A stretch of DNA of 64,000 nt, from the NCBI RefSeq assembly GCF_000685235.1, contig NZ_ARYH01000001.1, forward strand, positions 1,860,001 through 1,924,000, read 5' to 3'. Below are positions 1 to 64,000 of the stretch, piece by piece. A program made the position numbers and the translations under genes. This DNA is from Hyphomonas adhaerens MHS-3. Its GTDB lineage: Bacteria > Pseudomonadota > Alphaproteobacteria > Caulobacterales > Hyphomonadaceae. The notes beneath the pieces are model-generated. The model was not told where the DNA came from and did not search any database. It saw only the letters and a list, made by a program, of their open reading frames with translations. The stretch's first letter is position 1. Each line of letters starts with the position of its first letter.

Positions 1-381
1 GATGAAGATCCGGTCGCCGAACGCGTTGCCGCCCTCGCCGGTGCCGAGCGTGATGCCCGGCTGGGCACGGAACAGGTCCCGGAAGGATTTGGCGCCGAGG
101 TCGTGCAGCGTTTCGTCGGTGATGACCGTGATGGTCTTCGGCGTGTTCAGCAGGTCTTCGGTGAACAGTCCGCTGGCCGAACGGATGGCCCGGTAGGGTG
201 CGTCCGGGTCGCCATAGGGATTGGTGTCAGCTGTTACGTCGGTGACGGTGATGGTTTCATTGCGCAGTTCCGGCTCGTCGGGCTCGTCTGCGAAGGCCGG
301 CGCGGTGGCTGCAACGGCGACTGCCGCATACATGCCGACCTGTGCGCGGAGGCTCCGCGGTTTGCGAATGGCTTGTCTCAT
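1..381 (-). CDS. TonB-dependent siderophore-type receptor, N-terminal part (cut by window edge)
   Basis: Reading the minus strand from an ATG at 381-379 gives 127 codons that stay open to the window edge. The protein begins with a basic, hydrophobic signal peptide ending near AFA-DEP. A TonB-box-like segment (ETITVTDV) follows, then the start of a plug domain: the stretch LLNTPKTITVITDETLHDLGA is split here as LLNTPKTITVI and TDETLHDLGA, and RDLFRAQPGITLG follows it. This is the typical opening of TonB-dependent siderophore receptors of the outer membrane. The barrel lies outside the window. A good ribosome binding site (AGGGAGAA) precedes the ATG, and two Fur-like boxes lie upstream, so iron-repressed siderophore uptake is the best inference. 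The ligand cannot be told from the plug. Confidence 0.85.
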   Translation of the reverse strand, partial: MRQAIRKPRSLRAQVGMYAAVAVAATAPAFADEPDEPELRNETITVTDVTADTNPYGDPDAPYRAIRSASGLFTEDLLNTPKTITVITDETLHDLGAKSFRDLFRAQPGITLGTGEGGNAFGDRIFI

Positions 382-430
382 TTAGTTCTCCCTGAGGCCT
401 TTGTTTGTGACCGTTCAGGAGGGGCCTAAT

Positions 431-477
431 GAAAATGAGAATTAATCGCAAGTAATTTTGCAAATAATTCTCAGGCG
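431..477 (-). promoter_or_regulatory. Pair of Fur-like iron boxes upstream of the TonB receptor
   Basis: TGAGAATTA at 436-444 and its exact inverse TAATTCTCA at 465-473 flank an AT-rich centre. Each arm extends into a Fur-box-like sequence of the ATTCTCATT / TTGCAAATAATTCTCA kind. The sites lie 55-95 bp upstream of the receptor start. That Fur controls siderophore receptors through such boxes is established for the family; binding here is inferred. Confidence 0.6.
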
Positions 478-514
478 CATTTGCATTTGTGGATTCTGGG
501 GCATCCCAAGCGAA

Positions 515-547
515 AAGCGCCCGGTCCTTGTCCAGAACCGGGCGCTT
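515..547 (-). terminator. Rho-independent terminator of the thiolase gene
   Basis: AAGCGCCCGGT at 515-525 pairs perfectly with ACCGGGCGCTT at 537-547 around an 11-base loop. On the minus strand the stem ends in TTTT and lies just past the thiolase stop codon. Confidence 0.75.
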
Positions 548-585
548 GTCAGAATCTGCCGTCAGGCAGGTGATCAATCAGGCGA

Positions 586-1836
586 TCAGGCGTCGATACG
601 CTCGATGATGATTGCCGGGGCCATGCCGCCAGCGGCGCACATGGTGACCAGGCCGTAGCGGCCGCCGGAGCGCTCAAGTTCGTCCAGCGCCGTGCCGATC
701 AGGATCGAGCCGGTTGCGCCGATCGGGTGGCCAAGCGCCATGGCACCGCCATTGATGTTGACCTTGCTGCGGTCGAGATCGAGGTCACGGATGAACTTCT
801 CGGCCACAACCGAGAAGGCCTCGTTGATCTCATAGACGTCGATGTCGCCGGTCGTCAGGCCAGCCTTGGCCAGCACTTTCTGCGCGGCCGGAACAGGCGC
901 GTTCAGCATCAGCGTCGGGCAGTCGCCCATGTTCGCCGTTGCCACAACGCGGGCGCGCGGCTTCAGGCCGTGCTTCTTCATATAGTCCTCGGACGTCACC
1001 AGGATGGCGCCGGATCCGTCGACAACGCCGGACGAGTTGCCGGCATGGTGCACGTGCTGGATCTTGCCTTTCAGCTGCGGGTATTTCTTCTCGATCAGGC
1101 CGCCATAAGTCATGCCCTTGTCGTCGACGGGCACGTCCCAGAACATGTTGAACACGGTCTTCAGGCCAGCGAGGCTTTCCATCGAGGTGCCCGGGCGCGG
1201 GAACTCATCCTTGTCGAGGGCGAGCGAACCGTCGCGGTTGTAGACAGGCACGACCGACTTGTCGAAACGGCCTTCCTTCAGGGCGCGGTCGGCGCGTTCC
1301 TGGCTGACCACGGCCAGCTGGTCGACGGCTTCACGGCTGATGCCTTCCAGCGTCGCGATGGCATCGGCGCAGCAGCCTTGTTGCGATTGCGGGTGCATCT
1401 CGCGCAGGTGCAGGTTGCCGGCGTCCATCATCGGCGGGTTTTTCGGATCGGCGGTCGCCGCCGTGTAGCTCATCATCTCGCAGCCACCGGCCACGATGCA
1501 GTCTTCCATGCCCGACATGATCTGAGCCGTGGCCAGTGCCACAGTGGTGATGCCGGAGCCGCAGAAGCGGTCGAGCGTGACACCGGAAGCTTTCACGTCA
1601 TAGCCGGCGTCGAGGGCAGCCATGCGGCCCATGTCGGCGCCCTGGGCGCCGCGCTGGCTGGACGTGCCCCAGATGACGTCGTCCACGGTGGCGGTGTCGA
1701 GCTTGTTACGCTCGGCGATCTGGCCCAGCACGGTGGCGGCCAGGTGCTGCGGGTGCAGGTGGGCAAGCGATCCCTTGCCAACTTTGCCGATACCGCGCGG
1801 TGTGCGGCAAGCATCAATGATGAAGGCCTCAGCCAT
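586..1836 (-). CDS. Acetyl-CoA C-acyltransferase (thiolase)
   Basis: A 416-residue thiolase that catalyses thiolytic cleavage or condensation of acyl-CoA with acetyl-CoA in the cytoplasm, as in beta-oxidation. The N-terminus [12 protein letters not shown] is a thiolase signature. The acylated cysteine is C92 in [13 protein letters not shown]. The C-terminal half carries [17 protein letters not shown] (active-site His) and the second catalytic cysteine in [12 protein letters not shown] near the end. Length is normal for the family. It stands alone, with its own terminator and a palindromic site upstream that resembles operators of fatty-acid or branched-chain acid degradation genes. Whether it is biosynthetic or degradative cannot be decided from sequence; the RTPRG...LGQIAERN pattern and regulation favour degradation. 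Confidence 0.92.
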
Positions 1837-1874
1837 GATCAGTCTCCGGTTTCCTCAGTTAGTATGGCGCAGGT

Positions 1875-1888
1875 TTACGCGAACGTAA
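1875..1888. promoter_or_regulatory. Palindromic operator upstream of thiolase (LiuR-like)
   Basis: TTACG-CGAA-CGTAA at 1875-1888 is a perfect 5-bp inverted repeat with a 4-base centre, about 40 bp upstream of the thiolase ATG. It resembles the TTACG-N4-CGTAA type motif reported for LiuR-family (MerR) control of acyl-CoA degradation genes in proteobacteria. Assignment to a regulator is inference. Confidence 0.45.
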
Positions 1889-2012
1889 GGGGCAGCGGAA
1901 GTCGTGACGCCGGGGCAGAGTCCCTAACGTCAATACAGTGTGACTTTGAATATTCTATCGAATGTGGGATATTCATAAGATGACAAGGGAGTCGAAACGC
2001 GGGCCGACCAAA

Positions 2013-2969
2013 ATGGCGGACCGGTGGCATGTCAAAGGTGCCTTATTCAGCGTTCTGGCCCTGATGGGCTGCTTTCCGGCGTTTGCCAACGAACGTCTGG
2101 TTATCCCGTTCGAGGTGAATGAATATCATCATATGGTCGTGCACTTGGAAGTGAACGGGAACGATCGAACGACCGGTATCATCGACACCGCAGCGACTTT
2201 TCCGATGATCAACCGGCGCACGGCGCGTCTGGCCGAGCTTCTGGACGTTGAAGAAAATCCGCCTTTGATCAACGTACTGGGCCTGACCGGAGAGGGTATC
2301 TATCCTGTTGTCGAGCTGGAGACGCTGCTGATCGGGAACGTCATGAAGCAGGATGTACCGGTTGCCCTGAACGTGGATCTGGATGTCACGGGCGCTCAGA
2401 ATGTCCTGCCCGCGAGCGCTTTTGAAGGCGATGTGATCGACTTCGATTTCGAGAACATGCAGGTGATGGTCTATGACGGGCGGCCCGACCGGTCCGTCCG
2501 CCGGGTATCCAGTTCACTGAAATACGCCGATGAGAACGGGCTGATTTTCGTAGAAGTCCGGATCAATGGCCGTAAAGGCCGGGCACTGATTGATACCGGA
2601 TCCAGCGTGACCTTTATCAACAGCCGGTTTGCGGAAAGCTCCCATACGAAAACGAACGAAGAAAAAACACAGATCCTCCAGGGAGCCACAGGGGGTGACC
2701 AGTCCCTGCGCGTTGCCACTTTGAGAGTCCTGGAGATCGGAGATTACCGGGTGTCGGATATGGATATCCTGGTGAGCGACCCGCCATTGTTTGAATATCT
2801 TGGTATGCACGAAGAACCGGCGATGGTGATTGGCCTCGACCTCCTGTCGTCTTTCCGGCTGCAGATCGACCGCCGGCGCAACAGAGTCGTCCTGAGCCTG
2901 CCGACCAGCCGCCGCTTTTCCAGAGGCCTCAACTTTAACGCCCGGGACACGAATATTCCGGAATTTTGA
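2013..2969 (+). CDS. Exported protein with two retropepsin-like aspartyl protease domains
   Basis: Exported or lipid-anchored protein of about 318 residues. The N-terminus MADRWHVKGALFSVLALMGC is a signal sequence; LMGC could be a lipobox. Two aspartate motifs in pepsin-retropepsin style follow: GIIDTAATF (D58, first lobe) and ALIDTGSSVTF (D194, second lobe), the second being the canonical D-T-G-S. A single chain thus holds both lobes that retroviral proteases supply as a dimer. The first motif is D-T-A rather than D-T-G. Upstream in-frame ATGs at 1962 and 1980 also exist; none has a clear ribosome binding site, and I chose the one giving a compact signal peptide. Substrate unknown. It stands alone between convergent and divergent neighbours. 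Confidence 0.75.
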   Translation: MADRWHVKGALFSVLALMGCFPAFANERLVIPFEVNEYHHMVVHLEVNGNDRTTGIIDTAATFPMINRRTARLAELLDVEENPPLINVLGLTGEGIYPVVELETLLIGNVMKQDVPVALNVDLDVTGAQNVLPASAFEGDVIDFDFENMQVMVYDGRPDRSVRRVSSSLKYADENGLIFVEVRINGRKGRALIDTGSSVTFINSRFAESSHTKTNEEKTQILQGATGGDQSLRVATLRVLEIGDYRVSDMDILVSDPPLFEYLGMHEEPAMVIGLDLLSSFRLQIDRRRNRVVLSLPTSRRFSRGLNFNARDTNIPEF

Positions 2970-2978
2970 TCGCTGCGC

Positions 2979-5813
2979 CTAACCGAATGCGCCATAGGCG
3001 TGTGTGATGGCCAGGCTGATCCCGTGTAGGGTCCGGCCGATTTCGTCCAGCGGCGCAATGATGTCCTTGTGGATGCGTTCGTACCCATATGACGTGCTTC
3101 GGGTCTGGCTGCCGGGTTCGGTCAGGGCCTGCAGAGGTGTGTCCTGATCGCGGGCGCGGGGAAAGATCTCACTCAACAGCTCGACCACTTCTGCAAAGCG
3201 CATTTCCGCAATCATGTTCACGACGTCGCGGGCGCTGGCATCATGACGTTCCGAAAGCCGCGGCAAGCGGCCGGCCAGGGCAAAGGCCCGCATCATCAAT
3301 GCCTGTCGAACGGCGTGAAGCACGTGCAGGGCGAGACGGTTTTCATGACGCTCTTCCGTGGATGGGGCATCCTGCAGCTGGGCAGTGAGCCGGTCGAACC
3401 GGCGCAAGTCGACCGATAGCAGGTTGGCGATCCGGTTGATGGAGACGGCTGTCTCATCGGCTCGCAAGGCGTAGTAGACGGCCCTGTAGGCGGCGGCGCC
3501 GCTTTCGGTCTTCATCATGCGGGCATGGGCGATCCAGACGCCCGGATCATAGACGCTGGCATAGCCGCGCAAAGCGGGCAGGCTGGTCAGTCCGCGGGCC
3601 TTCGCAGCGAGGAAGACCAGCTGGCGCATACGCGGGCTGGTATCGATCAGCTCCACCAGCCGTTCCGTCTCGCGCTGCAGGGACGAGCCGATTCCGGCGG
3701 CGGTGTTGGCCGGAACGCTCAGTTGCTGCAGCGTGGCATTATGGGAAATCGCGCGCAGGGATCGCGGGCCGGAAGGGCCGGCCGCGCGGCGCTTCGGCCG
3801 TGACCCTGCTTTGACCGTCAGTCCGCTGGAGAACGCGCCCAGAAGGCGCCCGTAATCCGGGTTCACGAACAAACGTTCATGCCAGGCGCGCAGGGCGCGG
3901 TAGAAGTCCCAGACGAGGTCCGTTCGCGTATAGAACGGGTCTGTCTTCGACGCTTCGTCGACCGGTTTGAAAATGTGCACGCCCCAGGCGGCCATGGTCG
4001 CGTCCGCCAGGACAGGCGTTGCGAAGTGCAGGTAACCGTCCCCGCCCTGAAAGCTGACTTCATGGCGCAGGTTCAGGCCGCGCATCTCCGCGCCGGCCCG
4101 GGTCCAGGGCGTCAGCAAATGGTCGAACCGCTGTTCGAATGTGCCCGGCCATGCGCCCCGCCCCATGGACTCGCCATGCGTGTTGAAGATCAGCAGGTCG
4201 ACATCGGCATTCTTCGCGGCAAGCGCGCGCGAGATAAGATTGTGAATGCGCTCAATCGCCATGTCGGCTGCGACCTGCCCGATGAACCGTCCAGCGTCGG
4301 AGAAGCCGAGCTGGATCGACAGATAGCCGCGCTCTTTCACATAGGCGAGGAATTCGGGCTCCTCCAGCAGCCGTTCGATGAAGCGGCCTCCAGTTTCCAG
4401 GGCTTCCGGCGTCTCGAACAGCGGTGAGATATCGAGCATCTCATCGACACCGTACTGGCGGGCAAGATAGAGCGCGCCCATCACGGTGGCCGGGTTTTCG
4501 CTTTCGGCGATCAGGAAACGGATGACCGAGCCGGCATCGATGTGCTTGAGGATTTGAGCGCACATCATGAACTGCCGCCGGGCCGTCGATTGCTCCATGA
4601 ACAGGTCGCCGAAATTGACGTTCACGGGTTTTGACTTGCGGGCCTTCTGGGCGAGTTCCGCCAGCGCCACACGGCCAAGCTCGCGATCTTCTGTCTCGAG
4701 GCCGAGGTCCCGGTTGATGACCGTCCGCACCTGGGCCGCGTTGACGCGCAAATGGATGCGGGCGGTGCCGAGTTGCTGGGCGGCGACTTCGGCCCGGAAG
4801 GCGATCAGGTCCGCGGCGAGGGCATCGCTTGCGGCCGGGATGGCAGAGTCGAGCACGGCTGTGATTGCGGCGGCATCGAGAATGATATGCTGGTCATGTC
4901 CGGTCAGCGCATTGGCAGCCGCGACCAGATTGTCGGCATCGGTCAGGTCTTTCGCGAACAGTTCTGCATGAGACCGGGTAAGCCGGGCCGCGGCGGCGAG
5001 GCGGCGGGCGAGGCCGTTGAGGCCCGGCACCTTGCCATGGGCGGCAAGCAGCGTGCCCAGCCGGTCAGCATACCGCTCCAGCTGCATGGCCTTTTCCGTC
5101 AGGCGGAAGGTCAGCGATTGCGACCAGTGAATATCGGCCCGGCCGTCGAGGTCATAGCCGACCCAGCATGCCAACGTTGGCATCGCCGGGCGAAGCTCCC
5201 GCCAACGATCCGGGAAAGATGTCCTCGCAATTTTGAGAATGGCTTCCGCCATCTTCCGCTGGGCATGCGCGGCATTTTCGAGGGCGGTCTGCACTTCCTC
5301 ATGTTCGCCATAGAGGCTGATGGCCTGGTTCCAGTCGCGGCTGTCGGCCTTGATCAGTTTTGCGAGGCGGGCGCGGCTGGCTTTGGTCGGCTTGCCGACA
5401 TGGTCGGCGAAGGCGGCCCGCAGCTCTGTCGACAGGGCGAAGGTCGGGTGGCCGGTAAAGACCAGCCCGCCGCGTTCCTGCGCGACGGCCTCTGCGAAGG
5501 CATCGAACCCCTGCTTCGCGATTTCCTCCAGCCGGGAGAGCAGCGGGGCCCAGGCGGCGGTTTCGTCGGCCCCGGCATGCTGGGCGCGGAAACGGCTGGC
5601 CCGTTCGTCGATGAGTTCGAGATGGACTTCATTGGCCAGCGCCGTGAGGCCTGCCTGGCTGGCCTTTCCGTCTTCCATGTCCCGGAACAGGGTCTGGGTC
5701 AGCGCAAAGACCGAATTGGTCATCGGATCAATGTCGATCCGCTGGGCTTGTTCGCGCAGAAATTCCTGCGCGGCATCAAGGGTTAAAGGCGGCGTGGAGG
5801 ACGTCTTGTTCAT
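2979..5813 (-). CDS. Phosphoenolpyruvate carboxylase homologue with divergent catalytic motifs
   Basis: At 944 residues this matches PEP carboxylase in length and overall order. VFTGHPTFALSTELR (118-132) corresponds to the FTAHPTE motif and keeps the catalytic His. QLGFSDAGRF near 504 corresponds to GYSDSxKDxG but has lost the Lys-Asp pair. NTHGESMGRG near 546 corresponds to FHGRGGxxGRG with two residues missing. AGSRPKRR near 672 matches the GSRPxKR motif, and the C-terminus (GRTLHGISLAITHAYGAFG) matches the terminal NG-NTG region only loosely. The canonical enzyme carboxylates PEP to oxaloacetate. The missing residues make full activity doubtful, so this may be a specialised or non-catalytic paralogue, or the group's own divergent enzyme. 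It is transcribed alone. Confidence 0.8.
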   Translation of the reverse strand: MNKTSSTPPLTLDAAQEFLREQAQRIDIDPMTNSVFALTQTLFRDMEDGKASQAGLTALANEVHLELIDERASRFRAQHAGADETAAWAPLLSRLEEIAKQGFDAFAEAVAQERGGLVFTGHPTFALSTELRAAFADHVGKPTKASRARLAKLIKADSRDWNQAISLYGEHEEVQTALENAAHAQRKMAEAILKIARTSFPDRWRELRPAMPTLACWVGYDLDGRADIHWSQSLTFRLTEKAMQLERYADRLGTLLAAHGKVPGLNGLARRLAAAARLTRSHAELFAKDLTDADNLVAAANALTGHDQHIILDAAAITAVLDSAIPAASDALAADLIAFRAEVAAQQLGTARIHLRVNAAQVRTVINRDLGLETEDRELGRVALAELAQKARKSKPVNVNFGDLFMEQSTARRQFMMCAQILKHIDAGSVIRFLIAESENPATVMGALYLARQYGVDEMLDISPLFETPEALETGGRFIERLLEEPEFLAYVKERGYLSIQLGFSDAGRFIGQVAADMAIERIHNLISRALAAKNADVDLLIFNTHGESMGRGAWPGTFEQRFDHLLTPWTRAGAEMRGLNLRHEVSFQGGDGYLHFATPVLADATMAAWGVHIFKPVDEASKTDPFYTRTDLVWDFYRALRAWHERLFVNPDYGRLLGAFSSGLTVKAGSRPKRRAAGPSGPRSLRAISHNATLQQLSVPANTAAGIGSSLQRETERLVELIDTSPRMRQLVFLAAKARGLTSLPALRGYASVYDPGVWIAHARMMKTESGAAAYRAVYYALRADETAVSINRIANLLSVDLRRFDRLTAQLQDAPSTEERHENRLALHVLHAVRQALMMRAFALAGRLPRLSERHDASARDVVNMIAEMRFAEVVELLSEIFPRARDQDTPLQALTEPGSQTRSTSYGYERIHKDIIAPLDEIGRTLHGISLAITHAYGAFG

Positions 5814-5920
5814 ACCCGCGAGTCAAACCGGCCTTTGACCGGAAAGTCAAAGCGAACCTCTCCCGCCGGAAGCATAATACGGCGCCTGACTGGAGATAAC
5901 AGGCGGCTGTGCCGGATATC

Positions 5921-6832
5921 CTAGCGGCGGCGGACGAACTTGATGGCGCCAAACAGGCCGGCGAGCACGGAGCCGATCCCGCCGAGGAATACGGCGAGCG
6001 GGTTGGCCTGATCGGCGAAGGCAATCGCGCGGTTGATGCCGGTCACCTGCACGGTCACCGTATTGTGGAACGTGCGCAACGGCACGGCCGGGCCCTCATC
6101 GATGGCATAAATGTCGAAGGTCAGTTCCTGATTGCCGGCCGTCAGCGGGGTGACGGACCAGCGCCAGGTGTTCTCGGTCAGTGGCGAGATGGTTTGCTGT
6201 TCCGGGGTCATCGCCTTGATGGCAAAACCCGACCCGGACAGGCGGGCCTCGACCGTTTTGGAAACCTGGGCTGTGCCCTCTGAAATATTGCCATGGCCCG
6301 GCAGGGCATCGACGGCCGTGGAATCGCCGGTGGCGTCGATGGCAAGAACGGCTTCGAAGGGCCGTTTGTATTCGGCGGTTGTCGGCGTCTCGTGGGCTAC
6401 CGGCACTGTCTTGAGATTGTTCAGGAACGCATCGGATGGGGTGGGTGCCATGACATCCGGGGCCACTTCGACCCTCGCCATGGATTCAGCCGCGGCGGAT
6501 CCACTGCCTGACAGGCCGTCTGGATTGGACATTGGCTGGTCCAGCGTCGGCGCGGGCACAGAGCGGGAAAGGGACGGGACGGAGGCCGTTTCAGCCAGGA
6601 TTTCGTCTTCCGGGCCGGGCGGCAGAGGCTCGGCTTCCGGCAGGGCTTCGACCATGACCTCGTCTTCGACGAACGCCTCTTCTGCAGGTGCCGGTTCCGC
6701 CATGTCTGACTCGAGCGCCGCAGATTTCGTCATCGCGTTGCCAGGTCCGTACAGCTCCAGCATGCGGGCGCCGCCATAGCCCGCCACGATCAGGCCAGCC
6801 AGAAGGACAAGAATCGAGAAGAATCTCAACAT
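5921..6832 (-). CDS. Membrane-anchored protein with periplasmic beta-rich domain, function unknown
   Basis: About 303 residues. A transmembrane helix lies near the N-terminus (MLRFFSILVLLAGLIVAGYG), followed by a long acidic Ala-Pro-Glu-rich linker (about 35-130). A globular segment (about 155-265) contains VEARLSGSGFAIKAMTPEQQ and TWRWSVTPLTAGNQELTF, and a second hydrophobic segment with RRR end closes the protein. The globular part resembles, by eye, a beta-sandwich found beside transmembrane helices in several signalling or effector-associated proteins, where the pattern is pushed-out strands followed by W-x-W-x-V-x-P. Function is not known. A GTG nine bases upstream (6841) with GGAG in front is an equally good start. 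It lies between rlmB and the PEP carboxylase homologue on the same strand. Confidence 0.65.
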   Translation of the reverse strand: MLRFFSILVLLAGLIVAGYGGARMLELYGPGNAMTKSAALESDMAEPAPAEEAFVEDEVMVEALPEAEPLPPGPEDEILAETASVPSLSRSVPAPTLDQPMSNPDGLSGSGSAAAESMARVEVAPDVMAPTPSDAFLNNLKTVPVAHETPTTAEYKRPFEAVLAIDATGDSTAVDALPGHGNISEGTAQVSKTVEARLSGSGFAIKAMTPEQQTISPLTENTWRWSVTPLTAGNQELTFDIYAIDEGPAVPLRTFHNTVTVQVTGINRAIAFADQANPLAVFLGGIGSVLAGLFGAIKFVRRR

Positions 6833-6882
6833 GGCGATCACGTGCTCCGTACGGTGAATCCCGGCCGGACCCTAGCAGAGGT

Positions 6883-7719
6883 TCAGGCGCCGGGAAAACT
6901 GTTCCGGGCTGCTTCGTAGAAGGCAATTGCGGCAGCATTGGACACGTTGAGGCTTTCCATGGCTGCGCTGATCGGGATGCGGGCAAGTTCGGCGCAGGCT
7001 TTGGCGACGCCCGGGCGGAGGCCCGGACCTTCGGCGCCCAGCACGATGGCCAGTTTCCCGGCCCCTTTGACGGCCTGCGCGATGTCGGCTTTGCCCTCAC
7101 CGGCCAGGCCGACCGTGTGATACCCCGCCTCTCCCAGCTGTTCGAGGGCACGGGAAACGTTCACGACGCGGGCCTCGGCCACGGTTTCGATGGCGCCAAC
7201 AGCACTTTTGGCAACGATTCCGGTGATTGGCGGGGCATTCCGGGTTTGCAGAACGAGCGCGCCGAAGCCGAATGCGGCAGCCGACCGGTAGATGGCCCCA
7301 AGATTGTGGGGGTCTGATACCTGATCCAGCACCACAATCCGGTCCACGCCCTCATGGATCAGGTCTTCCAGCGCGACCGGGTCCAGCGGTTCGGCGCGCA
7401 GGGCGAGGCCCTGGTGGACCGAACCGGGAGGCAGCCGCGTGTCGATGTCCTTGGCCGTCACGATCTGCGGTTCTGGCGATCCCGCAGGCAGGCGGGCCGC
7501 GGCATTTTCGGTCGCCAGCAGCTGGATCAGCTTGCGTTCCGGGTTTGCCAGCGCCGCTTCGACCGCATGAATTCCCCAGATCCAGACTCCTGATTCATCA
7601 GATGTGTGGCCTTTATTGGGATGCCGGGGGCCCGGCCGGTGCCCCGACGGAGGGCCGCCGTCCTGCGGCCGGCCCGGGCGGCCGTGTGCATTTCGCCGTC
7701 TTCCATGGTTGCGCGGCAT
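6883..7719 (-). CDS. rlmB: 23S rRNA 2'-O-ribose methyltransferase of the TrmH/RlmB family
   Basis: A 278-residue SPOUT methyltransferase. The first 40 residues are basic and disordered. A substrate-binding domain (about 45-115, VWIWGIHAVEAALANPERK) follows, then the SpoU catalytic domain. Its three motifs are DQVSDPHNLGAIYRSAAAFG (motif 1), AIVLGAEGPGLRPGV (motif 2) and IPISAAMESLNVSNAAAIAFYEA (motif 3, knot). The family transfers a methyl group from SAM to the 2'-O of a guanosine in 23S rRNA (G2251 in E. coli), assisting ribosome assembly. Divergent from the tRNA pair next to it, a common neighbourhood in alphaproteobacteria. Confidence 0.9.
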   Translation of the reverse strand: MPRNHGRRRNAHGRPGRPQDGGPPSGHRPGPRHPNKGHTSDESGVWIWGIHAVEAALANPERKLIQLLATENAAARLPAGSPEPQIVTAKDIDTRLPPGSVHQGLALRAEPLDPVALEDLIHEGVDRIVVLDQVSDPHNLGAIYRSAAAFGFGALVLQTRNAPPITGIVAKSAVGAIETVAEARVVNVSRALEQLGEAGYHTVGLAGEGKADIAQAVKGAGKLAIVLGAEGPGLRPGVAKACAELARIPISAAMESLNVSNAAAIAFYEAARNSFPGA

Positions 7720-7827
7720 TTGGTGTTTCCTTATAAGGCCGCTTCCGGAGTGGATCGGCGGTGCTGCGGCGCCTATGTGAAGCCCCGGTCGGACGGCGTC
7801 AACGCCGTGCGGCCCGTGAGGTCCCGT

Positions 7828-7911
7828 GGAGGGATGGGTGAGTGGTTAAAACCGCCAGACTGTAAATCTGGTCCGCAAGGTACGCTGGTTCGAATCCAGC
7901 TCCCTCCACCA
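7828..7911 (+). tRNA. tRNA-Tyr (GTA)
   Basis: A class II tRNA of 84 bases including encoded CCA. The acceptor stem GGAGGGA (7828-7834) pairs with TCCCTCC (7901-7907). The anticodon stem CCAGA/TCTGG encloses loop CTGTAAA with anticodon GTA at 7862-7864. A variable arm is present, and the T-loop reads TTCGAATC. Confidence 0.97.
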
Positions 7912-7936
7912 CTTCAGGCGGCTGCATGCTTACGGC

Positions 7937-8010
7937 GCGGGTATAGCACAATGGTAGTGCAGCAGCCTTCCAAGCTGAGTATGTCGGTTCGATTCCGTCT
8001 ACCCGCTCCA
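7937..8010 (+). tRNA. tRNA-Gly (TCC)
   Basis: 74 bases including encoded CCA. The acceptor GCGGGTA (7937-7943) pairs with TACCCGC (8000-8006). The anticodon loop CTTCCAA carries TCC at 7969-7971. The T-loop TTCGATT is canonical. Two stem positions look unpaired: G-A at the top of the anticodon stem and T-T in the T stem. It follows tRNA-Tyr by 25 bases and is probably co-transcribed. Confidence 0.95.
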
Positions 8011-8126
8011 GCATTTCATCCCAGCCGCGGAAAAGTCGCAACCAGACCGAGGGTCTGAAGCTGGACTGTGCCAAATCGATAAAATTTGGCGGTTTATAGG
8101 AGAAATGGGCTTAACGTCTCTGGTGT

Positions 8127-9950
8127 ATGGCTCAGCCTATGCGCCTGAGAACAATTACGAATATCGCTTATGCAGCCACCGTGCTGCTGACCCTTGCCGG
8201 CGGCGTCACCATGCTTCTTGCGTCCAGCGCGCTCGAAGACGAGCGTGCGGCAGTCAGCCGTGCCGATGAACTGAAAGAGCGGACTGCGGCCGTCGGAAAT
8301 GACGTTCTGCGGCTTTCGGACAGAGCGCGGGAATATGTCGTGACCGGGAAAGAGGAGTTTCTCGAAGACTATCTCCACCTCCGGCAGGCCGTGCAGCAGG
8401 ATGAAGCCCGTATCGCTGCGATCGAGGACATCGGTGCCGGCGATGCGGAGATTAGGGCTCTGTCCGAAGCGGTCCAGATGGCCGATCAGTTGTCAGACGA
8501 GCAGGACGCTGCGATCGACGCTTACCAGACGGGTGATGATGCGGCGGCACGGGAATACCTGTTCGGGTCGCACTATGAGAATGAGCTGGACCTGATCGAC
8601 GCCCGGATCAACACTTTCCACTCGCTGCTCGATCAGCGCACCAACAATGAAGTGCTCGCCGCCGAGCGCCTCGCGCGCTTCTGGCGTGCTGTATCGGAAA
8701 CGGTGGTGCTGGCGACGGCGTTCATTTTCTTCATCGTCCTGTATTATGTGCTGAAGCGGCGGATTCTGAAACCGGTCGTCAAGCTCAGCGATGTCGTCAG
8801 TCGTCTGGCCGCTCAGGAATACGATACGGAGATGATGGAATACGACACGGTCGACGAGATCGGTGACATGGCGCAGGCCATCCGTGTCTTCCGCGAGAAC
8901 GGGCTGGAGCGCCAGCGCCTTGAAACCGAGCTCGAACATGACCTGCAGCTGCGTAATCTTATGTCTCGCATGACACAGCGCATGCAGGCCTGTGACACCA
9001 TGAAAGAGATCGCAGGTGTGGTGCGCCGCTTCGTGCCAGTCATTATCCCGAACTGCGCCGGACGGCTCTATGTGCTCAACCATGACGCCTCTGGAATGGT
9101 GGCGTCCTGTGAATGGCTGACCCCGCGCGAGGCTGCGTCTGAGTTCATGATGAATGATTGTTGGGGCCTTCGCCGGGGGACCATGCACTACCATCGCGAA
9201 GCGGACGCGGACGTGCCTTGCGCCCACCTGGAGGGTGCGGACGAGGACGAGAAGCAGTCCGTCTGTATTCCCCTCATGACCCAGCGCGAGGTTGTCGGCC
9301 TCCTCTATATGGAACTGCCCGAGGAGTCCGAAGCGAGCAGTCGCGCAGAAACCTATATTCAGATGCTGGCAGAGAACATTGCCTTGTCGCTTTCGAACAT
9401 CCGGCTTCGTGAGACGCTTCACGAAATGGCGATGGCAGACCCGCTCACCGGCCTCTCCAATCGCCGGCGGATGGAGGAGAAGGTTGAAGACGCGCTGGGC
9501 GACCTAAAGCGTTCAGGCGGCAAAGTCAGCGTCATCATGATTGATGTGGATGAGTTCAAGAAGTTCAACGACACCTATGGCCACGCCGCCGGTGATGATG
9601 TGTTGCGCGAAGTGGCGCAGGTGCTCGGCGGGCTGACACGGGAAGACGGTCTCGCATTTCGATATGGAGGTGAGGAGTTTGCAGTCCTGCTGCCAGGGGT
9701 CTCGGCTGACGTTGCCGCAAGCCGCGCAGAGGCAATCCGCAGGGAGATTGAGCAGATCTCGATTGTGCGGGGTGATCTGGTTATCTCTGACATCTCCGCG
9801 TCCTTTGGTGTTGCAACGACGCCCGATCATGGCAGCGGGGAGGACCTCTTCGCCCTGGCCGATGCGGCGCTCTACAGTTCGAAAGCGTCCGGACGTAATC
9901 GCGTGACGGTCGCAGCGTCTCCGGAAGTTGCGCACACACGCATTGCCTGA
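8127..9950 (+). CDS. Membrane GAF-GGDEF diguanylate cyclase
   Basis: 607 residues. TM1 (about 12-32), a periplasmic helical sensor region (about 33-185) rich in heptad-like repeats, TM2 (about 192-211, ETVVLATAFIFFIVLYYV), a HAMP linker (about 212-265), a GAF-like domain (about 290-430) and a C-terminal GGDEF domain (about 440-600). The active-site signature RYGGEEFAVLLPG near 511 and D-x-LTGLSNRRRMEE mark an intact cyclase, which makes cyclic di-GMP from two GTP. The inhibitory I-site RxxD that normally sits before the signature reads R-E-D-G, so product feedback may be absent. No EAL domain. A monocistronic gene followed by a strong bidirectional terminator. Start ambiguous by four codons (ATG 8127 or 8139). 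Confidence 0.92.
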   Translation: MAQPMRLRTITNIAYAATVLLTLAGGVTMLLASSALEDERAAVSRADELKERTAAVGNDVLRLSDRAREYVVTGKEEFLEDYLHLRQAVQQDEARIAAIEDIGAGDAEIRALSEAVQMADQLSDEQDAAIDAYQTGDDAAAREYLFGSHYENELDLIDARINTFHSLLDQRTNNEVLAAERLARFWRAVSETVVLATAFIFFIVLYYVLKRRILKPVVKLSDVVSRLAAQEYDTEMMEYDTVDEIGDMAQAIRVFRENGLERQRLETELEHDLQLRNLMSRMTQRMQACDTMKEIAGVVRRFVPVIIPNCAGRLYVLNHDASGMVASCEWLTPREAASEFMMNDCWGLRRGTMHYHREADADVPCAHLEGADEDEKQSVCIPLMTQREVVGLLYMELPEESEASSRAETYIQMLAENIALSLSNIRLRETLHEMAMADPLTGLSNRRRMEEKVEDALGDLKRSGGKVSVIMIDVDEFKKFNDTYGHAAGDDVLREVAQVLGGLTREDGLAFRYGGEEFAVLLPGVSADVAASRAEAIRREIEQISIVRGDLVISDISASFGVATTPDHGSGEDLFALADAALYSSKASGRNRVTVAASPEVAHTRIA

Positions 9951-9981
9951 CCTGGCAAACAGTCCTGATGTCATCAAACGA

Positions 9982-10012
9982 AAAAAATGGGCGCCTTGGG
10001 CGCCCATTTTTT
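9982..10012. terminator. Bidirectional rho-independent terminator
   Basis: TGGGCGCC (9988-9995) pairs with GGCGCCCA (9999-10006) around TTG. The stem is preceded by A6 and followed by T6, so it serves the cyclase gene on the plus strand and the DUF1328 gene on the minus strand. Confidence 0.92.
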
Positions 10013-10034
10013 ACTGCGTTCCGTAAGCGTCGCG

Positions 10035-10208
10035 TCAGGTGACGCTTTTCCCCTTCACCGCGCGGACCACGAAGGTCAGCACAAGGAGGGCGAGAAAGAC
10101 AAAAAACAGAATTTGCGCGATTCCGGCAGAAGCGCCGGCGATACCGCCAAAGCCAAGAGCCGCAGCGACGATGGCGAGAATGAAAAATGCGATGGCCCAG
10201 CCAAGCAT
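10035..10208 (-). CDS. DUF1328 small membrane protein (YtjA family)
   Basis: 57 residues, [20 protein letters not shown] followed by a Gly-Ala turn ([12 protein letters not shown]) and a second helix ([21 protein letters not shown]). Two transmembrane helices joined by a short loop, the exact architecture of the DUF1328/YtjA family, whose members are stress-associated inner-membrane proteins of unknown biochemistry. A strong AGGAG site precedes the ATG. A perfect EcfG-type promoter lies 51 bases upstream, divergent from the entericidin-like gene. It was found by reading the minus strand and is easily missed because of its size. Confidence 0.9.
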
Positions 10209-10258
10209 GTTGATCTCCTTTGTTCGTTTCCCTTCGGCGTTGGTGCCGATAGTCAGAT

Positions 10259-10283
10259 AACGGACCTGCCATCAAAGTGTTCC
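10259..10283 (-). promoter_or_regulatory. EcfG-type promoter for the DUF1328 gene
   Basis: On the minus strand GGAAC (complement of 10279-10283), a 16-base spacer, then CGTT (complement of 10259-10262). This is a perfect match to the GGAAC-N16-CGTT element recognised by alphaproteobacterial GSR sigma factors. The ecfG gene itself is 5 kb away. Confidence 0.8.
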
Positions 10284-10296
10284 GCGAAAAAATCCG

Positions 10297-10321
10297 GGAA
10301 CATTCCTCTTGGTCAAACGTT
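10297..10321 (+). promoter_or_regulatory. EcfG-type promoter for the entericidin-like gene
   Basis: GGAAC at 10297-10301, 16 bases, CGTT at 10318-10321, ending 33 bases before the ATG. Back to back with the minus-strand site at 10259-10283, only 13 bases between the two -35 elements. Confidence 0.85.
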
Positions 10322-10354
10322 GCTGCTGCATGGTTCAACGGAAAGGAATTATTC

Positions 10355-10516
10355 ATGAAAACCGCTAAGAATGCTCTCAAGATTGCAGGCTTCGGACTGA
10401 TCACGCTGATGGCTGCGGCCTGCAACACTGTTGCCGGTGCTGGTGAAGACATCGAAGCTGGCGGCAGTGTGATCCAGGACTCGGCAGATGAAGTCAAGGA
10501 CGAGATGTCGAACTAG
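10355..10516 (+). CDS. Entericidin-like small lipoprotein
   Basis: 53 residues. The signal sequence MKTAKNALKIAGFGLITLMAAAC ends (split here: LITLMAAAC) in a lipobox, followed by NTVAGAGEDIEAGGSVIQDSADE, a short helical, acidic stretch; this is the EcnA/EcnB pattern (CNT-x-G-x-G-x-D-x-x-x-G). Entericidins are membrane lipoproteins linked to stress and stationary-phase physiology. The ATG at 10355 is chosen over an upstream in-frame start because GAAAGGAA precedes it and it gives a proper signal peptide. Driven by an EcfG-type promoter and closed by a terminator, so it is a single-gene unit. Confidence 0.9.
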   Translation: MKTAKNALKIAGFGLITLMAAACNTVAGAGEDIEAGGSVIQDSADEVKDEMSN

Positions 10517-10535
10517 ATTTTCGGCATCGGGGAGG

Positions 10536-10564
10536 AAAGAGCGCACCAGGCCGGTGCGCTCTTT
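10536..10564 (+). terminator. Rho-independent terminator
   Basis: AAAGAGCGCACC (10536-10547) pairs perfectly with GGTGCGCTCTTT (10553-10564) around AGGCC, followed by CTTTAT. It ends the entericidin-like transcript. Confidence 0.9.
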
Positions 10565-10593
10565 CTTTATGCGGAGAAAGGAAATTCAACCGC

Positions 10594-10833
10594 TCAGGGT
10601 TGCTTGTGGGTGAGCAAAAGAACCGCCCCGTCCGTTGTGCGGGTGGCTGAAGGTGTGTTTCCGGCGCGCAGGCACGAAAGAAGTGACAGGACGCCAGCCA
10701 GCGCAAGGGCCATCACAGCGCGGAATGCGCGGGGTCCGCGAATGCGGTCCAGTGAGCGCACTGTCGCCTTCCATGTCGATCGAATGGGAAGGTGGCAGAC
10801 AGGGCTCAGTCGGGTCGGGGATGCGTCGTTCAT
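10594..10833 (-). CDS. Possible small single-TM protein with an EcfG-type promoter
   Basis: An open frame of 79 codons from an ATG at 10833 with a basic N-terminal half (RSTWKATVRSLDRIRGPRAFR), one hydrophobic segment (AVMALALAGVLSLLSCL) and a polar tail. I recognise no family. Support comes from context: a perfect EcfG-type promoter on the same strand ends at 10842, which would place the transcript start within a few bases of the ATG, giving a nearly leaderless message. No ribosome binding site is visible. It could also be chance coding under a divergent promoter that serves another function. Confidence 0.4.
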   Translation of the reverse strand: MNDASPTRLSPVCHLPIRSTWKATVRSLDRIRGPRAFRAVMALALAGVLSLLSCLRAGNTPSATRTTDGAVLLLTHKQP

Positions 10834-10841
10834 GGACCAGG

Positions 10842-10866
10842 AACGCACCGTCTCGTTTTCGGTTCC
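10842..10866 (-). promoter_or_regulatory. EcfG-type promoter on the minus strand
   Basis: Complement of 10862-10866 reads GGAAC and complement of 10842-10845 reads CGTT with exactly 16 bases between. It lies 12 bases away from the plus-strand site at 10879, forming a second back-to-back pair. Confidence 0.7.
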
Positions 10867-10878
10867 CGGTCGCCGCAT

Positions 10879-10903
10879 GGAACATGCAGCCGCCTGGTGC
10901 GTT
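10879..10903 (+). promoter_or_regulatory. EcfG-type promoter for the lipid kinase-Dps gene group
   Basis: GGAAC at 10879-10883, 16 bases, CGTT at 10900-10903, ending 26 bases before the ATG of the diacylglycerol kinase-like gene. Probably drives the four genes up to Dps. Confidence 0.85.
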
Positions 10904-10929
10904 GGAATCCCGTTGACGGAGACTCCTGC

Positions 10930-11796
10930 ATGAAATTCTCAGTGATCATCAATCCATTGTCCCGGTCCGTGCCGAAAGGCGCAGCGGATGAGCTGGAGGC
11001 GGCGATCCGCGCTTCCGGGCACGACATTGCGCAATTGCATTGTCGTTCCAACCAGCTTGAGGACGATGTCCAAGCTGCTGCGAGCAGCGGCGCGGATGGC
11101 GTTATTGCCTGGGGTGGCGATGGCACGCTTGCCTGTGCGCTGACTGCCTGCGGTGTCTCTGGCCCGCCGGTCCTGGCGCTTCCGGGTGGCACGATGAACA
11201 TGCTGCCGAAGCGTCTGTATGGCGATGAGGCCTGGCACCAGATCCTGGCGCGGGTTTTGTCAAAGCCGGCCACTGAAACGCTTGCAGCGGGTAAGATCGA
11301 GAACCGAAGGTTCTATGTCGCCGCCCTGTTCGGCCGTCTGACGGGGCTTGCGGAAACGCGCGAAGCTGTCCGCAAGGGCGAATTGCGCGATGCTGCGCAG
11401 GCGCTTGTCGAAGGGGAGGTGCTGGATGTCGAGACCAGGTTGAAACTGTCTGGGGCGAGACAGCATGGCAGGTCAGACCTGTCAGAGCAGGATATTCAAG
11501 CGGTGGCCGCAGCCGTAACGCTGAAAAGCGGGCCATCCCCTGCCTTTGAAATCGCTGCGATTGATCCAAACAGCACGATGGAACTTTTCTCCACGGCGCT
11601 CGACGCCATGATCCATGGATGGAAAGACGCCGGTCCGGTCGAGCATGATGTGTCCGACACGGTTGCCGTGCAGGACCTGGCGGGTGCGGACATTCCGGCG
11701 ACCCTGGATGGCGAGCAGGTGACCTTTTCCTCGCCCGTCCGGATCGACCTTGTAAAAGACGCTGCCCGCGTATTGTGTGCGGAGGCGAGCCATTGA
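10930..11796 (+). CDS. Diacylglycerol/lipid kinase-like protein
   Basis: 288 residues starting MKFSVIINPLSRSVPKGAADE. The nucleotide-binding signature WGGDGTLACAL (GGDGT at 62-66) and LPGGTMNMLPKRLYG nearby identify the DAGK catalytic fold, which phosphorylates lipids or sphingoid bases using ATP at the membrane. C-terminal beta domain (about 140-285). The gene overlaps the following phosphoesterase by four bases (TTGA), indicating translational coupling. First gene of an EcfG-type promoter unit, so stress-induced membrane lipid remodelling is a reasonable inference; the exact lipid is unknown. Confidence 0.85.
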   Translation: MKFSVIINPLSRSVPKGAADELEAAIRASGHDIAQLHCRSNQLEDDVQAAASSGADGVIAWGGDGTLACALTACGVSGPPVLALPGGTMNMLPKRLYGDEAWHQILARVLSKPATETLAAGKIENRRFYVAALFGRLTGLAETREAVRKGELRDAAQALVEGEVLDVETRLKLSGARQHGRSDLSEQDIQAVAAAVTLKSGPSPAFEIAAIDPNSTMELFSTALDAMIHGWKDAGPVEHDVSDTVAVQDLAGADIPATLDGEQVTFSSPVRIDLVKDAARVLCAEASH

Positions 11797-12596
11797 GGCT
11801 TGTTCACCTTGCTGACATTCACTTTGGCGCCGCTGACCCGCGCGTGCTTGATGCCGCAGTCCGCTCGATCGAGCAGGTCGCGCCGCATGCACTTGTCATC
11901 GCGGGCGACCTGACGCAGAGCGGGAAACACCGGGAGTTCGAAGCGGCCCGGCGGTGGCTCCAGGATTTGGGGCTGCCTTGCGCCTGCACACCCGGAAATC
12001 ACGACACCCCGATGTTCCAGCTGCATCATCGTGTGCTGAACCCGTTTGGCCGGTATGAGAAATACCTGTCCGACTTTGCGTTTCCGCTACGTATGGGGGA
12101 CATCCGGATCGATGGACTGAATACGGCGCGCGGCTGGCAGGCGCGGCGGAACTGGGCGGAAGGGTCCGTTGACCTTGAAGATCTGGACGCCGTACTGGAG
12201 CAGGAGAGCCCTGAGGGCATCCGCTTGCTCAGCTGCCACCATCCTTTCATCCCGCCGACAGACACGCCCCTGCAGACCGCCACCCGGCGCGGGCACCGTG
12301 CCAGCCGCAAGCTGGGGCGGAGCGGTACAAATGTCCTGCTCACCGGGCATGTTCACTCCCCGCAGGCGGAGATCATCCGTGTGCCGGAAGGAAGCTATGT
12401 TGCTGTAACATCGGGCACCCTGTCGATGCGTCTTCGGAACGTGCCGCCCTCCTTCAACGTGCTGGACTTCGATGGTGACGTGATGAGTGTGATGGCGCTC
12501 AGCTATGACGGGAACGGGTTCACGCAGAAAACAAGAAGCGTCTGGAATCTCTCGAGGATGGAACAGTTGCGTCCGCCGGGCGTTGTATCAACGTGA
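11793..12596 (+). CDS. Calcineurin-like metallophosphoesterase
   Basis: 267 residues from a TTG start. Binuclear-metal motifs are all present: D8 and H10 in LADIHFG, D39 in AGDLTQSG, N69-H70 in PGNHD, then SCHHPF and TGHVHSP. The family hydrolyses phosphomono- or diesters such as cyclic nucleotides or lipid A-type substrates. GGAGG lies seven bases before this TTG, whereas the upstream in-frame GTG (11775) has no such site; the TTG also overlaps the stop of the kinase gene as TTGA. Coupling with a lipid kinase suggests a paired phosphorylation and hydrolysis role, which is an inference. Confidence 0.85.
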   Translation: MRLVHLADIHFGAADPRVLDAAVRSIEQVAPHALVIAGDLTQSGKHREFEAARRWLQDLGLPCACTPGNHDTPMFQLHHRVLNPFGRYEKYLSDFAFPLRMGDIRIDGLNTARGWQARRNWAEGSVDLEDLDAVLEQESPEGIRLLSCHHPFIPPTDTPLQTATRRGHRASRKLGRSGTNVLLTGHVHSPQAEIIRVPEGSYVAVTSGTLSMRLRNVPPSFNVLDFDGDVMSVMALSYDGNGFTQKTRSVWNLSRMEQLRPPGVVST

Positions 12597-12631
12597 CTCT
12601 CAAGGGGGCACATCATCAAAGGAGATTTGAG

Positions 12632-12895
12632 ATGCGTATGAAAATTATTGCTGCTGCACTAGTCGCCACCGGTGTGCTCGCTGCTTGCGATGCCAACCAG
12701 GGCCCGATGGAAGAAGCGGGCGAGTCGATTGATGAAGCCGTCGATAATATGGACCAGCCGGATACGGTGGGTGAGTCCATTGATAACGCTGCAGATGAAA
12801 CGGCGGACGCTGTTGAAGATGCTGCCGACGATATTGACGGCGCGATCGATGAAGCCGGTGAGGCGATGGAGGAAGCTGCCGATCCTCCGCAGTAA
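12632..12895 (+). CDS. Acidic small lipoprotein
   Basis: 87 residues. The signal sequence MRMKIIAAALVATGVLAAC ends in the lipobox LAAC; the mature part is highly acidic with repeated Asp-Glu-Ala helices (EEAGESIDEAVDNM, DETADAVEDAADDIDGAIDE). No enzyme motif. Such repeats suggest an amphipathic or coiled coil in the periplasm. A strong AAAGGAG site precedes it. Between the phosphoesterase and dps in the same direction, it probably belongs to the stress unit. Function unknown. Confidence 0.85.
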   Translation: MRMKIIAAALVATGVLAACDANQGPMEEAGESIDEAVDNMDQPDTVGESIDNAADETADAVEDAADDIDGAIDEAGEAMEEAADPPQ

Positions 12896-12936
12896 GATCC
12901 GGCAGACATTCATTCGAGACACGAAAGGAGATTATC

Positions 12937-13446
12937 ATGGCCACTGAGGCCCTTAATATTACCAAACCCGATTTCAGAACACGGAACGGAATTTCCGAGG
13001 AAGACCGCAAGAAGATTGCCGAGGCGCTGGGTATTGTCCTTGCCGACACCTACATGCTGTTCATCAAGACGCAGGGTGTCCACTGGAATGTCACCGGCCC
13101 GACTTTCATGGGCGTACACAAGCTGACGGAAGAGCAGTACGAGAACATGTACGAAGCCATTGATGATCTGGCGGAACGTATCCGGGCGCTCGGCCACAAG
13201 GCGCCGGCCAGCTATACCAAATATGGCGAACTGTCCTCCATCAACGACCGGGATGAGGAGCGCTCCGTGGGGCAAATGCTCACCATGTTGATCGCCGACC
13301 ACGAAACGGCCGTTCTCAATATGCGCGCCGCGACCGAGTGGTGCGAAGAAAAGAGCGACTATGTGACAGCAGACATGCTGACTGAGCGTATGTCCTGGCA
13401 CGAACAGGCCGTCTGGATGCTGAAATCCCTGGCCGCCGAGAAATAA
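12937..13446 (+). CDS. dps: Dps-type DNA-protecting ferritin
   Basis: 169 residues of the Dps family, which forms 12-mers that oxidise and store iron with hydrogen peroxide and shield DNA. The intersubunit ferroxidase residues are present with canonical spacing: H49 (VHWNV), H61, D76 and E80. The first about 20 residues form a short tail with few positive charges, so DNA binding may be weak. Excellent ribosome binding site (CGAAAGGAG). Last gene of the EcfG-type unit; a terminator shared with the convergent kinase gene follows. Dps is a standard GSR target in alphaproteobacteria. Confidence 0.95.
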   Translation: MATEALNITKPDFRTRNGISEEDRKKIAEALGIVLADTYMLFIKTQGVHWNVTGPTFMGVHKLTEEQYENMYEAIDDLAERIRALGHKAPASYTKYGELSSINDRDEERSVGQMLTMLIADHETAVLNMRAATEWCEEKSDYVTADMLTERMSWHEQAVWMLKSLAAEK

Positions 13447-13469
13447 TCAGGAATCCGGATAACGGATCT

Positions 13470-13506
13470 AAACAGGCCCCGCGCTCCTCAGCCCGGGGCC
13501 TTGTTT
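13470..13506. terminator. Convergent terminator between dps and the sensor kinase
   Basis: AAACAGGCCCC (13470-13480) pairs with GGGGCCTTGTTT (13495-13506) with one bulged base. The stem has A-rich and T-rich ends and can act on both strands; it overlaps the last codons of the kinase gene. Confidence 0.75.
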
Positions 13507-15173
13507 ATGTCCGGCATGTAGAGCGAAATGACAGTGCCTTCGCCGGGGGTGCTGTCGATCGTCAGCTCCGCGCGCAGCTGGCGTGAAAACGCGGTCATGA
13601 GCTTTGAGCCCAGCCCCTTCCGGACGTCACCTGATGAGGTGTCGAAGCCAATCCCGTTATCCGTGACCTTCAAGGTGGTGTTGCCATCTTCATCAAGCGT
13701 GAGCGTAATCGTTACTTCGCCGCCATTTTCGTCGCCAAACGCATACTTTGTGGTGTTGGTGACAGCCTCGACCAGAAAGAGTGCGACAGGAATGGCATCG
13801 TCGGCCGGGCGTTCGATATCCTCATAGGATTGCGAAATCCGGATGTTTCGCGTGTCCATGCCCAGGGCTTCCGCCAGATGGTCGATCAGTCCTTTCAGGA
13901 AAGGCCGCATGCTGACAAGCTCAAGGCGCTCGTGTTGGTACAGCGTTTGGTGGACAATCGCCAACGCATCAATCCGGTGCCGGGCGGCAGAAATCGCCAG
14001 GCGCGCTTCGGGGTCCTGCAATTGGCGTCCCTGAAGATTCAGGAAGCTGGTGACGATCTGGAGGTTGTTTTTCACGCGGTGATGAATCTCTTTCACCGCC
14101 GCGTCGCGGACGTTGATGGCGGCTTTCAGGTCGCTGTCGCGCTGGTCGATGTCTGTGGCCATGTCTTCCATCGCCTCGGCCAGTTCGGCGATCTCCACGG
14201 GGGCGGATGCCATGGCGTCGCCCGCCCGGAAGGCATATCGGCCGGCGCCGTAGACACGCGCAATACGGATCAGGCGGGAGAGCCAGCGCAGCACCAGACT
14301 GTCGATGGCAAGCCAGACAGCCAGAAGCGCAATGGAAAAGGCGAGTAGGGGCAGGCCGAATGACGAGACCGGCTGCAGGGTGAATTCGCTCCAGAAGCCG
14401 GGTGACTCCCGTGATATGACGGCGAAAACATTTGCGGGCCCAACTGGCCGGATCACCACATCCATCGGCGAGGCGTTCTGACGCCGGAGAACGAACATCT
14501 TCGAGGTGCGGGTTTCCGCCGCTTCGGTGACCCAATTCGGATCGATCTGTGAGAAATGCTCCGAGCCGAATACACGGCCGTCGCCATCGGCAATGGCGAC
14601 TTCGACACCGTCGGCAATGACGCTCGCCCGGGCAAAGCTGGCCAGCGACCGGGACCGGAGCCCGAGCGCGACCGATCCGTCAAAAGTGCCGTCGGGTGTG
14701 TCGACCCGCGTGAAAATGGCAAAGATCCAGTCTTCGGTGGCTTGTCCGAAAAAGGCGTCGGTGCGGAACGTTGCTACTTCATGCTTCAGTCGCTGGTTCC
14801 AGTCCGGGTTGGACATTTTGAACCCCGGTTCTCGATTGTTGGCACACAGGGCCACACCGTCCGCGTCGAAGCGGATGAGGCTGGAAAGGGCTGGGACGCT
14901 GGGCAGGAGTTTGTTGTAGATTTCGCCACAGTTGCTGGTGCCGATATCATCCTTGAACAGATTGAGCAGCAATTCGGCTTCATCAATTGTCTGATCGACC
15001 CCGTCCACGGATGCACCAGCGATCAGCAATAACTCATTGCTCCGCGTCCTCAGGGCTTCGCGCGCATCCATGTATGCACTGACGGCGCCGAGCAGGAGGA
15101 CCGGGGTCAATGCAATAGCCAGCGTCGCCACCAGGCGACGCCGCAGGCTGGATGAGGCCGCCCGGTCAGGCAC
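13488..15173 (-). CDS. GSR-type sensor histidine kinase (HisKA_2/HWE class)
   Basis: 561 residues. TM1 (about 12-34), a periplasmic sensing domain (about 35-270) that looks dCACHE-like (GVALCANNREPGFKMSNPDW, FFGQATEDWIFAIFTRVDT), TM2 (about 275-297), a HAMP-like linker and the kinase core. The phosphoacceptor box EIHHRVKNNLQIVTSFLNLQ near 360 is the HisKA_2/HWE form; the ATPase domain has VEAVTNTTKYAF and DNGIGFD. Kinases of this class phosphorylate PhyR. It starts with GTG and lies seven bases after ecfG in the same operon, so it is probably the cognate input of this GSR locus (PhyK-like role). Signal unknown. Confidence 0.9.
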   Translation of the reverse strand: MPDRAASSSLRRRLVATLAIALTPVLLLGAVSAYMDAREALRTRSNELLLIAGASVDGVDQTIDEAELLLNLFKDDIGTSNCGEIYNKLLPSVPALSSLIRFDADGVALCANNREPGFKMSNPDWNQRLKHEVATFRTDAFFGQATEDWIFAIFTRVDTPDGTFDGSVALGLRSRSLASFARASVIADGVEVAIADGDGRVFGSEHFSQIDPNWVTEAAETRTSKMFVLRRQNASPMDVVIRPVGPANVFAVISRESPGFWSEFTLQPVSSFGLPLLAFSIALLAVWLAIDSLVLRWLSRLIRIARVYGAGRYAFRAGDAMASAPVEIAELAEAMEDMATDIDQRDSDLKAAINVRDAAVKEIHHRVKNNLQIVTSFLNLQGRQLQDPEARLAISAARHRIDALAIVHQTLYQHERLELVSMRPFLKGLIDHLAEALGMDTRNIRISQSYEDIERPADDAIPVALFLVEAVTNTTKYAFGDENGGEVTITLTLDEDGNTTLKVTDNGIGFDTSSGDVRKGLGSKLMTAFSRQLRAELTIDSTPGEGTVISLYMPDINKAPG

Positions 15174-15179
15174 GCAGGA

Positions 15180-15782
15180 TCAGTTGCCGTTGGCGGCAGA
15201 AATGGCCGCTGCCTGTTTCATGATGTCGTCGAATGCCTCCTCGGAACGGATGCTGTCATCACCACTGTAGCTGGCTGTATTGTTGTCCAGCAGTTCTGCA
15301 ACGGCTTTGCGGGCGCGCGACACGCGGCTCTTGATCGTCCCGACGGCACACCCGCAAACCTCTGCGGCTTCTTCATAGGCCAGACCGCCAGCGCCGACGA
15401 GGACGAGGGCTTCACGTTGGTCATCGGGCAACATTTTGAGTGCATTGCGAAGGGCAAGCAGGTCGAGTTCATCGCCGGAGTTTGCCGGTGAGACCAGTGT
15501 CGCTTCGGCGACTTCCGGGTCCAGTGACGAACGCCGCCACGAGCGGCGTTTTTCAGAGTAGAAAATGTTCCGGAGGATGGTGAAGGCCCAGGCTTTCATA
15601 TTGGTGCCGGCCTGGAAACTCTGGCGGGCATGCCAGGCTTTCAGCATTGCGTCCTGTGCGAGATCGTCAGCGAGGGTCGAGTCGCCGCAAAGACTGCGCG
15701 CGAAGGCACGAAGGTGCGGGATCAATGCCGCGAGCTCTTGTTTGAATGTGGTGTCATCAAGTCGTTCGGTTGGTTCGCTCAT
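15180..15782 (-). CDS. ecfG: EcfG general stress response sigma factor
   Basis: 200 residues. Sigma region 2 (LIPHLRAFARSLCGDSTLADDLAQDAMLKAW) and region 4 (LPDDQREALVLVGAGGLAYEEAAEVCGCAVGTIKSRVSRAR, quoted across two halves: LPDDQREALVLVGAGG and GTIKSRVSRAR) match ECF group 15 sigma factors. EcfG directs RNA polymerase to GGAAC-N16-CGTT promoters and is held by NepR until PhyR is phosphorylated. A C-terminal extension (about 165-200) follows region 4. Downstream of nepR by eight bases and upstream of the kinase, facing away from phyR. Six perfect target promoters lie within 6 kb. Confidence 0.95.
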   Translation of the reverse strand: MSEPTERLDDTTFKQELAALIPHLRAFARSLCGDSTLADDLAQDAMLKAWHARQSFQAGTNMKAWAFTILRNIFYSEKRRSWRRSSLDPEVAEATLVSPANSGDELDLLALRNALKMLPDDQREALVLVGAGGLAYEEAAEVCGCAVGTIKSRVSRARKAVAELLDNNTASYSGDDSIRSEEAFDDIMKQAAAISAANGN

Positions 15783-15790
15783 GCATCCAC

Positions 15791-15982
15791 CTACGAAGAC
15801 TTGTTCTGGGAGTCGGAGGAACGATTGCGGTCGGCTTCTTCAAGCAGCCGCATGAAATCGTCCGGTACATTCTCCTGGGTTACGTCGTCATAAAGACGGC
15901 GAAGCTGTTCTCCCAGGCGGTCACCGCGACGCTTTCGTTCCGGATCGACCACCTTGCGGCCGTCGGTTTTTTTGTCGTCCAT
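15791..15982 (-). CDS. nepR: NepR anti-sigma factor
   Basis: 63 residues, helical and charged. The core GDRLGEQLRRLYDDVTQENV is followed by PDDFMRLLEEAD, the conserved helix pair by which NepR binds EcfG and, after stress, the sigma-like domain of PhyR. The first gene of the nepR-ecfG-kinase operon, divergent from phyR, is the standard position. No perfect EcfG box is visible immediately upstream, although a GGAAC (complement of 16063-16067 region) is present without a CGTT at the right distance. Confidence 0.95.
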   Translation of the reverse strand: MDDKKTDGRKVVDPERKRRGDRLGEQLRRLYDDVTQENVPDDFMRLLEEADRNRSSDSQNKSS

Positions 15983-16152
15983 TTCAAAAGTGCCCTAAAC
16001 AGTTCGATTTGGTGCGCGATTGAGGCGCTGATCTGTCATTATAAATCCTGAATTCACCAAAGGTTCCGCGAAAACCGCAAAAAAAACCGATTTTTTATGC
16101 AACCAATTCGCGGCACGTGGGTTGTTAACGCAGTGTTGATGGAGTTTTTCCC

Positions 16153-16935
16153 ATGAATCTTGTACAAAATCTGGCGCCGCACCTGCCTTATTTGCGACGC
16201 TACGCCCGGGCACTAACGGGCAATCAGGACAGTGGTGACGCCTATATTCGTGCTTCCCTTGAGGCGCTTGCCGCCTCTCCCGACAAAATGGATACCGAAG
16301 GTGACCCCCGGGTTGCGTTATATCGCTTCTTCCATGTCGTCTGGGGCTCGACCGGGGCGCAACTGGACGGCGGAACGGAAGACGGCGACGCCGCCACGGA
16401 ACGCCTTCAGAGACTTGCGCCTATCCAGCGGCAGGCGTTCTTGCTGACCGCGCTGGAGGGGTTTTCGCGTAGCGAAGCCGCTCACATCCTTGGTGTCAGC
16501 GAAGGCGACCAGGCTGAACTTGAACGTGCCGCTATCGCCGAAATCGAGGCGGAATTGTCCACCAGGGTGCTGGTTATCGAAGATGAACCAATCATCGCGG
16601 CTGACCTGGAAAGCCTGGTTGAGGAGCTGGGGCACAAGGTCACCGGCAATGCGACGACGTATACCGAAGCTATGGAGATGGTAAAATCGGATCCGCCGGG
16701 TCTTGTCCTTTGTGACATCCAGCTGGCGGATGGATCCTCCGGGATCGATGCGGCGAACGACATCCTCAAGGAAATGGATGTGCCGATCATCTTCATCACG
16801 GCCTTCCCGGAGCGCCTGTTGACGGGCGAGCGGCCTGAGCCGACCTTCCTGATCCCCAAACCGTTCCAGGAGAACACGGTGAAGGCCGCGATCGGACAGG
16901 CGCTGTTCTTTCATCCGGCGCGCGAGACAGCCTGA
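16153..16935 (+). CDS. phyR: PhyR anti-anti-sigma response regulator
   Basis: 260 residues. The N-terminal sigma-like domain (about 1-130; HLPYLRRYARALTGNQDSGD and LLTALEGFSRSEAAHILGV) mimics EcfG. The C-terminal receiver (about 137-255) has the acid pocket VIEDEP, the phosphorylation site D188 in LVLCDIQLADGSSG, the Thr in FITAFP and the Lys in IPKPF. On phosphorylation PhyR captures NepR and frees EcfG. Divergent from nepR across 170 bases and followed by a strong terminator. Receiver and sigma-like domains are both intact. Confidence 0.97.
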   Translation: MNLVQNLAPHLPYLRRYARALTGNQDSGDAYIRASLEALAASPDKMDTEGDPRVALYRFFHVVWGSTGAQLDGGTEDGDAATERLQRLAPIQRQAFLLTALEGFSRSEAAHILGVSEGDQAELERAAIAEIEAELSTRVLVIEDEPIIAADLESLVEELGHKVTGNATTYTEAMEMVKSDPPGLVLCDIQLADGSSGIDAANDILKEMDVPIIFITAFPERLLTGERPEPTFLIPKPFQENTVKAAIGQALFFHPARETA

Positions 16936-16956
16936 CGGAAACGCCTTCCGGAATAC

Positions 16957-16987
16957 AAAAACGCCCTCCCGGCGGGAGGGCGTTTTT
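16957..16987 (+). terminator. Rho-independent terminator of phyR
   Basis: AAAAACGCCCTCCC (16957-16970) pairs perfectly with GGGAGGGCGTTTTT (16974-16987) around GGC, ending in a T run. Confidence 0.95.
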
Positions 16988-17006
16988 CGTTTGCGCGAAA
17001 CATGGA

Positions 17007-17147
17007 TCAGAAGGCCTGAGCCAGCATGACCGCTCCGATACCCATGATTGCGACAAGCGTCCCGGCGGCGAGTACCCAGACAAGGCCCACACGCTCGCCC
17101 TGACGGGCTTCGTTCGGTGTAAGGTCAGTTTCTTGTTGCGTTTGCAT
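17007..17147 (-). CDS. Small single-TM protein under an EcfG-type promoter
   Basis: 46 residues, MQTQQETDLTPNEARQGERV followed by one transmembrane helix (GLVWVLAAGTLVAIMGIGAV, MLAQAF). No recognised family. The ATG has a strong site (AAAGGAG), and a perfect EcfG-type promoter sits 23 bases upstream, so it is almost certainly a real stress-induced gene. Divergent from the DUF883 gene and convergent with phyR. Confidence 0.85.
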   Translation of the reverse strand: MQTQQETDLTPNEARQGERVGLVWVLAAGTLVAIMGIGAVMLAQAF

Positions 17148-17169
17148 AATTATCTCCTTTCACGACATC

Positions 17170-17194
17170 AACGTGCAGCAAGGATTCCCGTTCC
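17170..17194 (-). promoter_or_regulatory. EcfG-type promoter for the 46-residue membrane protein
   Basis: Complement of 17190-17194 is GGAAC, complement of 17170-17173 is CGTT, with 16 bases between. Confidence 0.85.
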
Positions 17195-17248
17195 ATATGG
17201 ATGCCTCACGATTCCGTGTCCGGAAGAATGAATGTTTCGCCATGCCAT

Positions 17249-17273
17249 GGAACCATGCCGCTGTCTGGCCGTT
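17249..17273 (+). promoter_or_regulatory. EcfG-type promoter for the DUF883 gene group
   Basis: GGAAC at 17249-17253, 16 bases, CGTT at 17270-17273, ending 32 bases before the ATG at 17306. Confidence 0.85.
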
Positions 17274-17305
17274 GGTTCTTGTACGAAACGGAAAAGGATA
17301 ATCCC

Positions 17306-17617
17306 ATGAGCACAGTCGCTAAAGAAAGCCATGCAGCCGCCAATGACGAAGACCTGAAAGACGATCTGAAATTGCTGAAGGACGACATGGCGACATTGCG
17401 CAAGGATCTGCAGTCCGCTTTTGGAAGCCTCAAAGGGCTCGCCGCCTCAAAAGCTGGCGATGGCGTTTCCAAGGGCAAGGAGCTGGCGAATGACGCTGGC
17501 GATCACTTGCAGTCAGCCCGCGCCGACCTGCAATCGCAGATTCGTGAAAAACCAATGCTTGCAGTTGGTGCTGCCTTCGGTGCCGGTCTGCTGATCGCCA
17601 TGTTGGGACGGAAGTAA
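17306..17617 (+). CDS. DUF883 (ElaB/YqjD-type) membrane-anchored protein
   Basis: 103 residues. A long amphipathic helix region (about 15-80, DLKDDLKLLKDDMATLRKDL) ends in the family's signature IREKPMLAVGAAFGAGLLIAML, given here in parts as IREKPMLAVGAA and FGAGLLIAML: a C-terminal transmembrane tail. ElaB/YqjD proteins are stress-induced inner-membrane proteins, some able to bind ribosomes. The ATG at 17306 is preceded by GAAAAGGATAA. First gene of a three-gene plus-strand group and directly downstream of an EcfG-type promoter. Confidence 0.9.
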   Translation: MSTVAKESHAAANDEDLKDDLKLLKDDMATLRKDLQSAFGSLKGLAASKAGDGVSKGKELANDAGDHLQSARADLQSQIREKPMLAVGAAFGAGLLIAMLGRK

Positions 17618-17619
17618 TC

Positions 17620-18018
17620 GTGGACGAAACAAAGCTCCGCATATTTGCCGCAGCCGTCGGAGCCGTACTGGCTCTTGGCGGCGTGCTGGCATTGTTCGTG
17701 GCCATAACGATTTCCCTGGCTCAGGTGATGGGTCTGGCAGCGGCCGCCTTCACGGTGGCCGGGGTAGGTCTGTTGCTTGCGGCTGTCTGCCTGTTTTTCT
17801 GCCTTCAGCCCTTCCGATCCATGGAACAGGAAGTGGACGAGGTCGAAGAGGCGACGGCGGACGCGCTGGCGGATTTGCCGCTGGACACGCTGCGCAGCTT
17901 TGTCGAGCGGAAGCCGTTGACCACGACGGCCATCGCCATGGCACTCGGCTATTCGGTCGTTCGGCATCCGCACACCGCGCAGCGCCACGCAGAACGCTTC
18001 ATCATGTCGATGCTGTAA
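17620..18018 (+). CDS. Holin-superfamily-like (DUF1469-type) membrane protein
   Basis: 132 residues from a GTG start two bases after the DUF883 stop. Two transmembrane helices (about 8-34 and 38-62) are followed by an acidic stretch (EQEVDEVEEATADALADLPL) and a short C-terminal helix with a YSVVRHPHT motif. Such proteins regularly follow DUF883 genes and are annotated as phage-holin-family, but here they are envelope stress proteins, not phage lysis genes. Coupled expression with the gene before is implied by spacing. Confidence 0.8.
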   Translation: MDETKLRIFAAAVGAVLALGGVLALFVAITISLAQVMGLAAAAFTVAGVGLLLAAVCLFFCLQPFRSMEQEVDEVEEATADALADLPLDTLRSFVERKPLTTTAIAMALGYSVVRHPHTAQRHAERFIMSML

Positions 18019-18090
18019 TAATCGCAACACGATGTGGCAGCAGTGAAGGGCAGGCGAGACATTCGTCCCGGCGCACCCTACATAAGTAAT

Positions 18091-18741
18091 ATGCGTGTCC
18101 CGCTCATGATCCTTTCAGCGCTCGGCGCCGGTCTTGTGGCCGGACGCAAACTGCTGGGCAAGGAAATCAGCGGCCGGAAGAGCAAGGCGGTCGAGTCCGC
18201 AGTCCAGGAAGCGCGCCACCGCATTCGCGCGGATACGATGTTATTCGTCTCCCGCAGCTTCCGGCGCTTTGCCATTGCCACGGGGATCAAGCTGGCGATC
18301 CTCTTATGGCTATGGGGCCTGCACCATTTCGCTGGCATGCCGCGGCCCATTTTCGCGACCATCACGGTGATGACGCTTGCCGCATTCATGATCCGCGACC
18401 TGTGGATCAATTACCCCGCAATCAAGCTCACCCTGACAGAGCTGCACCGGCATGGCTGGCATCCCAAGCGTGCGGTGACAGAGACCATTGCGGCCCGTGT
18501 CTTCGAAGAAGTGCTGGTCGAGGCGGGAAACCAGAAGCAGACGCGTACGGGCGCGGTCATGCTGATGCTGGCGGGCGAAGACCGCAGCCAGATGCACCAT
18601 GATGTGGCGACCGCCGTCGCCGACGTTGCGCGTGTCACGACATGGGATGATATCCGGCCGTATATGATTTCGGCTGTGGTGCGGATCGGAACGCTGGCCC
18701 TGATCTACAGTGCCAGCGTCTGGATCCTGGTGCACTACTGA
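18091..18741 (+). CDS. Integral membrane protein, function unknown
   Basis: About 216 residues from ATG 18091 (an in-frame GTG at 18034 would add 19). A short N-terminal hydrophobic stretch (MRVPLMILSALGAGLVAG), then two helices near 75-120 (LAILLWLWGLHHFAG and FATITVMTLAAFMI), a cytoplasmic part (about 125-190) and a final hydrophobic helix (IGTLALIYSASVWILV). I recognise no family. It follows the DUF883 pair on the same strand with 72 bases between and may share their promoter. Confidence 0.7.
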   Translation: MRVPLMILSALGAGLVAGRKLLGKEISGRKSKAVESAVQEARHRIRADTMLFVSRSFRRFAIATGIKLAILLWLWGLHHFAGMPRPIFATITVMTLAAFMIRDLWINYPAIKLTLTELHRHGWHPKRAVTETIAARVFEEVLVEAGNQKQTRTGAVMLMLAGEDRSQMHHDVATAVADVARVTTWDDIRPYMISAVVRIGTLALIYSASVWILVHY

Positions 18742-19764
18742 TCAGTTGAGATCGAGTGCCTCGGAGACGGCGGTCCAGTCCACCATCTTGAAGTTCTGAT
18801 TGAATTCGGACACCGGATTGGCGTCATCCTGCACGACCAGAAGACCACCAGGCAGGCCCGGCAGCGGGGTGGACGAGATGTCGAGGCCGTCCGTATGGGT
18901 CACACCGCCGATCCCGGTGGCTTCATTGTCTGCAATCATGAACACGCCGCGCGGGGCAAAGGGCGGGGCGCGATCGTAAACGACATAGCGGTCAGCCTCT
19001 TGTGCCGACACCACCAGATAGCCTGACTGGTCATCGTCGCCCAGCCAGAGGCTCATGCCTTCGACATCCTCGACCAGGCCGTTGGCCGCTGCAATCGTGT
19101 CCACAACGAGCGGTTCAGCCGTCTCGTCCTTCAGGTCCACCGCCCACACGCCGAAGGCTTCCTCGCCAACGAACAGGCGCTCATTGGCATCGTCGAACAC
19201 GCAGCCTTCCAGTTTGGATGGCAGTTTGACGACGCGGTCCAGTGACGGGGACAGCGTATCGACCGTCTCCCACGTCGCCGACCACAGCTGGACCGTGCCA
19301 TCCTTGTAGGTGACGGCCGCCATGTAGGTCCCGCCCGACATGCCGGCGCAGATTCCGTACGGCTCTTCCTTGCCGGTCGGCGAGTCCCCGATGTGTGAGA
19401 CCGTCAGGGTTGATGGATTGATATCGAACCATGAAATGACGTTGTGCGAATCGTTCGAGGCGACGGCGATGTTGCCGCGCAGATCGACATTGTTGACCTG
19501 ACCGACGGGCAATTCCTGGAGCTCCCCGCCATCGAGGGCGTAAACGTAGACGCCTTCATCCTTGTTGGTGCCGAGGATGAGCGAGCTGGCGGGATCAGAG
19601 GTGTTGACCCAGATCGCCGGGTCGTCGGCGAGGTCGCCTTCGCCATTCATCGGCGCTGTTTCGTTCATGGCCACGATCGTGGCGACATCACCGGCGAAGG
19701 TCGCCGGGGCAGTGGCGCAGGCTGCGAGCGGCACGAAGGCGGCGAGCCAATAGGTGGATTTCAT
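18742..19764 (-). CDS. Beta-propeller phytase (3-phytase)
   Basis: 340 residues. A lipoprotein-type signal (MKSTYWLAAFVPLAACATAP; LAAC lipobox) is followed by a six-bladed propeller of the BPP phytase family: GEGDLADDPAIWVNTSDPA, SLILGTNKDEGVYVYALDG, PYGICAGMSG, VEDVEGMSLW and TDGLDISSTPLP, rich in the acidic residues that bind calcium and phytate. The enzyme releases phosphate from myo-inositol hexakisphosphate outside the cytoplasm. The ATG at 19764 is preferred over the longer frame because CAGGATA precedes it and a signal peptide starts there. Follows a TonB receptor gene on the same strand, a common phytate-use pair. Confidence 0.92.
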   Translation of the reverse strand: MKSTYWLAAFVPLAACATAPATFAGDVATIVAMNETAPMNGEGDLADDPAIWVNTSDPASSLILGTNKDEGVYVYALDGGELQELPVGQVNNVDLRGNIAVASNDSHNVISWFDINPSTLTVSHIGDSPTGKEEPYGICAGMSGGTYMAAVTYKDGTVQLWSATWETVDTLSPSLDRVVKLPSKLEGCVFDDANERLFVGEEAFGVWAVDLKDETAEPLVVDTIAAANGLVEDVEGMSLWLGDDDQSGYLVVSAQEADRYVVYDRAPPFAPRGVFMIADNEATGIGGVTHTDGLDISSTPLPGLPGGLLVVQDDANPVSEFNQNFKMVDWTAVSEALDLN

Positions 19765-19851
19765 TGTAAAATATCCTGATCTTGTGTGACCGGGCCGGAA
19801 TCCGCTTGGCGAATCCCGGCCCCCTTGAGTCAAACTACTAGCGTAGGCCGA

Positions 19852-22632
19852 TTAGTATGTCAGCCGCACACCAAAAACGGCGGACCAGCCGAACTCGTCA
19901 TATTGAGAGAGGCGGCTTTCATTGCCGTGGTAGTAGAACTCCGGCTCGTCCGTGAGGTTCTTGCCTTCCAGGTAGACCTGGATGTGATCGTTCAGCTCGT
20001 ACTTGGCAGAGGCTTCGACGCGCATGTGATCGCCCGTGTAGCGGTCGAGGTTCTCGCCGAACAGTTCGTCTACATAATCACCGCGATAATTGGCGGAGAC
20101 GCGCAGGTCCCAGGGGCCCTTGTCGTAGCCGAGCGAGACGTTCCAGACCGTATCATTCTGCTTCAGCAGCGGCACTTCACGGCCATCCGGCAGCGTCGCT
20201 TCAGAGTCGGCCAATGTCAGGTTCGCCGAAACGAGGAAGCCTTCGAACGCGTCACCGAGGAAACCGAGGCCCTGGACGTAGTTGAACTCGACCCCTTTCA
20301 CCGTGGCTTTGCCAGCGTTGATATAGGTCGATACTTCTTCAAGACCGGCGAGGGTGTTGGCGTCCAGGAAGCTCAGGTCGATCGAACCGGGGACATCCGC
20401 GATGTCATAGGTCACCGGGAAGATCGCGTTCCGGATTTCCTTGTAGAATACACCGGCCGAAATCACGGAGAGCTTGGTCGGATAGTATTCGATGGACGCA
20501 TCGATGTTGGCGGCCTCGTACGGATCAAGGTCCGGATTGCCCATTTCCGCTTCGTCGCGGTCATTGTTCAGGGCGAAAGTCGGACGCATTTCGCCGAAGG
20601 CCGGACGCACGATCGACGAGTAGTAGGCCGCGCGGCCGATCAGATTGTCAGCAAACGCATATTTGAGGTTCAGGCTTGGCAGGAAGTGCGCGTAATCGTC
20701 ATCATATTTGCGCTGGCCGACATTGGCCGGATCATCTTCCTCAAAGAAGATGTTGCCGGTTGACGAGACGTCCGTTGCCTCGACCCGCGCGCCGACGACT
20801 GCGGTCAGGTTCTGCATCTGGAAAGTCCCCATGCCGTAACCGGCCAGGATCTTCTCTTTGATAGTGTAGTCCGCCGACAGGCTGTCGAAGTTTGAGCCAT
20901 CCTCGTCCAGTTCGTCAGCCGTGAAGTCGTTGCGCAGGGCCTTTGTCAGCTCGCCGCTCGGCCACTGGAACATCGGGTTGCCCATGCGCCAGCCGGAAAT
21001 CCGGGCATTGTCGGTGATGTAATCGGTGAGCAGGACGTCGTCGCGCTCATAGATCATCAGGTTTTCATCGCGGACCTTTTCCCGGTCGCGCAGTTTCATG
21101 CCGAATTTCCAGGTCACTGGCGTGTCGCCCAGAACCGTGTCGTTCGTCACGTCGAACTTGTAGGACCATTCCGTGTCTTCGTTGATCGTGAATTCGCGCT
21201 CGTAGGAATCCATTTCATAGTTTGCCGGGTCGAGCAGGAAGTCAAAACCCGGGCCGGAGAAGACCGGCTTTTTCGGGTTGGAATTGTCCCACAGAAGGAT
21301 GCCGCTGCCTTCCATGTCGTCCGACCGGAAGGTGACGTCGTGATTATTGGAATCGTCTTCCTCGGCATAGGCATAGGAAATCTCGTAGTCGAACGCCCAG
21401 TTGCCGGCGAAGGTCTGGCCGCCCACCGCGTAAGTCTGGATGTTGCGGACTTCTTCGCGCATACGCGCCTCGGCGTCGGATTCGGCGTAATCGAAAGCGT
21501 AGCCCGTGCTGGTGAGGGATGGGTCTTCCTCGTCGAGGCTGCGGATCTCCCACTTGTTGCGGGTTTCATCGTCCTTGTACTGGTTATACAGAGTCCGCAG
21601 GTACAGCTCGGTGTTTTCCGTCATCCGGTAGTCGATGTTGACGACCATGCCGATGCGTTCGCGGGTCAGGTCGTAGAAGCGCTGCTCATAGTCGTCATCC
21701 GGCACGAAAGCGCCGAGATCGTCGTTAAAGCCCCAGCCGCCGGTCTCATTGTTGTGCGCCTGGATGCGGAGGTCCTGATAGTTCAGCGAGGCGGCAACAC
21801 CCAGCTTGTCCCCGAACACGTTGGAATAGGTCAGCGTGCCTTTCGGTGAGATCTCTTCAGTGATCTCGTTGTAGGATCCTTCCAGTTTTGCGCGGAAGAA
21901 CCGGCCGTCGCGGTCAAACGCCGAGATGGTTTTCAGGTTGATGACGCCGCCGATCGTGTCGGCATCGACGTCCGGCGTGAGAGACTTCTGGACTTCGATG
22001 CCGTCCAGCAGGTCAGATGGCACGCCATCCAGCAGGACGCCGCGGCGGTCTTCCGGGGATGGGGTACGCACACCGTTGATTGTGGCGGAGATCAGGTCGG
22101 TATTGATGCCGCGGATCGAAACATAGCGGCCTTCGCCCTGGTCATTCTCGATCGACAGGCCCGGCACGCGCGAAAGCGAGTCTGCCACAGTGGTGTCAGG
22201 GAAGTTGCCGAGACCGTCGGAGTCGATCACGTTGATCAGCGCGTCAGATGCGCGCTGCTGGTTGATGGCGCCGGCTTGCGCGGCCGAAGAACCGACGACG
22301 AGCACGTTATCGAGGTAGCGGACATCGCCGCCGAGCGTCAGGTCCACAGTTGCGGTGCCGGACAGGGAGACATCGGCGGTGACGGTGTCAGCCCCAACAT
22401 AGGAAACCGACAGGGTGTAGTCGCCGGCGGGGATATTGTTGAAGCGGTAGGCCCCGAAACGGTCGGAAGAAACGGTCCGGCCCAGCTCCTCGATGGTGAC
22501 GAGGGCGCCCTGGAGCGGTGCTTCCCCGGACGCATCGGTGACCTTGCCGGTGATGATGTCGGCGGACGCCGCCTGGATAAGTCCGGCTGAGGCAACCCCG
22601 AGCGCGAGCAGTGAACGATATGATTTTGTCAT
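19852..22632 (-). CDS. TonB-dependent receptor partnered with phytase
   Basis: 926 residues. Signal peptide (MTKSYRSLLALGVASAGLIQ), an N-terminal carboxypeptidase-regulatory-like domain (about 25-110; GKVTDASGEAPLQGALVTIE, YRFNNIPAGDYTLSVSYVGA), a plug (about 130-240; NFPDTTVADSLSRVPGLSIE) and a 22-strand barrel ending in WSAVFGVRLTY with aromatic terminus. AGAGGGG precedes the ATG. Eighty-seven bases separate it from the phytase gene, so the two likely form an operon for phytate or inositol phosphate uptake, inferred from the pairing. A Pho-box-like sequence lies upstream. No iron-type boxes are seen here, unlike the receptor at the window start. Confidence 0.9.
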   Translation of the reverse strand: MTKSYRSLLALGVASAGLIQAASADIITGKVTDASGEAPLQGALVTIEELGRTVSSDRFGAYRFNNIPAGDYTLSVSYVGADTVTADVSLSGTATVDLTLGGDVRYLDNVLVVGSSAAQAGAINQQRASDALINVIDSDGLGNFPDTTVADSLSRVPGLSIENDQGEGRYVSIRGINTDLISATINGVRTPSPEDRRGVLLDGVPSDLLDGIEVQKSLTPDVDADTIGGVINLKTISAFDRDGRFFRAKLEGSYNEITEEISPKGTLTYSNVFGDKLGVAASLNYQDLRIQAHNNETGGWGFNDDLGAFVPDDDYEQRFYDLTRERIGMVVNIDYRMTENTELYLRTLYNQYKDDETRNKWEIRSLDEEDPSLTSTGYAFDYAESDAEARMREEVRNIQTYAVGGQTFAGNWAFDYEISYAYAEEDDSNNHDVTFRSDDMEGSGILLWDNSNPKKPVFSGPGFDFLLDPANYEMDSYEREFTINEDTEWSYKFDVTNDTVLGDTPVTWKFGMKLRDREKVRDENLMIYERDDVLLTDYITDNARISGWRMGNPMFQWPSGELTKALRNDFTADELDEDGSNFDSLSADYTIKEKILAGYGMGTFQMQNLTAVVGARVEATDVSSTGNIFFEEDDPANVGQRKYDDDYAHFLPSLNLKYAFADNLIGRAAYYSSIVRPAFGEMRPTFALNNDRDEAEMGNPDLDPYEAANIDASIEYYPTKLSVISAGVFYKEIRNAIFPVTYDIADVPGSIDLSFLDANTLAGLEEVSTYINAGKATVKGVEFNYVQGLGFLGDAFEGFLVSANLTLADSEATLPDGREVPLLKQNDTVWNVSLGYDKGPWDLRVSANYRGDYVDELFGENLDRYTGDHMRVEASAKYELNDHIQVYLEGKNLTDEPEFYYHGNESRLSQYDEFGWSAVFGVRLTY

Positions 22633-22695
22633 GACAGACCCCTCTGTGAACGAAGGCGCCTTCCCACAGTTTCTTGACGGCCTGATTTCGAATTT

Positions 22696-22713
22696 GTCAC
22701 CGTTCCATGACAC
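22696..22713 (-). promoter_or_regulatory. Pho-box-like sequence upstream of the phytase receptor
   Basis: On the minus strand GTGTCAT-GGAA-CGGTGAC: two imperfect 7-base units separated by four bases, like PhoB half boxes (CTGTCAT). The second unit is weak. It lies 64-81 bases upstream of the receptor ATG. Phosphate control would suit a phytase operon. Confidence 0.35.
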
Positions 22714-22907
22714 GCGCTGATTGATGCCGCACCGCAGAGAGAAAACCGCAGATTGCCACGCGACTGCGCTATTCCGGCAACAGCCGGGCCTGCCGGTTTC
22801 CAGAATTTTGTAAGGCACCGAAACGGGATCTGTCTGGCCGGCCGGGTGAGTCCCACGAGGGTGCGGCATGTCCGCAATCGGGCATCCGGCCCCTTGGAAT
22901 CTCATGA

Positions 22908-22923
22908 TTTACGCTTATGTAAA
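22908..22923. promoter_or_regulatory. Inverted repeat, candidate operator of the ArsR-type repressor
   Basis: TTTAC (22908-22912) and GTAAA (22919-22923) separated by GCTTAT, 28 bases before the repressor ATG and next to a second GTAAA. Autoregulatory sites in this position are usual for ArsR family genes; binding is inferred. The rest of 22633-22907 holds no gene that I can support. Confidence 0.4.
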
Positions 22924-22950
22924 GTGTAAAGTAAGACCGGAGAGATCGAA

Positions 22951-23301
22951 ATGATCAGGGACAGTGAGAATATGGAGCCGCTGGTGGCCGAAGCCACAGG
23001 CCTGCTCAAATCCCTCAGCCACCCGGACCGGCTGATGATCTGCTGCCAGCTGCGCGGCGGTGAAACGTCAGTTGGAGAGATGGAAGCCGACCTCGGCATT
23101 CCACAACCGCGCCTGTCGCGGGAACTCGCCAAGCTGCGCGAGGAGGGTGTGCTGACGGCGCGCCGGGATGCGCGGCAGGTTTTCTATACACTTTCAGACA
23201 AGCGCGCGCATTCCATGGTGGATGCGATCTGCTCGGTCATGCTGGGCCAGCAGGCCGATCCCGGTGTGCGCATTTCAAAAACAGCCAAAACCAGAAATTA
23301 A
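22951..23301 (+). CDS. ArsR-family persulfide-type repressor (BigR/SqrR-like)
   Basis: 116 residues with a winged helix (SVGEMEADLGIPQPRLSREL, AKLREEGVLTARRDARQVFY). Cysteines at 31-32 (MICCQL) and 94 (DAICSV) sit in helices 2 and 5, at nearly the spacing of the Cys pair that forms a tetrasulfide bridge in BigR and SqrR. Metal-site His/Cys clusters of arsenic or zinc sensors are missing. It would release DNA when sulfane sulfur accumulates. The next gene is a persulfide dioxygenase-type enzyme, which supports the assignment. Confidence 0.85.
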   Translation: MIRDSENMEPLVAEATGLLKSLSHPDRLMICCQLRGGETSVGEMEADLGIPQPRLSRELAKLREEGVLTARRDARQVFYTLSDKRAHSMVDAICSVMLGQQADPGVRISKTAKTRN

Positions 23302-23311
23302 GGAGCCCGCG

Positions 23312-24178
23312 ATGACCAATCCAGTTGTGACAGCTTTCTTCGACGAGCCCACGTTCACGGTGAGCTATGTTGTGGCCGACCCGGACACCAAGACCTGTGC
23401 CGTGGTCGATTCGGTGCTGGATTTCGATCCTGCGTCCGGACGGACCAACACCGAGTCTGCAGACGAGATCATTGAGTTCATTCAGAAAAACGATCTGGAG
23501 ATCGCGTGGGTCCTGGAGACCCATGTACATGCCGATCACCTGTCGGCCGCGCCGTATATCCAGGAAAAGCTGGGCGGCAAGATCGCCATCGGTGCCGAGA
23601 TCCGCACGGTGCAGGACACGTTCGGCAAGATCTTCAATGAAGGCACCCGCTTCCAGCGCGACGGCAGCCAGTTCGACAAGCTGATGGTGGACGGCGACAC
23701 ATTCCGTATCGGGAACATCGAGGCCCATGCCATTCACACGCCCGGCCACACGCCGGCCTGCATGACCTACGTGGTCGGCGACGCGGCTTTCGTGGGCGAT
23801 ACCATGTTCATGCCGGACTATGGCACCGCCCGGGCGGACTTTCCCGGCGGAGACGCCCGCACGCTCTACCGTTCGATCAAGAAAGTGCTGAGCCTGCCGC
23901 CCGAAACGCGCCTGTTCATGTGCCATGACTACAAGGCGCCGGGCCGGGACGAGTACAAGTGGGAAACCACGGTCGCCGAGGAACGGGCGAACAATGTTCA
24001 CGTCCATGACGGGATCACCGAGGACGAATTCGTCGCCATGCGCGAGGCGCGGGATGCGACGCTGGACATGCCGCGGCTGATTCTGCCTTCGATCCAGATC
24101 AACATGCGCGCAGGGCAGATGCCGGAACCGGACGATAATGGCACCAGCTATCTGAAAATTCCGCTGAACGCTCTATAG
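23312..24178 (+). CDS. MBL-fold persulfide dioxygenase-type protein (Blh)
   Basis: 288 residues. Metal ligands: H71, H73, D75 and H76 in THVHADHLSA, the His pair of HTPGHTPACM, the Asp in FVGDTMFMPD and the His in MCHDYKAPGRDEYKWETTV (quoted within its limit). This belongs to the ETHE1/Blh group, which oxidises glutathione persulfide to sulfite or hydrolyses related thioesters, using one iron. AAGGAG precedes the ATG. It lies ten bases after the repressor gene and 27 bases before the SulP gene, forming a sulfide detoxification operon of the bigR-blh kind. Confidence 0.88.
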   Translation: MTNPVVTAFFDEPTFTVSYVVADPDTKTCAVVDSVLDFDPASGRTNTESADEIIEFIQKNDLEIAWVLETHVHADHLSAAPYIQEKLGGKIAIGAEIRTVQDTFGKIFNEGTRFQRDGSQFDKLMVDGDTFRIGNIEAHAIHTPGHTPACMTYVVGDAAFVGDTMFMPDYGTARADFPGGDARTLYRSIKKVLSLPPETRLFMCHDYKAPGRDEYKWETTVAEERANNVHVHDGITEDEFVAMREARDATLDMPRLILPSIQINMRAGQMPEPDDNGTSYLKIPLNAL

Positions 24179-24205
24179 TGCCGGAAAAAGCCGGGGGCTG
24201 AACGC

Positions 24206-26011
24206 GTGAAACTGTCGGAACATCTGCCCATTCTTGAATGGGGCCGGGCCTATAATGGCGGGACGTTCGCCAATGACATGATGGCGGCGGTGATCGTGAC
24301 GGTGATGCTGATCCCGCAATCGCTGGCCTATGCGATGCTGGCGGGCCTGCCGCCGCAGGTGGGGCTGTATGCCTCCATCCTGCCGCTCATGGTCTACGCG
24401 ATTTTCGGCACCAGCCGGACGATGGCCGTCGGCCCGGTGGCGATCCTGTCGCTGATGACGGCCGTGGCTGCCGGCAAGGTGGCCGAGCAGGGCACGCCGG
24501 AATACCTGACCGCCGCGATCATCCTGGCCGTCCTGTCGGGCCTGATCCTGGTCGTCATGGGCATCTTCCGGCTGGGCTTCCTCGCCAATTTCCTGAGCCA
24601 CCCGGTCGTCTCCGGCTTTGTCACCGCGACGGGCATCCTGATCGCGGTCAGCCAGCTGAAATACCTGCTGGGCGTACAGGCCAACGGGCACAACATCATC
24701 GAGACGCTGGCCAGCATCATTAGCCATCTGGGCGACGTGAACTGGTATACGGTCGCCATCGGCGGGCCTGCGGTGGCCTTCCTGTTCTGGGCCCGCAAAG
24801 GCCTGAAGCCGCTGCTGCTGGCGCTGGGCCTCAAGGAGAATATCGCCGCCATGCTGGCCCGGTCCGGCCCGGTTCTGGCCGTGGTGGTGGGCGGCGTGGC
24901 CGTCGCCGCTTTCGGGCTGGAAGCGAAAGGCGTGCGCATCGTCGGCGACATTCCGAAGGGGCTGCCGGGCCTGACCGTGCCCAGTTTCGACCCCGGCCTG
25001 TGGCAGTCGCTGCTCGGCTCCTCCGCGCTGATCGCGATGATCAGCTTCATTGAATCGGTCTCCATGGCGCAGACGCTGGCCGCCCGGCGCCGCCAGCGGA
25101 TCGACCCGGACCAGGAACTGGTCGCCCTCGGCGCCTCCAGCCTCGCGGCAGGTTTTTCCGGCGGCTATCCGGTGACGGGCGGCTTTGCCCGTTCTGCCGT
25201 GAACTTCGATGCAGGCGCCGAAACGCCGGCGGCCGGCGCCTACACCGCCGTCGGCATCGCGCTGGCGGCCCTGTTCCTGACACCGCTGCTCTACAATCTG
25301 CCGCAAGCCGTGCTGGCCGCGACGGTCATCGTGGCCGTGCTGGGCCTGGTGGACCTGAAAAAGCTGGCCCACACGCTGAGCTATTCGAAGCGGGATTTTG
25401 CCGCCATGCTGGGCACGATCCTCGTGACGCTGCTGGCGGGCGTGGAACTGGGCGTGACGACCGGCATCATCGTCTCAATCGGCCTGCACCTTTATGTCAC
25501 CTCAAAGCCGCACTTTGCGATTGTGGGGCAGGTGCCCGGCACCCACCATTTCCGGAATGTGAACCGCCATGCCGTGGTCACGCCGAAGCATATCGTCACG
25601 ATACGGATCGACGAGAGCCTCTATTTTGCCAATGCGCGTTTCCTGGAGGATACGGTTTACTGTGTCCTCGGGAACCGGCCGGATGTCGAGCACATTGTCC
25701 TGATGTGCCCGGCGGTGAACCATATCGATGTCAGCGGCCTTGAAAGCCTGGAGGCGATCAACCGGCGCCTGAAGGATGCGGGCGTCACCCTGCACCTCAG
25801 TGAGGTGAAGGGGCCGGTGATGGACCGGCTGAAACGCACGCATTTCCTGGATGAATTGACCGGCAATGTGTACCTGAACCAGTTCGATGCCATCGTGGAC
25901 CTCGACTATGATTGCGCGAAATCCGCCATCGAAAAGACGGGCGAAGTGACCGACCCGGCCTCAGACCCATGCCCCTCGCAATGCATTGCGGGCGTGCGGG
26001 AGATGAGCTGA
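24206..26011 (+). CDS. SulP family anion transporter with STAS domain
   Basis: 601 residues from a GTG start. The membrane domain (about 20-420) opens with NDMMAAVIVTVMLIPQSLAY and ASILPLMVYAIFGTSRTMAVG (quoted in part as ILPLMVYAIFGTSRTMAVG), signature sequences of SLC26/SulP carriers, with about 12-14 helices. A C-terminal STAS domain (about 440-560) contains the loop CPAVNHIDVSGLESLEAIN. SulP proteins move sulfate, bicarbonate or other anions. In a persulfide operon, export or exchange of sulfite or sulfate is likely. Not in the neighbouring GTA cluster, which starts 48 bases later. Confidence 0.88.
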   Translation: MKLSEHLPILEWGRAYNGGTFANDMMAAVIVTVMLIPQSLAYAMLAGLPPQVGLYASILPLMVYAIFGTSRTMAVGPVAILSLMTAVAAGKVAEQGTPEYLTAAIILAVLSGLILVVMGIFRLGFLANFLSHPVVSGFVTATGILIAVSQLKYLLGVQANGHNIIETLASIISHLGDVNWYTVAIGGPAVAFLFWARKGLKPLLLALGLKENIAAMLARSGPVLAVVVGGVAVAAFGLEAKGVRIVGDIPKGLPGLTVPSFDPGLWQSLLGSSALIAMISFIESVSMAQTLAARRRQRIDPDQELVALGASSLAAGFSGGYPVTGGFARSAVNFDAGAETPAAGAYTAVGIALAALFLTPLLYNLPQAVLAATVIVAVLGLVDLKKLAHTLSYSKRDFAAMLGTILVTLLAGVELGVTTGIIVSIGLHLYVTSKPHFAIVGQVPGTHHFRNVNRHAVVTPKHIVTIRIDESLYFANARFLEDTVYCVLGNRPDVEHIVLMCPAVNHIDVSGLESLEAINRRLKDAGVTLHLSEVKGPVMDRLKRTHFLDELTGNVYLNQFDAIVDLDYDCAKSAIEKTGEVTDPASDPCPSQCIAGVREMS

Positions 26012-26059
26012 CCGCCGTCCTCCAATCCAACAGGTAAGGGCCTGCGCCAGTCTCCGCGC

Positions 26060-27238
26060 ATGGCTGGACAATCACGAAGACGAGACATCACCGAACGCGA
26101 CGGGCGGGCGATGCGGCTGCTGTATCTCAGCGGGCGCAGCGTGGCGGAGATCGCGCGCAGGCTGGACCGCGATGCGGCGGTCATTTCCCGGTACATGACA
26201 CGGCATGACCTGAAGCGGCCTGAGGCGCCGCTGGAGCGGCAGACGCTGGCGCTGGAATATGCCTTTGACCTTCAGATCGATGCCCTCGTATCCGCTCAGG
26301 GAACGGAGGAGATCAACGCATCGGTGGCGATGATCGTGCGCACAGCGGGAGAAGTGCGCCGGATGCAGGAGGCCCAAACACAGGTGGCCCAGACACAGGG
26401 CGCAAAGGGGGAGCATGCCAATGCAAGTGCGGAAGCCGCGAGGGAGCGGTACGACCATCTCGAGGGATTGCTCGGAAATCTGGTCCCGGGATACGAGACA
26501 AAGAGTGAAGGACTGGACGGCGGCAGGCGCAAAGGGGCAGCCGGACCTGCGCGAGTTCGTGGAATATTTCCCCTTCCTGCTGACCTGCCGGGAGGCGCAG
26601 GTAAACCCGCCGGGCCACTGGCGGACCTGGCTGTTCCAGGGCGGGCGCGGGGCGGGCAAGACGCGCGCCGGGGCCGAATGGGTGCGCTGGCGCGTGATCA
26701 ATGGAGCGGGGCGCGTGGCGCTGGTTGGGCCGACGCTGCACGATGTGCGCGAAGTGATGATCCATGGCGAGAGCGGCCTGATGGGCATCGAGCCCGAAAC
26801 CCGCTGGCGCCCGGTCTATCATGCCACCCGCCGGATGCTGGAATACACGAACGGGGCCCGGGCCTACGTCTTCTCGGCGGAAGATCCGGACAGTTTGCGC
26901 GGGCCGCAATTCGACGCGTCCTGGTGCGACGAGGCGGCGGCCTGGCACTATGCGGACGCGACATGGGACATGTTGCAGATGGCGCTGCGCCTCGGAACGA
27001 ACCCGTCCGCGCTGGTGACGACGACGCCCCGGCCCACGGCGCTGATGCGGCGCCTGCATGCCGGGCCGGACACCGTGGTGACGCAGAGCACGACGCGGGA
27101 AAATGCGGATCATCTCGCGCCCGGCTTCCTGAGCGTGATGGAGGCGGCCTATGGCGGCACGCGTCTCGGGCGGCAGGAGCTGGATGGCCAGATGGTGGAA
27201 GACCCGGAGGGCGCGCTGTTCCTCCGGTCACGGATTGA
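26060..27238 (+). CDS. TerS-like HTH protein (g1); frame runs on over the terminase gene
   Basis: The first about 150 residues look like a genuine small terminase-like protein: a helix-turn-helix (about 8-45, MRLLYLSGRSVAEIARRLDR, AAVISRYMTRHDL) followed by a helical, Gln-rich region (AGEVRRMQEAQTQVAQTQGA). RcGTA g1 plays the TerS role of recruiting DNA to the packaging motor. The frame has no stop until 27238, so the last about 240 codons read Arg-Gly-Ala-Pro-rich sequence on top of TerL in another frame. The meaningful part probably ends near 26500. Either the stop was lost, a frameshift joins it to TerL, or the overlap is tolerated. Confidence 0.6.
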   Translation: MAGQSRRRDITERDGRAMRLLYLSGRSVAEIARRLDRDAAVISRYMTRHDLKRPEAPLERQTLALEYAFDLQIDALVSAQGTEEINASVAMIVRTAGEVRRMQEAQTQVAQTQGAKGEHANASAEAARERYDHLEGLLGNLVPGYETKSEGLDGGRRKGAAGPARVRGIFPLPADLPGGAGKPAGPLADLAVPGRARGGQDARRGRMGALARDQWSGARGAGWADAARCARSDDPWRERPDGHRARNPLAPGLSCHPPDAGIHERGPGLRLLGGRSGQFARAAIRRVLVRRGGGLALCGRDMGHVADGAAPRNEPVRAGDDDAPAHGADAAPACRAGHRGDAEHDAGKCGSSRARLPERDGGGLWRHASRAAGAGWPDGGRPGGRAVPPVTD

Positions 27239-27761
27239 CGAGACGCGGTCGGGCATTGTGCCGGCGCTGTGGGATGTCGTGGTCGCGGTGGACCCGCCCG
27301 CCACCAGCGGGGCGGCGGCGGATGCCTGCGGTATCGTTGCGGCAGGCCGGGCCGGGAACGATGCCTATGTGCTGGGCGATGCCTCCGCGCAGGGGCTGCG
27401 TCCGCTGGACTGGGCGGGCCGGGCTGTGGCCCTTGTGCGCCAGGTGGGCGCGCGGGAAGTGATCGCGGAGGCGAACCAGGGCGGCGAAATGGTGCGGCAG
27501 GTGCTGGAGACGGCAGGCTGTCCGGTGCCGGTGCGGCTGGTGCAGGCGCGCCTGTCGAAGCGGGCAAGGGCGCTGCCGGTGGCGACGCTGTATGAGCAGG
27601 GCCGCGTGCATCATGCGGGGCAGCTCGGCGCGCTGGAGGACGAAATGTGCGCCTTCGGGGCGGAGGGGTTTACTGGCTCGCCCGACCGCGTGGACGCGCT
27701 GGTCTGGGCTGTCTGGGCGCTGATGCTGGACGAGGCCGCTGTCGGTGTGCGCCAGTTGTGA
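26415..27761 (+). CDS. GTA large terminase subunit (g2)
   Basis: 448 residues. Walker A GGRGAGKT (76-83) in TWLFQGGRGAGKTRAGAEWV, a Walker B/catalytic region SWCDEAAAWHYADATWDMLQ, then an RNase H-like nuclease with VAVDPPATSGAAADACGIVA, EANQGGEMV and SPDRVDALVWAVW. It pumps and cuts DNA into GTA heads; GTA terminases lack sequence specificity. The ATG at 26415 is well supported by AAAGGGGGAGC directly before it. The gene overlaps the TerS-like frame heavily and ends six bases before a convergent gene, so its transcript is separated from the portal gene by 1.6 kb. Confidence 0.93.
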   Translation: MPMQVRKPRGSGTTISRDCSEIWSRDTRQRVKDWTAAGAKGQPDLREFVEYFPFLLTCREAQVNPPGHWRTWLFQGGRGAGKTRAGAEWVRWRVINGAGRVALVGPTLHDVREVMIHGESGLMGIEPETRWRPVYHATRRMLEYTNGARAYVFSAEDPDSLRGPQFDASWCDEAAAWHYADATWDMLQMALRLGTNPSALVTTTPRPTALMRRLHAGPDTVVTQSTTRENADHLAPGFLSVMEAAYGGTRLGRQELDGQMVEDPEGALFLRSRIDETRSGIVPALWDVVVAVDPPATSGAAADACGIVAAGRAGNDAYVLGDASAQGLRPLDWAGRAVALVRQVGAREVIAEANQGGEMVRQVLETAGCPVPVRLVQARLSKRARALPVATLYEQGRVHHAGQLGALEDEMCAFGAEGFTGSPDRVDALVWAVWALMLDEAAVGVRQL

Positions 27762-27766
27762 GGCGT

Positions 27767-28279
27767 CTAGTTCCCGGTGCGGAAGCTCTTGCGGCCGAAA
27801 TAGGAGCCGGAGGAGGCGGGCTTTTTCGGCGCTTCGGGCTCGGCCGGGGTGTCGGTATCGGCGTCGGTGTCTGCGGGCGTTTCCGCAGCAGGCTCTTCCA
27901 CCGGGGCCTCGGCAGCCGGGGTTTCTGCCGGGGCTGGCGCGGTAGCGTCCGGCGTCTTGCCGTCCATCAGGTCGCGGATCCAGGCGCAGGCGGCTCCTGC
28001 GGTGGAGACCTCGATGTCCGGCACGCTCTTGTCGAGGCGGCGGGCCAGCAGCCGGGCCTGGTGCGCGGTCAGCGATTTCAGCTGCGCCTCGAAAATGTCC
28101 TTGCCGACGGCGTCCCGCAGGGCCCGCATGACCTCCACGGTTTGCCCGGCGGAGATCATCAGCTTCTTGGTCAGCAGGCCGGCCGCGGCGGCGTATTCCT
28201 TTTCGCCCAGCGCGCTGAAGGCCTGGTTCAGGAGGGCTGTCAGCGCCTCGGCGCCAGCCTTGTGTGCGTCGCCGCTCAT
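27767..28279 (-). CDS. ParA partner-like protein inside the GTA cluster, function unknown
   Basis: 170 residues. A helical N-terminal domain of about 110 residues (SLTAHQARLLARRLDKSVPD, ACAWIRDLMDG) is followed by an Ala-Pro-Glu-Asp-rich disordered linker (about 112-155) and a short basic tail, SSGSYFGRKSFRTGN. Its ATG overlaps the stop of the ParA gene by four bases (ATGA), so the two are translated together. No HTH or ParB features. The layout of ATPase plus small adaptor with a disordered part is that of cargo-positioning pairs such as McdA/McdB, but no sequence identity to any adaptor is recognised. Confidence 0.75.
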   Translation of the reverse strand: MSGDAHKAGAEALTALLNQAFSALGEKEYAAAAGLLTKKLMISAGQTVEVMRALRDAVGKDIFEAQLKSLTAHQARLLARRLDKSVPDIEVSTAGAACAWIRDLMDGKTPDATAPAPAETPAAEAPVEEPAAETPADTDADTDTPAEPEAPKKPASSGSYFGRKSFRTGN

Positions 28280-29160
28280 GCCAGCGCCGCCTTCACTTCA
28301 GCCAGCAGGTCCTTGATGACCGGCAGCGCGCCACCGGACCATTTCGCCTCGATCGTCGGATCGGGGCCAAGTTCGATCGGGTTGGTGGCAAAGCCTGATT
28401 TCATCGGGATGACGGTCTTGAACATGGTGAACTCGGCTTCCTGGGCCGCCGCCGCTTCGCGCATGGCATTCAGCACGACCTGCTGGTGTGGAGAATTGTC
28501 ATACCGGGTCGCCAGCACCATGGGGAGTCTCTTCACGTCGCGGTCGCGCAGGCCCTCCATCACGTCGCCGGTGAAGAGGTCGAGCCCGAGCGTGGACATG
28601 AAGTCCGGAATGGTCGGCACGATCACGAGGTGGCTGGCGGCCAGCACGGATTCGGTCATGGTCGAGATGCCGGGCGGGCAGTCGCACAGGATGACGTCAT
28701 ACTTCGCTTTGAGCAGGTTGAAGTCGTCGCGCAGGCGCCGGCCGACCTGGTTCTCCAGGGCTTCCATGGAATAGCCCTGCTCGGTGAGGTGATAGATCAG
28801 CTCTTTCTCGGTCTTGCGCAGGCGCGGGCTGGAGGGGATCAGGTCCAGCGGCAGCGGCTTGCCATTCGCGGTGACGTCGGAGGCATCGGTGACGATGTAT
28901 TCTTCCAGCCGCTTCTGCTCGTTCGCCTCGAAATTTTCCAGCAGCCAGTCGGAGATCGTGGCATAGTCGCTGATCGCCTGGAACAGGTGTTCGTCCCCTT
29001 CATTGCCGAAGACCAGCAGGGAAGCATTGGCCTGTGTATCCAGGTCGACGACCAGCACGCGGCGCCCTTCGGCTGCAAAGGCTTCTGCCAGGCTGACGGT
29101 GGTTGTGGTCTTGCCCACGCCCCCCTTGGAATTGGCAATGGAAATCACGCGTGCCGACAT
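28276..29160 (-). CDS. Orphan ParA/MinD-type ATPase inside the GTA cluster
   Basis: 294 residues. Deviant Walker A KGGVGKTTTT with signature lysine K12, VVDLDTQANASLL (Walker A-prime) and DVILCDCPPG (Walker B). These ATPases dimerise on ATP, bind DNA or membrane, and are released by a partner, moving a cargo. It differs from MipZ, which has KGGAGKST and a different A-prime motif, and no ParB gene or parS site is visible nearby. GGAG lies in front of the ATG. Inserted between terminase and portal genes on the opposite strand, it may use the intergenic space as a promoter divergent from the portal gene. Role unknown; see findings. Confidence 0.9.
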   Translation of the reverse strand: MSARVISIANSKGGVGKTTTTVSLAEAFAAEGRRVLVVDLDTQANASLLVFGNEGDEHLFQAISDYATISDWLLENFEANEQKRLEEYIVTDASDVTANGKPLPLDLIPSSPRLRKTEKELIYHLTEQGYSMEALENQVGRRLRDDFNLLKAKYDVILCDCPPGISTMTESVLAASHLVIVPTIPDFMSTLGLDLFTGDVMEGLRDRDVKRLPMVLATRYDNSPHQQVVLNAMREAAAAQEAEFTMFKTVIPMKSGFATNPIELGPDPTIEAKWSGGALPVIKDLLAEVKAALA

Positions 29161-29383
29161 TCTAGCAGCTCCTCAACCCCTTGAAACGGAAGCTACCGAC
29201 AAAGCAGATTTGCACCCCCGTGGCTACGCCTGAACGTCGCAGGCCTGTGGGAAATAGCAGCGCCTGTCCCGCAGGGATAAGCATGCTTTGCTTTGTATTT
29301 ATTGAGTATTTTAAATCCCAATCCTCCGGGGAGGGCCGCGCCTTAACTTCACGCCATCAAACGACGGAGGCGATTGCGGCGGC

Positions 29384-30505
29384 ATGGCGTGGAACTGGAT
29401 CCCGGGAAAAAACAGGCATGAGTCGAAATCGGCTCCACCCATGGTGGCGCTCACCGATCCAGGAGGCCCGAATTGGGGCGGCCGGGACGGCGGCGCGCTG
29501 ACCCGGGATGGCTATCTGCGCAACGCCGTGGCGTATCGCTGTGTCCGCATGGTGGCCGAGGCCGCGGCCTCCGTTCCGCTGGCCACGGCGCATGAGGAAG
29601 CCGCCCGCCTGATCCGCAAACCGGCGCCGGAAATGGCCGGCCCGGCCTTCCTGGAGGGCGTCTACACTCAGCTGCAATTGCACGGGAATGCCTTCATCGA
29701 GGCGGTGACCCTGCCGGGCGGGGAAGACGGCGAGGAGCCGGGCATCGACGCGCTCTACGCCCTGCAGCCGGGCCGTGTGCGCCCCATCACAGACGGCCGG
29801 GGCTGGGCCGAGCGTTGGGCGGTGCGGGAACGCAAGGGCGAACGCCTGCTGCCGCGCGAGGCGGTGCTGCACCTGAAACTGTTCCACCCGGAAGACGACA
29901 TACTCGGCCTGCCGGCGCTGGCCCCGGCCCGCCGCGCGCTGGACCTGCACAATGCCTCCGCCGACTGGGCCAAATCCCTGATCGACAATTCGGCCAAGCC
30001 CTCCGGCGCGCTGATCTGGTCCGGCCATGGCCGTATGCCGCCCGAACAGTTCGACCGGCTGAAGCAGGATCTCGATGCACTTTACTCCGGCGCGGCGAAT
30101 GCCGGGCGGCCGCTGCTGCTGGAAGGCGGGCTCGACTGGCGGCCCATGTCGCTTTCGCCCGCGGACATGGATTTCCTGGAGGCCCGCAACAGTGCCGCGC
30201 GGGAGATTGCGCTGGCGCTGGGCGTGCCCCCGCAACTGCTGGGCATTCCGGGAGACAATACGTATGCGAACTACAAGGAAGCCAATCTTGCCTTCTGGCG
30301 GATGACCGTGCTGCCGCTGGCCGAAAAGATGGCAGCGTCCTTGTCGGTATGGCTGGACGAGCCGCTGGGCGGGGACGTGGACGTGCGCTGCGATCTCGAC
30401 CGCGTGCCGGCGCTGTCCGCCGAGCGCGAGGCGCTGTGGGCGCGGCTGGAAGCGGCCTCCTTCGCGACGCCGGATGAGAAGCGCAAACTGGCGGGGCTCG
30501 GCTGA
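29384..30505 (+). CDS. GTA portal protein (g3), HK97 family
   Basis: 373 residues with the HK97-type portal pattern: RDGYLRNAVAYRCVRMVAEA, AFLEGVYTQLQLHGNAFIEA, LPREAVLHLKLFHPEDDILG, and the characteristic EARNSAAREIALALGVPPQL followed by LGIPGDNTYANYKEANLAFW. Twelve copies form the DNA entry ring at one head vertex. The upstream 223 bases (29161-29383) hold no gene; they contain an AT-rich stretch at 29285-29320 that may be a promoter for this gene and the following head and tail genes. Confidence 0.92.
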   Translation: MAWNWIPGKNRHESKSAPPMVALTDPGGPNWGGRDGGALTRDGYLRNAVAYRCVRMVAEAAASVPLATAHEEAARLIRKPAPEMAGPAFLEGVYTQLQLHGNAFIEAVTLPGGEDGEEPGIDALYALQPGRVRPITDGRGWAERWAVRERKGERLLPREAVLHLKLFHPEDDILGLPALAPARRALDLHNASADWAKSLIDNSAKPSGALIWSGHGRMPPEQFDRLKQDLDALYSGAANAGRPLLLEGGLDWRPMSLSPADMDFLEARNSAAREIALALGVPPQLLGIPGDNTYANYKEANLAFWRMTVLPLAEKMAASLSVWLDEPLGGDVDVRCDLDRVPALSAEREALWARLEAASFATPDEKRKLAGLG

Positions 30506-30735
30506 TGGAGATCGAAAAGAAAGTCACGCTCAGCCTCGTCATCGCCATCCTCGTGCAGACCGGCGGCGCGCTCGTCTGGGCAGGCTCTGCCGCCGAACGC
30601 ATCCGCGCCGTGGAGACGGAACTGGATGACCGCAAGATGGTCTCCGAACGGCTGGTGCGGGTCGAGGCGCAGCTGGAATCCGTGAGCGGCCAGCTGAACC
30701 GGATCGAACGCCGCATGGAGGCGCGCGATGAGTGA
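30505..30735 (+). CDS. GTA g3.5-like single-TM coiled-coil protein
   Basis: 76 residues. An N-terminal helix (LSLVIAILVQTGGALVWAG) likely spans the membrane or packs in the head. A coiled coil (ERIRAVETELDDRKMVSERL, VRVEAQLESVSGQLNRIERR) follows. Starts inside the portal stop (TGATGG). Small proteins of this type occupy the same place in RcGTA clusters; the exact role is not settled. Confidence 0.8.
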   Translation: MEIEKKVTLSLVIAILVQTGGALVWAGSAAERIRAVETELDDRKMVSERLVRVEAQLESVSGQLNRIERRMEARDE

Positions 30736-31129
30736 TCTGTTGATCGAAGGCTATGCCGCCCTGTTCGGAATACCGGACCAGTCGGGAGACGTGGTGCGCG
30801 CGGGGGCGTTCGCGCACGCGCTCCGGTCCGGGGCCGCCCTGCCGATGCTGTTGCAGCATCGGCAGGGCGCGCTGGCCGGGCGCTGGACGCGGATCACCGA
30901 AGACGGACGCGGCCTGTTCATGCGTGGGCTGATCGAAAAGCCGGGTGTGCAACAGCTGGTGCGCGGTGGCCTCAGCGGCCTGTCCATCGGGTTCCGGCCG
31001 CGCCTGTGGAAGCCGCTGCCCGGTGGCGGGCGGGAGCTGATCGAAGTGGATCTCGTGGAAGTGTCGCTGGTGCAGGCGCCGATGCAGGCACGGGCACGGT
31101 TTGGTGTGGTGGGCGCGGAGGCGGCTTGA
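30728..31129 (+). CDS. GTA prohead protease (g4), HK97 family
   Basis: 133 residues of the serine prohead protease S78-type family. Opens IEGYAALFGIPDQSGDVVRAG (quoted as EGYAALFGIPDQSGDVVRAG). Catalytic positions: H44 in LLQHRQG, Ser in GGLSGLSIGF (83-86) and an acidic residue near 111 in EVDLVEVSLV. It trims the capsid precursor so the head can mature. Overlaps the preceding gene by eight bases. Confidence 0.92.
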   Translation: MSDLLIEGYAALFGIPDQSGDVVRAGAFAHALRSGAALPMLLQHRQGALAGRWTRITEDGRGLFMRGLIEKPGVQQLVRGGLSGLSIGFRPRLWKPLPGGGRELIEVDLVEVSLVQAPMQARARFGVVGAEAA

Positions 31130-31145
31130 GCAAGCCCGCGCGCGT

Positions 31146-31225
31146 GCTTCGACTTCGCTCAGCATGAGCGCTTCGGAGGTGCGGCGTGAAAGGAACTCAT
31201 CCTGAGCGAAGTCGAAGGATGAAGC
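31146..31225. repeat. REP-like palindromic pair A
   Basis: The 16-bp core CTTCGACTTCGCTCAG at 31147-31162 is repeated in inverse at 31202-31217 as CTGAGCGAAGTCGAAG. Each core is flanked by short complementary arms (CATGAGC, CTCATC). The pair fills the gap between the protease and capsid genes and could form a long hairpin in the transcript. The same core recurs at 34627-34700. Confidence 0.9.
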
Positions 31226-31254
31226 GTGAAGACAGGATTTCAAAAGGAGTGGCA

Positions 31255-32430
31255 ATGACCAAGGAAACCAAGATGGCAGGCGGCAACAAGGCGGCAGAGG
31301 CCGACCTGATGGCGGCGTTCGAGGCCTTTCGCGAGGCGAACGATGCGCGGCTGGCCGAGATTGAATCGAAAGGGGCAAGCGATCCGCTGACGGATGAGCG
31401 CCTGTCCCGGATTGACCGGCGTCTGGAGGCGCTGAGCCTCAAGATGGCGCGGCCGGAGGCGGGCGCGGCCCCGGCGGCGGAGCCGGATGCCCGCACCGAA
31501 GCCTGGGGGCGTTACCTGCGCCAGGGCGACGACAGCGGCCTCGCAAAACTGGACGTGAAGGCCCTGAACACGGGCACAGATGCGCAGGGCGGCTATGTTG
31601 CCCCGCCGGAACTGGACCGATTGATTGAGGCCCGCCTCCTGGCGGCAAGCCCGATGCGCCAGATTGCGACCGTGCGGCAGACCTCTGCCGGCACCTATCG
31701 TAAGCCAGTCAGCCTCGGCGCGGCAGCAAGCTGGGTGGCCGAGGAAGGCGCGCGGACCGAGACCACGCATTCCGGCCTCGCCTTGCTGGAATTTCCCGCG
31801 GGGGAACTCTACGCCATGCCCGCGGCGACGCAGGCCCTGCTGGAGGATTCCTACGCCGACATCGACGCCTGGCTGGCCGATGAGGTGGAGAATGCCTTTG
31901 CCGCGCAGGAATCGGCGGCCTTCGTGACGGGTGATGGCACGAACAAGCCGAAGGGCTTTCTCGATTATGAGATTGTCGCCGAGGCGAGCCATGTCTGGGG
32001 CAAGGTCGGCTCGGTCGCGGGGGATTTTGGTGCTGCCAATGCCGCCGACCAGCTGATCGATCTGATCTACACGCCGAAAAGCCAGTTCCGCGCCAATGGC
32101 CGGTTCGTGATGAACCGGCGCACGGTGTCAGCCGTCCGTAAACTGAAGGACGGCGACGGGCGCTATCTGTGGCAACCGGGCACCGGCGGGGACCCGGCCA
32201 CGATCCTCGGCTATCCGGTGACGGAAGTCGAAGACATGCCGGACATCGGCAGCGGCAATGCGGCCATCGCCTTCGGAGATTTCCGCCGCTTCTACCTGAT
32301 CGCCGACCGGCAGGGCGCCCGCGTCCTCCGCGACCCATTCAGCGCCAAGCCCTACGTCCTCTTCTACACGACCAAACGCGTCGGCGGCGGCGTGCAGAAC
32401 TTCGATGCCGCGAAGGTCATGGTGTTCTGA
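31255..32430 (+). CDS. GTA major capsid protein (g5), HK97 fold
   Basis: 391 residues from ATG 31255 (AAAAGGAG in front). The first about 75 residues are a charged coiled coil that serves as a scaffolding delta domain and is probably removed by the protease. The mature shell domain runs from about 80 on: GTDAQGGYVAPPELDRLIE, RQIATVRQTSAGTYRKPV, GDGTNKPKGFLDYEI and LGYPVTEVEDMPDIGSGN match HK97-type capsids. A longer in-frame start at 31186 would add a repeat-encoded peptide (HPERSRRMKR) and is rejected as artefact. It forms the T=1 or T=3-like GTA head. Confidence 0.93.
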   Translation: MTKETKMAGGNKAAEADLMAAFEAFREANDARLAEIESKGASDPLTDERLSRIDRRLEALSLKMARPEAGAAPAAEPDARTEAWGRYLRQGDDSGLAKLDVKALNTGTDAQGGYVAPPELDRLIEARLLAASPMRQIATVRQTSAGTYRKPVSLGAAASWVAEEGARTETTHSGLALLEFPAGELYAMPAATQALLEDSYADIDAWLADEVENAFAAQESAAFVTGDGTNKPKGFLDYEIVAEASHVWGKVGSVAGDFGAANAADQLIDLIYTPKSQFRANGRFVMNRRTVSAVRKLKDGDGRYLWQPGTGGDPATILGYPVTEVEDMPDIGSGNAAIAFGDFRRFYLIADRQGARVLRDPFSAKPYVLFYTTKRVGGGVQNFDAAKVMVF

Positions 32431-32526
32431 TTTTTGTTTGCTCGGGCGCGGCTCCTCGCTGCGCTCGGGCGCCCTGTGCCTTGCTTGTGCGGGCACGCTC
32501 TCATTCACATTGGAAAGGAACTAAGC

Positions 32527-32730
32527 ATGTTTGAATCTGTCATCGTCTCCATCATCCGCCAGGCCGCGCTGCTGACCAAGGCGCAGCAGGACGAGTTCAC
32601 CACGAAAGTGGCCGAAGCCGTCGCGACCCTGATCAATTCGACCGAGACCGAAATCGACGACGAACTGATCCGCAGCATCGGCCTGCCCATCGGCTCGGCA
32701 GTCGTCGAGAAACTGGGAACGCTGGTCTGA
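32527..32730 (+). CDS. Small GTA-associated protein between capsid and connector
   Basis: 67 residues, MFESVIVSIIRQAALLTKAQ and DEFTTKVAEAVATLINSTET, an all-helical amphipathic protein without recognised domain. GGAAAGGAAC precedes the ATG. Not part of the standard RcGTA gene list. It could be a head decoration or joining protein. Following it is a strong terminator-like hairpin. The 97 bases before it contain two copies of GCTCGGGCGC (32440-32449 and 32463-32472). Confidence 0.75.
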   Translation: MFESVIVSIIRQAALLTKAQQDEFTTKVAEAVATLINSTETEIDDELIRSIGLPIGSAVVEKLGTLV

Positions 32731-32739
32731 TCCCAATCC

Positions 32740-32772
32740 CCGGTCCCGCCTGACGCGGGACCGGCACTTTTT
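32740..32772 (+). terminator. Terminator-like hairpin inside the GTA cluster
   Basis: CCGGTCCCGC (32740-32749) pairs perfectly with GCGGGACCGG (32755-32764) around CTGAC, followed by CAC and T5. It sits between head and connector genes and could attenuate transcription of the tail genes. Confidence 0.6.
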
Positions 32773-32787
32773 CCAAGGAAATTCAAA

Positions 32788-33333
32788 ATGACACTGACGG
32801 TGATCACACCGCCAGCGGAGGCGGCTTTGTCTCTTAGCGTGGCGAAAGACTATCTCCGCATCGGGCATGACGGGGAGGACGCGCTGGTCGCGGCGCTGAT
32901 CCCGGCGGCGGAGGTACGGCTGGAGACGGCGGGCGGCCTCGCGCTGGTGACGCGGACGCTGAAGCGCAGCTGGACGTGCTGGCCGGCGGGGGTGCGTCGG
33001 GGCGGTCTGTGCCTTTTGCCCGCGCCGGGAAGCGCGCTGGTGGCCGTAGAGATCGTGGACGCCGAGGGCACTGCGGAGACGGTTACCACGCGCTTCGTGC
33101 TGGAGGGCGGGCGGCTGATGCTGAAGCCCTTCGTGCCGCTGCCGGGCATTCCGCTCGGCGGGCGCGTGGAGGTGACGTTCGTTGCAGGCTATGGCGCGGC
33201 GGCGGATGTGCCGGAGGATCTGGTGCACGCGCTGAAGCGGCTGGTGCTGGTCGCCTACCAGCGCGGCGAGGGCGCAGACCTGCCGGAAGACGTCGCGGCG
33301 ATATTGAACACCCGCACTGAGGTGCGGCTGTGA
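32788..33333 (+). CDS. GTA head-tail connector (g6)
   Basis: 181 residues. The start TPPAEAALSLSVAKDYLRIG and the pattern HDGEDALVAALIPAAEVRLE match the gp6-type head-tail adaptor family that binds under the portal. The C-terminal part (PEDLVHALKRLVLVAYQRGE) is the helical end common to these adaptors. AAGGAA lies before the ATG. Overlaps the following g8 by four bases (GTGA). Confidence 0.85.
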   Translation: MTLTVITPPAEAALSLSVAKDYLRIGHDGEDALVAALIPAAEVRLETAGGLALVTRTLKRSWTCWPAGVRRGGLCLLPAPGSALVAVEIVDAEGTAETVTTRFVLEGGRLMLKPFVPLPGIPLGGRVEVTFVAGYGAAADVPEDLVHALKRLVLVAYQRGEGADLPEDVAAILNTRTEVRL

Positions 33334-33746
33334 ACGGGCGGGCGGAAGAGGCTGTGCAGGCCGCGCTGATGGCGCTGCTGCGCCGTGACGCGGATGTGAA
33401 GTCCGTATTCGGAACGCCCGCCCGCGTGCTCGACGCGGAAAGCGAGGAACCGCTCTATCCCTATGCGCTGATCGACCGGCACGAGACGAGCCCTGCCGGG
33501 GCGAGCCTTGTGGACGGGCTGGAGCATCGCATAACGCTGGCCTGCTACTCCCGCGACTATGGCGTGCGCGGCGCGAAGGAATGTCTCTCGGCCCTGCGCG
33601 CGGCTGTGGAGCGGGCGGACTGGGCGGTAGAGGGCCAGCATGTGGTGCTGTCGCAGGTGATCTTCGCCGATGCCATGCGCACGGCGGACAAGCGCGCCTT
33701 TCGCGGTGTGGTGCGGATACGGATCATTACAGAGGAGGCAGCCTGA
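33330..33746 (+). CDS. GTA tail terminator (g8), DUF3168
   Basis: 138 residues from GTG. EAVQAALMALLRRDADVKSV, DAESEEPLYPYALIDRHETS and DGLEHRITLACYSRDYG give the DUF3168 pattern of tail-completion proteins. It directly follows the connector, with no g7 stopper between. Overlaps both neighbours. Confidence 0.85.
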   Translation: MNGRAEEAVQAALMALLRRDADVKSVFGTPARVLDAESEEPLYPYALIDRHETSPAGASLVDGLEHRITLACYSRDYGVRGAKECLSALRAAVERADWAVEGQHVVLSQVIFADAMRTADKRAFRGVVRIRIITEEAA

Positions 33747-34159
33747 TGGCGGGGCAGAAAGGCAGGGACATCCTGCTGAAGATTTCAGACGGGGGCGGCG
33801 GTTACGTCACGCTGGCGGGTATCCGCGCGAGCCGGATCCAGCTGTCGGCTGCCCTGGTGGACGCGACCAGCGCCGACAGTCCGGAGGCCTGGCGTGAATT
33901 GCTGGCCGGGGCGGGCGCGAAGACGGCGAAAGTCACAGGCCGGGGTGTGTTCAAGGACGCGGCCAGCGATGCGCGCATGCGGGCCGTCTTCTTCGCGGGC
34001 GAGGCGCCGGACTGGCAGTTCATCCTGCCGGATTTCGGCACGCTGGCTGGCGCGTTTCAGGTGAGTGAACTCAGCTGGAGCGGCGAGTATGACGGCGAGG
34101 CGGAATTCTCCGTCACGCTGGAAAGTGCCGGCCTGGTCAGCTTCGAGGCGATGCCATGA
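33746..34159 (+). CDS. GTA major tail tube protein (g9)
   Basis: 137 residues. Opens MAGQKGRDILLKISDGGGGY, then TLAGIRASRIQLSAALVDAT and LESAGLVSFEAM, characteristic of TP901-1-like tail tube proteins of GTAs. It builds the flexible tube. AGGAGG precedes the ATG, one of the best ribosome binding sites of the cluster, as expected for an abundant structural protein. Confidence 0.9.
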   Translation: MAGQKGRDILLKISDGGGGYVTLAGIRASRIQLSAALVDATSADSPEAWRELLAGAGAKTAKVTGRGVFKDAASDARMRAVFFAGEAPDWQFILPDFGTLAGAFQVSELSWSGEYDGEAEFSVTLESAGLVSFEAMP

Positions 34160-34449
34160 ACGCGGCGCGGGGAGAGACTTGCCTGATGATCGGCGGCGGC
34201 GAGCGGCGGCTGTGCCTGACGCTGGGGGCGCTGGCGGAAATCGAGGCCGCCTTTGGCTGCAAGCGGATGAGCGAGCTGGACGCGCGGCTGCGCAGTCTGT
34301 CCGCCGCAGACCTGACGCTTGTGCTGGCGGCGCTTTTGCGGGGCGGCGGAGAAGACGAGGCTGCCGCGCGCCTCGGAAGTGCGGATGTGTCCCCCGGCGC
34401 GGCGGCGCGGGCGGTGGCGGAGGCGTTCCGGCTGGGGCTGGCGGCGTAA
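34156..34449 (+). CDS. GTA g10 tail assembly chaperone-like protein
   Basis: 97 residues of the GTA-specific TAC family: GGGERRLCLTLGALAEIEAA and FGCKRMSELDARLRSLSAAD, then LVLAALLRGGGEDEAAARLG. Overlaps g9 by ATGA. Together with g10.1 it corresponds to the frameshift pair of tail assembly chaperones in siphophages. Confidence 0.88.
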   Translation: MNAARGETCLMIGGGERRLCLTLGALAEIEAAFGCKRMSELDARLRSLSAADLTLVLAALLRGGGEDEAAARLGSADVSPGAAARAVAEAFRLGLAA

Positions 34450-34670
34450 TGCTTCCGTGGAGGGACATGCTGCGCGCGGCACTGTCGGCCGGGATCACGC
34501 CGAACGCGTTCTGGCGCCTGTCCCTGCGCGAGTGGCGCTGGATGGCGGGTGAGCGCAGCGAGGCGATGAGCCGGGGGCAGCTCGCGGCGCTGATGGGGGC
34601 GTTTCCGGATGGGGAGGTGCGTGGCGCTTCATCCTTCGACTTCGCTCAGGATGAGTCCGCACTCTCGTAG
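34449..34670 (+). CDS. GTA g10.1 tail assembly chaperone-like protein with repeat-derived tail
   Basis: 73 residues. The conserved part (WRDMLRAALSAGITPNAFWR, LSLREWRWMAG, RGQLAALMGAFPDG) matches short g10.1 proteins of GTA clusters, which normally end just past AFPDG. Here the frame continues for EVRGASSFDFAQDESALS, of which SSFDFAQDE is encoded by the palindromic repeat at 34627-34656. The repeat insertion has therefore replaced or extended the original C-terminus. Confidence 0.85.
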   Translation: MLPWRDMLRAALSAGITPNAFWRLSLREWRWMAGERSEAMSRGQLAALMGAFPDGEVRGASSFDFAQDESALS

Positions 34671-34700
34671 CGCTCATGCTGAGCGAAGTCGAAGCATGTG
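34627..34700. repeat. REP-like palindromic pair B
   Basis: Core CTTCGACTTCGCTCAG (34634-34649) and its inverse CTGAGCGAAGTCGAAG (34679-34694), flanked by CATC/GATG and CATG arms. Same core as pair A. The first copy lies within the end of g10.1, the second in the gap before g11. Confidence 0.9.
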
Positions 34701-34743
34701 TGCGGGCTTTCCGGGATGACACTGACAATCAGGGGAGAAAGAC

Positions 34744-35109
34744 GTGAACAATTTCGAAAATGATCTCGCCTCGGCGGCCGATGCGCTGCAGGCGCTGGCG
34801 GATGGGCCGGGGGTGGAGGCGGCGAATGCGCTGGAGGCAGCGTTCGGGCAGGCGGGCGAGCGGATTGAGGCGACGCTGGCGCAGGCGGCGCGCAGCGGCG
34901 AGCTGGACTTTCAGCGCATGGCCGATGCCATCCTGCGAGACATCGCGCGGGTGGCCGCTGAAGCCGTGTTCAATGGCGGGCCGTCTTCCTCCGCGCTGAA
35001 CGTCAACATGAACTTTGCGCAGGGGACGGAACAGTCCGCTGTCGCCGGGCGCAATGCCATCGGTGCCGTGCTGGCGCGGATGGTTAGCCAGGGAGGGCGG
35101 TTCCTGTGA
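34744..35109 (+). CDS. GTA tape measure-like protein (g11), short form
   Basis: 121 residues from GTG. Helical throughout (DLASAADALQALADGPGVEA, GQAGERIEATLAQAARSGEL) with the C-terminal motif NAIGAVLARMVSQGGRFL that GTA tape measure proteins share. Tape measure length sets tail length; RcGTA's is considerably longer, so this particle should have a shorter tail, or part of the protein has been lost. Overlaps g12 by four bases (GTGA). Confidence 0.8.
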   Translation: MNNFENDLASAADALQALADGPGVEAANALEAAFGQAGERIEATLAQAARSGELDFQRMADAILRDIARVAAEAVFNGGPSSSALNVNMNFAQGTEQSAVAGRNAIGAVLARMVSQGGRFL

Positions 35110-35723
35110 GCCTGAACAATTTTCATGAGGTGAGCTTCCCCGTGCCGCTGGCGCTGGCCGCAAGCGGCGGGCCTGAGCGGAAGACGGAAGTCGTCACACT
35201 GGCCAGCGGGGCGGAGGCGCGCAATGCGCTGTGGGCAGGTAGCCGCCGCCGCTGGGATGTGGGCAGCGCGGTCACGCGGCTGGACACGCTGCAGGCCGTG
35301 GTCGCCTTCTTCGAGGCGCGGGGCGGGCGGCTCTCCGGCTTCCGCTTCCGCGATGCGCTGGACGAACGGAGCTGCGCGCCCGGCGCCGCGGTGAGTGCCA
35401 CCGATCAGGTGATCGGTACGGGCGACGGTGTGACGGACACGTTCCAATTGGTGAAGGCCTATGGCGGTTATGCCCGGCGAATCCTGAAGCCAGTTGCGGG
35501 CAGTGTTGTGGTTGCGGTGGACGGTGCCCCGGTATCTGCGAGCGCCGATGCGGCAACCGGGATGGTCACGCTGGGAACAGCCCCGGCAGCGGGCGCCGTG
35601 GTGACGGCGGGCTATCGGTTCGACTGCCCGGTGCGGTTCGATGCGGACAGGCTGGACGTGAACCTTGAAGCCTTCGGGGCGGGCCGTGTGCTGAGCATCC
35701 CGCTGATTGAACTGGTGGGGTGA
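35106..35723 (+). CDS. GTA distal tail protein (g12), DUF2460
   Basis: 205 residues. Opens NNFHEVSFPVPLALAASGGP, with ARNALWAGSRRRWDVGSAVT, FFEARGGRLSGFRFRDALDE and the terminal FGAGRVLSIPLIELVG that define DUF2460. It forms the ring that joins the tube to the baseplate hub. GTG start overlapping g11. Confidence 0.92.
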   Translation: MSLNNFHEVSFPVPLALAASGGPERKTEVVTLASGAEARNALWAGSRRRWDVGSAVTRLDTLQAVVAFFEARGGRLSGFRFRDALDERSCAPGAAVSATDQVIGTGDGVTDTFQLVKAYGGYARRILKPVAGSVVVAVDGAPVSASADAATGMVTLGTAPAAGAVVTAGYRFDCPVRFDADRLDVNLEAFGAGRVLSIPLIELVG

Positions 35724-35726
35724 GGC

Positions 35727-36374
35727 ATGCGTCTGATCGAGAGTGAATTTGCCGCCCGGCTGGCGAGTGGCGCGACGACGACCTGCCTGTGCTGGCGGCT
35801 GACGCGGGTGGACGGTTTCGTGCTGGCCGCGACGGAGCATGACCGGGCGCTGCTTGTGGACGGGGTGACCTATTCACCGGGCGGGGCCCTCAGCGCAGGC
35901 AGCTTCACGCAGAGCGCCGGGCTGCAGCCGGGGCAGGCCGCAGCAGGCGGCGTGCTGGCCGATGAGGCGATCACCGAGGCGGATCTTGCCGAGGGTCTGT
36001 GGGATGGCGCGCGCGTGGACGTACTGCGCGTCGACTGGGAGCGGCCGGACCTGTTCGTGCAGGTCTGGAGCGGGCGCCTCAGCGAGGTAACGCGGGGCCC
36101 CGGCGGGTTCGAGGCGGAACTGGTGTCCCTCAAGGCGGATCTGGAGCGGCCCGTGGGGCGTGTCTATGCGCGCGCCTGCGATGCGGTGCTGGGGGATGCG
36201 CGCTGCGGCGTGGATACGGGTGGCTTTCCGGGGCTGGCCTGCGACCAGCGGTTCGCGACCTGCCGGGACGTGTTCGGCAATGAGGAGAACTTCCGGGGCT
36301 TCCCACACCTTCCGGGCGCGGAGTTTGTGCTGGAAGGCCCGGCGGCGACGGGCAATAATGGGGGCAAGCGATGA
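35727..36374 (+). CDS. GTA baseplate hub protein (g13), DUF2163
   Basis: 215 residues. DUF2163 features: CLCWRLTRVDGFVLAATEHD, GLWDGARVDVLRVDWERPDL. Near the C-terminus four cysteines (YARACDAVLGDARCGV and CDQRFATCRDVFGNEENFRG) with the signature FPHLPG form the conserved Cys cluster that in RcGTA-type hubs is associated with an iron-sulfur centre; the metal here is inferred. Three bases after g12. Confidence 0.9.
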   Translation: MRLIESEFAARLASGATTTCLCWRLTRVDGFVLAATEHDRALLVDGVTYSPGGALSAGSFTQSAGLQPGQAAAGGVLADEAITEADLAEGLWDGARVDVLRVDWERPDLFVQVWSGRLSEVTRGPGGFEAELVSLKADLERPVGRVYARACDAVLGDARCGVDTGGFPGLACDQRFATCRDVFGNEENFRGFPHLPGAEFVLEGPAATGNNGGKR

Positions 36375-36802
36375 CACGATCAGAAGTGGTGGCCGCCGCG
36401 CGCGGCTGGATCGGCACGCCTTACCGGCACCAGGCAAGTCTGAAGGGCGCAGGCTGTGATTGCCTCGGCCTTGTGCGCGGGGTGTGGCGGGAACTGGTGG
36501 GGCCAGAGCCGGAAGCCGCGCCCGCCTATTCGCCCGACTGGGCCGAAGCGCTCGGCGAAGAGACATTGCTGGAAGCGGCGCGGCGGCACCTGACCGAAAT
36601 ACCGGCCGGGGCGGCCGGGGCGGGCGATGTGCTGCTGTTCCGCATGGCGGCAGGCGTTCCGGCGAAGCATTGCGGCATCGCGACCGGCGAAGGCACGCTG
36701 GTGCATGCCTATTGGGGGCGGTCGGCGGTAGAGACGCGGCTGGTGCCGTGGTGGCAACGGCGGGTGGTGGCGGCGTTCCGCTTTCCGGGACTGGAGGACT
36801 AA
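36371..36802 (+). CDS. GTA NlpC/P60 cell-wall peptidase (g14)
   Basis: 143 residues. Papain-like cysteine peptidase: C31 in GAGCDCLGLVRGVWREL, His in AKHCGIATGEGTLVHAYWG, and WIGTPYRHQAS at the N-terminus. It cleaves peptidoglycan peptides during DNA entry into the recipient. Overlaps the hub by ATGA. Confidence 0.92.
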   Translation: MTRSEVVAAARGWIGTPYRHQASLKGAGCDCLGLVRGVWRELVGPEPEAAPAYSPDWAEALGEETLLEAARRHLTEIPAGAAGAGDVLLFRMAAGVPAKHCGIATGEGTLVHAYWGRSAVETRLVPWWQRRVVAAFRFPGLED

Positions 36803-36805
36803 GGC

Positions 36806-39800
36806 ATGGCGCAGATCGTATTGTCTCAGGCCGGGGCGGCGCTGGGGTGGCAATTGTTGCCGCAGGGATTGAAATTCCTTGGAACGCAGGTCGCGGGCGC
36901 CGCGATCGGCCGGGCAGCGGGGGCATTGGCAGGCAGCCTGATTGATGCGCGGCTGGCTCCGCCGGTGGACGGGCCGCGCGTGAAGACATTGCCGGTGATG
37001 GAATCGCGCGAAGGCGTTGGCATTCCCTCGGTCTATGGGCGCATGCGGGTGGCCGGGCAGGTGATCTGGGCGTCGCGCTTCCGGGAGCATCGCACGACGC
37101 AGTCCAGCGGCAGCAAGGGCGGCCCACGCGTGACCACCTATGACTATACGGTGAGCCTCGCGGTGGCGTTGGGCGAGGGACCTGTGCTGGCGCTGCAGCG
37201 GGCCTGGGCGAATGGCAAGGCGTTCGACCTGTCGCAGGTGACGCACCGCCTGTATCGCGGGGACGAGACGCAGGCGCCCGATCCGCTGATCGAGATGATC
37301 GAAGGCGCCGCCCCGGCCTATCGCGGCACAGCCTATATTGTGTTCGAGGATTTGCCGCTGGACGATTTCGGCAACCGTATCCCGCAGCTGAGTTTCGAGA
37401 TCGTCCGTGTGCCGCCGGGCAGTGACACGCCCGGGCTGGACGCGTCTGTCACCGGGGTGAACGTCATCCCGGCGTCCGGCGAATTTGTCTATGCAACAGA
37501 GATTGTGCGCGAGCGGGTGCGCCGCGGGCAGGAGCGGGCGCTGAATGCAAATTCCGGTGAGGCGCGGGCGGACTTCCTCGTCTCGCTGGACCAGCTGGAG
37601 GCGGACCTGCCGCGTGTGAACCGGGCGGCGTTGACGGTCGGCTGGTTCGGCACGGATGTGGCGGCGGGAGCCTGCCAGATCCATCCGGGTGTGGAGACAC
37701 GGGAACGGGTGACGGTGCCGCAGGGCTGGAGTGTTGCGGGGATCGACCGGGCGGAGGCTTATGTCGTCTCGCGCGATGAAGACGACCGGCCGAATTATGG
37801 CGGCACGCCGTCTGATGGCTGCGTGACGCAGGCGATTGCGGAAATGACCGCACGCGGCATCGCTGTGACGTTCTCGCCCTTCCTGTTCATGGACAGCGAG
37901 GGCTTTCCCTGGCGCGGGCGGATCGGTGTCAGCGCGGATGGCACGGCAGCGGCGCGCAGCGAGATCGACGCCTTCGTGAATGGGGCGGCGGGCTTCCGGC
38001 GGTTCATCCTGCACTATGCGACCCTCTGCGCGGCGGCGGGGGGCGTGGAGGCGTTCCTGATCGGCAGTGAGATGGTGGGCCTGACACGTATACGGGATGA
38101 GACGGGGGCGTTTCCCTTCGTCGAGGCGCTGGTCTCTCTGGCTGCCGAAGTGAAGGCCATCCTGCCGGGGGCGAAGGTGTCGTATGCCGCGGACTGGACG
38201 GAGTATGGCGCCTATGTGCCCGGCGATGGCAGCGGCGATGTCCTGTTCCCGCTGGATGATTTGTGGGCCAGCCCGGATGTCGATTTCGTCGGGATCGACT
38301 GGTATCCGCCCATGGGCGACTGGCGCAACGGGACAGAGCATTTCGACGCGCTGGCCGGGTATGAAGGGCCGGATGATCCGGACTATCTCACCTTCCAGAT
38401 CAGCGGCGGCGAAGCCTATGACTGGTACTATGCCAGCCAGGCGGACCGGGACGCGCAGGTGCGTACACCGATCAATGACACGGCCCATGGCGAGCATTGG
38501 GTGTTCCGCGCGAAGGATCTGGCGGGCTGGGCCGGCAATCTGCATTATCCACGCCCCGGCGGTGTGCAGGCAGGGGCGCCGACGGGCTGGGTGCCCTGGT
38601 CGAAGCCCGTTCGTCTGAGTGAGATCGGCTTTGGCGCGGTGGACAAGGGCGGCAATGCACCGAACCTGTTCTATGATCCCAAGAGCACCGAGAGCGCTCT
38701 GCCGCCATATTCCACCGGCACTCGGGATGATGTGTTCCAGCGTCAGGCGCTGGCGGTAACGCTGGCGCATTGGGAGGCGAGCCTGCTGGTGGAGGCGGCC
38801 ATGGTCTGGGCGTGGGACGGGCGCCCGTTCCCGGCCTGGCCCCTGCGGGACGATGTGTGGGGCGACGGAGCTAACTGGGCCCGCGGGCACTGGCTGAACG
38901 GGCGTGCGGGCCTCGCGGCACTTGGCGATGTGGTGCGGGACATCTGTGTGCGCGGCGGCGTGGAGACCGTGGAGACAGGGGCGCTCGATGGGGTGGTGCA
39001 GGGCTTTGCGCTGGAGGGCGTCTACAGTGTGCGCGGGGCGCTGGAGCCGCTGAAACTGGCCTTCGGCATTGAGGCGGTGGAGCGGAACGGGGCAATCGTG
39101 TTCCGGATGGAAGGCGACGGGTCTGTTCACGAGATCGACAGTGGACGGATCGGGGAGGCCGGTTTCGTCGCGACGCGGCACCTGCTGGACAAGGCCCCCG
39201 GCCGCGTACGCCTGCAATATATCGACGGAGGTGAGGCGTTCGGTCCGGCTCTGGTGGAGGCGCGCCGGTCAGGCGGCGATGTGCGGCTGGTGACCGATGC
39301 GAGCGTGCCGCTGCTTGTGTCTTCACTTGAAGCCGAAGATATCGCCGGGCGGCTGCTGGCCCGCCTCACAAGTGGGGAAACGGCGGAGGTTACGCTGCCG
39401 CTGTCCGGTCTCGCGATTGAGCCGGGCGATGCGGTGCAGCTGGGCGGCGCTGCGATGTGGCGCATCGACGAAGTCGTGGACCGCGGCGCGGAACGCATTC
39501 TCTCGCTGAGGGAAGACCTGCCCGCAGCGAACCGCGTTCGTTCCGTCGGCAGCGGCGCAGTCCCCGATCCGGCGTCGGTTTCCGGCGGTGTGGATCTGGT
39601 GCTGATCGACGGGCCGCGGGCGGCCGGGGAGAGTGCGGGCCTTCGTATCGCCGCATGGGCCGATCCATGGCCGGGAGAGGTGCAGGTGCTTGCCGGTCTG
39701 GACGCCGGGGCGATGACGGCGCGGGCCGTGCTGTCCCGGCCTGCGGTGACCGGCTTCCTGACTGAAGACATGCCGCCCGGTCCGTGCGGCCGGTGGGACC

Positions 39801-40423
39801 GGGCCAATACGCTCCTTGTGGAAACGGCGGGCGCCTTTGCCAGCCTGCCGCAATCCCAGGTCCTGTCCGGCGGGAATGCGCTGTTGCTGGAAACCGTGGA
39901 GGGCTGGGAACGTCTTCAGTTCGCGACAGCCGAACTCGTCGGACCGGACCGGTGGGCGTTGTCTGACCTGCTTCGGGCCGAGCGGGGCAGCGTCAGCGCC
40001 CCGGCCGTTGCGGGGGCGCGGGTCCTGTTACTGGATGGATCGGATGTGCTGGCGGAGCTGTCGCCCTCAGAAATCGGTGTGGAACTGGATTGGCGAACGG
40101 CCGGGGATGAGGCGTCGCTGTCTCTCGCCTTTGCCGATGAAGGCGGGCGCCCCTGGCCGGTCAGCCATCTGAGCGCGTCGGGCACGCTGCTCAGCTGGGT
40201 GCGCCGCGGGCCAGACCTGCCGGAGAGCTGGGCCTTGCCGGAGGGCGCGAACACAGGACGGTTCGCCGTTCAATTCGATACAGGCGCGGGTTTTGGCGAC
40301 GAGGCGGTCGTCGATTCGCCGTCAGCGGTGATCCCGTCAGGTGCCGTTGCAGCGCGCGTAACTGAAATCGGCGCAGATGGCCGCATGGGCAGGTGGGTTT
40401 CAATCCCCCTCGGGACACCTTAA
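36806..40423 (+). CDS. GTA baseplate megatron / host-specificity protein (g15)
   Basis: 1205 residues. Begins with a hydrophobic helix region (LFQ-like LPQGLKFLGTQVAGAAIGRA), then a hub-like domain (VMESREGVGIPSVYGRMRVA, GQVIWASRFREH). A GTA TIM-barrel domain (about 390-700) has FILHYATLCAAAGGVEAFLI, GSEMVGLTRIRDE, VSYAADWTEYGAYVPGDGSG and PDVDFVGIDWYPPMGDWR, the glycoside hydrolase-like signature of this family. The C-terminal half holds tail-fibre-like and carbohydrate-related beta domains. It organises the baseplate and probably contacts recipient capsule. One of the largest proteins in the window; last gene of the cluster. Confidence 0.94.
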   Translation: MAQIVLSQAGAALGWQLLPQGLKFLGTQVAGAAIGRAAGALAGSLIDARLAPPVDGPRVKTLPVMESREGVGIPSVYGRMRVAGQVIWASRFREHRTTQSSGSKGGPRVTTYDYTVSLAVALGEGPVLALQRAWANGKAFDLSQVTHRLYRGDETQAPDPLIEMIEGAAPAYRGTAYIVFEDLPLDDFGNRIPQLSFEIVRVPPGSDTPGLDASVTGVNVIPASGEFVYATEIVRERVRRGQERALNANSGEARADFLVSLDQLEADLPRVNRAALTVGWFGTDVAAGACQIHPGVETRERVTVPQGWSVAGIDRAEAYVVSRDEDDRPNYGGTPSDGCVTQAIAEMTARGIAVTFSPFLFMDSEGFPWRGRIGVSADGTAAARSEIDAFVNGAAGFRRFILHYATLCAAAGGVEAFLIGSEMVGLTRIRDETGAFPFVEALVSLAAEVKAILPGAKVSYAADWTEYGAYVPGDGSGDVLFPLDDLWASPDVDFVGIDWYPPMGDWRNGTEHFDALAGYEGPDDPDYLTFQISGGEAYDWYYASQADRDAQVRTPINDTAHGEHWVFRAKDLAGWAGNLHYPRPGGVQAGAPTGWVPWSKPVRLSEIGFGAVDKGGNAPNLFYDPKSTESALPPYSTGTRDDVFQRQALAVTLAHWEASLLVEAAMVWAWDGRPFPAWPLRDDVWGDGANWARGHWLNGRAGLAALGDVVRDICVRGGVETVETGALDGVVQGFALEGVYSVRGALEPLKLAFGIEAVERNGAIVFRMEGDGSVHEIDSGRIGEAGFVATRHLLDKAPGRVRLQYIDGGEAFGPALVEARRSGGDVRLVTDASVPLLVSSLEAEDIAGRLLARLTSGETAEVTLPLSGLAIEPGDAVQLGGAAMWRIDEVVDRGAERILSLREDLPAANRVRSVGSGAVPDPASVSGGVDLVLIDGPRAAGESAGLRIAAWADPWPGEVQVLAGLDAGAMTARAVLSRPAVTGFLTEDMPPGPCGRWDRANTLLVETAGAFASLPQSQVLSGGNALLLETVEGWERLQFATAELVGPDRWALSDLLRAERGSVSAPAVAGARVLLLDGSDVLAELSPSEIGVELDWRTAGDEASLSLAFADEGGRPWPVSHLSASGTLLSWVRRGPDLPESWALPEGANTGRFAVQFDTGAGFGDEAVVDSPSAVIPSGAVAARVTEIGADGRMGRWVSIPLGTP

Positions 40424-40437
40424 CTGTATGGCAGAAA

Positions 40438-41352
40438 ATGATTTACCAGAAGGATCCGACTCACTTGGCCATCGACCCCTATATCGTGCTCGGCGTTCCG
40501 CGCTCGGCGACGGAGGCCGAGATCAAGAAGGCGTACCGGGCCAAGGCGAAAGCCCTCCACCCGGACCAGCACAAGGATGATCCGAAGAAGGCAGACGAGT
40601 TCAAGCGCGTCTCGGCGGCCTACGAAATCCTTGGCGACAAGGAAAAGAAAGCCAAATTCGACCGCGGCGAGATCGACGGCGATGGAAACCCGACGGGATT
40701 TGCCGGCGGGGCGCATCCCGGCGCTCATCCTGGTGGAGGCGGGTTCCGCTGGCAAAGCACGTCCGGCCAAAGCCCGTTCGAAGGCGCGCAGGGCGACCCC
40801 TTTGAAGACATTCTCTCCGGCATGTTCGGCGGTGGCCGGTCCCGCCGGGGTGGCCCGGGGCCGCAAAAGGGCCGGGATGTCCGTTATCGCGTGCAGGTCG
40901 ACTTTGAAGATGCCGTTCTGGGCGCCCGCCGCCGCATGACCATGGCCGACGGCCGGGCGCTGGACGTCAACATTCCCGCCGGCATCGATACCGGTCAGAC
41001 GCTGCGTCTTAAAAGCCAGGGCCAGCAGTCGCCCTATGGCGGCCCGCCTGGCGATGCGCTGCTCGAAATCGAGGTTCGCCCGTCGAAAGTCTGGGAACGC
41101 GACGGCAAGGATTTGCGCATGAAGCTGCCGATCGGCCTGAAGGAAGCCGTTCTGGGTGGCAGCGTGGAAGTGAAGACGCCGTCCGGACATGTCACGCTGA
41201 AAGTGCCCGCTGGTTCCAACACCGGCGCACAGCTGCGGCTGAAGGGAAAAGGCGTGAAAACGTCGCCGCCGGGGGACCTTTACGTCCGGCTGGAGATCGT
41301 TCTCGATAATCCAAAGGACGAGGGTCTACGTAAATGGGCTGAGAAGTCGTGA
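40438..41352 (+). CDS. DnaJ/CbpA-type J-domain co-chaperone
   Basis: 304 residues from ATG 40438. J domain (about 12-75) with DPYIVLGVPRSATEAEIKKA and the HPD motif in KALHPDQHK; a Gly-rich linker (about 85-140); then a DnaJ C-terminal substrate-binding domain (RYRVQVDFEDAVLGARRRMT to LYVRLEIVLDNPKDEGL, quoted in parts), without the zinc-finger of DnaJ proper. It stimulates DnaK. The start is uncertain because no strong site precedes it. Confidence 0.88.
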   Translation: MIYQKDPTHLAIDPYIVLGVPRSATEAEIKKAYRAKAKALHPDQHKDDPKKADEFKRVSAAYEILGDKEKKAKFDRGEIDGDGNPTGFAGGAHPGAHPGGGGFRWQSTSGQSPFEGAQGDPFEDILSGMFGGGRSRRGGPGPQKGRDVRYRVQVDFEDAVLGARRRMTMADGRALDVNIPAGIDTGQTLRLKSQGQQSPYGGPPGDALLEIEVRPSKVWERDGKDLRMKLPIGLKEAVLGGSVEVKTPSGHVTLKVPAGSNTGAQLRLKGKGVKTSPPGDLYVRLEIVLDNPKDEGLRKWAEKS

Positions 41353-41439
41353 AGTCCAACTGGGTAGACTGACGCCTGCACGAATATCATGATGGAGCCG
41401 GCCTGGACCGACAAAGCGACCTCCGCTGGAGAGGTGAAA

Positions 41440-42213
41440 ATGCTGGATCTGTTGCGTGAGATACTGAGAGCGGAGTCTGTGCTGGACCTCAGCGCGCGCA
41501 GCATGGCAGCGTTCAATGCACTTGGATTCACAAAAGCCTATTATCTCTCCCCGGTTGTACTGGACCAGACAATGGGCCAGGCCATGTTCAATCTCGGTTT
41601 TCCGGCGGAATGGGAAACGGCTTATCGAGCGGCGCCGAAGGGGACGGATCCGTTGCCCTGCATCGCCCTGCGAATCGGCCGGGCGTTTCGCTGGGGTAAA
41701 CTGCCGGAAGACGTGTTGGTGCAGCCCTCGGATGCCGCCTACATCAAATCCCTGGAGAAGTGGGGCATGGCGGACGGGATCGGGATTCCGGCCTACGGGT
41801 CTGCCGCCCGAGTCGGATTTGTGGGAATCGGCGGTCCGAAAAGCCCGGACGGTTTCGAAACAGCGGATATGGAAATCCTGCAGATAGCGGCACAGACCTC
41901 GTATCTCCGCTATTGCGAGCTGCTGGTCGTTGATGCCGATCCGCTGCCGCGCCTGTCCAGCCGGGAACTGGATGTGCTGCGCCTGATGGCACAGGGAAAG
42001 AGCAATGCCTCCATCGCGCGAAACCTGGAGCTGTCGCAGGAGACGGTCGACACCTATGCGCGGCGGATCTTTCTGAAGCTGAAAGTATCAGACCGCACAT
42101 CCGCCGTGATCAAAGGCATCACCCGTGGCCTCGTCATCGCCTCTGAACCGCAGATTGAAGAGGCAATCCGGACCCGCCAGCCCGATTATGACGGGCCGAA
42201 AGATGCTGAATGA
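41440..42213 (+). CDS. LuxR-type regulator with autoinducer-binding domain (solo)
   Basis: 257 residues. N-terminal acyl-homoserine lactone binding domain (about 5-165), C-terminal LuxR HTH (about 190-250; SSRELDVLRLMAQGKSNASI, ARNLELSQETVDTYARRIFL). Ligand-pocket residues invariant in TraR/LuxR are present at nearly identical positions: W58, Y62, D70, P71, W85 and G113. No luxI-type synthase occurs in the window, so this is a LuxR solo. ATG 41440 follows GGAGAGGTGAAA; a longer frame from 41389 is less likely. It may sense its own or neighbours' signals. Confidence 0.88.
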   Translation: MLDLLREILRAESVLDLSARSMAAFNALGFTKAYYLSPVVLDQTMGQAMFNLGFPAEWETAYRAAPKGTDPLPCIALRIGRAFRWGKLPEDVLVQPSDAAYIKSLEKWGMADGIGIPAYGSAARVGFVGIGGPKSPDGFETADMEILQIAAQTSYLRYCELLVVDADPLPRLSSRELDVLRLMAQGKSNASIARNLELSQETVDTYARRIFLKLKVSDRTSAVIKGITRGLVIASEPQIEEAIRTRQPDYDGPKDAE

Positions 42214-42268
42214 TTCAAAGTGGTATCGTTCACTTAACATTCAGCGCTGTCGCCTTATACGACATGGT

Positions 42269-42583
42269 ATGAAACGGATTGCCGCCCTTTTTCTGGCTCT
42301 CGGCCTCGTCGTTGCGCCCGCAGCGTCGGCGCAGGACTGGATGAACCAGTTTTCGCCCGGACAGGCGCGCGATTCGCGCAATCAGGGGCGTACCGTGCCG
42401 CTCAGCCAGATTTTCAACAATCTGAAGCGGCAATATGGCGGCTACCAGCTGGGCGCCGACTTGTATGACCGGGGCAACGGCAAAGCGGTCTACGAGATCG
42501 ATTGGATGACGAAGAATGGCCGCAAGATGCATTTCGTGGTCGACGCGCAAACCGGCGCGATCCTTGACCGCCGTGGTGGCTGA
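42269..42583 (+). CDS. Exported PepSY-like small protein
   Basis: 104 residues. Signal peptide (MKRIAALFLALGLVVAPAAS-AQD). The mature part QIFNNLKRQYGGYQLGADLY, GKAVYEIDWMTKNGRKMHFV and VDAQTGAILDRRGG matches the PepSY pattern of small periplasmic inhibitors or accessory proteins. It lies 34 bases before an OmpR-type regulator and its kinase, in the same direction, so it probably modulates that system. Ligand unknown. Confidence 0.82.
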   Translation: MKRIAALFLALGLVVAPAASAQDWMNQFSPGQARDSRNQGRTVPLSQIFNNLKRQYGGYQLGADLYDRGNGKAVYEIDWMTKNGRKMHFVVDAQTGAILDRRGG

Positions 42584-42617
42584 GCCGACATTAACCTTTT
42601 CAGGGAGTAGCTGAACC

Positions 42618-43301
42618 ATGCGTATCCTGGTTGTTGAAGACGATTCTGACCTGCGCCGCCAATTGGCCGACGTGCTGGGCCAGTCCGGTTATGCCGTGGA
42701 CCTGGCCGCCGACGGCGAGGATGGCCACTTCCTGGGTGATACCGAACCGTATGACGCCGTGATCCTGGACCTTGGCCTGCCCAAGATGGACGGGGTGAGC
42801 GTGCTGAAGAAGTGGCGCGCGGATGGCAAATCCTTCCCGGTCCTGATTCTGACCGCGCGCGATTCGTGGAGCGAGAAAGTGGCCGGCTTCGATGCCGGGG
42901 CCGACGATTACCTGACCAAGCCATTCATCACCGAAGAGCTGCTGGCGCGTCTGCGTGCCTTGCTGCGCCGTGCGGCCGGGCACTCTGCGGCGACGCTGGA
43001 AGCGGGCAAGCTGATGGTCGACACCCGCGCCGCGCGGGCCATGGTCAATGGCGAGCCGGTGAAGCTGACCGCCCATGAATATCGCGTCCTGTCCTACCTG
43101 ATGCATCATCAGGGCCGGGTTGTTCCGCGTACGGAGCTGGTGGAACATATCTACGATCAGGACTTCGACCGCGATTCGAATACGATCGAGGTTTTCATCG
43201 GGCGTCTGCGCCGGAAGATCGGACAGGAGCGGATCCAGACCGAACGCGGTCTCGGCTATCGTCTGGTCGTGCCGGAGAACGAAGCGCGCATGGCCGGCTG
43301 A
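42618..43301 (+). CDS. OmpR-family response regulator
   Basis: 227 residues. Receiver (1-115) with E7-D8-D9 pocket, phosphorylation site D51 in VILDLGLPKMDG, T in LTAR and K in LTKPF; winged-helix domain (about 130-220; LTAHEYRVLSYLMHHQGRVV, DRDSNTIEVFIGRLRRKIGQ, RGLGYRLV). Pairs with the kinase 16 bases downstream. The position before ccm genes and next to a PepSY protein resembles the FeuP/FeuQ-type envelope-sensing systems of alphaproteobacteria; this is inference. Confidence 0.9.
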   Translation: MRILVVEDDSDLRRQLADVLGQSGYAVDLAADGEDGHFLGDTEPYDAVILDLGLPKMDGVSVLKKWRADGKSFPVLILTARDSWSEKVAGFDAGADDYLTKPFITEELLARLRALLRRAAGHSAATLEAGKLMVDTRAARAMVNGEPVKLTAHEYRVLSYLMHHQGRVVPRTELVEHIYDQDFDRDSNTIEVFIGRLRRKIGQERIQTERGLGYRLVVPENEARMAG

Positions 43302-43317
43302 TGCCGGCCCGCGCTGA

Positions 43318-44754
43318 ATGCCGGGTATGAGCGAAGCCGACACCAAACCTGTTACATTCCTTGACCGCTGGACACGCTTGTCGCTGGCCCGGCGGATCAT
43401 TCTGGCCGCAGCCGTCTGGGGCCTGATCGTCCTGATTGGTGGCGCCCTTGCCTTGTCGGCCTTGTACCGGGCGCAGACATTGTCCCTGCTGTCCGACGAT
43501 CTCGACCAGACCCTGATTACCCTGACACGTGACATGACGCGCGAAGGGGCGTTCCTGCCCGATGGCCGGGTGACGGACGACAATCACGTCTTCCTGTCGA
43601 CCGATTCCCGCTATCAGACCCAGTATTCCGGGCGTTACTGGGCGATCGTTGCGGTCGACGAAGACGGTGCGCCAACCGGCGACCTGCGCTCACGCAGCCT
43701 TTGGGATGAACCGGTCCCGATGTCGCCGCGCCTGCTGAAGCGCGCGCTCGGCACGCCGGGCACGACGCAATTTGGCATTGGTCCGGGGCCTGCCGGCCAG
43801 AGAATTTTCGCTGCGGCCAAGGCCATTTTTGTCGAGAACCGGGAGACGCCGCTTGTGCTGGTCGCGGCGGCGGACAGGGCGCAGAACGATGCGGCGGCGA
43901 CCCGGTTCCGCAACCTGCTGATCGGTACGATGGTCGTGCTCTTTGGTAGCGTCTTCGCGGCCATGGTGGCAGGCATCCGTTATTCCCTGCGCCCGCTGGT
44001 GAAACTGGGGAACGACATTGCCGAGATCCGGGAAGGCACGCGCCTGAAACTGGCCGACGACTACCCGTCCGAAGTGCAGCCGCTGACGGAAGAGCTGAAC
44101 AAGCTGGTGGATCACAACCGGCAGGTGGTGGAGCGGGCGCGGACGCATGTCGGCAATCTCGCCCACGCGCTGAAGACGCCGATTGCGGTGCTGCGCAACG
44201 AGGCGACGGGCAAGACGCAACTGGACGATGTCGTGCGCCGCCAGGTCGATTCCATGCAGACCAATGTGGAGCACTACCTGAAGCGCGCCCGAATGGCGGC
44301 CCGTGCGGAGGCGCTGGGCGCCCGCACCGAGCTGCGGCCCGTCCTGGATGGCATCGCCCGGCTGATGAACCGGCTCTACGATGCCAAGGGCATAGACGTG
44401 ACGGTGTTCGGCGGCGACGGGGCGGTGTTCCGCGGGGAACAACAGGACCTGGAAGAGATGGTCGGCAATCTCATGGAAAATGCCTGCAAATGGGCGAAGG
44501 CCGATGTGCAGGTCAGCGTTTCGGACGATGCCAGCGAGCTGCGCATCGAAGTCGATGATGACGGGCCGGGCCTGACAGCGGAAGAACGCGAAGGTGCGCT
44601 CAAGCGCGGGGTGCGACTTGATGAAACAACCCCGGGCACCGGGCTGGGTCTGTCGATTGTCACCGAGCTGGCAGAGCTGCATAAGGGCGTGCTTGAACTG
44701 GATGAGGCCCCGGCCGGGGGCCTCCGCGCACGCCTGAGGTTTCCGAAACGATGA
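43318..44754 (+). CDS. Sensor histidine kinase (PhoQ/FeuQ-like)
   Basis: 478 residues. TM1 (about 27-50), a periplasmic sensor (about 50-190; TLSLLSDDLDQTLITLTRDM), TM2 (about 198-220), a HAMP region, the phosphoacceptor box HVGNLAHALKTPIAVLRNEA (His near 283), N box MENACKWAKADVQVSV, and G boxes VDDDGPGLTAEE and TGLGLSIV. The NLAHALKTPIAVL form of the H box is typical of PhoQ/FeuQ-type kinases. It overlaps ccmI by ATGA, linking the sensor to cytochrome c maturation by position only. Confidence 0.9.
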   Translation: MPGMSEADTKPVTFLDRWTRLSLARRIILAAAVWGLIVLIGGALALSALYRAQTLSLLSDDLDQTLITLTRDMTREGAFLPDGRVTDDNHVFLSTDSRYQTQYSGRYWAIVAVDEDGAPTGDLRSRSLWDEPVPMSPRLLKRALGTPGTTQFGIGPGPAGQRIFAAAKAIFVENRETPLVLVAAADRAQNDAAATRFRNLLIGTMVVLFGSVFAAMVAGIRYSLRPLVKLGNDIAEIREGTRLKLADDYPSEVQPLTEELNKLVDHNRQVVERARTHVGNLAHALKTPIAVLRNEATGKTQLDDVVRRQVDSMQTNVEHYLKRARMAARAEALGARTELRPVLDGIARLMNRLYDAKGIDVTVFGGDGAVFRGEQQDLEEMVGNLMENACKWAKADVQVSVSDDASELRIEVDDDGPGLTAEEREGALKRGVRLDETTPGTGLGLSIVTELAELHKGVLELDEAPAGGLRARLRFPKR

Positions 44755-45368
44755 ACCGCCTGAATATTGCCGTCGCCGGACTCTGCCTCGCCATCGCCGT
44801 GGCGGGCTATCTGGCGGTGGGAAAGCCCGGCATGCCGGACAATCCCATGGCAGAGCGCCAGGCGGGGCTTGCCGACAAGATCGCCAATGCGCCGGAAACG
44901 CTGACGCCGGCCGAAACGCTGTCGCGCCTCGAACTCGCAACCCGGCAGCGCCCGAACGACCCGCAGCCGCATTTCTTCATTGGCGAGATGCTGCGCGCCG
45001 AGGGCCGCCCGGAAGATGCCGCGCGGGCGTATCAGTCTGCGCTGCGGCGGGATGAAAATTTCGTCCCGGCGCTGGTGTCGCTGGCCGACACGCTGGTGGC
45101 TCTGTCCGGCGGCGGAGTCAGCCCGCAGGCAACGCGGCTGTATGGCCGCGCCTACGAACTCGACCAGTCGCAAGTGCGCGCCGGGATGTGGGCCGCCATG
45201 GGCGCCGCACAGGCAGGCGACCAGGACAAGGCCGAACAGGCCATGCGTTATATCTATAACAATCTCCCCGAAGACGATCCGCGCCGCGAACGCTTCAAGG
45301 GCATGATCGCAGCCATCGGGCAGGGGGAAGAAGCCCCGCCCGCGCCAGAGGCTGCCCCGTCGGAATAG
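44751..45368 (+). CDS. ccmI: Cytochrome c biogenesis TPR protein (CcmI/CycH C-terminal type)
   Basis: 205 residues. N-terminal TM (about 5-23), then TPR-like helices (TLSRLELATRQRPNDPQPHF, FIGEMLRAEGRPEDAARAYQ, SALRRDENFVPALVSLADTL) and an Ala-Pro-Glu tail. It lacks the N-terminal two-TM CcmI-1 segment of full-length CcmI but has the apocytochrome-binding TPR part. The rest of the ccm operon (ccmE-ccmF-ccmH) begins 3.4 kb downstream, beyond a hydrogenase block. Elsewhere in Caulobacterales these genes are usually adjacent. Confidence 0.82.
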   Translation: MNRLNIAVAGLCLAIAVAGYLAVGKPGMPDNPMAERQAGLADKIANAPETLTPAETLSRLELATRQRPNDPQPHFFIGEMLRAEGRPEDAARAYQSALRRDENFVPALVSLADTLVALSGGGVSPQATRLYGRAYELDQSQVRAGMWAAMGAAQAGDQDKAEQAMRYIYNNLPEDDPRRERFKGMIAAIGQGEEAPPAPEAAPSE

Positions 45369-45380
45369 GTCAGTCCCGCT

Positions 45381-47453
45381 TTACAGAACCTGCCGCTGCA
45401 GCGTTTTTATGAGCGTCGAGGAACGGCGGCCATCATTGGCCGGACACAATTCCAGAGTGAACCGGCAGCGCTGGCCGTCAGGTGTCACGACGGTGAGATC
45501 CTCATTGTCGGCGGCAGACGCCATCTGGTGGCGCAGATAGCGGGCCGCGTATTCGCGTGGGGGCAGTTGCGTGCGTATGAACGATTCGATGTTCTCTGCA
45601 CCCTGAATGTCTCCGAAAGGGGATGCGGTGGACCAGATCCCGTCCGGATGGAACAGGCTTGCGGCTTCCCCGGCCTCCCGCCGGTCGACATAGTCGAGAA
45701 AGCGCATCAGCATTGATCGCTTGGAGCCTCTCCCTGAATAGTGCGTATGCAGCAAGTGGTGAGCCGCCGCTGAGTTCGGCTTATGCAACTGAGTTTCGTA
45801 GAGCTTCCGGACATCCGTGTTTTCGTAGGAGCGCCGGCGCGGCGCTCTGGCGTCCATGTCGTAAATCGCTTTGCTGCGCTTCTTCAGGACGTCCGGGTCC
45901 ATGGATTTCGGTTCGCCGCCGCCACCGAGGCAGCCACCCGAACAAGCCATCACCTCAATCGCGACAAATTCCGTGCGCCAGTCATCCGACTCCAGCATGC
46001 GCTGGGCGGCGGCAATGCCATTGCACACGGCAACGGTTCCCACGCCGGGAATGGATGCCGTCTTCACCGCATCATGTACGCCCCGCAATTGCTGCCACTC
46101 CAGCGGAATCTGGTCTTCCAGGCCTTTGAGGTGAGCGGCTGTCCGCACCATGGCTTCCATGACGCCGCCAGAGGCCCCGAAGATCTGGGCGGCGCCGGTG
46201 CTTTCGCCGAGCGGGTTGTCGAAGCTGCCATCTTCATCCAGCGCGCCAAACGCGATGTCGCGGGACCGGATCATCCGGGCGAGTTCACGGGTGGTCAGAA
46301 CATGATCCACGTCACCTGACATGCCCGGCCTTCGGGCCTCATCCTTTTTGGCCGTGCACGGCATGACGCTGACGACGTACGGCTCGGCCTTTCCGTCTGA
46401 GAACTCAGGTCCCAGCGAGCGCGCGAAATTACCTCGCTTGGTCATGGCGCCGTGCATCTGCTGGGGGGATTTCGTCGTGCTCAGATGCGCCAGCAGGTCG
46501 GGCCGGTTGAGTTCAATCCAGTTCACCCATCCCGGGCAGCAGGATGTGAACAAAGGCAGCCTTGTCCCGGCTTCGAGACGGGCCAGTAATTCCGACCCTT
46601 CCTCCATGATGGTGAGGTCGGCCGTGAAGTTGGTGTCGAACACATAATCGAACCCCAGCGCCCTCAGCGCATTGATCAGCCTGCCGGTGCTGACGGTTCC
46701 GGGCTTCATGCCGAATTCCTCGCTGATGGCGATGCGCGTGGCCGGTGCCACCTGGACCACGGAGACCCGTTTGCGGGAATCGAGGACATTCAGGACATCG
46801 TGCCAGTGAGGCGCTTCGATCAGGGCGCCGACCGGACAGACAAGCGTACACTGGCCGCAGGAAATGCAATTGGTTTCAGACAGGGGCGCGTCGAACACGG
46901 TGACAGGCAGCCGTTCATCGCCGCGTTCCGCAAATCCGATCACGTATTGCTGCTGGCCTGCTTCACCGCATGCTTCGGCACACAGGCCGCACTCGATGCA
47001 TTTGGAAAGATCCCGCCAGATGCTGGGCGATGTGTGGTCAGACGAGACATGTTCGGGGTGGTCGCGAGACCCCGGCGGGACTTCCTCCCAGTGTTCCTCC
47101 CACTGGTTCTCGGCGACAAGGCGCTGCAGCCTGCATGTGCCGTTGACTTCACAGCGCATGCAGTCGTTCGGGTGCCGCGCCAGCAACCATTCCCCATTGC
47201 TGCGGCGGAACGCCCGGAGCGACTCCGAATCCGTTTCGACCACGTCGCCCTGTTTCGCCAGCGTGGTGCAGGCCGGTTGCGGTTTTTTCTCGCCTTCAAC
47301 CTCGACCAGGCACATCCGGCAGACCGAATGAGATGGCAGGCCCGGATAGTGGCAAAGTGTCGGAACATGGATGCCCGCTTTCCGGGCGGCATCGAGCAGC
47401 GTCGCGCCTTCGGACAGTTCGACAGGACGTCCGTTGATCGTCAGTTCGATCAT
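45381..47453 (-). CDS. [FeFe]-hydrogenase with NTF2/SnoaL-like C-terminal domain
   Basis: 690 residues. N-terminal 2Fe-2S ferredoxin domain (C34, C45, C48, C62), a His-Cys3 4Fe-4S domain (H94, C98, C101, C107) and two 4Fe-4S clusters (C152-C162, C196-C206). The H-cluster domain (about 225-515) carries all three signatures: TSCCPGW (303-309), MPCTAKKDE (364-372) and MACSGGC (502-508). A small-subunit-like region (about 525-571) follows, then about 115 extra residues resembling an NTF2/SnoaL fold (MLMRFLDYVDRREAGEAASL, FHPDGIWSTASPFGDIQGAE). Clostridial enzymes end near 570. The enzyme interconverts protons and H2 with ferredoxin. No hydE, hydF or hydG appears in the window; activity needs them elsewhere. 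Confidence 0.93.
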   Translation of the reverse strand: MIELTINGRPVELSEGATLLDAARKAGIHVPTLCHYPGLPSHSVCRMCLVEVEGEKKPQPACTTLAKQGDVVETDSESLRAFRRSNGEWLLARHPNDCMRCEVNGTCRLQRLVAENQWEEHWEEVPPGSRDHPEHVSSDHTSPSIWRDLSKCIECGLCAEACGEAGQQQYVIGFAERGDERLPVTVFDAPLSETNCISCGQCTLVCPVGALIEAPHWHDVLNVLDSRKRVSVVQVAPATRIAISEEFGMKPGTVSTGRLINALRALGFDYVFDTNFTADLTIMEEGSELLARLEAGTRLPLFTSCCPGWVNWIELNRPDLLAHLSTTKSPQQMHGAMTKRGNFARSLGPEFSDGKAEPYVVSVMPCTAKKDEARRPGMSGDVDHVLTTRELARMIRSRDIAFGALDEDGSFDNPLGESTGAAQIFGASGGVMEAMVRTAAHLKGLEDQIPLEWQQLRGVHDAVKTASIPGVGTVAVCNGIAAAQRMLESDDWRTEFVAIEVMACSGGCLGGGGEPKSMDPDVLKKRSKAIYDMDARAPRRRSYENTDVRKLYETQLHKPNSAAAHHLLHTHYSGRGSKRSMLMRFLDYVDRREAGEAASLFHPDGIWSTASPFGDIQGAENIESFIRTQLPPREYAARYLRHQMASAADNEDLTVVTPDGQRCRFTLELCPANDGRRSSTLIKTLQRQVL

Positions 47454-47599
47454 TCGAAGAAGGCCTCAAATGTCGCAGATGTCATATCGGCGAGTATAGG
47501 CGCGTGGTGCCGAATTAGACAGCCACAACTCAACGACGCATCAGAGGCCGTGCCGTTTTGCCGGGCCGCTTGTCCCGGCCGGCAGGGCTTTCGTGCAGG

Positions 47600-47956
47600 T
47601 TACGCCTCCACCCGCATGTCTTCCGCGTGCCAGCGCTGGGCGAGATCGTTGAGGCCTTCCAGAACGTCCTTCAGCTCAGCCCCGCGCGGGGTGAGCGAAT
47701 AGGTGACGGCCGGCGGCACGGTCGGCTTGTAGTCCCGGTGGATGAGGCCAGCGCCTTCCAGCATGCGCAGCCGCTCGGTCAGCACTTTGGAGGAAATGCC
47801 GGGCATGCCGGCTTTCAGCTCACCGTAGCGTTGCGGCCCCTGAGAGCGCAGCAGCCACAGGATATAAGTCGTCCACGGCCCCATCAGCAGTTTCAGCAGG
47901 GAATCCATTGGGCAGGCCGTGTGATTTTCGTTCTGCGGTTTCGTTGTTCTGGTCAT
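47600..47956 (-). CDS. HxlR-family transcriptional regulator
   Basis: 118 residues. Winged-helix (about 18-100; LLKLLMGPWTTYILWLLRSQ, GPQRYGELKAGMPGISSKVL) of the HxlR/MarR-like family. C15 in HTACPMD is at the position of the redox cysteine of QorR/YodB/HypR, repressors of quinone-reductase genes, so electrophile or oxidant sensing is likely. Divergent from the WrbA-like gene, its probable target, across 142 bases. Confidence 0.9.
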   Translation of the reverse strand: MTRTTKPQNENHTACPMDSLLKLLMGPWTTYILWLLRSQGPQRYGELKAGMPGISSKVLTERLRMLEGAGLIHRDYKPTVPPAVTYSLTPRGAELKDVLEGLNDLAQRWHAEDMRVEA

Positions 47957-47995
47957 GGGGCACCTGTGAGCTGAGAAAAAGTCTGCCTGGCCCTT

Positions 47996-48015
47996 TAGTT
48001 ACTATTTGGAACCTA
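47996..48015. promoter_or_regulatory. Imperfect palindrome between hxlR-type and flavoprotein genes
   Basis: TAGTTAC and GAACCTA face each other (47996-48015) in the divergent promoter region, a plausible HxlR operator. Symmetry is weak. Confidence 0.3.
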
Positions 48016-48098
48016 CTTTTTCAAGGGAACCGCTGACCTATATGGGCCAGGTCGGGCGCTATGAAGGGCCCCACGAAACACATAGCGGAGTAGGACAC

Positions 48099-48674
48099 AT
48101 GACAAAGATCGCAATCGTGTATTTCAGCGGCTACGGCCACACTCAGAAACAGGCGGAAGCCGTGCACGCCGGGGCCAGCTCGGTGGAGGGCGCCGACGTA
48201 AAACTGTTCCGGATCAATGAAGAAGGCGACCTCGGCGAAGGCGAATTCGAAGCGCTGGCCGGATATGACGCCATCATCTATGGCAGCCCGACCTATATGG
48301 GCGGCCCGGCCTGGCAGTTCAAAAAGTTCGCCGATGCCACGTCCAAGCCCTGGTTTACGCAGGAATGGAAAGACAAGATCGCCGGCGGCTTCACCAACTC
48401 CGCCTCTGTGAACGGCGACAAGAAGGCGACGCTCGACTATTTCTTCACCCTGTCGCAACAGCACGGGCAGGTCTGGGTCGGGACCGGCCTCCTGCCGGCG
48501 AACACCAAGGCCCACGGGCCGGACGATGTGAACTGGACCGGTGGATTCTCGGGCGCGATGGCCATTTCCCCGTCGGATGCTTCGCCCGAAGAAGCGCCGG
48601 GCAAGGGCGATCTCGAAACGGCCCGCCAATACGGTGTGCGGGTGGCGGAAGCCGCGAAACGCTGGGCACAATAA
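48099..48674 (+). CDS. WrbA/flavodoxin-like NAD(P)H:quinone oxidoreductase
   Basis: 191 residues. FMN phosphate loop YFSGYGHTQKQAEAV at the N-terminus, then GYDAIIYGSPTYMGGPAWQF and KKFADATSKPW, typical of the WrbA family of tetrameric quinone reductases that use two-electron reduction to avoid radicals. GGAG precedes ATG 48099. Divergent from the HxlR gene, which probably represses it. Downstream comes a hairpin (48688-48712, GCGGCAG/CTGCCGC) without a T run. Confidence 0.88.
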   Translation: MTKIAIVYFSGYGHTQKQAEAVHAGASSVEGADVKLFRINEEGDLGEGEFEALAGYDAIIYGSPTYMGGPAWQFKKFADATSKPWFTQEWKDKIAGGFTNSASVNGDKKATLDYFFTLSQQHGQVWVGTGLLPANTKAHGPDDVNWTGGFSGAMAISPSDASPEEAPGKGDLETARQYGVRVAEAAKRWAQ

Positions 48675-48749
48675 GCCATCGGGACGGGCGGCAGGTGCGA
48701 TGCATCTGCCGCACTCCCATTTCTGCGCATTGCGCTCTATAAGACCCGC

Positions 48750-49175
48750 ATGCGCGCACGCACTCGACGACTCTATACGTTTGGCATCGCCGCCGTCCTG
48801 CTGCTGGCCGCAGCGGGCCTTGCGTTCATGGCCCTGCGCCAGAATGCCAACCTGTTCTACACGCCTCACACGCTGGCCGAGAAAGGCCTGCCGAAAGAGG
48901 GACGTGAGGTGAAGGTCGGCGGCTGGGTCGAGCCTGGCTCCCTGACCTATTCGGCGGATGGCGCCACCATGATGTTTACCGTGATCGACAGCAGCGATGC
49001 CGACATCAAGGTGTCGTTCACCGGCATTGCGCCGGACCTGTTCCGCGAAGGGCAAGGCGTCGTCGCCATTGGCCAGTTCAATGCCGACCGGACATTCACC
49101 GCCCGCCAGATCCTCGCCAAGCATGACGAGAACTACCAGCCACGTGAATTGCGGCCCGAGGCAATCGGCGGATGA
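48750..49175 (+). CDS. ccmE: Cytochrome c maturation heme chaperone CcmE
   Basis: 141 residues. N-terminal TM anchor (about 10-28) and a periplasmic beta-barrel (GREVKVGGWVEPGSLTYSAD, DIKVSFTGIAPDLFREGQGV). The heme-attachment motif LAKHDENY gives covalent heme His H125 and ligand Y129. CcmE carries heme from CcmABCD to CcmF-CcmH. Overlaps ccmF by ATGA. Confidence 0.95.
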   Translation: MRARTRRLYTFGIAAVLLLAAAGLAFMALRQNANLFYTPHTLAEKGLPKEGREVKVGGWVEPGSLTYSADGATMMFTVIDSSDADIKVSFTGIAPDLFREGQGVVAIGQFNADRTFTARQILAKHDENYQPRELRPEAIGG

Positions 49176-51052
49176 TCGAAGCCGGGCACTTTGCGGCCTT
49201 TCTGGCGCTGGGCGCCGCGCTGGCGCAGACGGTCTTCGGCCTGAGGGGCGACCGCCGCTGGGCAGGCATGGCCGCCGTCACCGGTTTCGGCCTTATGGCG
49301 TTTTCCTTCCTGACGCTGGTGCATGCCTTTGCCGTGTCGGATTTTTCACTCAAATTGGTGGCCAGCAATTCCCACACGCTGAAGCCGATGCTCTACAAGA
49401 TCGCCGGCACCTGGGGGAACCATGAAGGCTCCATGGCGCTCTGGGCGCTGGTGACATTTGCCTTCGGCGCCGCGGCGGCGGCCTTGATGAAGACCGGCCG
49501 GGAGCGTTTCGAGGCGCGTGCGCTCGGCGTGCAGGGCTTCCTGGCCGCGGGGGCGATGGGTTACCTGCTGTTTGCATCCTCGCCTTATCTGCGGCTGGAT
49601 CCGGCACCGTTCCAGGGGGCGGGATTGAACCCGTTGTTGCAGGACCCTGCGCTGTCGTTCCACCCGCCGATGCTTTATCTGGGCTATGTCGGCTATTCCT
49701 TTGTCTTTGCGCTGGCCGCAGCGGGCATGATGGAAGGCCGGATCGACCGGGTGTGGGCCAAGGAGGCCCGGCGCTGGTCGCTTGCCGCCTTCGTACCGCT
49801 CACCTTCGGCATCGCGCTGGGATCATACTGGGCCTATTACGAGCTCGGCTGGGGCGGCTGGTGGTTCTGGGATCCGGTGGAGAATGCTTCGCTGATGCCC
49901 TGGCTGATCGGCGCCGCCTTGCTGCACTCCGTCATCGTCACGGAAAAGCGCGAGAACTTTTCCGCCTGGACCGCGCTGCTGGCCGTGCTGGCCTTCCTGT
50001 TCTCGATCATGGGCGCGTTCCTTGTGCGTTCGGGCGTGCTGACATCGGTTCACGCCTTTGCCGTCGATCCGGAACGCGGGATGGTCCTGTTGTTTGGACT
50101 GATGGTCTATGGCGTGCTCGCGCTCGGCCTGTTCGTCTGGCGCGGGCCGGTCCTGAAAGGCGCGAAGCCCTGGCTGGTCACCAGCCGGGAAGGCGCGCTG
50201 ATGGCAAACAATATCGTGCTCATCGTGGCAGCGCTGACCGTCCTGCTGGGCACACTGTTCCCGCTGATGGCCGAAGCGGCGGGGCGTACAATGTCCGTTG
50301 GCGAACCATATTTCCGGCTGACCTTCGTGCCGATCCTGGCCATTCTCCTGATCCTGCTGCCCGTGGCGCAGAGCTGGGCCTGGGGCAAGGCCGACCTGAA
50401 ACAATGGTCACGTTGGGCGATTGCAGGCGCCGCGCTGGTCGCCGTGTTCGCCGCGTTGGGCGTTGGTGTGTGGAATATCTCGCTGGGGGCAGCATTTGGG
50501 CTGGCCCTTGGCGTTTGGCTGATCGGCGGCGCCTTGTGGGAACTCCGGCGTCGCGCCGTCACGCTGAAGCGGGTGTTTCGTGTGTCACCGCGTGTCTGGG
50601 GCATGACGCTGGCGCATATGGGAATTGGCCTGTTCATCATCGGCGCCGTGATCGAGACGACCGGGCGCTACGAGACAACTGTCGCGCTGTCCGAAGGCGG
50701 GTCCGGCCAGGCGGCTGGCTGGACACTGACGCTGGATGATGTCGGCTCGATCGAAGGGCCGAACTGGTACGCCGACAAGGCCGTCCTGACAGCGGTGAAG
50801 GGCGGGGTGAAAACCGTACTGGAGCCGATGAAGCGTTACTATCCTGCCGCACGTATGCCGACGACGGAGACGGCAATCTACAAGACCGGCACGGGCGACC
50901 TCTATGCGGCGCTGGGCGAGCAACGCGTCGTGGACGGGCAGGCGCGCTGGGTGTTCCGGGTCTACTTCAATCCGCTGATCGATTTCGTATACTTCGGCGT
51001 GCTCCTGATTGGCCTTGGCGGCGCTCTCTGCATGGTGAAAGTGAAGCGATGA
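49172..51052 (+). CDS. ccmF: Cytochrome c heme lyase subunit CcmF
   Basis: 626 residues with about 15 transmembrane helices. The tryptophan-rich WWD motif WGGWWFWDPVENASLMPWL (about 227-245) and His residues around NSHTLKPMLYKIAGTWGNHE identify CcmF, which transfers heme from CcmE to apocytochrome thiols. Periplasmic domain near 510-590. Overlaps ccmE and ccmH by four bases each, so these three are a tight operon. Confidence 0.96.
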   Translation: MIEAGHFAAFLALGAALAQTVFGLRGDRRWAGMAAVTGFGLMAFSFLTLVHAFAVSDFSLKLVASNSHTLKPMLYKIAGTWGNHEGSMALWALVTFAFGAAAAALMKTGRERFEARALGVQGFLAAGAMGYLLFASSPYLRLDPAPFQGAGLNPLLQDPALSFHPPMLYLGYVGYSFVFALAAAGMMEGRIDRVWAKEARRWSLAAFVPLTFGIALGSYWAYYELGWGGWWFWDPVENASLMPWLIGAALLHSVIVTEKRENFSAWTALLAVLAFLFSIMGAFLVRSGVLTSVHAFAVDPERGMVLLFGLMVYGVLALGLFVWRGPVLKGAKPWLVTSREGALMANNIVLIVAALTVLLGTLFPLMAEAAGRTMSVGEPYFRLTFVPILAILLILLPVAQSWAWGKADLKQWSRWAIAGAALVAVFAALGVGVWNISLGAAFGLALGVWLIGGALWELRRRAVTLKRVFRVSPRVWGMTLAHMGIGLFIIGAVIETTGRYETTVALSEGGSGQAAGWTLTLDDVGSIEGPNWYADKAVLTAVKGGVKTVLEPMKRYYPAARMPTTETAIYKTGTGDLYAALGEQRVVDGQARWVFRVYFNPLIDFVYFGVLLIGLGGALCMVKVKR

Positions 51053-51447
51053 AAGCGCTGTTCCTGTCTCTCGTGATCGCACTGGCCGCCGACGTGCCGC
51101 TGGATAATCAAGCAGAGGAGGCGCGCGCGCAGGCCTTGATGCGGGAACTTCGCTGCGTGGCGTGCGAGAATGAGCCTGTGTCCCAGTCCGCGGCGCCGAT
51201 TGCCGAAGACATGCGTATGCGCATCCGCGAAATGGTCGGGGAAGGATCTACCGACCAGGAAGTGCGTGACTGGTTCGAGAGCCGGTATGGCGAGTTTGTC
51301 CTGTTCCGTCCGAAGAGCAACAATCTCAGCGGCCTGTTGCTTTGGGTCGGCCCGTTCGTCCTGCTCGCCATTGGCGCGCTGATCGGTTTCCTCACCGCGC
51401 GGCGGAAACGGACGGTCGTGGACCAGATCGAACCGGAAGACGTCTGA
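51049..51447 (+). CDS. ccmH: Cytochrome c maturation thioreductase CcmH (CcmL type)
   Basis: 132 residues. Signal-anchor, then ELRCVACENEPVSQSAAPIA, the LRCxxC motif with C36 and C39 that keeps apocytochrome cysteines reduced; C-terminal TM (about 96-118) and RRKR tail. The usual form is LRCxxCQNQ; here CENE, a mild deviation. No ccmG gene follows, nor ccmABCD in this window. Confidence 0.93.
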   Translation: MKALFLSLVIALAADVPLDNQAEEARAQALMRELRCVACENEPVSQSAAPIAEDMRMRIREMVGEGSTDQEVRDWFESRYGEFVLFRPKSNNLSGLLLWVGPFVLLAIGALIGFLTARRKRTVVDQIEPEDV

Positions 51448-51707
51448 CTCCACCGTCCTGCCGAACGTCATCGCGAAATTGTGAGGGGTTGGGTTTGCCG
51501 GCGCCGACCCCCGTGGGAATAGCCGTCAGGCTGGGTGGGGACATTGCTTGACGTCTGAATGGGACTTCGCGTGCCACCTTGGCAGTAGGCAGGCAGTACG
51601 AAGTGGTGATTGACACCGGTAGGCCCGGGGATTGGGCCCTTCCAGCGCCGGCAACTGGCGTGAGGCGAAGGCGCGACGATGCAACTGCCTGTCAGGCATG
51701 CGGTTAA
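51448..51707. other. Intergenic stretch with hairpins, no supported gene
   Basis: About 260 bases after ccmH without a credible reading frame. Short hairpins GGCCC/GGGCC (51622-51638), CGCC/GGCG (51646-51660) and TGCCT/AGGCA (51686-51698) cluster in its second half, and TTGACG at 51548-51553 could be a -35 element. It might encode a structured RNA, but none is recognised. Confidence 0.4.
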
Positions 51708-51911
51708 TCAAGCGCACAAATCAGCCCCTTCTGATCTATAGTGAAGACTAGTATGTCTCGCAAACTGTAGTAATTCAAGGGCTTTTTCCATTTCTTGATG
51801 CACGCGGTATGAATAACCAAGAATACCCTTGGGGGTTTCAGATATCGTGCCGGAGGCCGGCTCTACCCGACCGAGAAGATGCTTTTTCCGCAAGGATACG
51901 ACCTGGGCCAT
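51708..51911 (-). CDS. Possible small protein of unknown function
   Basis: 67 codons from ATG 51911, AGGGA in front: MAQVVSLRKKHLLGRVEPAS, GTISETPKGILGYSYRVHQE, MEKALELLQFARHTSLHYRS. Amino-acid usage is balanced, not the Arg-Pro-Ala pattern of shadow frames, and the base composition here is lower in GC than the neighbours. No known domain. The remaining 51912-52111 stretch has no gene and should hold the degP promoter. Confidence 0.45.
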   Translation of the reverse strand: MAQVVSLRKKHLLGRVEPASGTISETPKGILGYSYRVHQEMEKALELLQFARHTSLHYRSEGADLCA

Positions 51912-52111
51912 CGTCCCTGCCGACCCGCCTCTGACACATCCGGACGGACCGGGTGAGCTGTCGGCCGGCTGTCGACCGATTATGAAGCAGAAGGCTGATC
52001 TCCTGATTCCATTCGACTTACTGTCTTTTAATGACCACATTGCCGCTCGTATGATTATGTAACGTTCGATCGTACAAACGGCGATATTTCAGAGAGTTGG
52101 AGAGAGAATTC

Positions 52112-53650
52112 ATGAAACTTGGCATTTCTCGGCAGGCACTGGTTGCAGCGCTTTTTGGAGCGGCGGCGGTTGGGACCCTGTCGATCGCGCCTCAGATTCT
52201 CAGTCCCGAGGCAGGTGCCCAGCCGATCGCCATTCAGGCGCCCGCTGGCGCTCCGATGAGCTTTGCCGATCTGATTGAGCGAGTCGAACCCGCCGTGGTC
52301 AGCGTGAACGTGGTGTCCGAGCGCAAGGTCAACAACACGGGAGACATGGAGGAGTTCTTCGAGCAGTTCCGAGGTCTTCCGGGACTCGATGAATTTCTGC
52401 AACAGCGGCGCCAGCAAGAAGAAGAAGGCGCAGAGCCGCAGACCCGTGAAGCGCGGTCGCTTGGCTCAGGCTTCTTCATCTCGCAGGACGGCTACATTGT
52501 GACCAACAATCACGTCGTCGAGAATGCCGTCCAGATCGAAGTGGTCAACAAGGATGGCGACGAGATGGAAGCCGAACTGGTCGGCACCGATCCTGACACC
52601 GATCTCGCCGTCATCAAGGTGAAGGAAAAGGGGCATTACCCCTATGTCCGGTTCGGCAACTCCCACAATCTTCGCAAGGGCGACTGGGTTGTGGCCCTTG
52701 GTAATCCCTTCGGCTTCAGCGGCACGGCCACTGCCGGCATCCTTTCCGCGGATGGCCGGGAGCTCGGCAATGACAGCCCGTATACGGACTTTCTTCAGAT
52801 CGACGCCGCAATCAACCGCGGCAATTCCGGCGGGCCGACCTTCGACCTGCACGGCAATGTCGTCGGGGTAAACACGCAGATCCTGTCGCCGACCGGCGGC
52901 TCGGTCGGTATCGGTTTTGCCATTCCCGCAGAACTGGCCCAGGAAGTGACGCAGGCCATCATCAAGAACGGCCACGTCTCCCGCGGCTGGCTGGGCGTGC
53001 AGATCCAGGACCTGACCGAGGACATGGCCGAAGCCCAGGGCATGCCCAACAATGACGGCTCCATCATCGCCGACGTCACCGAAGACAGCCCGGCAGACAA
53101 GGGCGGCCTGCAGCGCGGCGATATCATCCTGTCCGTGAACGGGCAGAAGGTCAGCGACGCAACCACCACAACCCGCCTGGTCGGGCGCCTGATTGCCAAC
53201 ACATCGAACAAGTTCGACATCATGCGCGGCGGCAAGCGCCAGACGATCAATGTCGTCGTCGGAGAGCGGGGCGACAATCTGAGCGCCCAGCGTATCCCGG
53301 CCTCGGCCCTGTCCGAAGGTTCCGGCGAGAATGCCGACGAAGCGACCATGGACTCGCTTGGCGTCACCTTTGTGCCGCTTGATGACGAGATGCGCCAGCG
53401 TCTCGGCCTCGACGAGGACGAAGCGGGCCTTGTCATCCTGGAAGTCGAGCCGGGCGGTGCGATCGAAGAAGCCGGGCTTCAGCGTGGCATGGTCATTCTG
53501 GAAGCCAATAATGAGCCGGTCTCAAGTGTCGAGGTTCTGAAGAAAGCCATCGATGCGGCCAAGAAGGCGAACCGGACCAAAGTGCTGATTGCCGTCCGCG
53601 TGGGCCAGATCACGACCTACCGCACCATCGACATCAGTGAAGACAAGTGA
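52112..53650 (+). CDS. DegP/MucD-type periplasmic serine protease
   Basis: 512 residues. Signal peptide (to about 37), trypsin-like domain with triad H134 (TNNHVV), D164 (DTDLAVIKV) and S239 (RGNSGGP), then PDZ1 (about 290-385; RGWLGVQIQDLTEDMAEAQG) and PDZ2 (about 420-505; EAGLVILEVEPGGAIEEAGL). HtrA family members degrade or refold damaged envelope proteins. GGAGAGAG precedes ATG 52112. The gene runs into an OmpR/kinase pair and glnE in the same direction. Confidence 0.94.
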   Translation: MKLGISRQALVAALFGAAAVGTLSIAPQILSPEAGAQPIAIQAPAGAPMSFADLIERVEPAVVSVNVVSERKVNNTGDMEEFFEQFRGLPGLDEFLQQRRQQEEEGAEPQTREARSLGSGFFISQDGYIVTNNHVVENAVQIEVVNKDGDEMEAELVGTDPDTDLAVIKVKEKGHYPYVRFGNSHNLRKGDWVVALGNPFGFSGTATAGILSADGRELGNDSPYTDFLQIDAAINRGNSGGPTFDLHGNVVGVNTQILSPTGGSVGIGFAIPAELAQEVTQAIIKNGHVSRGWLGVQIQDLTEDMAEAQGMPNNDGSIIADVTEDSPADKGGLQRGDIILSVNGQKVSDATTTTRLVGRLIANTSNKFDIMRGGKRQTINVVVGERGDNLSAQRIPASALSEGSGENADEATMDSLGVTFVPLDDEMRQRLGLDEDEAGLVILEVEPGGAIEEAGLQRGMVILEANNEPVSSVEVLKKAIDAAKKANRTKVLIAVRVGQITTYRTIDISEDK

Positions 53651-53684
53651 GGCGCAAATGTTAGACACAGTTCAGGAGGATCCG

Positions 53685-54359
53685 ATGCGTGTGCTGGTGA
53701 TCGAGGACGATGCTGAAATGGCCGGCTTCATCGAAAAGGTCCTCATCGAGGCCGGGCATTCGGTGGACAAGGCGGACGATGGCGAACGTGGACTGGCGAA
53801 AGCGCGGTCGGAAGATTTCGACGCCATGGTCGTTGACCGGATGTTGCCGGAAAAGGATGGCCTGACGCTGCTGAAGGAATTCCGCGATGCGGGCGGCACC
53901 ACACCGGCGCTGTTCCTGTCGGCGCTGGGCGATGTACAGAACAAGGTGCAGGGCCTGAAGGCCGGCGCCGAGGATTACCTGGCCAAGCCTTTCGCGCCGG
54001 CCGAACTGGCGGCGCGGGTCGAGGCCCTCGGACGCCGCCAGCCGGGACAGGAACCCCCGGTGACGGTGCTCAAGGCGGGCGATCTTGAAATGAACCTGCT
54101 GACCCGCAAGGTCACACGGGCAGGCCAGAAGATCGACCTGCAGCCGCGCGAATTCCGCCTGCTGGAATACCTGATGCGCCACGCTGGCCAGGTTGTGACC
54201 CGCACCATGCTTCTGGAGAAGGTGTGGGACTATAATTTCGATCCGCAGACCAATGTGATCGATGTTCACGTCTCGCGCCTGCGCGCCAAGATCGACAAGG
54301 AATTCGACGAGCCGCTGCTGCACACGGTCCGCGGGGCCGGATATCGGCTGCAGGGCTAG
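53685..54359 (+). CDS. OmpR-family response regulator
   Basis: 224 residues from ATG 53685 (AGGAGGA at 53674-53680). Receiver with VIEDDAEMAGFIE, D51 in VVDRMLPEKDG and K in LAKPFAP; winged helix (LQPREFRLLEYLMRHAGQVV, NVIDVHVSRLRAKIDKEF, GAGYRLQG). CzcR/CopR-like in style. Thirty-four bases after degP and coupled with the kinase downstream; control of envelope proteostasis is the natural guess. Confidence 0.9.
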   Translation: MRVLVIEDDAEMAGFIEKVLIEAGHSVDKADDGERGLAKARSEDFDAMVVDRMLPEKDGLTLLKEFRDAGGTTPALFLSALGDVQNKVQGLKAGAEDYLAKPFAPAELAARVEALGRRQPGQEPPVTVLKAGDLEMNLLTRKVTRAGQKIDLQPREFRLLEYLMRHAGQVVTRTMLLEKVWDYNFDPQTNVIDVHVSRLRAKIDKEFDEPLLHTVRGAGYRLQG

Positions 54360-54391
54360 ACGGACGGGTAGGGCGCTGGCAGTAGCGAGCC

Positions 54392-55792
54392 ATGAAATTC
54401 GCCCTCCCGACTTTCCTGCGAACCACCACATTCAAGCTGGCGTTGCTCTACAGCGCCATGTTCGCGGCGTTTTCGGCAGCGTTGCTGGTCTATCTCTACT
54501 ACTCGACCGTCTATTACATCCGCGCGGAATCGGACCGGCGGATGGACCTGGAATTCGAACAGCTCGGCAATGCCTATTTCACCGGCGGGATGGAACGTCT
54601 CAGCGAGTCGGTGTTCGAGCGGATGACCCGCAACGGGTCGACCTTTTTCTACTACCTTGAAGATGCCTCGGGCCGCCGGATCGCCGGGCATTTTCAGCGC
54701 ATGCCGGCGCACAATCCCGACCTCGACGTCCAGACGGTTTATTTCGAAGTCACGCTGACAGAGCCTGATGGATCGGAAGTCGTCCGCCCCGTCGCCGGAC
54801 GTATCGTGCGCCTGCGCGACAATGGCGGGGCGTTGCTTGTTGCCTTCGACACCGCGCAGCAGACGGCGATTGTGGGGCGAATCCAGAACGCAATCTTTAT
54901 TGCGGCGCCGATCGGACTCGTCCTGTCATTGCTGGGCGGGCTCCTGATCTCCCGCGGGGCAGCCCGGCGCGCCGACGAACTGGCGCGAACCGCCGAAATG
55001 GTCATGGGCGGTGAACTCGGAAGGCGTGTGCCCGTGCGCGGATCAGGTGATGAGTTCGACCGGCTGGGCCAGCGCATGAACGCCATGCTCGACCAGATCG
55101 AGAAACTGGTGGAATCGACCCGCAATACCGGCAACGCCATTGCCCACGATCTGCGGTCTCCGCTGTCCCGGTTGCGGAACCGTCTGGAAATCGCCCTGTC
55201 GGAGCCGATGTCGCGTGAGAGCGCTGAAGCGACGCTGGAAGAAACGGTTGAAGAAGTTGACCGCGTGCTCGGCACATTCAACGCAATCCTGCGTCTTGCC
55301 CGTCTGGAAGCGGGGGCCGAGGGCGAACGGGTGCGCATGGATGTCAGCGAGCTGGCGGAACAGCTCGCGGAACTGTTCGAGCCGGCCTGTGATGAGGCCG
55401 AGCAAACCTTCCGCAGCCAGATATCGAAGAACCTCATGGTGCTGGGCGACCGGGACCTGATCGGACAGGCCCTGTCGAACCTGCTGGACAACGCCATCAA
55501 GTACACGCCCGCGGGCGGTACGATCAGCCTGACCGTGGCGCGCGGACCGTCAGGCATGATCGACCTGACAGTTGTCGACACCGGGCCGGGGGTTCCGCCG
55601 GATGCACGCAAGCGAGTGGTTCAGCGGTTCCAGCGGATGGATTCGGCGCGGACCCATCCAGGCAGCGGTCTTGGCCTCGCGCTGGTCGTATCGGTTGCAG
55701 AAATGCATGGGGGTGAGCTGATCCTTTCAGATGGGAACGGCCCGGCGGAATCGCCCGGACTGAAAGCAACATTGAGGCTGCCGCGGGCATAA
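54392..55792 (+). CDS. Sensor histidine kinase paired with the regulator at 53685
   Basis: 466 residues. TM1 (about 14-36), a periplasmic domain (about 40-160), TM2 (about 172-192), HAMP (about 192-245), H box NAIAHDLRSPLSRLRNRLEI (His near 252), N box LSNLLDNAIKYTPAG, G boxes VVDTGPGVPPDA and GSGLGLALV. A CzcS/EnvZ-like, membrane-integrated kinase. Precedes glnE by two bases, so the four genes degP-regulator-kinase-glnE likely share transcription. Confidence 0.9.
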   Translation: MKFALPTFLRTTTFKLALLYSAMFAAFSAALLVYLYYSTVYYIRAESDRRMDLEFEQLGNAYFTGGMERLSESVFERMTRNGSTFFYYLEDASGRRIAGHFQRMPAHNPDLDVQTVYFEVTLTEPDGSEVVRPVAGRIVRLRDNGGALLVAFDTAQQTAIVGRIQNAIFIAAPIGLVLSLLGGLLISRGAARRADELARTAEMVMGGELGRRVPVRGSGDEFDRLGQRMNAMLDQIEKLVESTRNTGNAIAHDLRSPLSRLRNRLEIALSEPMSRESAEATLEETVEEVDRVLGTFNAILRLARLEAGAEGERVRMDVSELAEQLAELFEPACDEAEQTFRSQISKNLMVLGDRDLIGQALSNLLDNAIKYTPAGGTISLTVARGPSGMIDLTVVDTGPGVPPDARKRVVQRFQRMDSARTHPGSGLGLALVVSVAEMHGGELILSDGNGPAESPGLKATLRLPRA

Positions 55793-55794
55793 GC

Positions 55795-58482
55795 ATGCTG
55801 AACGTAAGACCCATCGCGCAAACCCCTGAGGCGGCACTGGAGCTGGCCTGCGAACGGGCGCCCTATCTGCGGCGCCTGGCGGGCCGGGATCTGGAAGACC
55901 GGGACTGGCGGGAAGCGATCGAAACGGTCCGTATGCTGCCCAAGCTTGGGCAAAAACCGATTGAAGAGGCGATGCGCGTCCTGCGGCGCGCCAAGCAGGC
56001 AACCCACCTCTCGCTGGCGGGGGAAGACCTGTCGGGCACACTGGATGTGATGGACGTCACCATGGTGCTGACCGAGCTGGCCTGTGAATGTGTCGACACT
56101 GCCCTGAAAGTGGCGCTTGCGCATTACGGCCTGTCTGGGGACGGCATCTTCGCCATTGCGCTGGGAAAGATGGGGGCATTCGAACTCAACTATTCCAGCG
56201 ATATCGATTTCTGTATTTTTTACGATCCGGACGTGTTCGACGGAGGCGACCGCTCGCCCGGCGAGGCGGCCCAGCGCGTTGCGCGTGACATCGTGCGCAT
56301 GTTCGATGACATGACAGAAGACGGATACGTCTTCCGCACCGATTTACGTCTCCGGCCAGATCCGTCCTCGACGCCGCTCGCCGTCTCCACCGCCATGGCG
56401 GAGATCTATTACGAGAGTGTTGGCCAGAACTGGGAGCGGATGGTCTGGATCAAGGCGCGCCCCGCCGCCGGCGACATTGCCGCGGCGAAGCGCTTTCTGA
56501 AGGGTATGGAGCCATATGTGTGGCGCCGGAACCTCGACTATTGGGCCATTGGCGACATTCAGGCCATCAAGCGGATGATCAACACGAAGGCCAAGGCGCA
56601 TGAGTTCAATATACCGAACCCGGACATCAAGCTTGGCCCGGGCGGCATTCGTGAGATCGAATTCTTCGTTCAGACCCAGCAATTGATCCTTGGCGGCCGG
56701 CGTCCGGAGTTGCGGGACAATACCACGCTGGGCGCGATGGAGGCCTTGCGCGCGGGCGGGGTGGTCGAGGACGATACGGCCCGCGACCTGACCGAAGCCT
56801 ATCGCCAGTTGCGCAATGTCGAACATCGCATCCAGATGCGGAACGATGAGCAGACACATACCCTGCCGAAGGACCCTGAAGCCCGTGAAGCCGTCGCCTT
56901 TCTCAGCGGCTACGGCAATCTTGAGGACTTCGACCGGGACGTTCTGGAAACGCGCCGCCTCGTGCAGTCGGCCTATGATGCCCTGTTCGCGGCGGAAGAC
57001 CGTGCGGCCGGGGAAACCCGGTCAGGCAATTTCGTCTTCACCGGCGTCGACGATGATCCGGGGACGGTTGAAACGCTGCAGGACCTCGGCTTCAGCGATC
57101 CGAGCGCGGCCATTGAGACCATTCGCAGCTGGCACCGCGGCCGCGTCCCGGCCACGCGCACAGGGCGCGGACGGGAATTGCTGACGGCCATCCTGCCGCG
57201 GCTGCTGGAAGACATGGGCAAGACGGGCGAGGCGGACGAGGCATTCCGCTGGTTTTCCCGCTTCTTCGGTGGTCTGTCGTCCGGTGTGCAGACGCTGGCC
57301 ATGCTGCTCGCGGAGCCGGATCTGCTGGACGATCTGGTCGCGACGCTGGCGCTGGCGCCACGTCTGGCCGAGATCCTGTCGCGCCGTCCGGACCTGTTGG
57401 AGTCGCTGGTCAGCGGGCAGGCGCCTGTCCGCCCCGAGATCGGACCGGATACGAGCTTCGATGGTGCGCTGGATGCCTGGCGCCGCTATCACCGTGACCA
57501 GCACTTCCTGACGGGGCACCGCCTGTTGCATGGCCTGATCCCGGCCCGCGACGCAGCGGAATACTGGACAGCGCTGGCCGACGACACGATCAGGGAAATG
57601 GCCGCGGCGGCGAAGTGGGAAACCGAGCGGCGCAACGGACCGCAGCCAGGCCAATGGGGCGTATTCGCCATGGGCAAGCTGGGTGGCAGGGAACTCACCG
57701 CCGGATCCGATCTCGACATTCTCGTGATTTACGATGCCGATCCGATGGAAGCGCAGAAATGGTACACCCGCTTCACCCAGCGCCTCATCACGGCCCTGTC
57801 GGCACCGACAGCGGAAGGTGCGCTGTACGAAGTGGACATGCGCCTGCGCCCCTCTGGCCGGGCCGGGCCTGTCGCGGTCAGCCTGCCAGCGTTCAAATCC
57901 TATCAGCACAAGGAAGCCTGGACGTGGGAGCATATGGCGCTGACCCGGCTACGCCCCGTTGTGGGCGATGAGGGGCTCGGCCAGGCTGTCATGGACATTG
58001 CCATAGATGCGATCACGGAACGTGCACGGACCAACGCGGATACGATCCCGGCGGATATTACCGACATGCGCAACCGGCTGTACCGCGAAAAGCCGGGCAA
58101 GGGGCTGTGGGATTTGAAAACGGCCGCGGGCGGATTGATCGACGTGGAGTTCATCGTCCAGCAGGACATGCTTCTGGGTGGCCAGCCGGAAGCGATCTGC
58201 GCCTCCACACAGGAGGCAATCCAGTGTTCGACATTCAATATCGAGGAACGCCTTCTGCTCGCCGATGGCCTGGGTCTTCTCCAGGCGCTGCAGCAGGTTC
58301 AGCGCGTGGCCATCGGTACGGAAACACGTTCGGATGTCATGCCGGCGGGCCTGCGTGACCGGCTCTGCCGGGCGGTGGAAGCGTCCACATTCCGCGACCT
58401 GGAAACCGAATTATCTTCCATAAAATCAAGGCTGCACCAGTTTGCTGTCGAAAAACTGCATCTCGGTGCGACGGAAAGCTGA
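55795..58482 (+). CDS. glnE: Bifunctional glutamine synthetase adenylyltransferase/deadenylylase
   Basis: 895 residues. Two nucleotidyltransferase domains: N-terminal adenylyl-removase with GKMGAFELNYSSDIDFCIFY near 130 (D-x-D) and C-terminal adenylyltransferase with GKLGGRELTAGSDLDILVIY near 635 (D-L-D). GlnE adenylylates or deadenylylates glutamine synthetase according to nitrogen status and PII. The helical regulatory segment between them is intact. Full length for the family. Confidence 0.95.
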   Translation: MLNVRPIAQTPEAALELACERAPYLRRLAGRDLEDRDWREAIETVRMLPKLGQKPIEEAMRVLRRAKQATHLSLAGEDLSGTLDVMDVTMVLTELACECVDTALKVALAHYGLSGDGIFAIALGKMGAFELNYSSDIDFCIFYDPDVFDGGDRSPGEAAQRVARDIVRMFDDMTEDGYVFRTDLRLRPDPSSTPLAVSTAMAEIYYESVGQNWERMVWIKARPAAGDIAAAKRFLKGMEPYVWRRNLDYWAIGDIQAIKRMINTKAKAHEFNIPNPDIKLGPGGIREIEFFVQTQQLILGGRRPELRDNTTLGAMEALRAGGVVEDDTARDLTEAYRQLRNVEHRIQMRNDEQTHTLPKDPEAREAVAFLSGYGNLEDFDRDVLETRRLVQSAYDALFAAEDRAAGETRSGNFVFTGVDDDPGTVETLQDLGFSDPSAAIETIRSWHRGRVPATRTGRGRELLTAILPRLLEDMGKTGEADEAFRWFSRFFGGLSSGVQTLAMLLAEPDLLDDLVATLALAPRLAEILSRRPDLLESLVSGQAPVRPEIGPDTSFDGALDAWRRYHRDQHFLTGHRLLHGLIPARDAAEYWTALADDTIREMAAAAKWETERRNGPQPGQWGVFAMGKLGGRELTAGSDLDILVIYDADPMEAQKWYTRFTQRLITALSAPTAEGALYEVDMRLRPSGRAGPVAVSLPAFKSYQHKEAWTWEHMALTRLRPVVGDEGLGQAVMDIAIDAITERARTNADTIPADITDMRNRLYREKPGKGLWDLKTAAGGLIDVEFIVQQDMLLGGQPEAICASTQEAIQCSTFNIEERLLLADGLGLLQALQQVQRVAIGTETRSDVMPAGLRDRLCRAVEASTFRDLETELSSIKSRLHQFAVEKLHLGATES

Positions 58483-58553
58483 CCTCCTCCCGTTCTATAA
58501 ACACTGGCTGCCTGGACACAATGGCGGCCGCTAAAGAGAGGAGCTACCCCCTT

Positions 58554-59186
58554 ATGAAACGGATTGTTCTCGCGACAGCATCCCTGGCTGCCATTGCAGC
58601 CATCGCCCTTCCGGCCGCCGCTTATGGTGGACGCGGCGACGGCATGCAGCGCCATTCAGACATGATGAAAATGCTCGACACGGACGGTGACGGCACGGTC
58701 TCCGAAGCGGAAATCAAGGCGCACAAGGCCCAGATGTTCCCCGCAATCGACACCAATGATGACGGCGTTCTTTCACAGGAAGAATTGTCCGCGCATCAGG
58801 ATGTCATGCGCGCCCAGATGAAATCGAAATTCGAATCGCGCCGCGGCGACCGCGTGGACAACATGTTCGACCGGTACGACACCAACAAGGATGGGTCGAT
58901 CACGCGTGACGAAGTCGCGGCCGTTCAGGCGGCGCGGACAGCCAAGTGGGAAGCGAAAAAAGCTGAGCGCCAGGCCCAATGGGCCGAGAAGAGCGCCGAG
59001 ATGCAGGCCGCGCGCTTTGCGAAGATGGACACGGACGGCAATGGCACGATCAGCCAGGAAGAGTTCGAGTCCGCCCCGATGGGCCCCGGCGGCCCTGGCA
59101 AGCGCGGCAAATACCGCGGGATGGGTCCCGGAATGGGCTCCGGTATGGTCATGGATGACATGCCGGCGCCCCCGGAAGACGAATAG
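58554..59186 (+). CDS. Exported EF-hand protein
   Basis: 210 residues. Signal peptide (MKRIVLATASLAAIAAIALP-AAA) and four EF-hand loops: DTDGDGTVSEAE, DTNDDGVLSQEE, DTNKDGSITRDE and DTDGNGTISQEE, each with a full acidic calcium-binding set. A Lys-Ala-Gln-rich helix separates loops three and four, and a Gly-Pro-Met-rich tail follows. Calcium (or divalent cation) binding in the periplasm is likely. The ATG is preceded by GAGAGGAG. Possibly linked to the ECF sigma gene group 100 bases downstream. Confidence 0.9.
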   Translation: MKRIVLATASLAAIAAIALPAAAYGGRGDGMQRHSDMMKMLDTDGDGTVSEAEIKAHKAQMFPAIDTNDDGVLSQEELSAHQDVMRAQMKSKFESRRGDRVDNMFDRYDTNKDGSITRDEVAAVQAARTAKWEAKKAERQAQWAEKSAEMQAARFAKMDTDGNGTISQEEFESAPMGPGGPGKRGKYRGMGPGMGSGMVMDDMPAPPEDE

Positions 59187-59286
59187 GACACCGGGCTCAG
59201 GCCTGGTGGGCGGCATCGCACGCATTCGACACGTCTCACCGTATTGAGTGCGTGCATCCCGCCTTCAACGGAGTAAGCTCGGTTCC

Positions 59287-59829
59287 GTGGCTTTCGTATC
59301 GGATCTCGACCAGATCACACGGGCGGCGGCGGGTGACCCGTCTGCCGTCTCGTGGCTGGTCGACCGGTACTCACCGGGTGTTCTCGGCCTGGCAACACGG
59401 ATGCTGGGCGACCGGATGGAAGCAGAAGACGTGACACAGGAAACATTCCTCCGCGCATGGAAAGCGCTGCCGGGCTGGGAGCCGCGGGCGAAGTTCTCGA
59501 CCTGGCTGCATCGTGTCGCGCTCAACCTCTGCTACGATATCCTGCGCAAGCGGCGGGAATCGCTGCCCGGTGAATTGCCGGAGATGACGGACCCGGAATT
59601 GACGCCGCCTGAACGCCTGCTGCAAACCGAGCGGGTGAAAGCGATCGAAACCGCTATCGCTGCCCTTCCGGAGCGCCAGGCCGCTGCCTTGACGCTCTGC
59701 GCCCTGCAGGGACACTCTCAGGTGGAGGCGGCGGAGATCATGGAAACAAGTGAAGAAGCGCTGGAAAGCCTTCTGGCGCGCGCACGGCGCAGCTTGAGGG
59801 CGACACTGGCCGAACGGAGCGTGGCATGA
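59287..59829 (+). CDS. ECF sigma factor (RpoE-like)
   Basis: 180 residues from GTG 59287 (an upstream GTG at 59248 adds 13). Region 2 (VDRYSPGVLGLATRMLGDRM, EAEDVTQETFLRAWKALPGW) and region 4 (ALPERQAAALTLCALQGHSQ, VEAAEIMETSEEALESLLAR, ARRSLRATL). Distinct from EcfG. The next gene overlaps by four bases and looks like its anti-sigma factor. Target promoters unknown. Confidence 0.88.
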   Translation: MAFVSDLDQITRAAAGDPSAVSWLVDRYSPGVLGLATRMLGDRMEAEDVTQETFLRAWKALPGWEPRAKFSTWLHRVALNLCYDILRKRRESLPGELPEMTDPELTPPERLLQTERVKAIETAIAALPERQAAALTLCALQGHSQVEAAEIMETSEEALESLLARARRSLRATLAERSVA

Positions 59830-60299
59830 AGGACCCAAGGATGACACCGACCTTGTCTGACGAACGGATCCTCGATCTGATCGAGGCCTATGGCGCCGAT
59901 CCCGTTGCCTTTCCGGAGGCAGAACGTGACGCCGCCGTGCGCCGCATGAACGAGGCGCCCAGCCTGTTTGCGAAGGCGCTGGATGAAGCCCGCCGTCTGG
60001 ATCAGTTCCTGGACATTGTACCGGAGACCGAAGTGCCGGCATCTCTGCGTGACAGCCTGCTGGCCAGCGCTCCGAAACCCGCGCGGACCGCCCGGCCGGA
60101 GCGTGGCCTGTGGCGATTCCTGCCAGGCTGGCTGCCTGCGGGCGCCGTGGCCTCACTGGTCATGGGTTTGATGATTGGTGTGAATGTTTCGCTGCCCGCT
60201 TCGGTGGCCAGCGCCCAGACAACGGACGAGACCGACGCCGTGATGTACGCGGCCCTCGGCTTCGGGGACCTGGACCTGATGAGTGAGACCGCAGAATGA
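59826..60299 (+). CDS. Probable anti-sigma factor, single TM
   Basis: 157 residues. Cytoplasmic N-terminal part (about 1-95; SDERILDLIEAYGADPVAFP, AERDAAVRRMNEAPSLFAKA) that may cover the sigma factor, then one TM (about 103-124) and a short periplasmic end. No zinc motif of ZAS proteins. Position after an ECF sigma gene with ATGA overlap is the main evidence. Confidence 0.72.
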   Translation: MKDPRMTPTLSDERILDLIEAYGADPVAFPEAERDAAVRRMNEAPSLFAKALDEARRLDQFLDIVPETEVPASLRDSLLASAPKPARTARPERGLWRFLPGWLPAGAVASLVMGLMIGVNVSLPASVASAQTTDETDAVMYAALGFGDLDLMSETAE

Positions 60300-60832
60300 G
60301 TGACATGTCTGATACCCCCCGCAGGTGGCCGTTTTGGCTGATCGTTTCGCTGCTGGCAAACATGATCCTGGTGGGACTTCTGGCAGGCTTTCTGTTGCAG
60401 GCCGGTCCGAGAGGAAAACCGGATGGTCCGCCGGCCGAACGCATATCCTGGGGATCGCGCGATGATGGTAGCCGCGAAGTCATGAGACGTGTTTTCCGGG
60501 AAGCCTTCAGGGCTTCCGCGGAGGAACGGACGGCCCGTGCCGACGTGCGCAAGCGGCTGGCTGAAACCGTGTCGGCTGACCCTTATGACGCCGATGCGAT
60601 GCGGGAAGCATTCAAGGAATTGAGATCGGCGGACGATGCCGTGAACGCGGCCACGCATGAGGCGATGGTGAATTTGTTCGCCACCATGTCCGTGGAAGAG
60701 CGCCAGCATATGGCCAGGATCCTGAGGCATGGGCCGGGGGACCGCAGGTCGCGGCACAAGCGCGGTCCGGACGGCCGCAGCGGACCGGCGGGTGACGGAC
60801 CGCCCCCGCCGCCACCTGACGTCGAGCCCTGA
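60296..60832 (+). CDS. Periplasmic metal-sensor/chaperone-like protein (CnrX/Spy type)
   Basis: 178 residues. N-terminal TM (WPFWLIVSLLANMILVGLLA), then an all-helical periplasmic domain (about 55-150; REVMRRVFREAFRASAEERT, RADVRKRLAETVSADPYDAD, MSVEERQHMARIL) of the heavy-metal-resistance/CpxP kind, and a Pro-rich tail. With sigma and anti-sigma genes it forms a trio like cnrYXH, where the X protein senses metal. Overlaps the anti-sigma gene by four bases. Confidence 0.78.
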   Translation: MSDMSDTPRRWPFWLIVSLLANMILVGLLAGFLLQAGPRGKPDGPPAERISWGSRDDGSREVMRRVFREAFRASAEERTARADVRKRLAETVSADPYDADAMREAFKELRSADDAVNAATHEAMVNLFATMSVEERQHMARILRHGPGDRRSRHKRGPDGRSGPAGDGPPPPPPDVEP

Positions 60833-60889
60833 GCAGGGTTTCCTTTCGGCGCTTGCCGTTCCACAGTGATGGCAAAACGGGAGGGCCGA

Positions 60890-62338
60890 ATGAGAGAATA
60901 CACTGATTATGATGGACTGGGTCTGGCGGAGCTGGTCCGCAGCAAACAGGTCAGCGCCGGAGAGCTGCTGGATGCGGCGGTCACACGGGCGGAAGCGGCG
61001 CAGGAAACGCTGAACTGTTTCACCGCGCTTTATCCGGACCTCGCCAAATCGCAGCTGGACTCAGGCATCGGCAGCGGTCCGTTCGCAGGCGTGCCGTTTG
61101 TCACAAAAGACCTTGCCGTTGAGGTGAAGGGCGCGCCGCTGACCAATGGCTCGGTTGCCTGGAAGGGTAATGTGGCCCAGCGGGATTCGGTGCTGACCGA
61201 ACGCTATCGCCAGGCAGGGCTTGTCTTCTTCGGCCAGACGACCAGCCCGGAATACGGCCTGACCACCACGACCGAATCCACGCTTTACGGTCAGACACGA
61301 AACCCGTGGGATCTGACGCGCACCTCGGGCGGCTCGTCCGGCGGGGCCAGCGCAGCCGTGGCGGCCGGTGTGCTGCCGGTCGCGCAGGCCAGTGATGGCG
61401 GCGGATCGATCCGTATTCCGGCGTCCTGCACGGGCCTGTTCGGCATCAAGCCGTCGCGCGGCCGGGTGCCGATGGGGCCGGGGCGGACCGAAGGCTGGAA
61501 CGGCATGTCCACCGTCCACGCCGTCAGCCGCAGCGTGCGGGACAGCGCCGCCCTGCTGGATGCCTGCCATGGCCGTGAAACCGGCAGCCGCTATGTCGCC
61601 CCGCTGCCGGACCGTCCGTATCTGGAGGAAGTGTCCCGCGATCCGGGCAAGTTGCGGATTGCTCTGTGGCGCAAGGCGCCGAACGGGACGATGCCGGACG
61701 CCGATGCGGAGGCAGGTCTCGTCGCGACGGCGAAACTTCTGGAAGAGCTTGGCCATGACGTGGTCGAGACCGGACCGGAGTTCGACGGCGAACTGCTCGC
61801 CAAATATGCGCTGTTCACGATCTCCGCCAATATTGCCGCCGCCTTCGACGACCGCTCCGAGATGCTGGGCCGGCCAGTACGCGAGGATGAGATGGAGCTG
61901 ATCACGGCGTCCATGGCCGCGCTCGGCCGTACGGTGCCGATGGTGGAACTGGCCAAGGCCAACAACCTCTTCAATTCGGTCGCGATCGACTATGAGCAAT
62001 TCCTTATTGATGGCGGGTTTGACCTGACCCTCTCGCCCGTCACGCACCGTGCGCCCGACAAGCTGGGCACCATGTCGCTGGCGCAGGATGGCGATGCGAT
62101 GGGCAAGGCGCTCGCCGGGTTCGGCGCGCATTGCCCGATCTTCAACCAGACCGGCTGCCCGGCCATGTCCGTGCCGCTGCACTGGACCGATGCGACCGAA
62201 GACGCGCCAGGCGGGCTGCCGATTGGCATGATGTTTGGCGGACGGCTCGGGTCTGAAAGTCTTTTGTTCCGTCTGGCTGGACAATTGGAACAGGCCCGGC
62301 CATGGGCAGGTAAACGCCCGCCGCACTGGGTGGGCTGA
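60890..62338 (+). CDS. Amidase signature family hydrolase
   Basis: 482 residues. The Ser-cisSer-Lys triad is visible: K73 in PFVTKDLAV, S149/S150 in RTSGGSSGGASAAVAAG, and S173 in SDGGGSIRIPAS. The family hydrolyses C-N bonds of small amides or aryl-acyl substrates; substrate cannot be inferred. CGGGAGGG precedes ATG 60890. Followed closely by a GFA-family gene in the same direction. Confidence 0.9.
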   Translation: MREYTDYDGLGLAELVRSKQVSAGELLDAAVTRAEAAQETLNCFTALYPDLAKSQLDSGIGSGPFAGVPFVTKDLAVEVKGAPLTNGSVAWKGNVAQRDSVLTERYRQAGLVFFGQTTSPEYGLTTTTESTLYGQTRNPWDLTRTSGGSSGGASAAVAAGVLPVAQASDGGGSIRIPASCTGLFGIKPSRGRVPMGPGRTEGWNGMSTVHAVSRSVRDSAALLDACHGRETGSRYVAPLPDRPYLEEVSRDPGKLRIALWRKAPNGTMPDADAEAGLVATAKLLEELGHDVVETGPEFDGELLAKYALFTISANIAAAFDDRSEMLGRPVREDEMELITASMAALGRTVPMVELAKANNLFNSVAIDYEQFLIDGGFDLTLSPVTHRAPDKLGTMSLAQDGDAMGKALAGFGAHCPIFNQTGCPAMSVPLHWTDATEDAPGGLPIGMMFGGRLGSESLLFRLAGQLEQARPWAGKRPPHWVG

Positions 62339-62357
62339 ACCAGACGGACGAAAGACG

Positions 62358-62753
62358 ATGAGTGAGCTGAAGACCCATTCCGGCGGATGCCATTGCGGCG
62401 CGGTGCGCTGGGAGGTCGACCTGCCGGATGCCTTCGAGGTGGAAGACTGCAACTGCTCCATCTGTGCGATGTCGGGCAATATCCACATCATCGTTCCGTC
62501 GAGCCGTTTCCGCCTGCTGCAGGGGAATGACAATCTTGCCGAGTACACGTTCAACACGGGCGCGGCGAAACACCTTTTCTGCAAGACGTGCGGGGTGAAG
62601 AGCTTCTACATCCCGCGGTCAAACCCGGACGGCGTCGCGGTGACCTGGCGATGCATCGATGACTGGCAGGATCTGAACGCCACGGTGAACAGGTTCGACG
62701 GGCAGAACTGGGAGCAGCACGCCCACACGCTGGCGCACAAGTCGAAAGCCTGA
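62358..62753 (+). CDS. GFA family (glutathione-dependent formaldehyde-activating-like) protein
   Basis: 131 residues with zinc-binding motifs GCHCGAVRWEV, CNCSICAMSG and FCKTCGVKSFY. The family's founding member was linked to S-hydroxymethylglutathione, but most members have unknown roles. Twenty bases after the amidase gene; no further context. Confidence 0.88.
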   Translation: MSELKTHSGGCHCGAVRWEVDLPDAFEVEDCNCSICAMSGNIHIIVPSSRFRLLQGNDNLAEYTFNTGAAKHLFCKTCGVKSFYIPRSNPDGVAVTWRCIDDWQDLNATVNRFDGQNWEQHAHTLAHKSKA

Positions 62754-62757
62754 GGCG

Positions 62758-63162
62758 TCAGTCCAGACTGTCGAGGATGCGGTGCATTTCCTCGTCGGAC
62801 CAGCCGAAATGGTGGCCGTATTCGTGGATGGTGACGTGGCTCACCAGCTCCTCCAGCGTGACATCGCCCCGCGCGGCCCATTCGAACAGGATGGGCAGGC
62901 GGAAGAGATAGACCAGCGGCGACTGCATCGACGGGTGTGTCACGCTCTCATGGATCAGCGGCACGCCAGAATAGAGACCGCTCAGTTCCAGCGCGTCCCG
63001 GATCTTCATCTCGTCGAGGATCTCGTCCTCGGCATAGTCTTCCACGATGATGCGCACCGCCCCTGCGGCGGTCTGCATATGCTGGGGCAGGCGGGCGATG
63101 CAGGCTTCGGCGAGGGCGAGAATATCCTCTGCCGTCGGAGCGGTCTGGTCCAGCATGCTCAC
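62758..63162 (-). CDS. Small zincin-like metallopeptidase (DUF1025/PF06262 type)
   Basis: 134 residues. [11 protein letters not shown] near the C-terminus gives the HExxH zinc site; the acidic N-terminal part ([19 protein letters not shown]) is the usual pattern of this small metalloprotease family. ATG overlaps the stop of the YbjQ gene (63159-63162), so the two are co-translated. Confidence 0.88.
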
Positions 63163-63479
63163 GTGAGCGTCACCGCCGTGCCGGAGACCGCGACCATCAT
63201 CATCGAGCCCGACTGGCCGATGACGGTGTAGTCGAATTTCGTGCCGACGATCGCATTGGCGCCCAGCTTCTTTGCTTCGTCCATCATTTCGGCCATGGCG
63301 TCGTCGCGCGTTTCGCGCAGCGTGCTTTCATAGGCCTCGGAGCGCCCGCCCACGAGATTGGTCAGGCTGGCCAGGATATCCTTGCCAAGGTGCGCCCCGA
63401 TCACGACCTCGCCGCAAACGACGCCGAGATATTTGGTGATCTCATGGCCCTGAACCGTAGGCGTGGTGGTGACGAGCAT
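63159..63479 (-). CDS. YbjQ/DUF74 heavy-metal-binding-like protein
   Basis: 106 residues. [40 protein letters not shown] and [20 protein letters not shown] are characteristic of the homopentameric YbjQ family; metal binding is not established. ATG 63479 has AAAAGGA in front; an upstream in-frame TTG (63488) is less likely. Confidence 0.88.
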
Positions 63480-63538
63480 ATGGGGCAATCCTTTTAATTA
63501 TCGAATAACGATATATTTGGGGAGTCTGGCCCGGCGTT

Positions 63539-64000
63539 TCAAGAGGGCTTTTCCAATACCAGCGCGGTCCATTCAACGCCCCGGGCCTTGTTTTCAGACA
63601 TGATGGAGTTTCTGCGGACATGGCTGACGGGGCGGAGGCCGGAAGGCGCGGCGAGGGCGATGGTTTCTTCGCCTGTCACGTCGAACATGCGGCGTCCGTC
63701 CGGAATGGGCCCGTGCCGCAGGCTCATGAACAGCCGCCCGCCCGGCACCAACAGCGCAGCAACGCGGTCCATGCCGATGGCGCGTTCATCCGCTGTCAGG
63801 TGCATCCAGACGGCATTCATCATCACCATGCCGAACGCCTCGCCGCGGGCGCGTGTATTCACCAGTTCCGGCAGGCTGTCTTCCAGCCAGGTGATCTGAG
63901 GTTCCGGATGAAGCTTTGCCGCCCGCCGGCGCATTGTCTCGACGGGTTCCACCGCCAGCACCGAATGGCCCAGCGAGGCGAGCCAGGCCGCGTCGCGCCC
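63539..64000 (-). CDS. SAM-dependent methyltransferase, N-terminus cut by window edge
   Basis: 154 codons to the edge. GRDAAWLASLGHSVLAVEP is the end of the class I SAM-binding motif, followed by LEDSLPELVNTRARGEAFGM, MMNAVWMHLTADERAIGMD and LLVPGGRLFMSLRHGP. These fit a Methyltransf_11/25-type enzyme. Substrate unknown. The first motif and start codon lie beyond 64000. Confidence 0.85.
   Translation of the reverse strand, partial: GRDAAWLASLGHSVLAVEPVETMRRRAAKLHPEPQITWLEDSLPELVNTRARGEAFGMVMMNAVWMHLTADERAIGMDRVAALLVPGGRLFMSLRHGPIPDGRRMFDVTGEETIALAAPSGLRPVSHVRRNSIMSENKARGVEWTALVLEKPS

Follow-up and report, generated by a model that had tools for sequence, protein, structure and literature searches.

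An M3-type [FeFe]-hydrogenase homologue with a predicted NTF2-like tail and no detected HydEFG maturases in Hyphomonas adhaerens and other Proteobacteria

Introduction

The CO/CN-ligated diiron unit of the [FeFe]-hydrogenase H-cluster requires HydG, HydE, and HydF, and the hosts of enzymes of the type of CpI from Clostridium pasteurianum (PDB 4xdc) possess HydEFG. In the trimeric electron-bifurcating HydABC enzymes, the hydrogenase gene is adjoined by NuoE/NuoF-like genes. The sensory groups C and D carry a C-terminal PAS domain, and eukaryotic Nar1/NARFL, which has a role in cytosolic Fe-S assembly, keeps the cluster ligands but is not known to keep the diiron-contacting Cys. Genes for hydA without maturases are already known: excerpts of PMC4967309 describe such a gene in the alphaproteobacterium Rhodospirillum rubrum, and the accessible part of PMC3226654 remarks on maturase-less genomes of “a few species” with [FeFe]-hydrogenase genes. 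PMC13104023 describes domains at the C-terminus of further [FeFe]-hydrogenase groups as putatively sensory. CbA5H carries an SLBB domain and was matured using HydEFG in the study of PMC13397568, and a hydrogenase-rubrerythrin chimera is another [FeFe]-hydrogenase with an extra domain (PMC11926857).

Here, we describe a hydrogenase homologue of Hyphomonas adhaerens MHS-3 whose family shares an extra domain that differs from those of CbA5H and the rubrerythrin chimera, both of which have clostridial hosts. A literature search covering few subscription journals returned no description of a SnoaL/NTF2-tailed hydrogenase family and no paper joining [FeFe]-hydrogenase with Thiomicrorhabdus or Hyphomonas; the accessible part of PMC11219375 contains nothing on the tailed family. 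The hydA of R. rubrum can be likened to the present gene by description rather than by sequence, the excerpts of PMC4967309 mentioning no tail, and R. rubrum is not among the best 80 of the 321 relatives kept from the collection scan below.

Domain architecture and C-terminal tail

The window, by which we mean the whole analysed stretch of 64,000 nucleotides, contains at 45381..47453 on the minus strand an ORF of 690 residues with an ATG start and no internal stops, assigned as an M3-type [FeFe]-hydrogenase homologue by Pfam and NCBIfam matches and by 62 other complete family members. Its product is the only PF02906 protein of the genome. Along the protein, Pfam places Fer2_4, NADH-G_4Fe-4S_3, Fer4-type, Fe_hyd_lg_C, Fe_hyd_SSU, and SnoaL_4 matches in this order. 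The N-terminal [2Fe-2S] ferredoxin-like domain (Fer2_4; residues 1-76; 47226..47453, minus strand, as for all features of the protein) contains C34, C45, C48, and C62, which from their motif we take to be the cluster ligands, and is followed by a NuoG-like His/Cys [4Fe-4S] site (NADH-G_4Fe-4S_3; residues 83-117; 47103..47207; H94, C98, C101, C107) and by two [4Fe-4S] ferredoxin motifs with eight Cys (Fer4-type matches; residues 145-211; 46821..47021). The H-cluster (H) domain (residues 231-512; 45918..46763; Fe_hyd_lg_C, E 1e-79) includes the P1 motif TSCCPGW (residues 303-309; 46527..46547), with the proton-relay residue C305 and the ligand C306, and the P2 motif MPCTAKKDE (residues 364-372; 46338..46364), with M364, C366, K369, and E372, both placed by alignments with structural homologues and within the family. 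The P3 motif, EVMACSGGCLGGGGEP (residues 500-515; 45909..45956), is defined by the family alignment, in which the signature reads MAC[V/S/T]GGCLGGGGEP. A small-subunit-like segment (residues 521-574; 45732..45893; Fe_hyd_SSU, E 1.1e-18) leads to the C-terminal NTF2/SnoaL-like domain (residues 575-690; 45384..45731).

The best PDB relative and NCBIfam match of the protein is HydA1 of the bifurcating complex of Thermoanaerobacter kivui (8a6t; group A6/A3, M3-type, NF040763), which aligns with residues 1-576 (E 1e-141; 42% identity by Foldseek) and has the same domain order, Fe-S ligands, and H-domain fold; 7q4v and CpI come next. The general group A model TIGR02512 is passed (429.5 bits, cut-off 405.95), whereas the NADH-dependent group A6 model NF040763 is not (653.2 bits against a cut-off of 765). 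In contrast to group A6/A3 HydA, the present protein has no adjoining HydB/HydC, no HydEFG was found with it, the Pro of P3 is replaced by V/S/T, and the tail of 116 residues is added. Compared with CpI, the H-cluster ligands and the proton relay are identical residue for residue; CpI S232 is Ala here. The alignment extends to CpI residue 573, and the PDB hydrogenase matches listed stop near query residue 575. Built from 51 aligned sequences, an AlphaFold2 model of the full-length protein has a mean pLDDT of 81, falling below 50 around residues 101-105, 136-149, 183-189, and 207-212, and matches 8a6t (Foldseek E 8e-50) and also CpI.

The tail itself (residues 575-690, one residue longer than initially annotated) matches SnoaL_4 at residues 582-645 (E 1.6e-6, 28.5 bits against a cut-off of 24). 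In an alignment of 40 of the 63 family tails, those of 39 relatives are 48-65% identical to the query tail, and Pfam finds SnoaL_2 in 35 and SnoaL_4 in 34 of the 40. A tail-only AlphaFold2 model built from these 40 sequences (pLDDT 87, pTM 0.82) matches ActVI-ORFA, SgcJ, and ketosteroid isomerases (best Foldseek E 4e-5, probability 1.00, TM 0.65 by query), with rmsd mostly 5-7 Å and identity of at most 21% among the 50 Foldseek matches listed, and the tail sequence profile reaches PDB entries at E 0.02 or weaker. These model and Pfam matches, together with the weak PDB sequence matches, identify the tail as a predicted, divergent NTF2-fold domain, in agreement with the initial annotation. The fold is thus that of the NTF2/SnoaL superfamily, of a kind often binding small molecules, and is here fused to a hydrogenase. 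Together with MAC[V/S/T]GGCLGGGGEP, the tail provides a simple search signature for the family.

Distribution and phylogeny of the tailed family

Carriers are few near the query: 4 of 105 genomes of its own taxonomic family, all in one genus, and 7 of 398 genomes of its order (69-100% identity, all full length). A class-wide search of 385 genomes gives 18 matches, namely the window itself and 17 other alphaproteobacterial ones that are 41-45% identical and reach query residue 591 at most, and a phylum-wide search finds 3 of 398 genomes, comprising the window, one tailed protein (71%), and one partial match (46%). In a collection of species genomes that is described as comprising 84,980 species, and in which our scan sees stretches matching six peptide patterns, 321 relatives were found and the best 80 kept: 67 loci have 65-82% best-segment identity, after which identity drops to 46-50% in 13 Thermotogota sequences without the tail. 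Sixty-two of the 67 are complete (685-702 residues over the matched part, no stops), and five are cut by contig ends. The complete relatives, tail included, come from records of alpha-, beta-, gamma-, and zetaproteobacteria. Hyphomonas, Thioclava, Alloyangia, Jannaschia, Thiomicrorhabdus, Hydrogenovibrio, Gallionella, Nitrosomonas, Janthinobacterium, Paraburkholderia, Rhodoferax, Mariprofundus, and Brevundimonas are among the named carriers, which we take to be aerobic or microaerophilic; because many records are metagenome bins, individual names may be wrong. The rarity that had been supposed for this kind of aerobe is therefore seen in the counts for the family and the order, but the gene recurs across Pseudomonadota. 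A scan of viral sequences returned no relatives, and the relatives on plasmids (at most 44% identity) and phages (at most 41%) are distant, matching to about residue 580 at most.

In a 91-row tree, computed by a quick method with a midpoint root, the 67 family rows fall together with an SH-aLRT of 100, and the stem leading to them measures 2.14 changes per column, so that the hydrogenases bearing this tail, whose phylogeny the initial annotation had proposed as a check, constitute one clade. The tree draws them beside the Thermotogota rows and separate from the alphaproteobacterial rows that have no tail. Twenty-two alphaproteobacterial rows lie in one starred group, and L042, a bin labelled alphaproteobacterial, lies outside it. 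The partial L121 was excluded, two row pairs represent the same protein (L021=L026 and L120=L061), and the outgroup includes some ORFs that are incomplete or were left untrimmed (e.g., L098, L101).

Maturases and cofactor supply

Profile searches found no HydE, HydF, or HydG in the H. adhaerens genome (G000), which is rated 100% complete, extending to the genome as a whole the absence first remarked for the window. In the genus, the HydE and HydF searches gave weak non-maturase matches only. Neither HydE nor HydF exceeded the cut-off in any of 53 carrier entries, and HydG was found in none of the carriers searched (8 genus genomes including 4 carriers, and 49 locus-linked genomes including 46 carriers); since contig coordinates identify G046=G409, G208=G431, and G245=G453 as duplicates, these results apply to 50 distinct carriers for HydE and HydF and to 49 for HydG. 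Completeness is reported for few carriers and is at least 90% in six. The same searches recovered HydE, HydF, and HydG together in two of three Thermotogota controls and none of the three in the other (L103, tailless), so that the absence of maturases from a bin is not always meaningful. Across 14 control genomes, HydF matched Thermotoga maritima alone, and HydE matched two genomes, those of T. maritima and Methanosarcina acetivorans, exceeding the cut-off in one.

As a source of CO/CN ligands, we also considered NiFe-type maturation, for which HypD is the marker. HypD is missing from the H. adhaerens genome and from 31 of 35 carrier entries (37 genomes searched, two of them non-carriers). With HypD in only 4 of the 35, we reject this route as a general source of the ligands. 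Because no known route to the diiron cofactor was found, an ordinary HydEFG-matured hydrogenase is unlikely. The family is hydrogenase-like by fold and motifs but without detected HydEFG, carries an extra domain, and forms a clade of its own, adding to the maturase-less hydA genes already described. The initial annotation had supposed that a misreading would reveal itself either by missing maturases combined with degenerated motifs in close homologues or by a tail devoid of homologues. The maturases are indeed missing, yet the motifs of the homologues are intact and the tail has homologues, which makes the observation stranger rather than refuting it.

Conservation of the active-site pocket and proton relay

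C306, C366, C504, and C508 are all present and align with CpI C300, C355, C499, and C503, which we take to be the H-cluster cysteines. The relay residues E285, E288, R292, C305, and S325 are likewise present and align with CpI E279, E282, R286, C299, and S319. In the accessible part of PMC6226526, these CpI residues are assigned proton-relay roles, and the E279A/Q and C299A/S variants retain <1% of the activity, while some other relay changes are mild. All Fe-S ligands, H-cluster cysteines, and relay residues are therefore in place, as initially annotated; the P3 position was overlooked there. P3 reads MAC-S-GGC in the query, and the variable position is V in 60, S in two, and T in one of the 63 family members; the three aligned PDB homologues have P or H there.

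The family alignment is made up of 63 distinct sequences, whose pairwise identity has a median of 0.72 and a minimum of 0.60, and from it the five of 67 scan loci cut by contig ends were left out (L077, L079, L080, L083, L089). Invariant in 63 of 63 are the 16 accessory-cluster ligands, the four H-cluster cysteines, and C305, E285, E288, R292, A236, P237, A238, S329, P330, M364, K369, M502, and F425; S325 and Q331 are each conserved in 62. Thirteen of 15 pocket and relay residues, a set that we chose with the CpI structure as a guide, are invariant, compared with 105 of 291 core positions (pocket included, ligands excluded; hypergeometric P 5e-5), although the five relay residues alone (four of five invariant, P 0.06) are only marginally above core conservation. 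Over 46 family and five Thermotogota rows, most pocket and relay columns are invariant and the remainder are conserved to at least 90%. Other positions set the family apart from 24 tailless relatives, whose most frequent residue is a different one: W89, L157, R340, W453, C477, W492, and E514 (67 of 67 family rows) and A498 (66 of 67). The V/S/T of P3 is a further difference from these relatives. Values of dN/dS (Nei-Gojobori, 11 pairs) are 0.04-0.18 in the core and 0.10-0.33 in the tail in 10 of the pairs, the tail value being 0.81 in one very close pair. The near-invariance of the pocket and the low core dN/dS indicate that the gene is maintained and that the pocket matters.

These data bear on three alternative explanations. 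That the gene came from anaerobes as a hydrogenase and is now decaying, as the missing maturases might suggest, is already contradicted by the absence of stops in 62 of 62 complete scan relatives, by core dN/dS far below 1 in all 11 pairs, and by a clade that partly follows taxonomy (22 alphaproteobacterial rows grouped, L042 outside); we regard the probability of decay as close to negligible, in keeping with the initial annotation, which had argued against it from intact motifs. Conservation of the pocket and relay as in tailless hydrogenases (the 46 family and five Thermotogota rows) would instead fit a genuine hydrogenase that converts H2 and builds its H-cluster by an unrecognized route without HydEFG, and several carriers belong to genera that live at oxic-anoxic interfaces (Gallionella, Mariprofundus, Thiomicrorhabdus). 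However, HydG, HydE, and HydF are needed for the diiron unit, none was found in the carriers searched, and HypD is also absent from 31 of 35 carrier entries, so that we consider this explanation doubtful. Invariance of every Fe-S ligand (63/63) and the lack of any detected diiron maturation are shared by the expectation for an Fe-S electron carrier or scaffold, which by analogy would hold [4Fe-4S] clusters only and be comparable to eukaryotic Nar1/NARFL. Such a role appears improbable, since C305, K369, and the relay are kept here, whereas Nar1-type proteins are not known to keep the diiron-contacting Cys.

A plausible role for the tailed family

The established basis for an interpretation consists of the domain anatomy, the near-invariant pocket, the single clade, purifying selection, the predicted NTF2 fold, and the finding of neither maturases nor conserved neighbours. 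On this basis, we favor, at about even odds (probability roughly 0.5), a neofunctionalized, HydEFG-independent M3-type hydrogenase-fold redox enzyme that acts alone in bacteria regarded as aerobic or microaerophilic. Of the two roles offered in the initial annotation, an H2 sensor or a redox enzyme with a new role, the latter is the one that fares better. Because the known cofactor machinery was not found in the carriers, the enzyme would either receive its cofactor by an unknown route or have a non-hydrogen function; in the best reading, it would lack the canonical H-cluster, being H-cluster-free or holding a cofactor made by such a route. As a plausible mechanism, a soluble donor, possibly ferredoxin or an NADH module, would deliver electrons into the N-terminal [2Fe-2S]/[4Fe-4S] chain, from which they would reach the [4Fe-4S] cluster bound by C306, C366, C504, and C508. 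The pocket that holds the CO/CN diiron unit in hydrogenases would be kept together with K369 and the relay E288-S325-E285-C305, through which protons would arrive, and would serve to reduce, in a proton-coupled reaction, either a small ligand or another cofactor made independently of HydEFG. The NTF2 tail may bind a ligand or a partner, or make a dimer.

It speaks against the favored redox enzyme, however, that C305, K369, M364, M502, and the relay are kept as strictly as a real H-cluster would require, since without an H-cluster the enzyme would not obviously need every one of these residues. Highly diverged maturases may also have gone unrecognized. A stronger form of the proposal, in which this proteobacterial clade makes a working H-cluster or another organometallic/Fe-S cofactor without HydEFG and uses it together with the fused NTF2 domain to carry out proton-coupled reactions in bacteria that respire oxygen, is less likely than not, and we put it forward tentatively. 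Should the protein make H2 or bind the diiron unit, the rule that an [FeFe]-hydrogenase requires HydEFG would no longer stand. Otherwise, H2 metabolism cannot be deduced from a complete “hydrogenase” motif set, and surveys based on genes would overstate H2 cycling where they count such sequences of aerobic Proteobacteria as [FeFe]-hydrogenases.

Genomic context

The window is Hyphomonas-like: eight flanking genes share 92-98% identity with their counterparts in Hyphomonas sp. CY54-11-8. On one side, hydA has a convergent ccmI/cycH-like TPR gene (44751..45368, plus strand; TPR_CcmH_CycH), which is context rather than part of the system and forms the same junction in L025 and L122. At this junction in three Hyphomonas-group genomes, hydA is flanked by a ccmI-like and a ccmE-like gene and runs on the strand opposite to the cluster; in the window, the cytochrome c maturation cluster at 44751-51447 (ccmI-, ccmE-, ccmF-, and ccmH-like, labels that are in part putative) is thus interrupted by hydA, as it is in L025 and L122. 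The window strain additionally has HxlR and WrbA-like genes (47600-48674).

Clustering of 3449 flanking ORFs from 63 loci, many of whose flanks are cut by contig ends, yields no neighbour family in more than 10 loci. The clusters that are found are generic, comprising, as labelled from their sequences, SDR, cation-ATPase, ligase, ABC, response-regulator, and GltD-like families; NuoE-like or NuoF-like clusters do not occur beside hydA in five or more of the 63 loci. No general operon partner emerges from the ORF clustering, gene calling, or Pfam scans of 20 chosen neighbours (15 of 75 listed same-strand neighbours and five others). The descriptions of a solo gene and of missing partner subunits therefore hold, the latter for the ORFs at about 38-55 kb and in the neighbour clustering.

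A regulator of the HxlR type (47600..47956, minus strand; Pfam) lies upstream of hydA in the window and, together with the putative sensory C-terminal domains described for other [FeFe]-hydrogenase groups in the accessible part of PMC13104023, would be compatible with an H2 or redox sensor in which the NTF2 domain is the signalling module. However, Pfam matches no PAS, kinase, or phosphatase domain in the 690-residue protein, which has SnoaL where groups C and D have PAS, and the family loci show no conserved regulatory neighbour. HxlR is not conserved with hydA: tblastn finds no homologue of it in the 62 family loci, and neither HxlR nor WrbA-like homologues occur in these loci or in L122-L124, for which reason both are rejected as functional partners. 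The sensor proposed in the initial annotation thus finds no support and is very improbable.

Some individual loci offer hints of electron donors, and no more than hints, through ferredoxin- or NADH-linked neighbours (L088, L045, L058, L040). In one locus, L088 (3981-12309), hydA lies between a nuoD-like gene, recognized by eye, and downstream nuoE/nuoF-like genes (Pfam), an arrangement that recalls the partners in HydABC. KorA/KorB-like 2-oxoacid:ferredoxin oxidoreductase genes and a GltD-like oxidoreductase gene lie near hydA in two lineages, L045 (2745-8001) and L058 (5881-13130), where the KorA/KorB-like labels come from Pfam and from sequence likeness only, respectively; they may point to a ferredoxin donor. 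In L040 (4505-7933) and L084 (4519-7965), a fused PDH-like E1, an E2 acyltransferase, and a small acyl-carrier-like protein are encoded upstream, 35-67 bp from hydA and preceded by a ligase-like gene, the labels coming from Pfam for L040 and from the same gene sizes for L084. An acyl carrier protein is also among the hydA neighbours in L065 (Pfam).

Eight promoter consensus patterns were scanned in 65 upstream regions and compared with block-shuffled sequence. The FNR/Dnr-type palindromic box TTGA-N6-TCAA occurs exactly in four regions (L027, L051, L062, L088; 0.2 in shuffles) and with at most one mismatch in 15 (6.2 in shuffles), with overlapping variants slightly raised; the window has no exact FNR-type box upstream of hydA. 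A promoter motif shared by the family is rejected. A few GC-rich 8-mers recur in five to seven upstream regions, and Rfam finds no RNA at 45000-48800. Immediately upstream of hydA, an 11-codon ORF (47450-47485, minus strand) overlaps its start in ATGA, which could reflect a leader peptide, translational coupling, or chance; by eye, similar ORFs precede hydA in L025 and L019.
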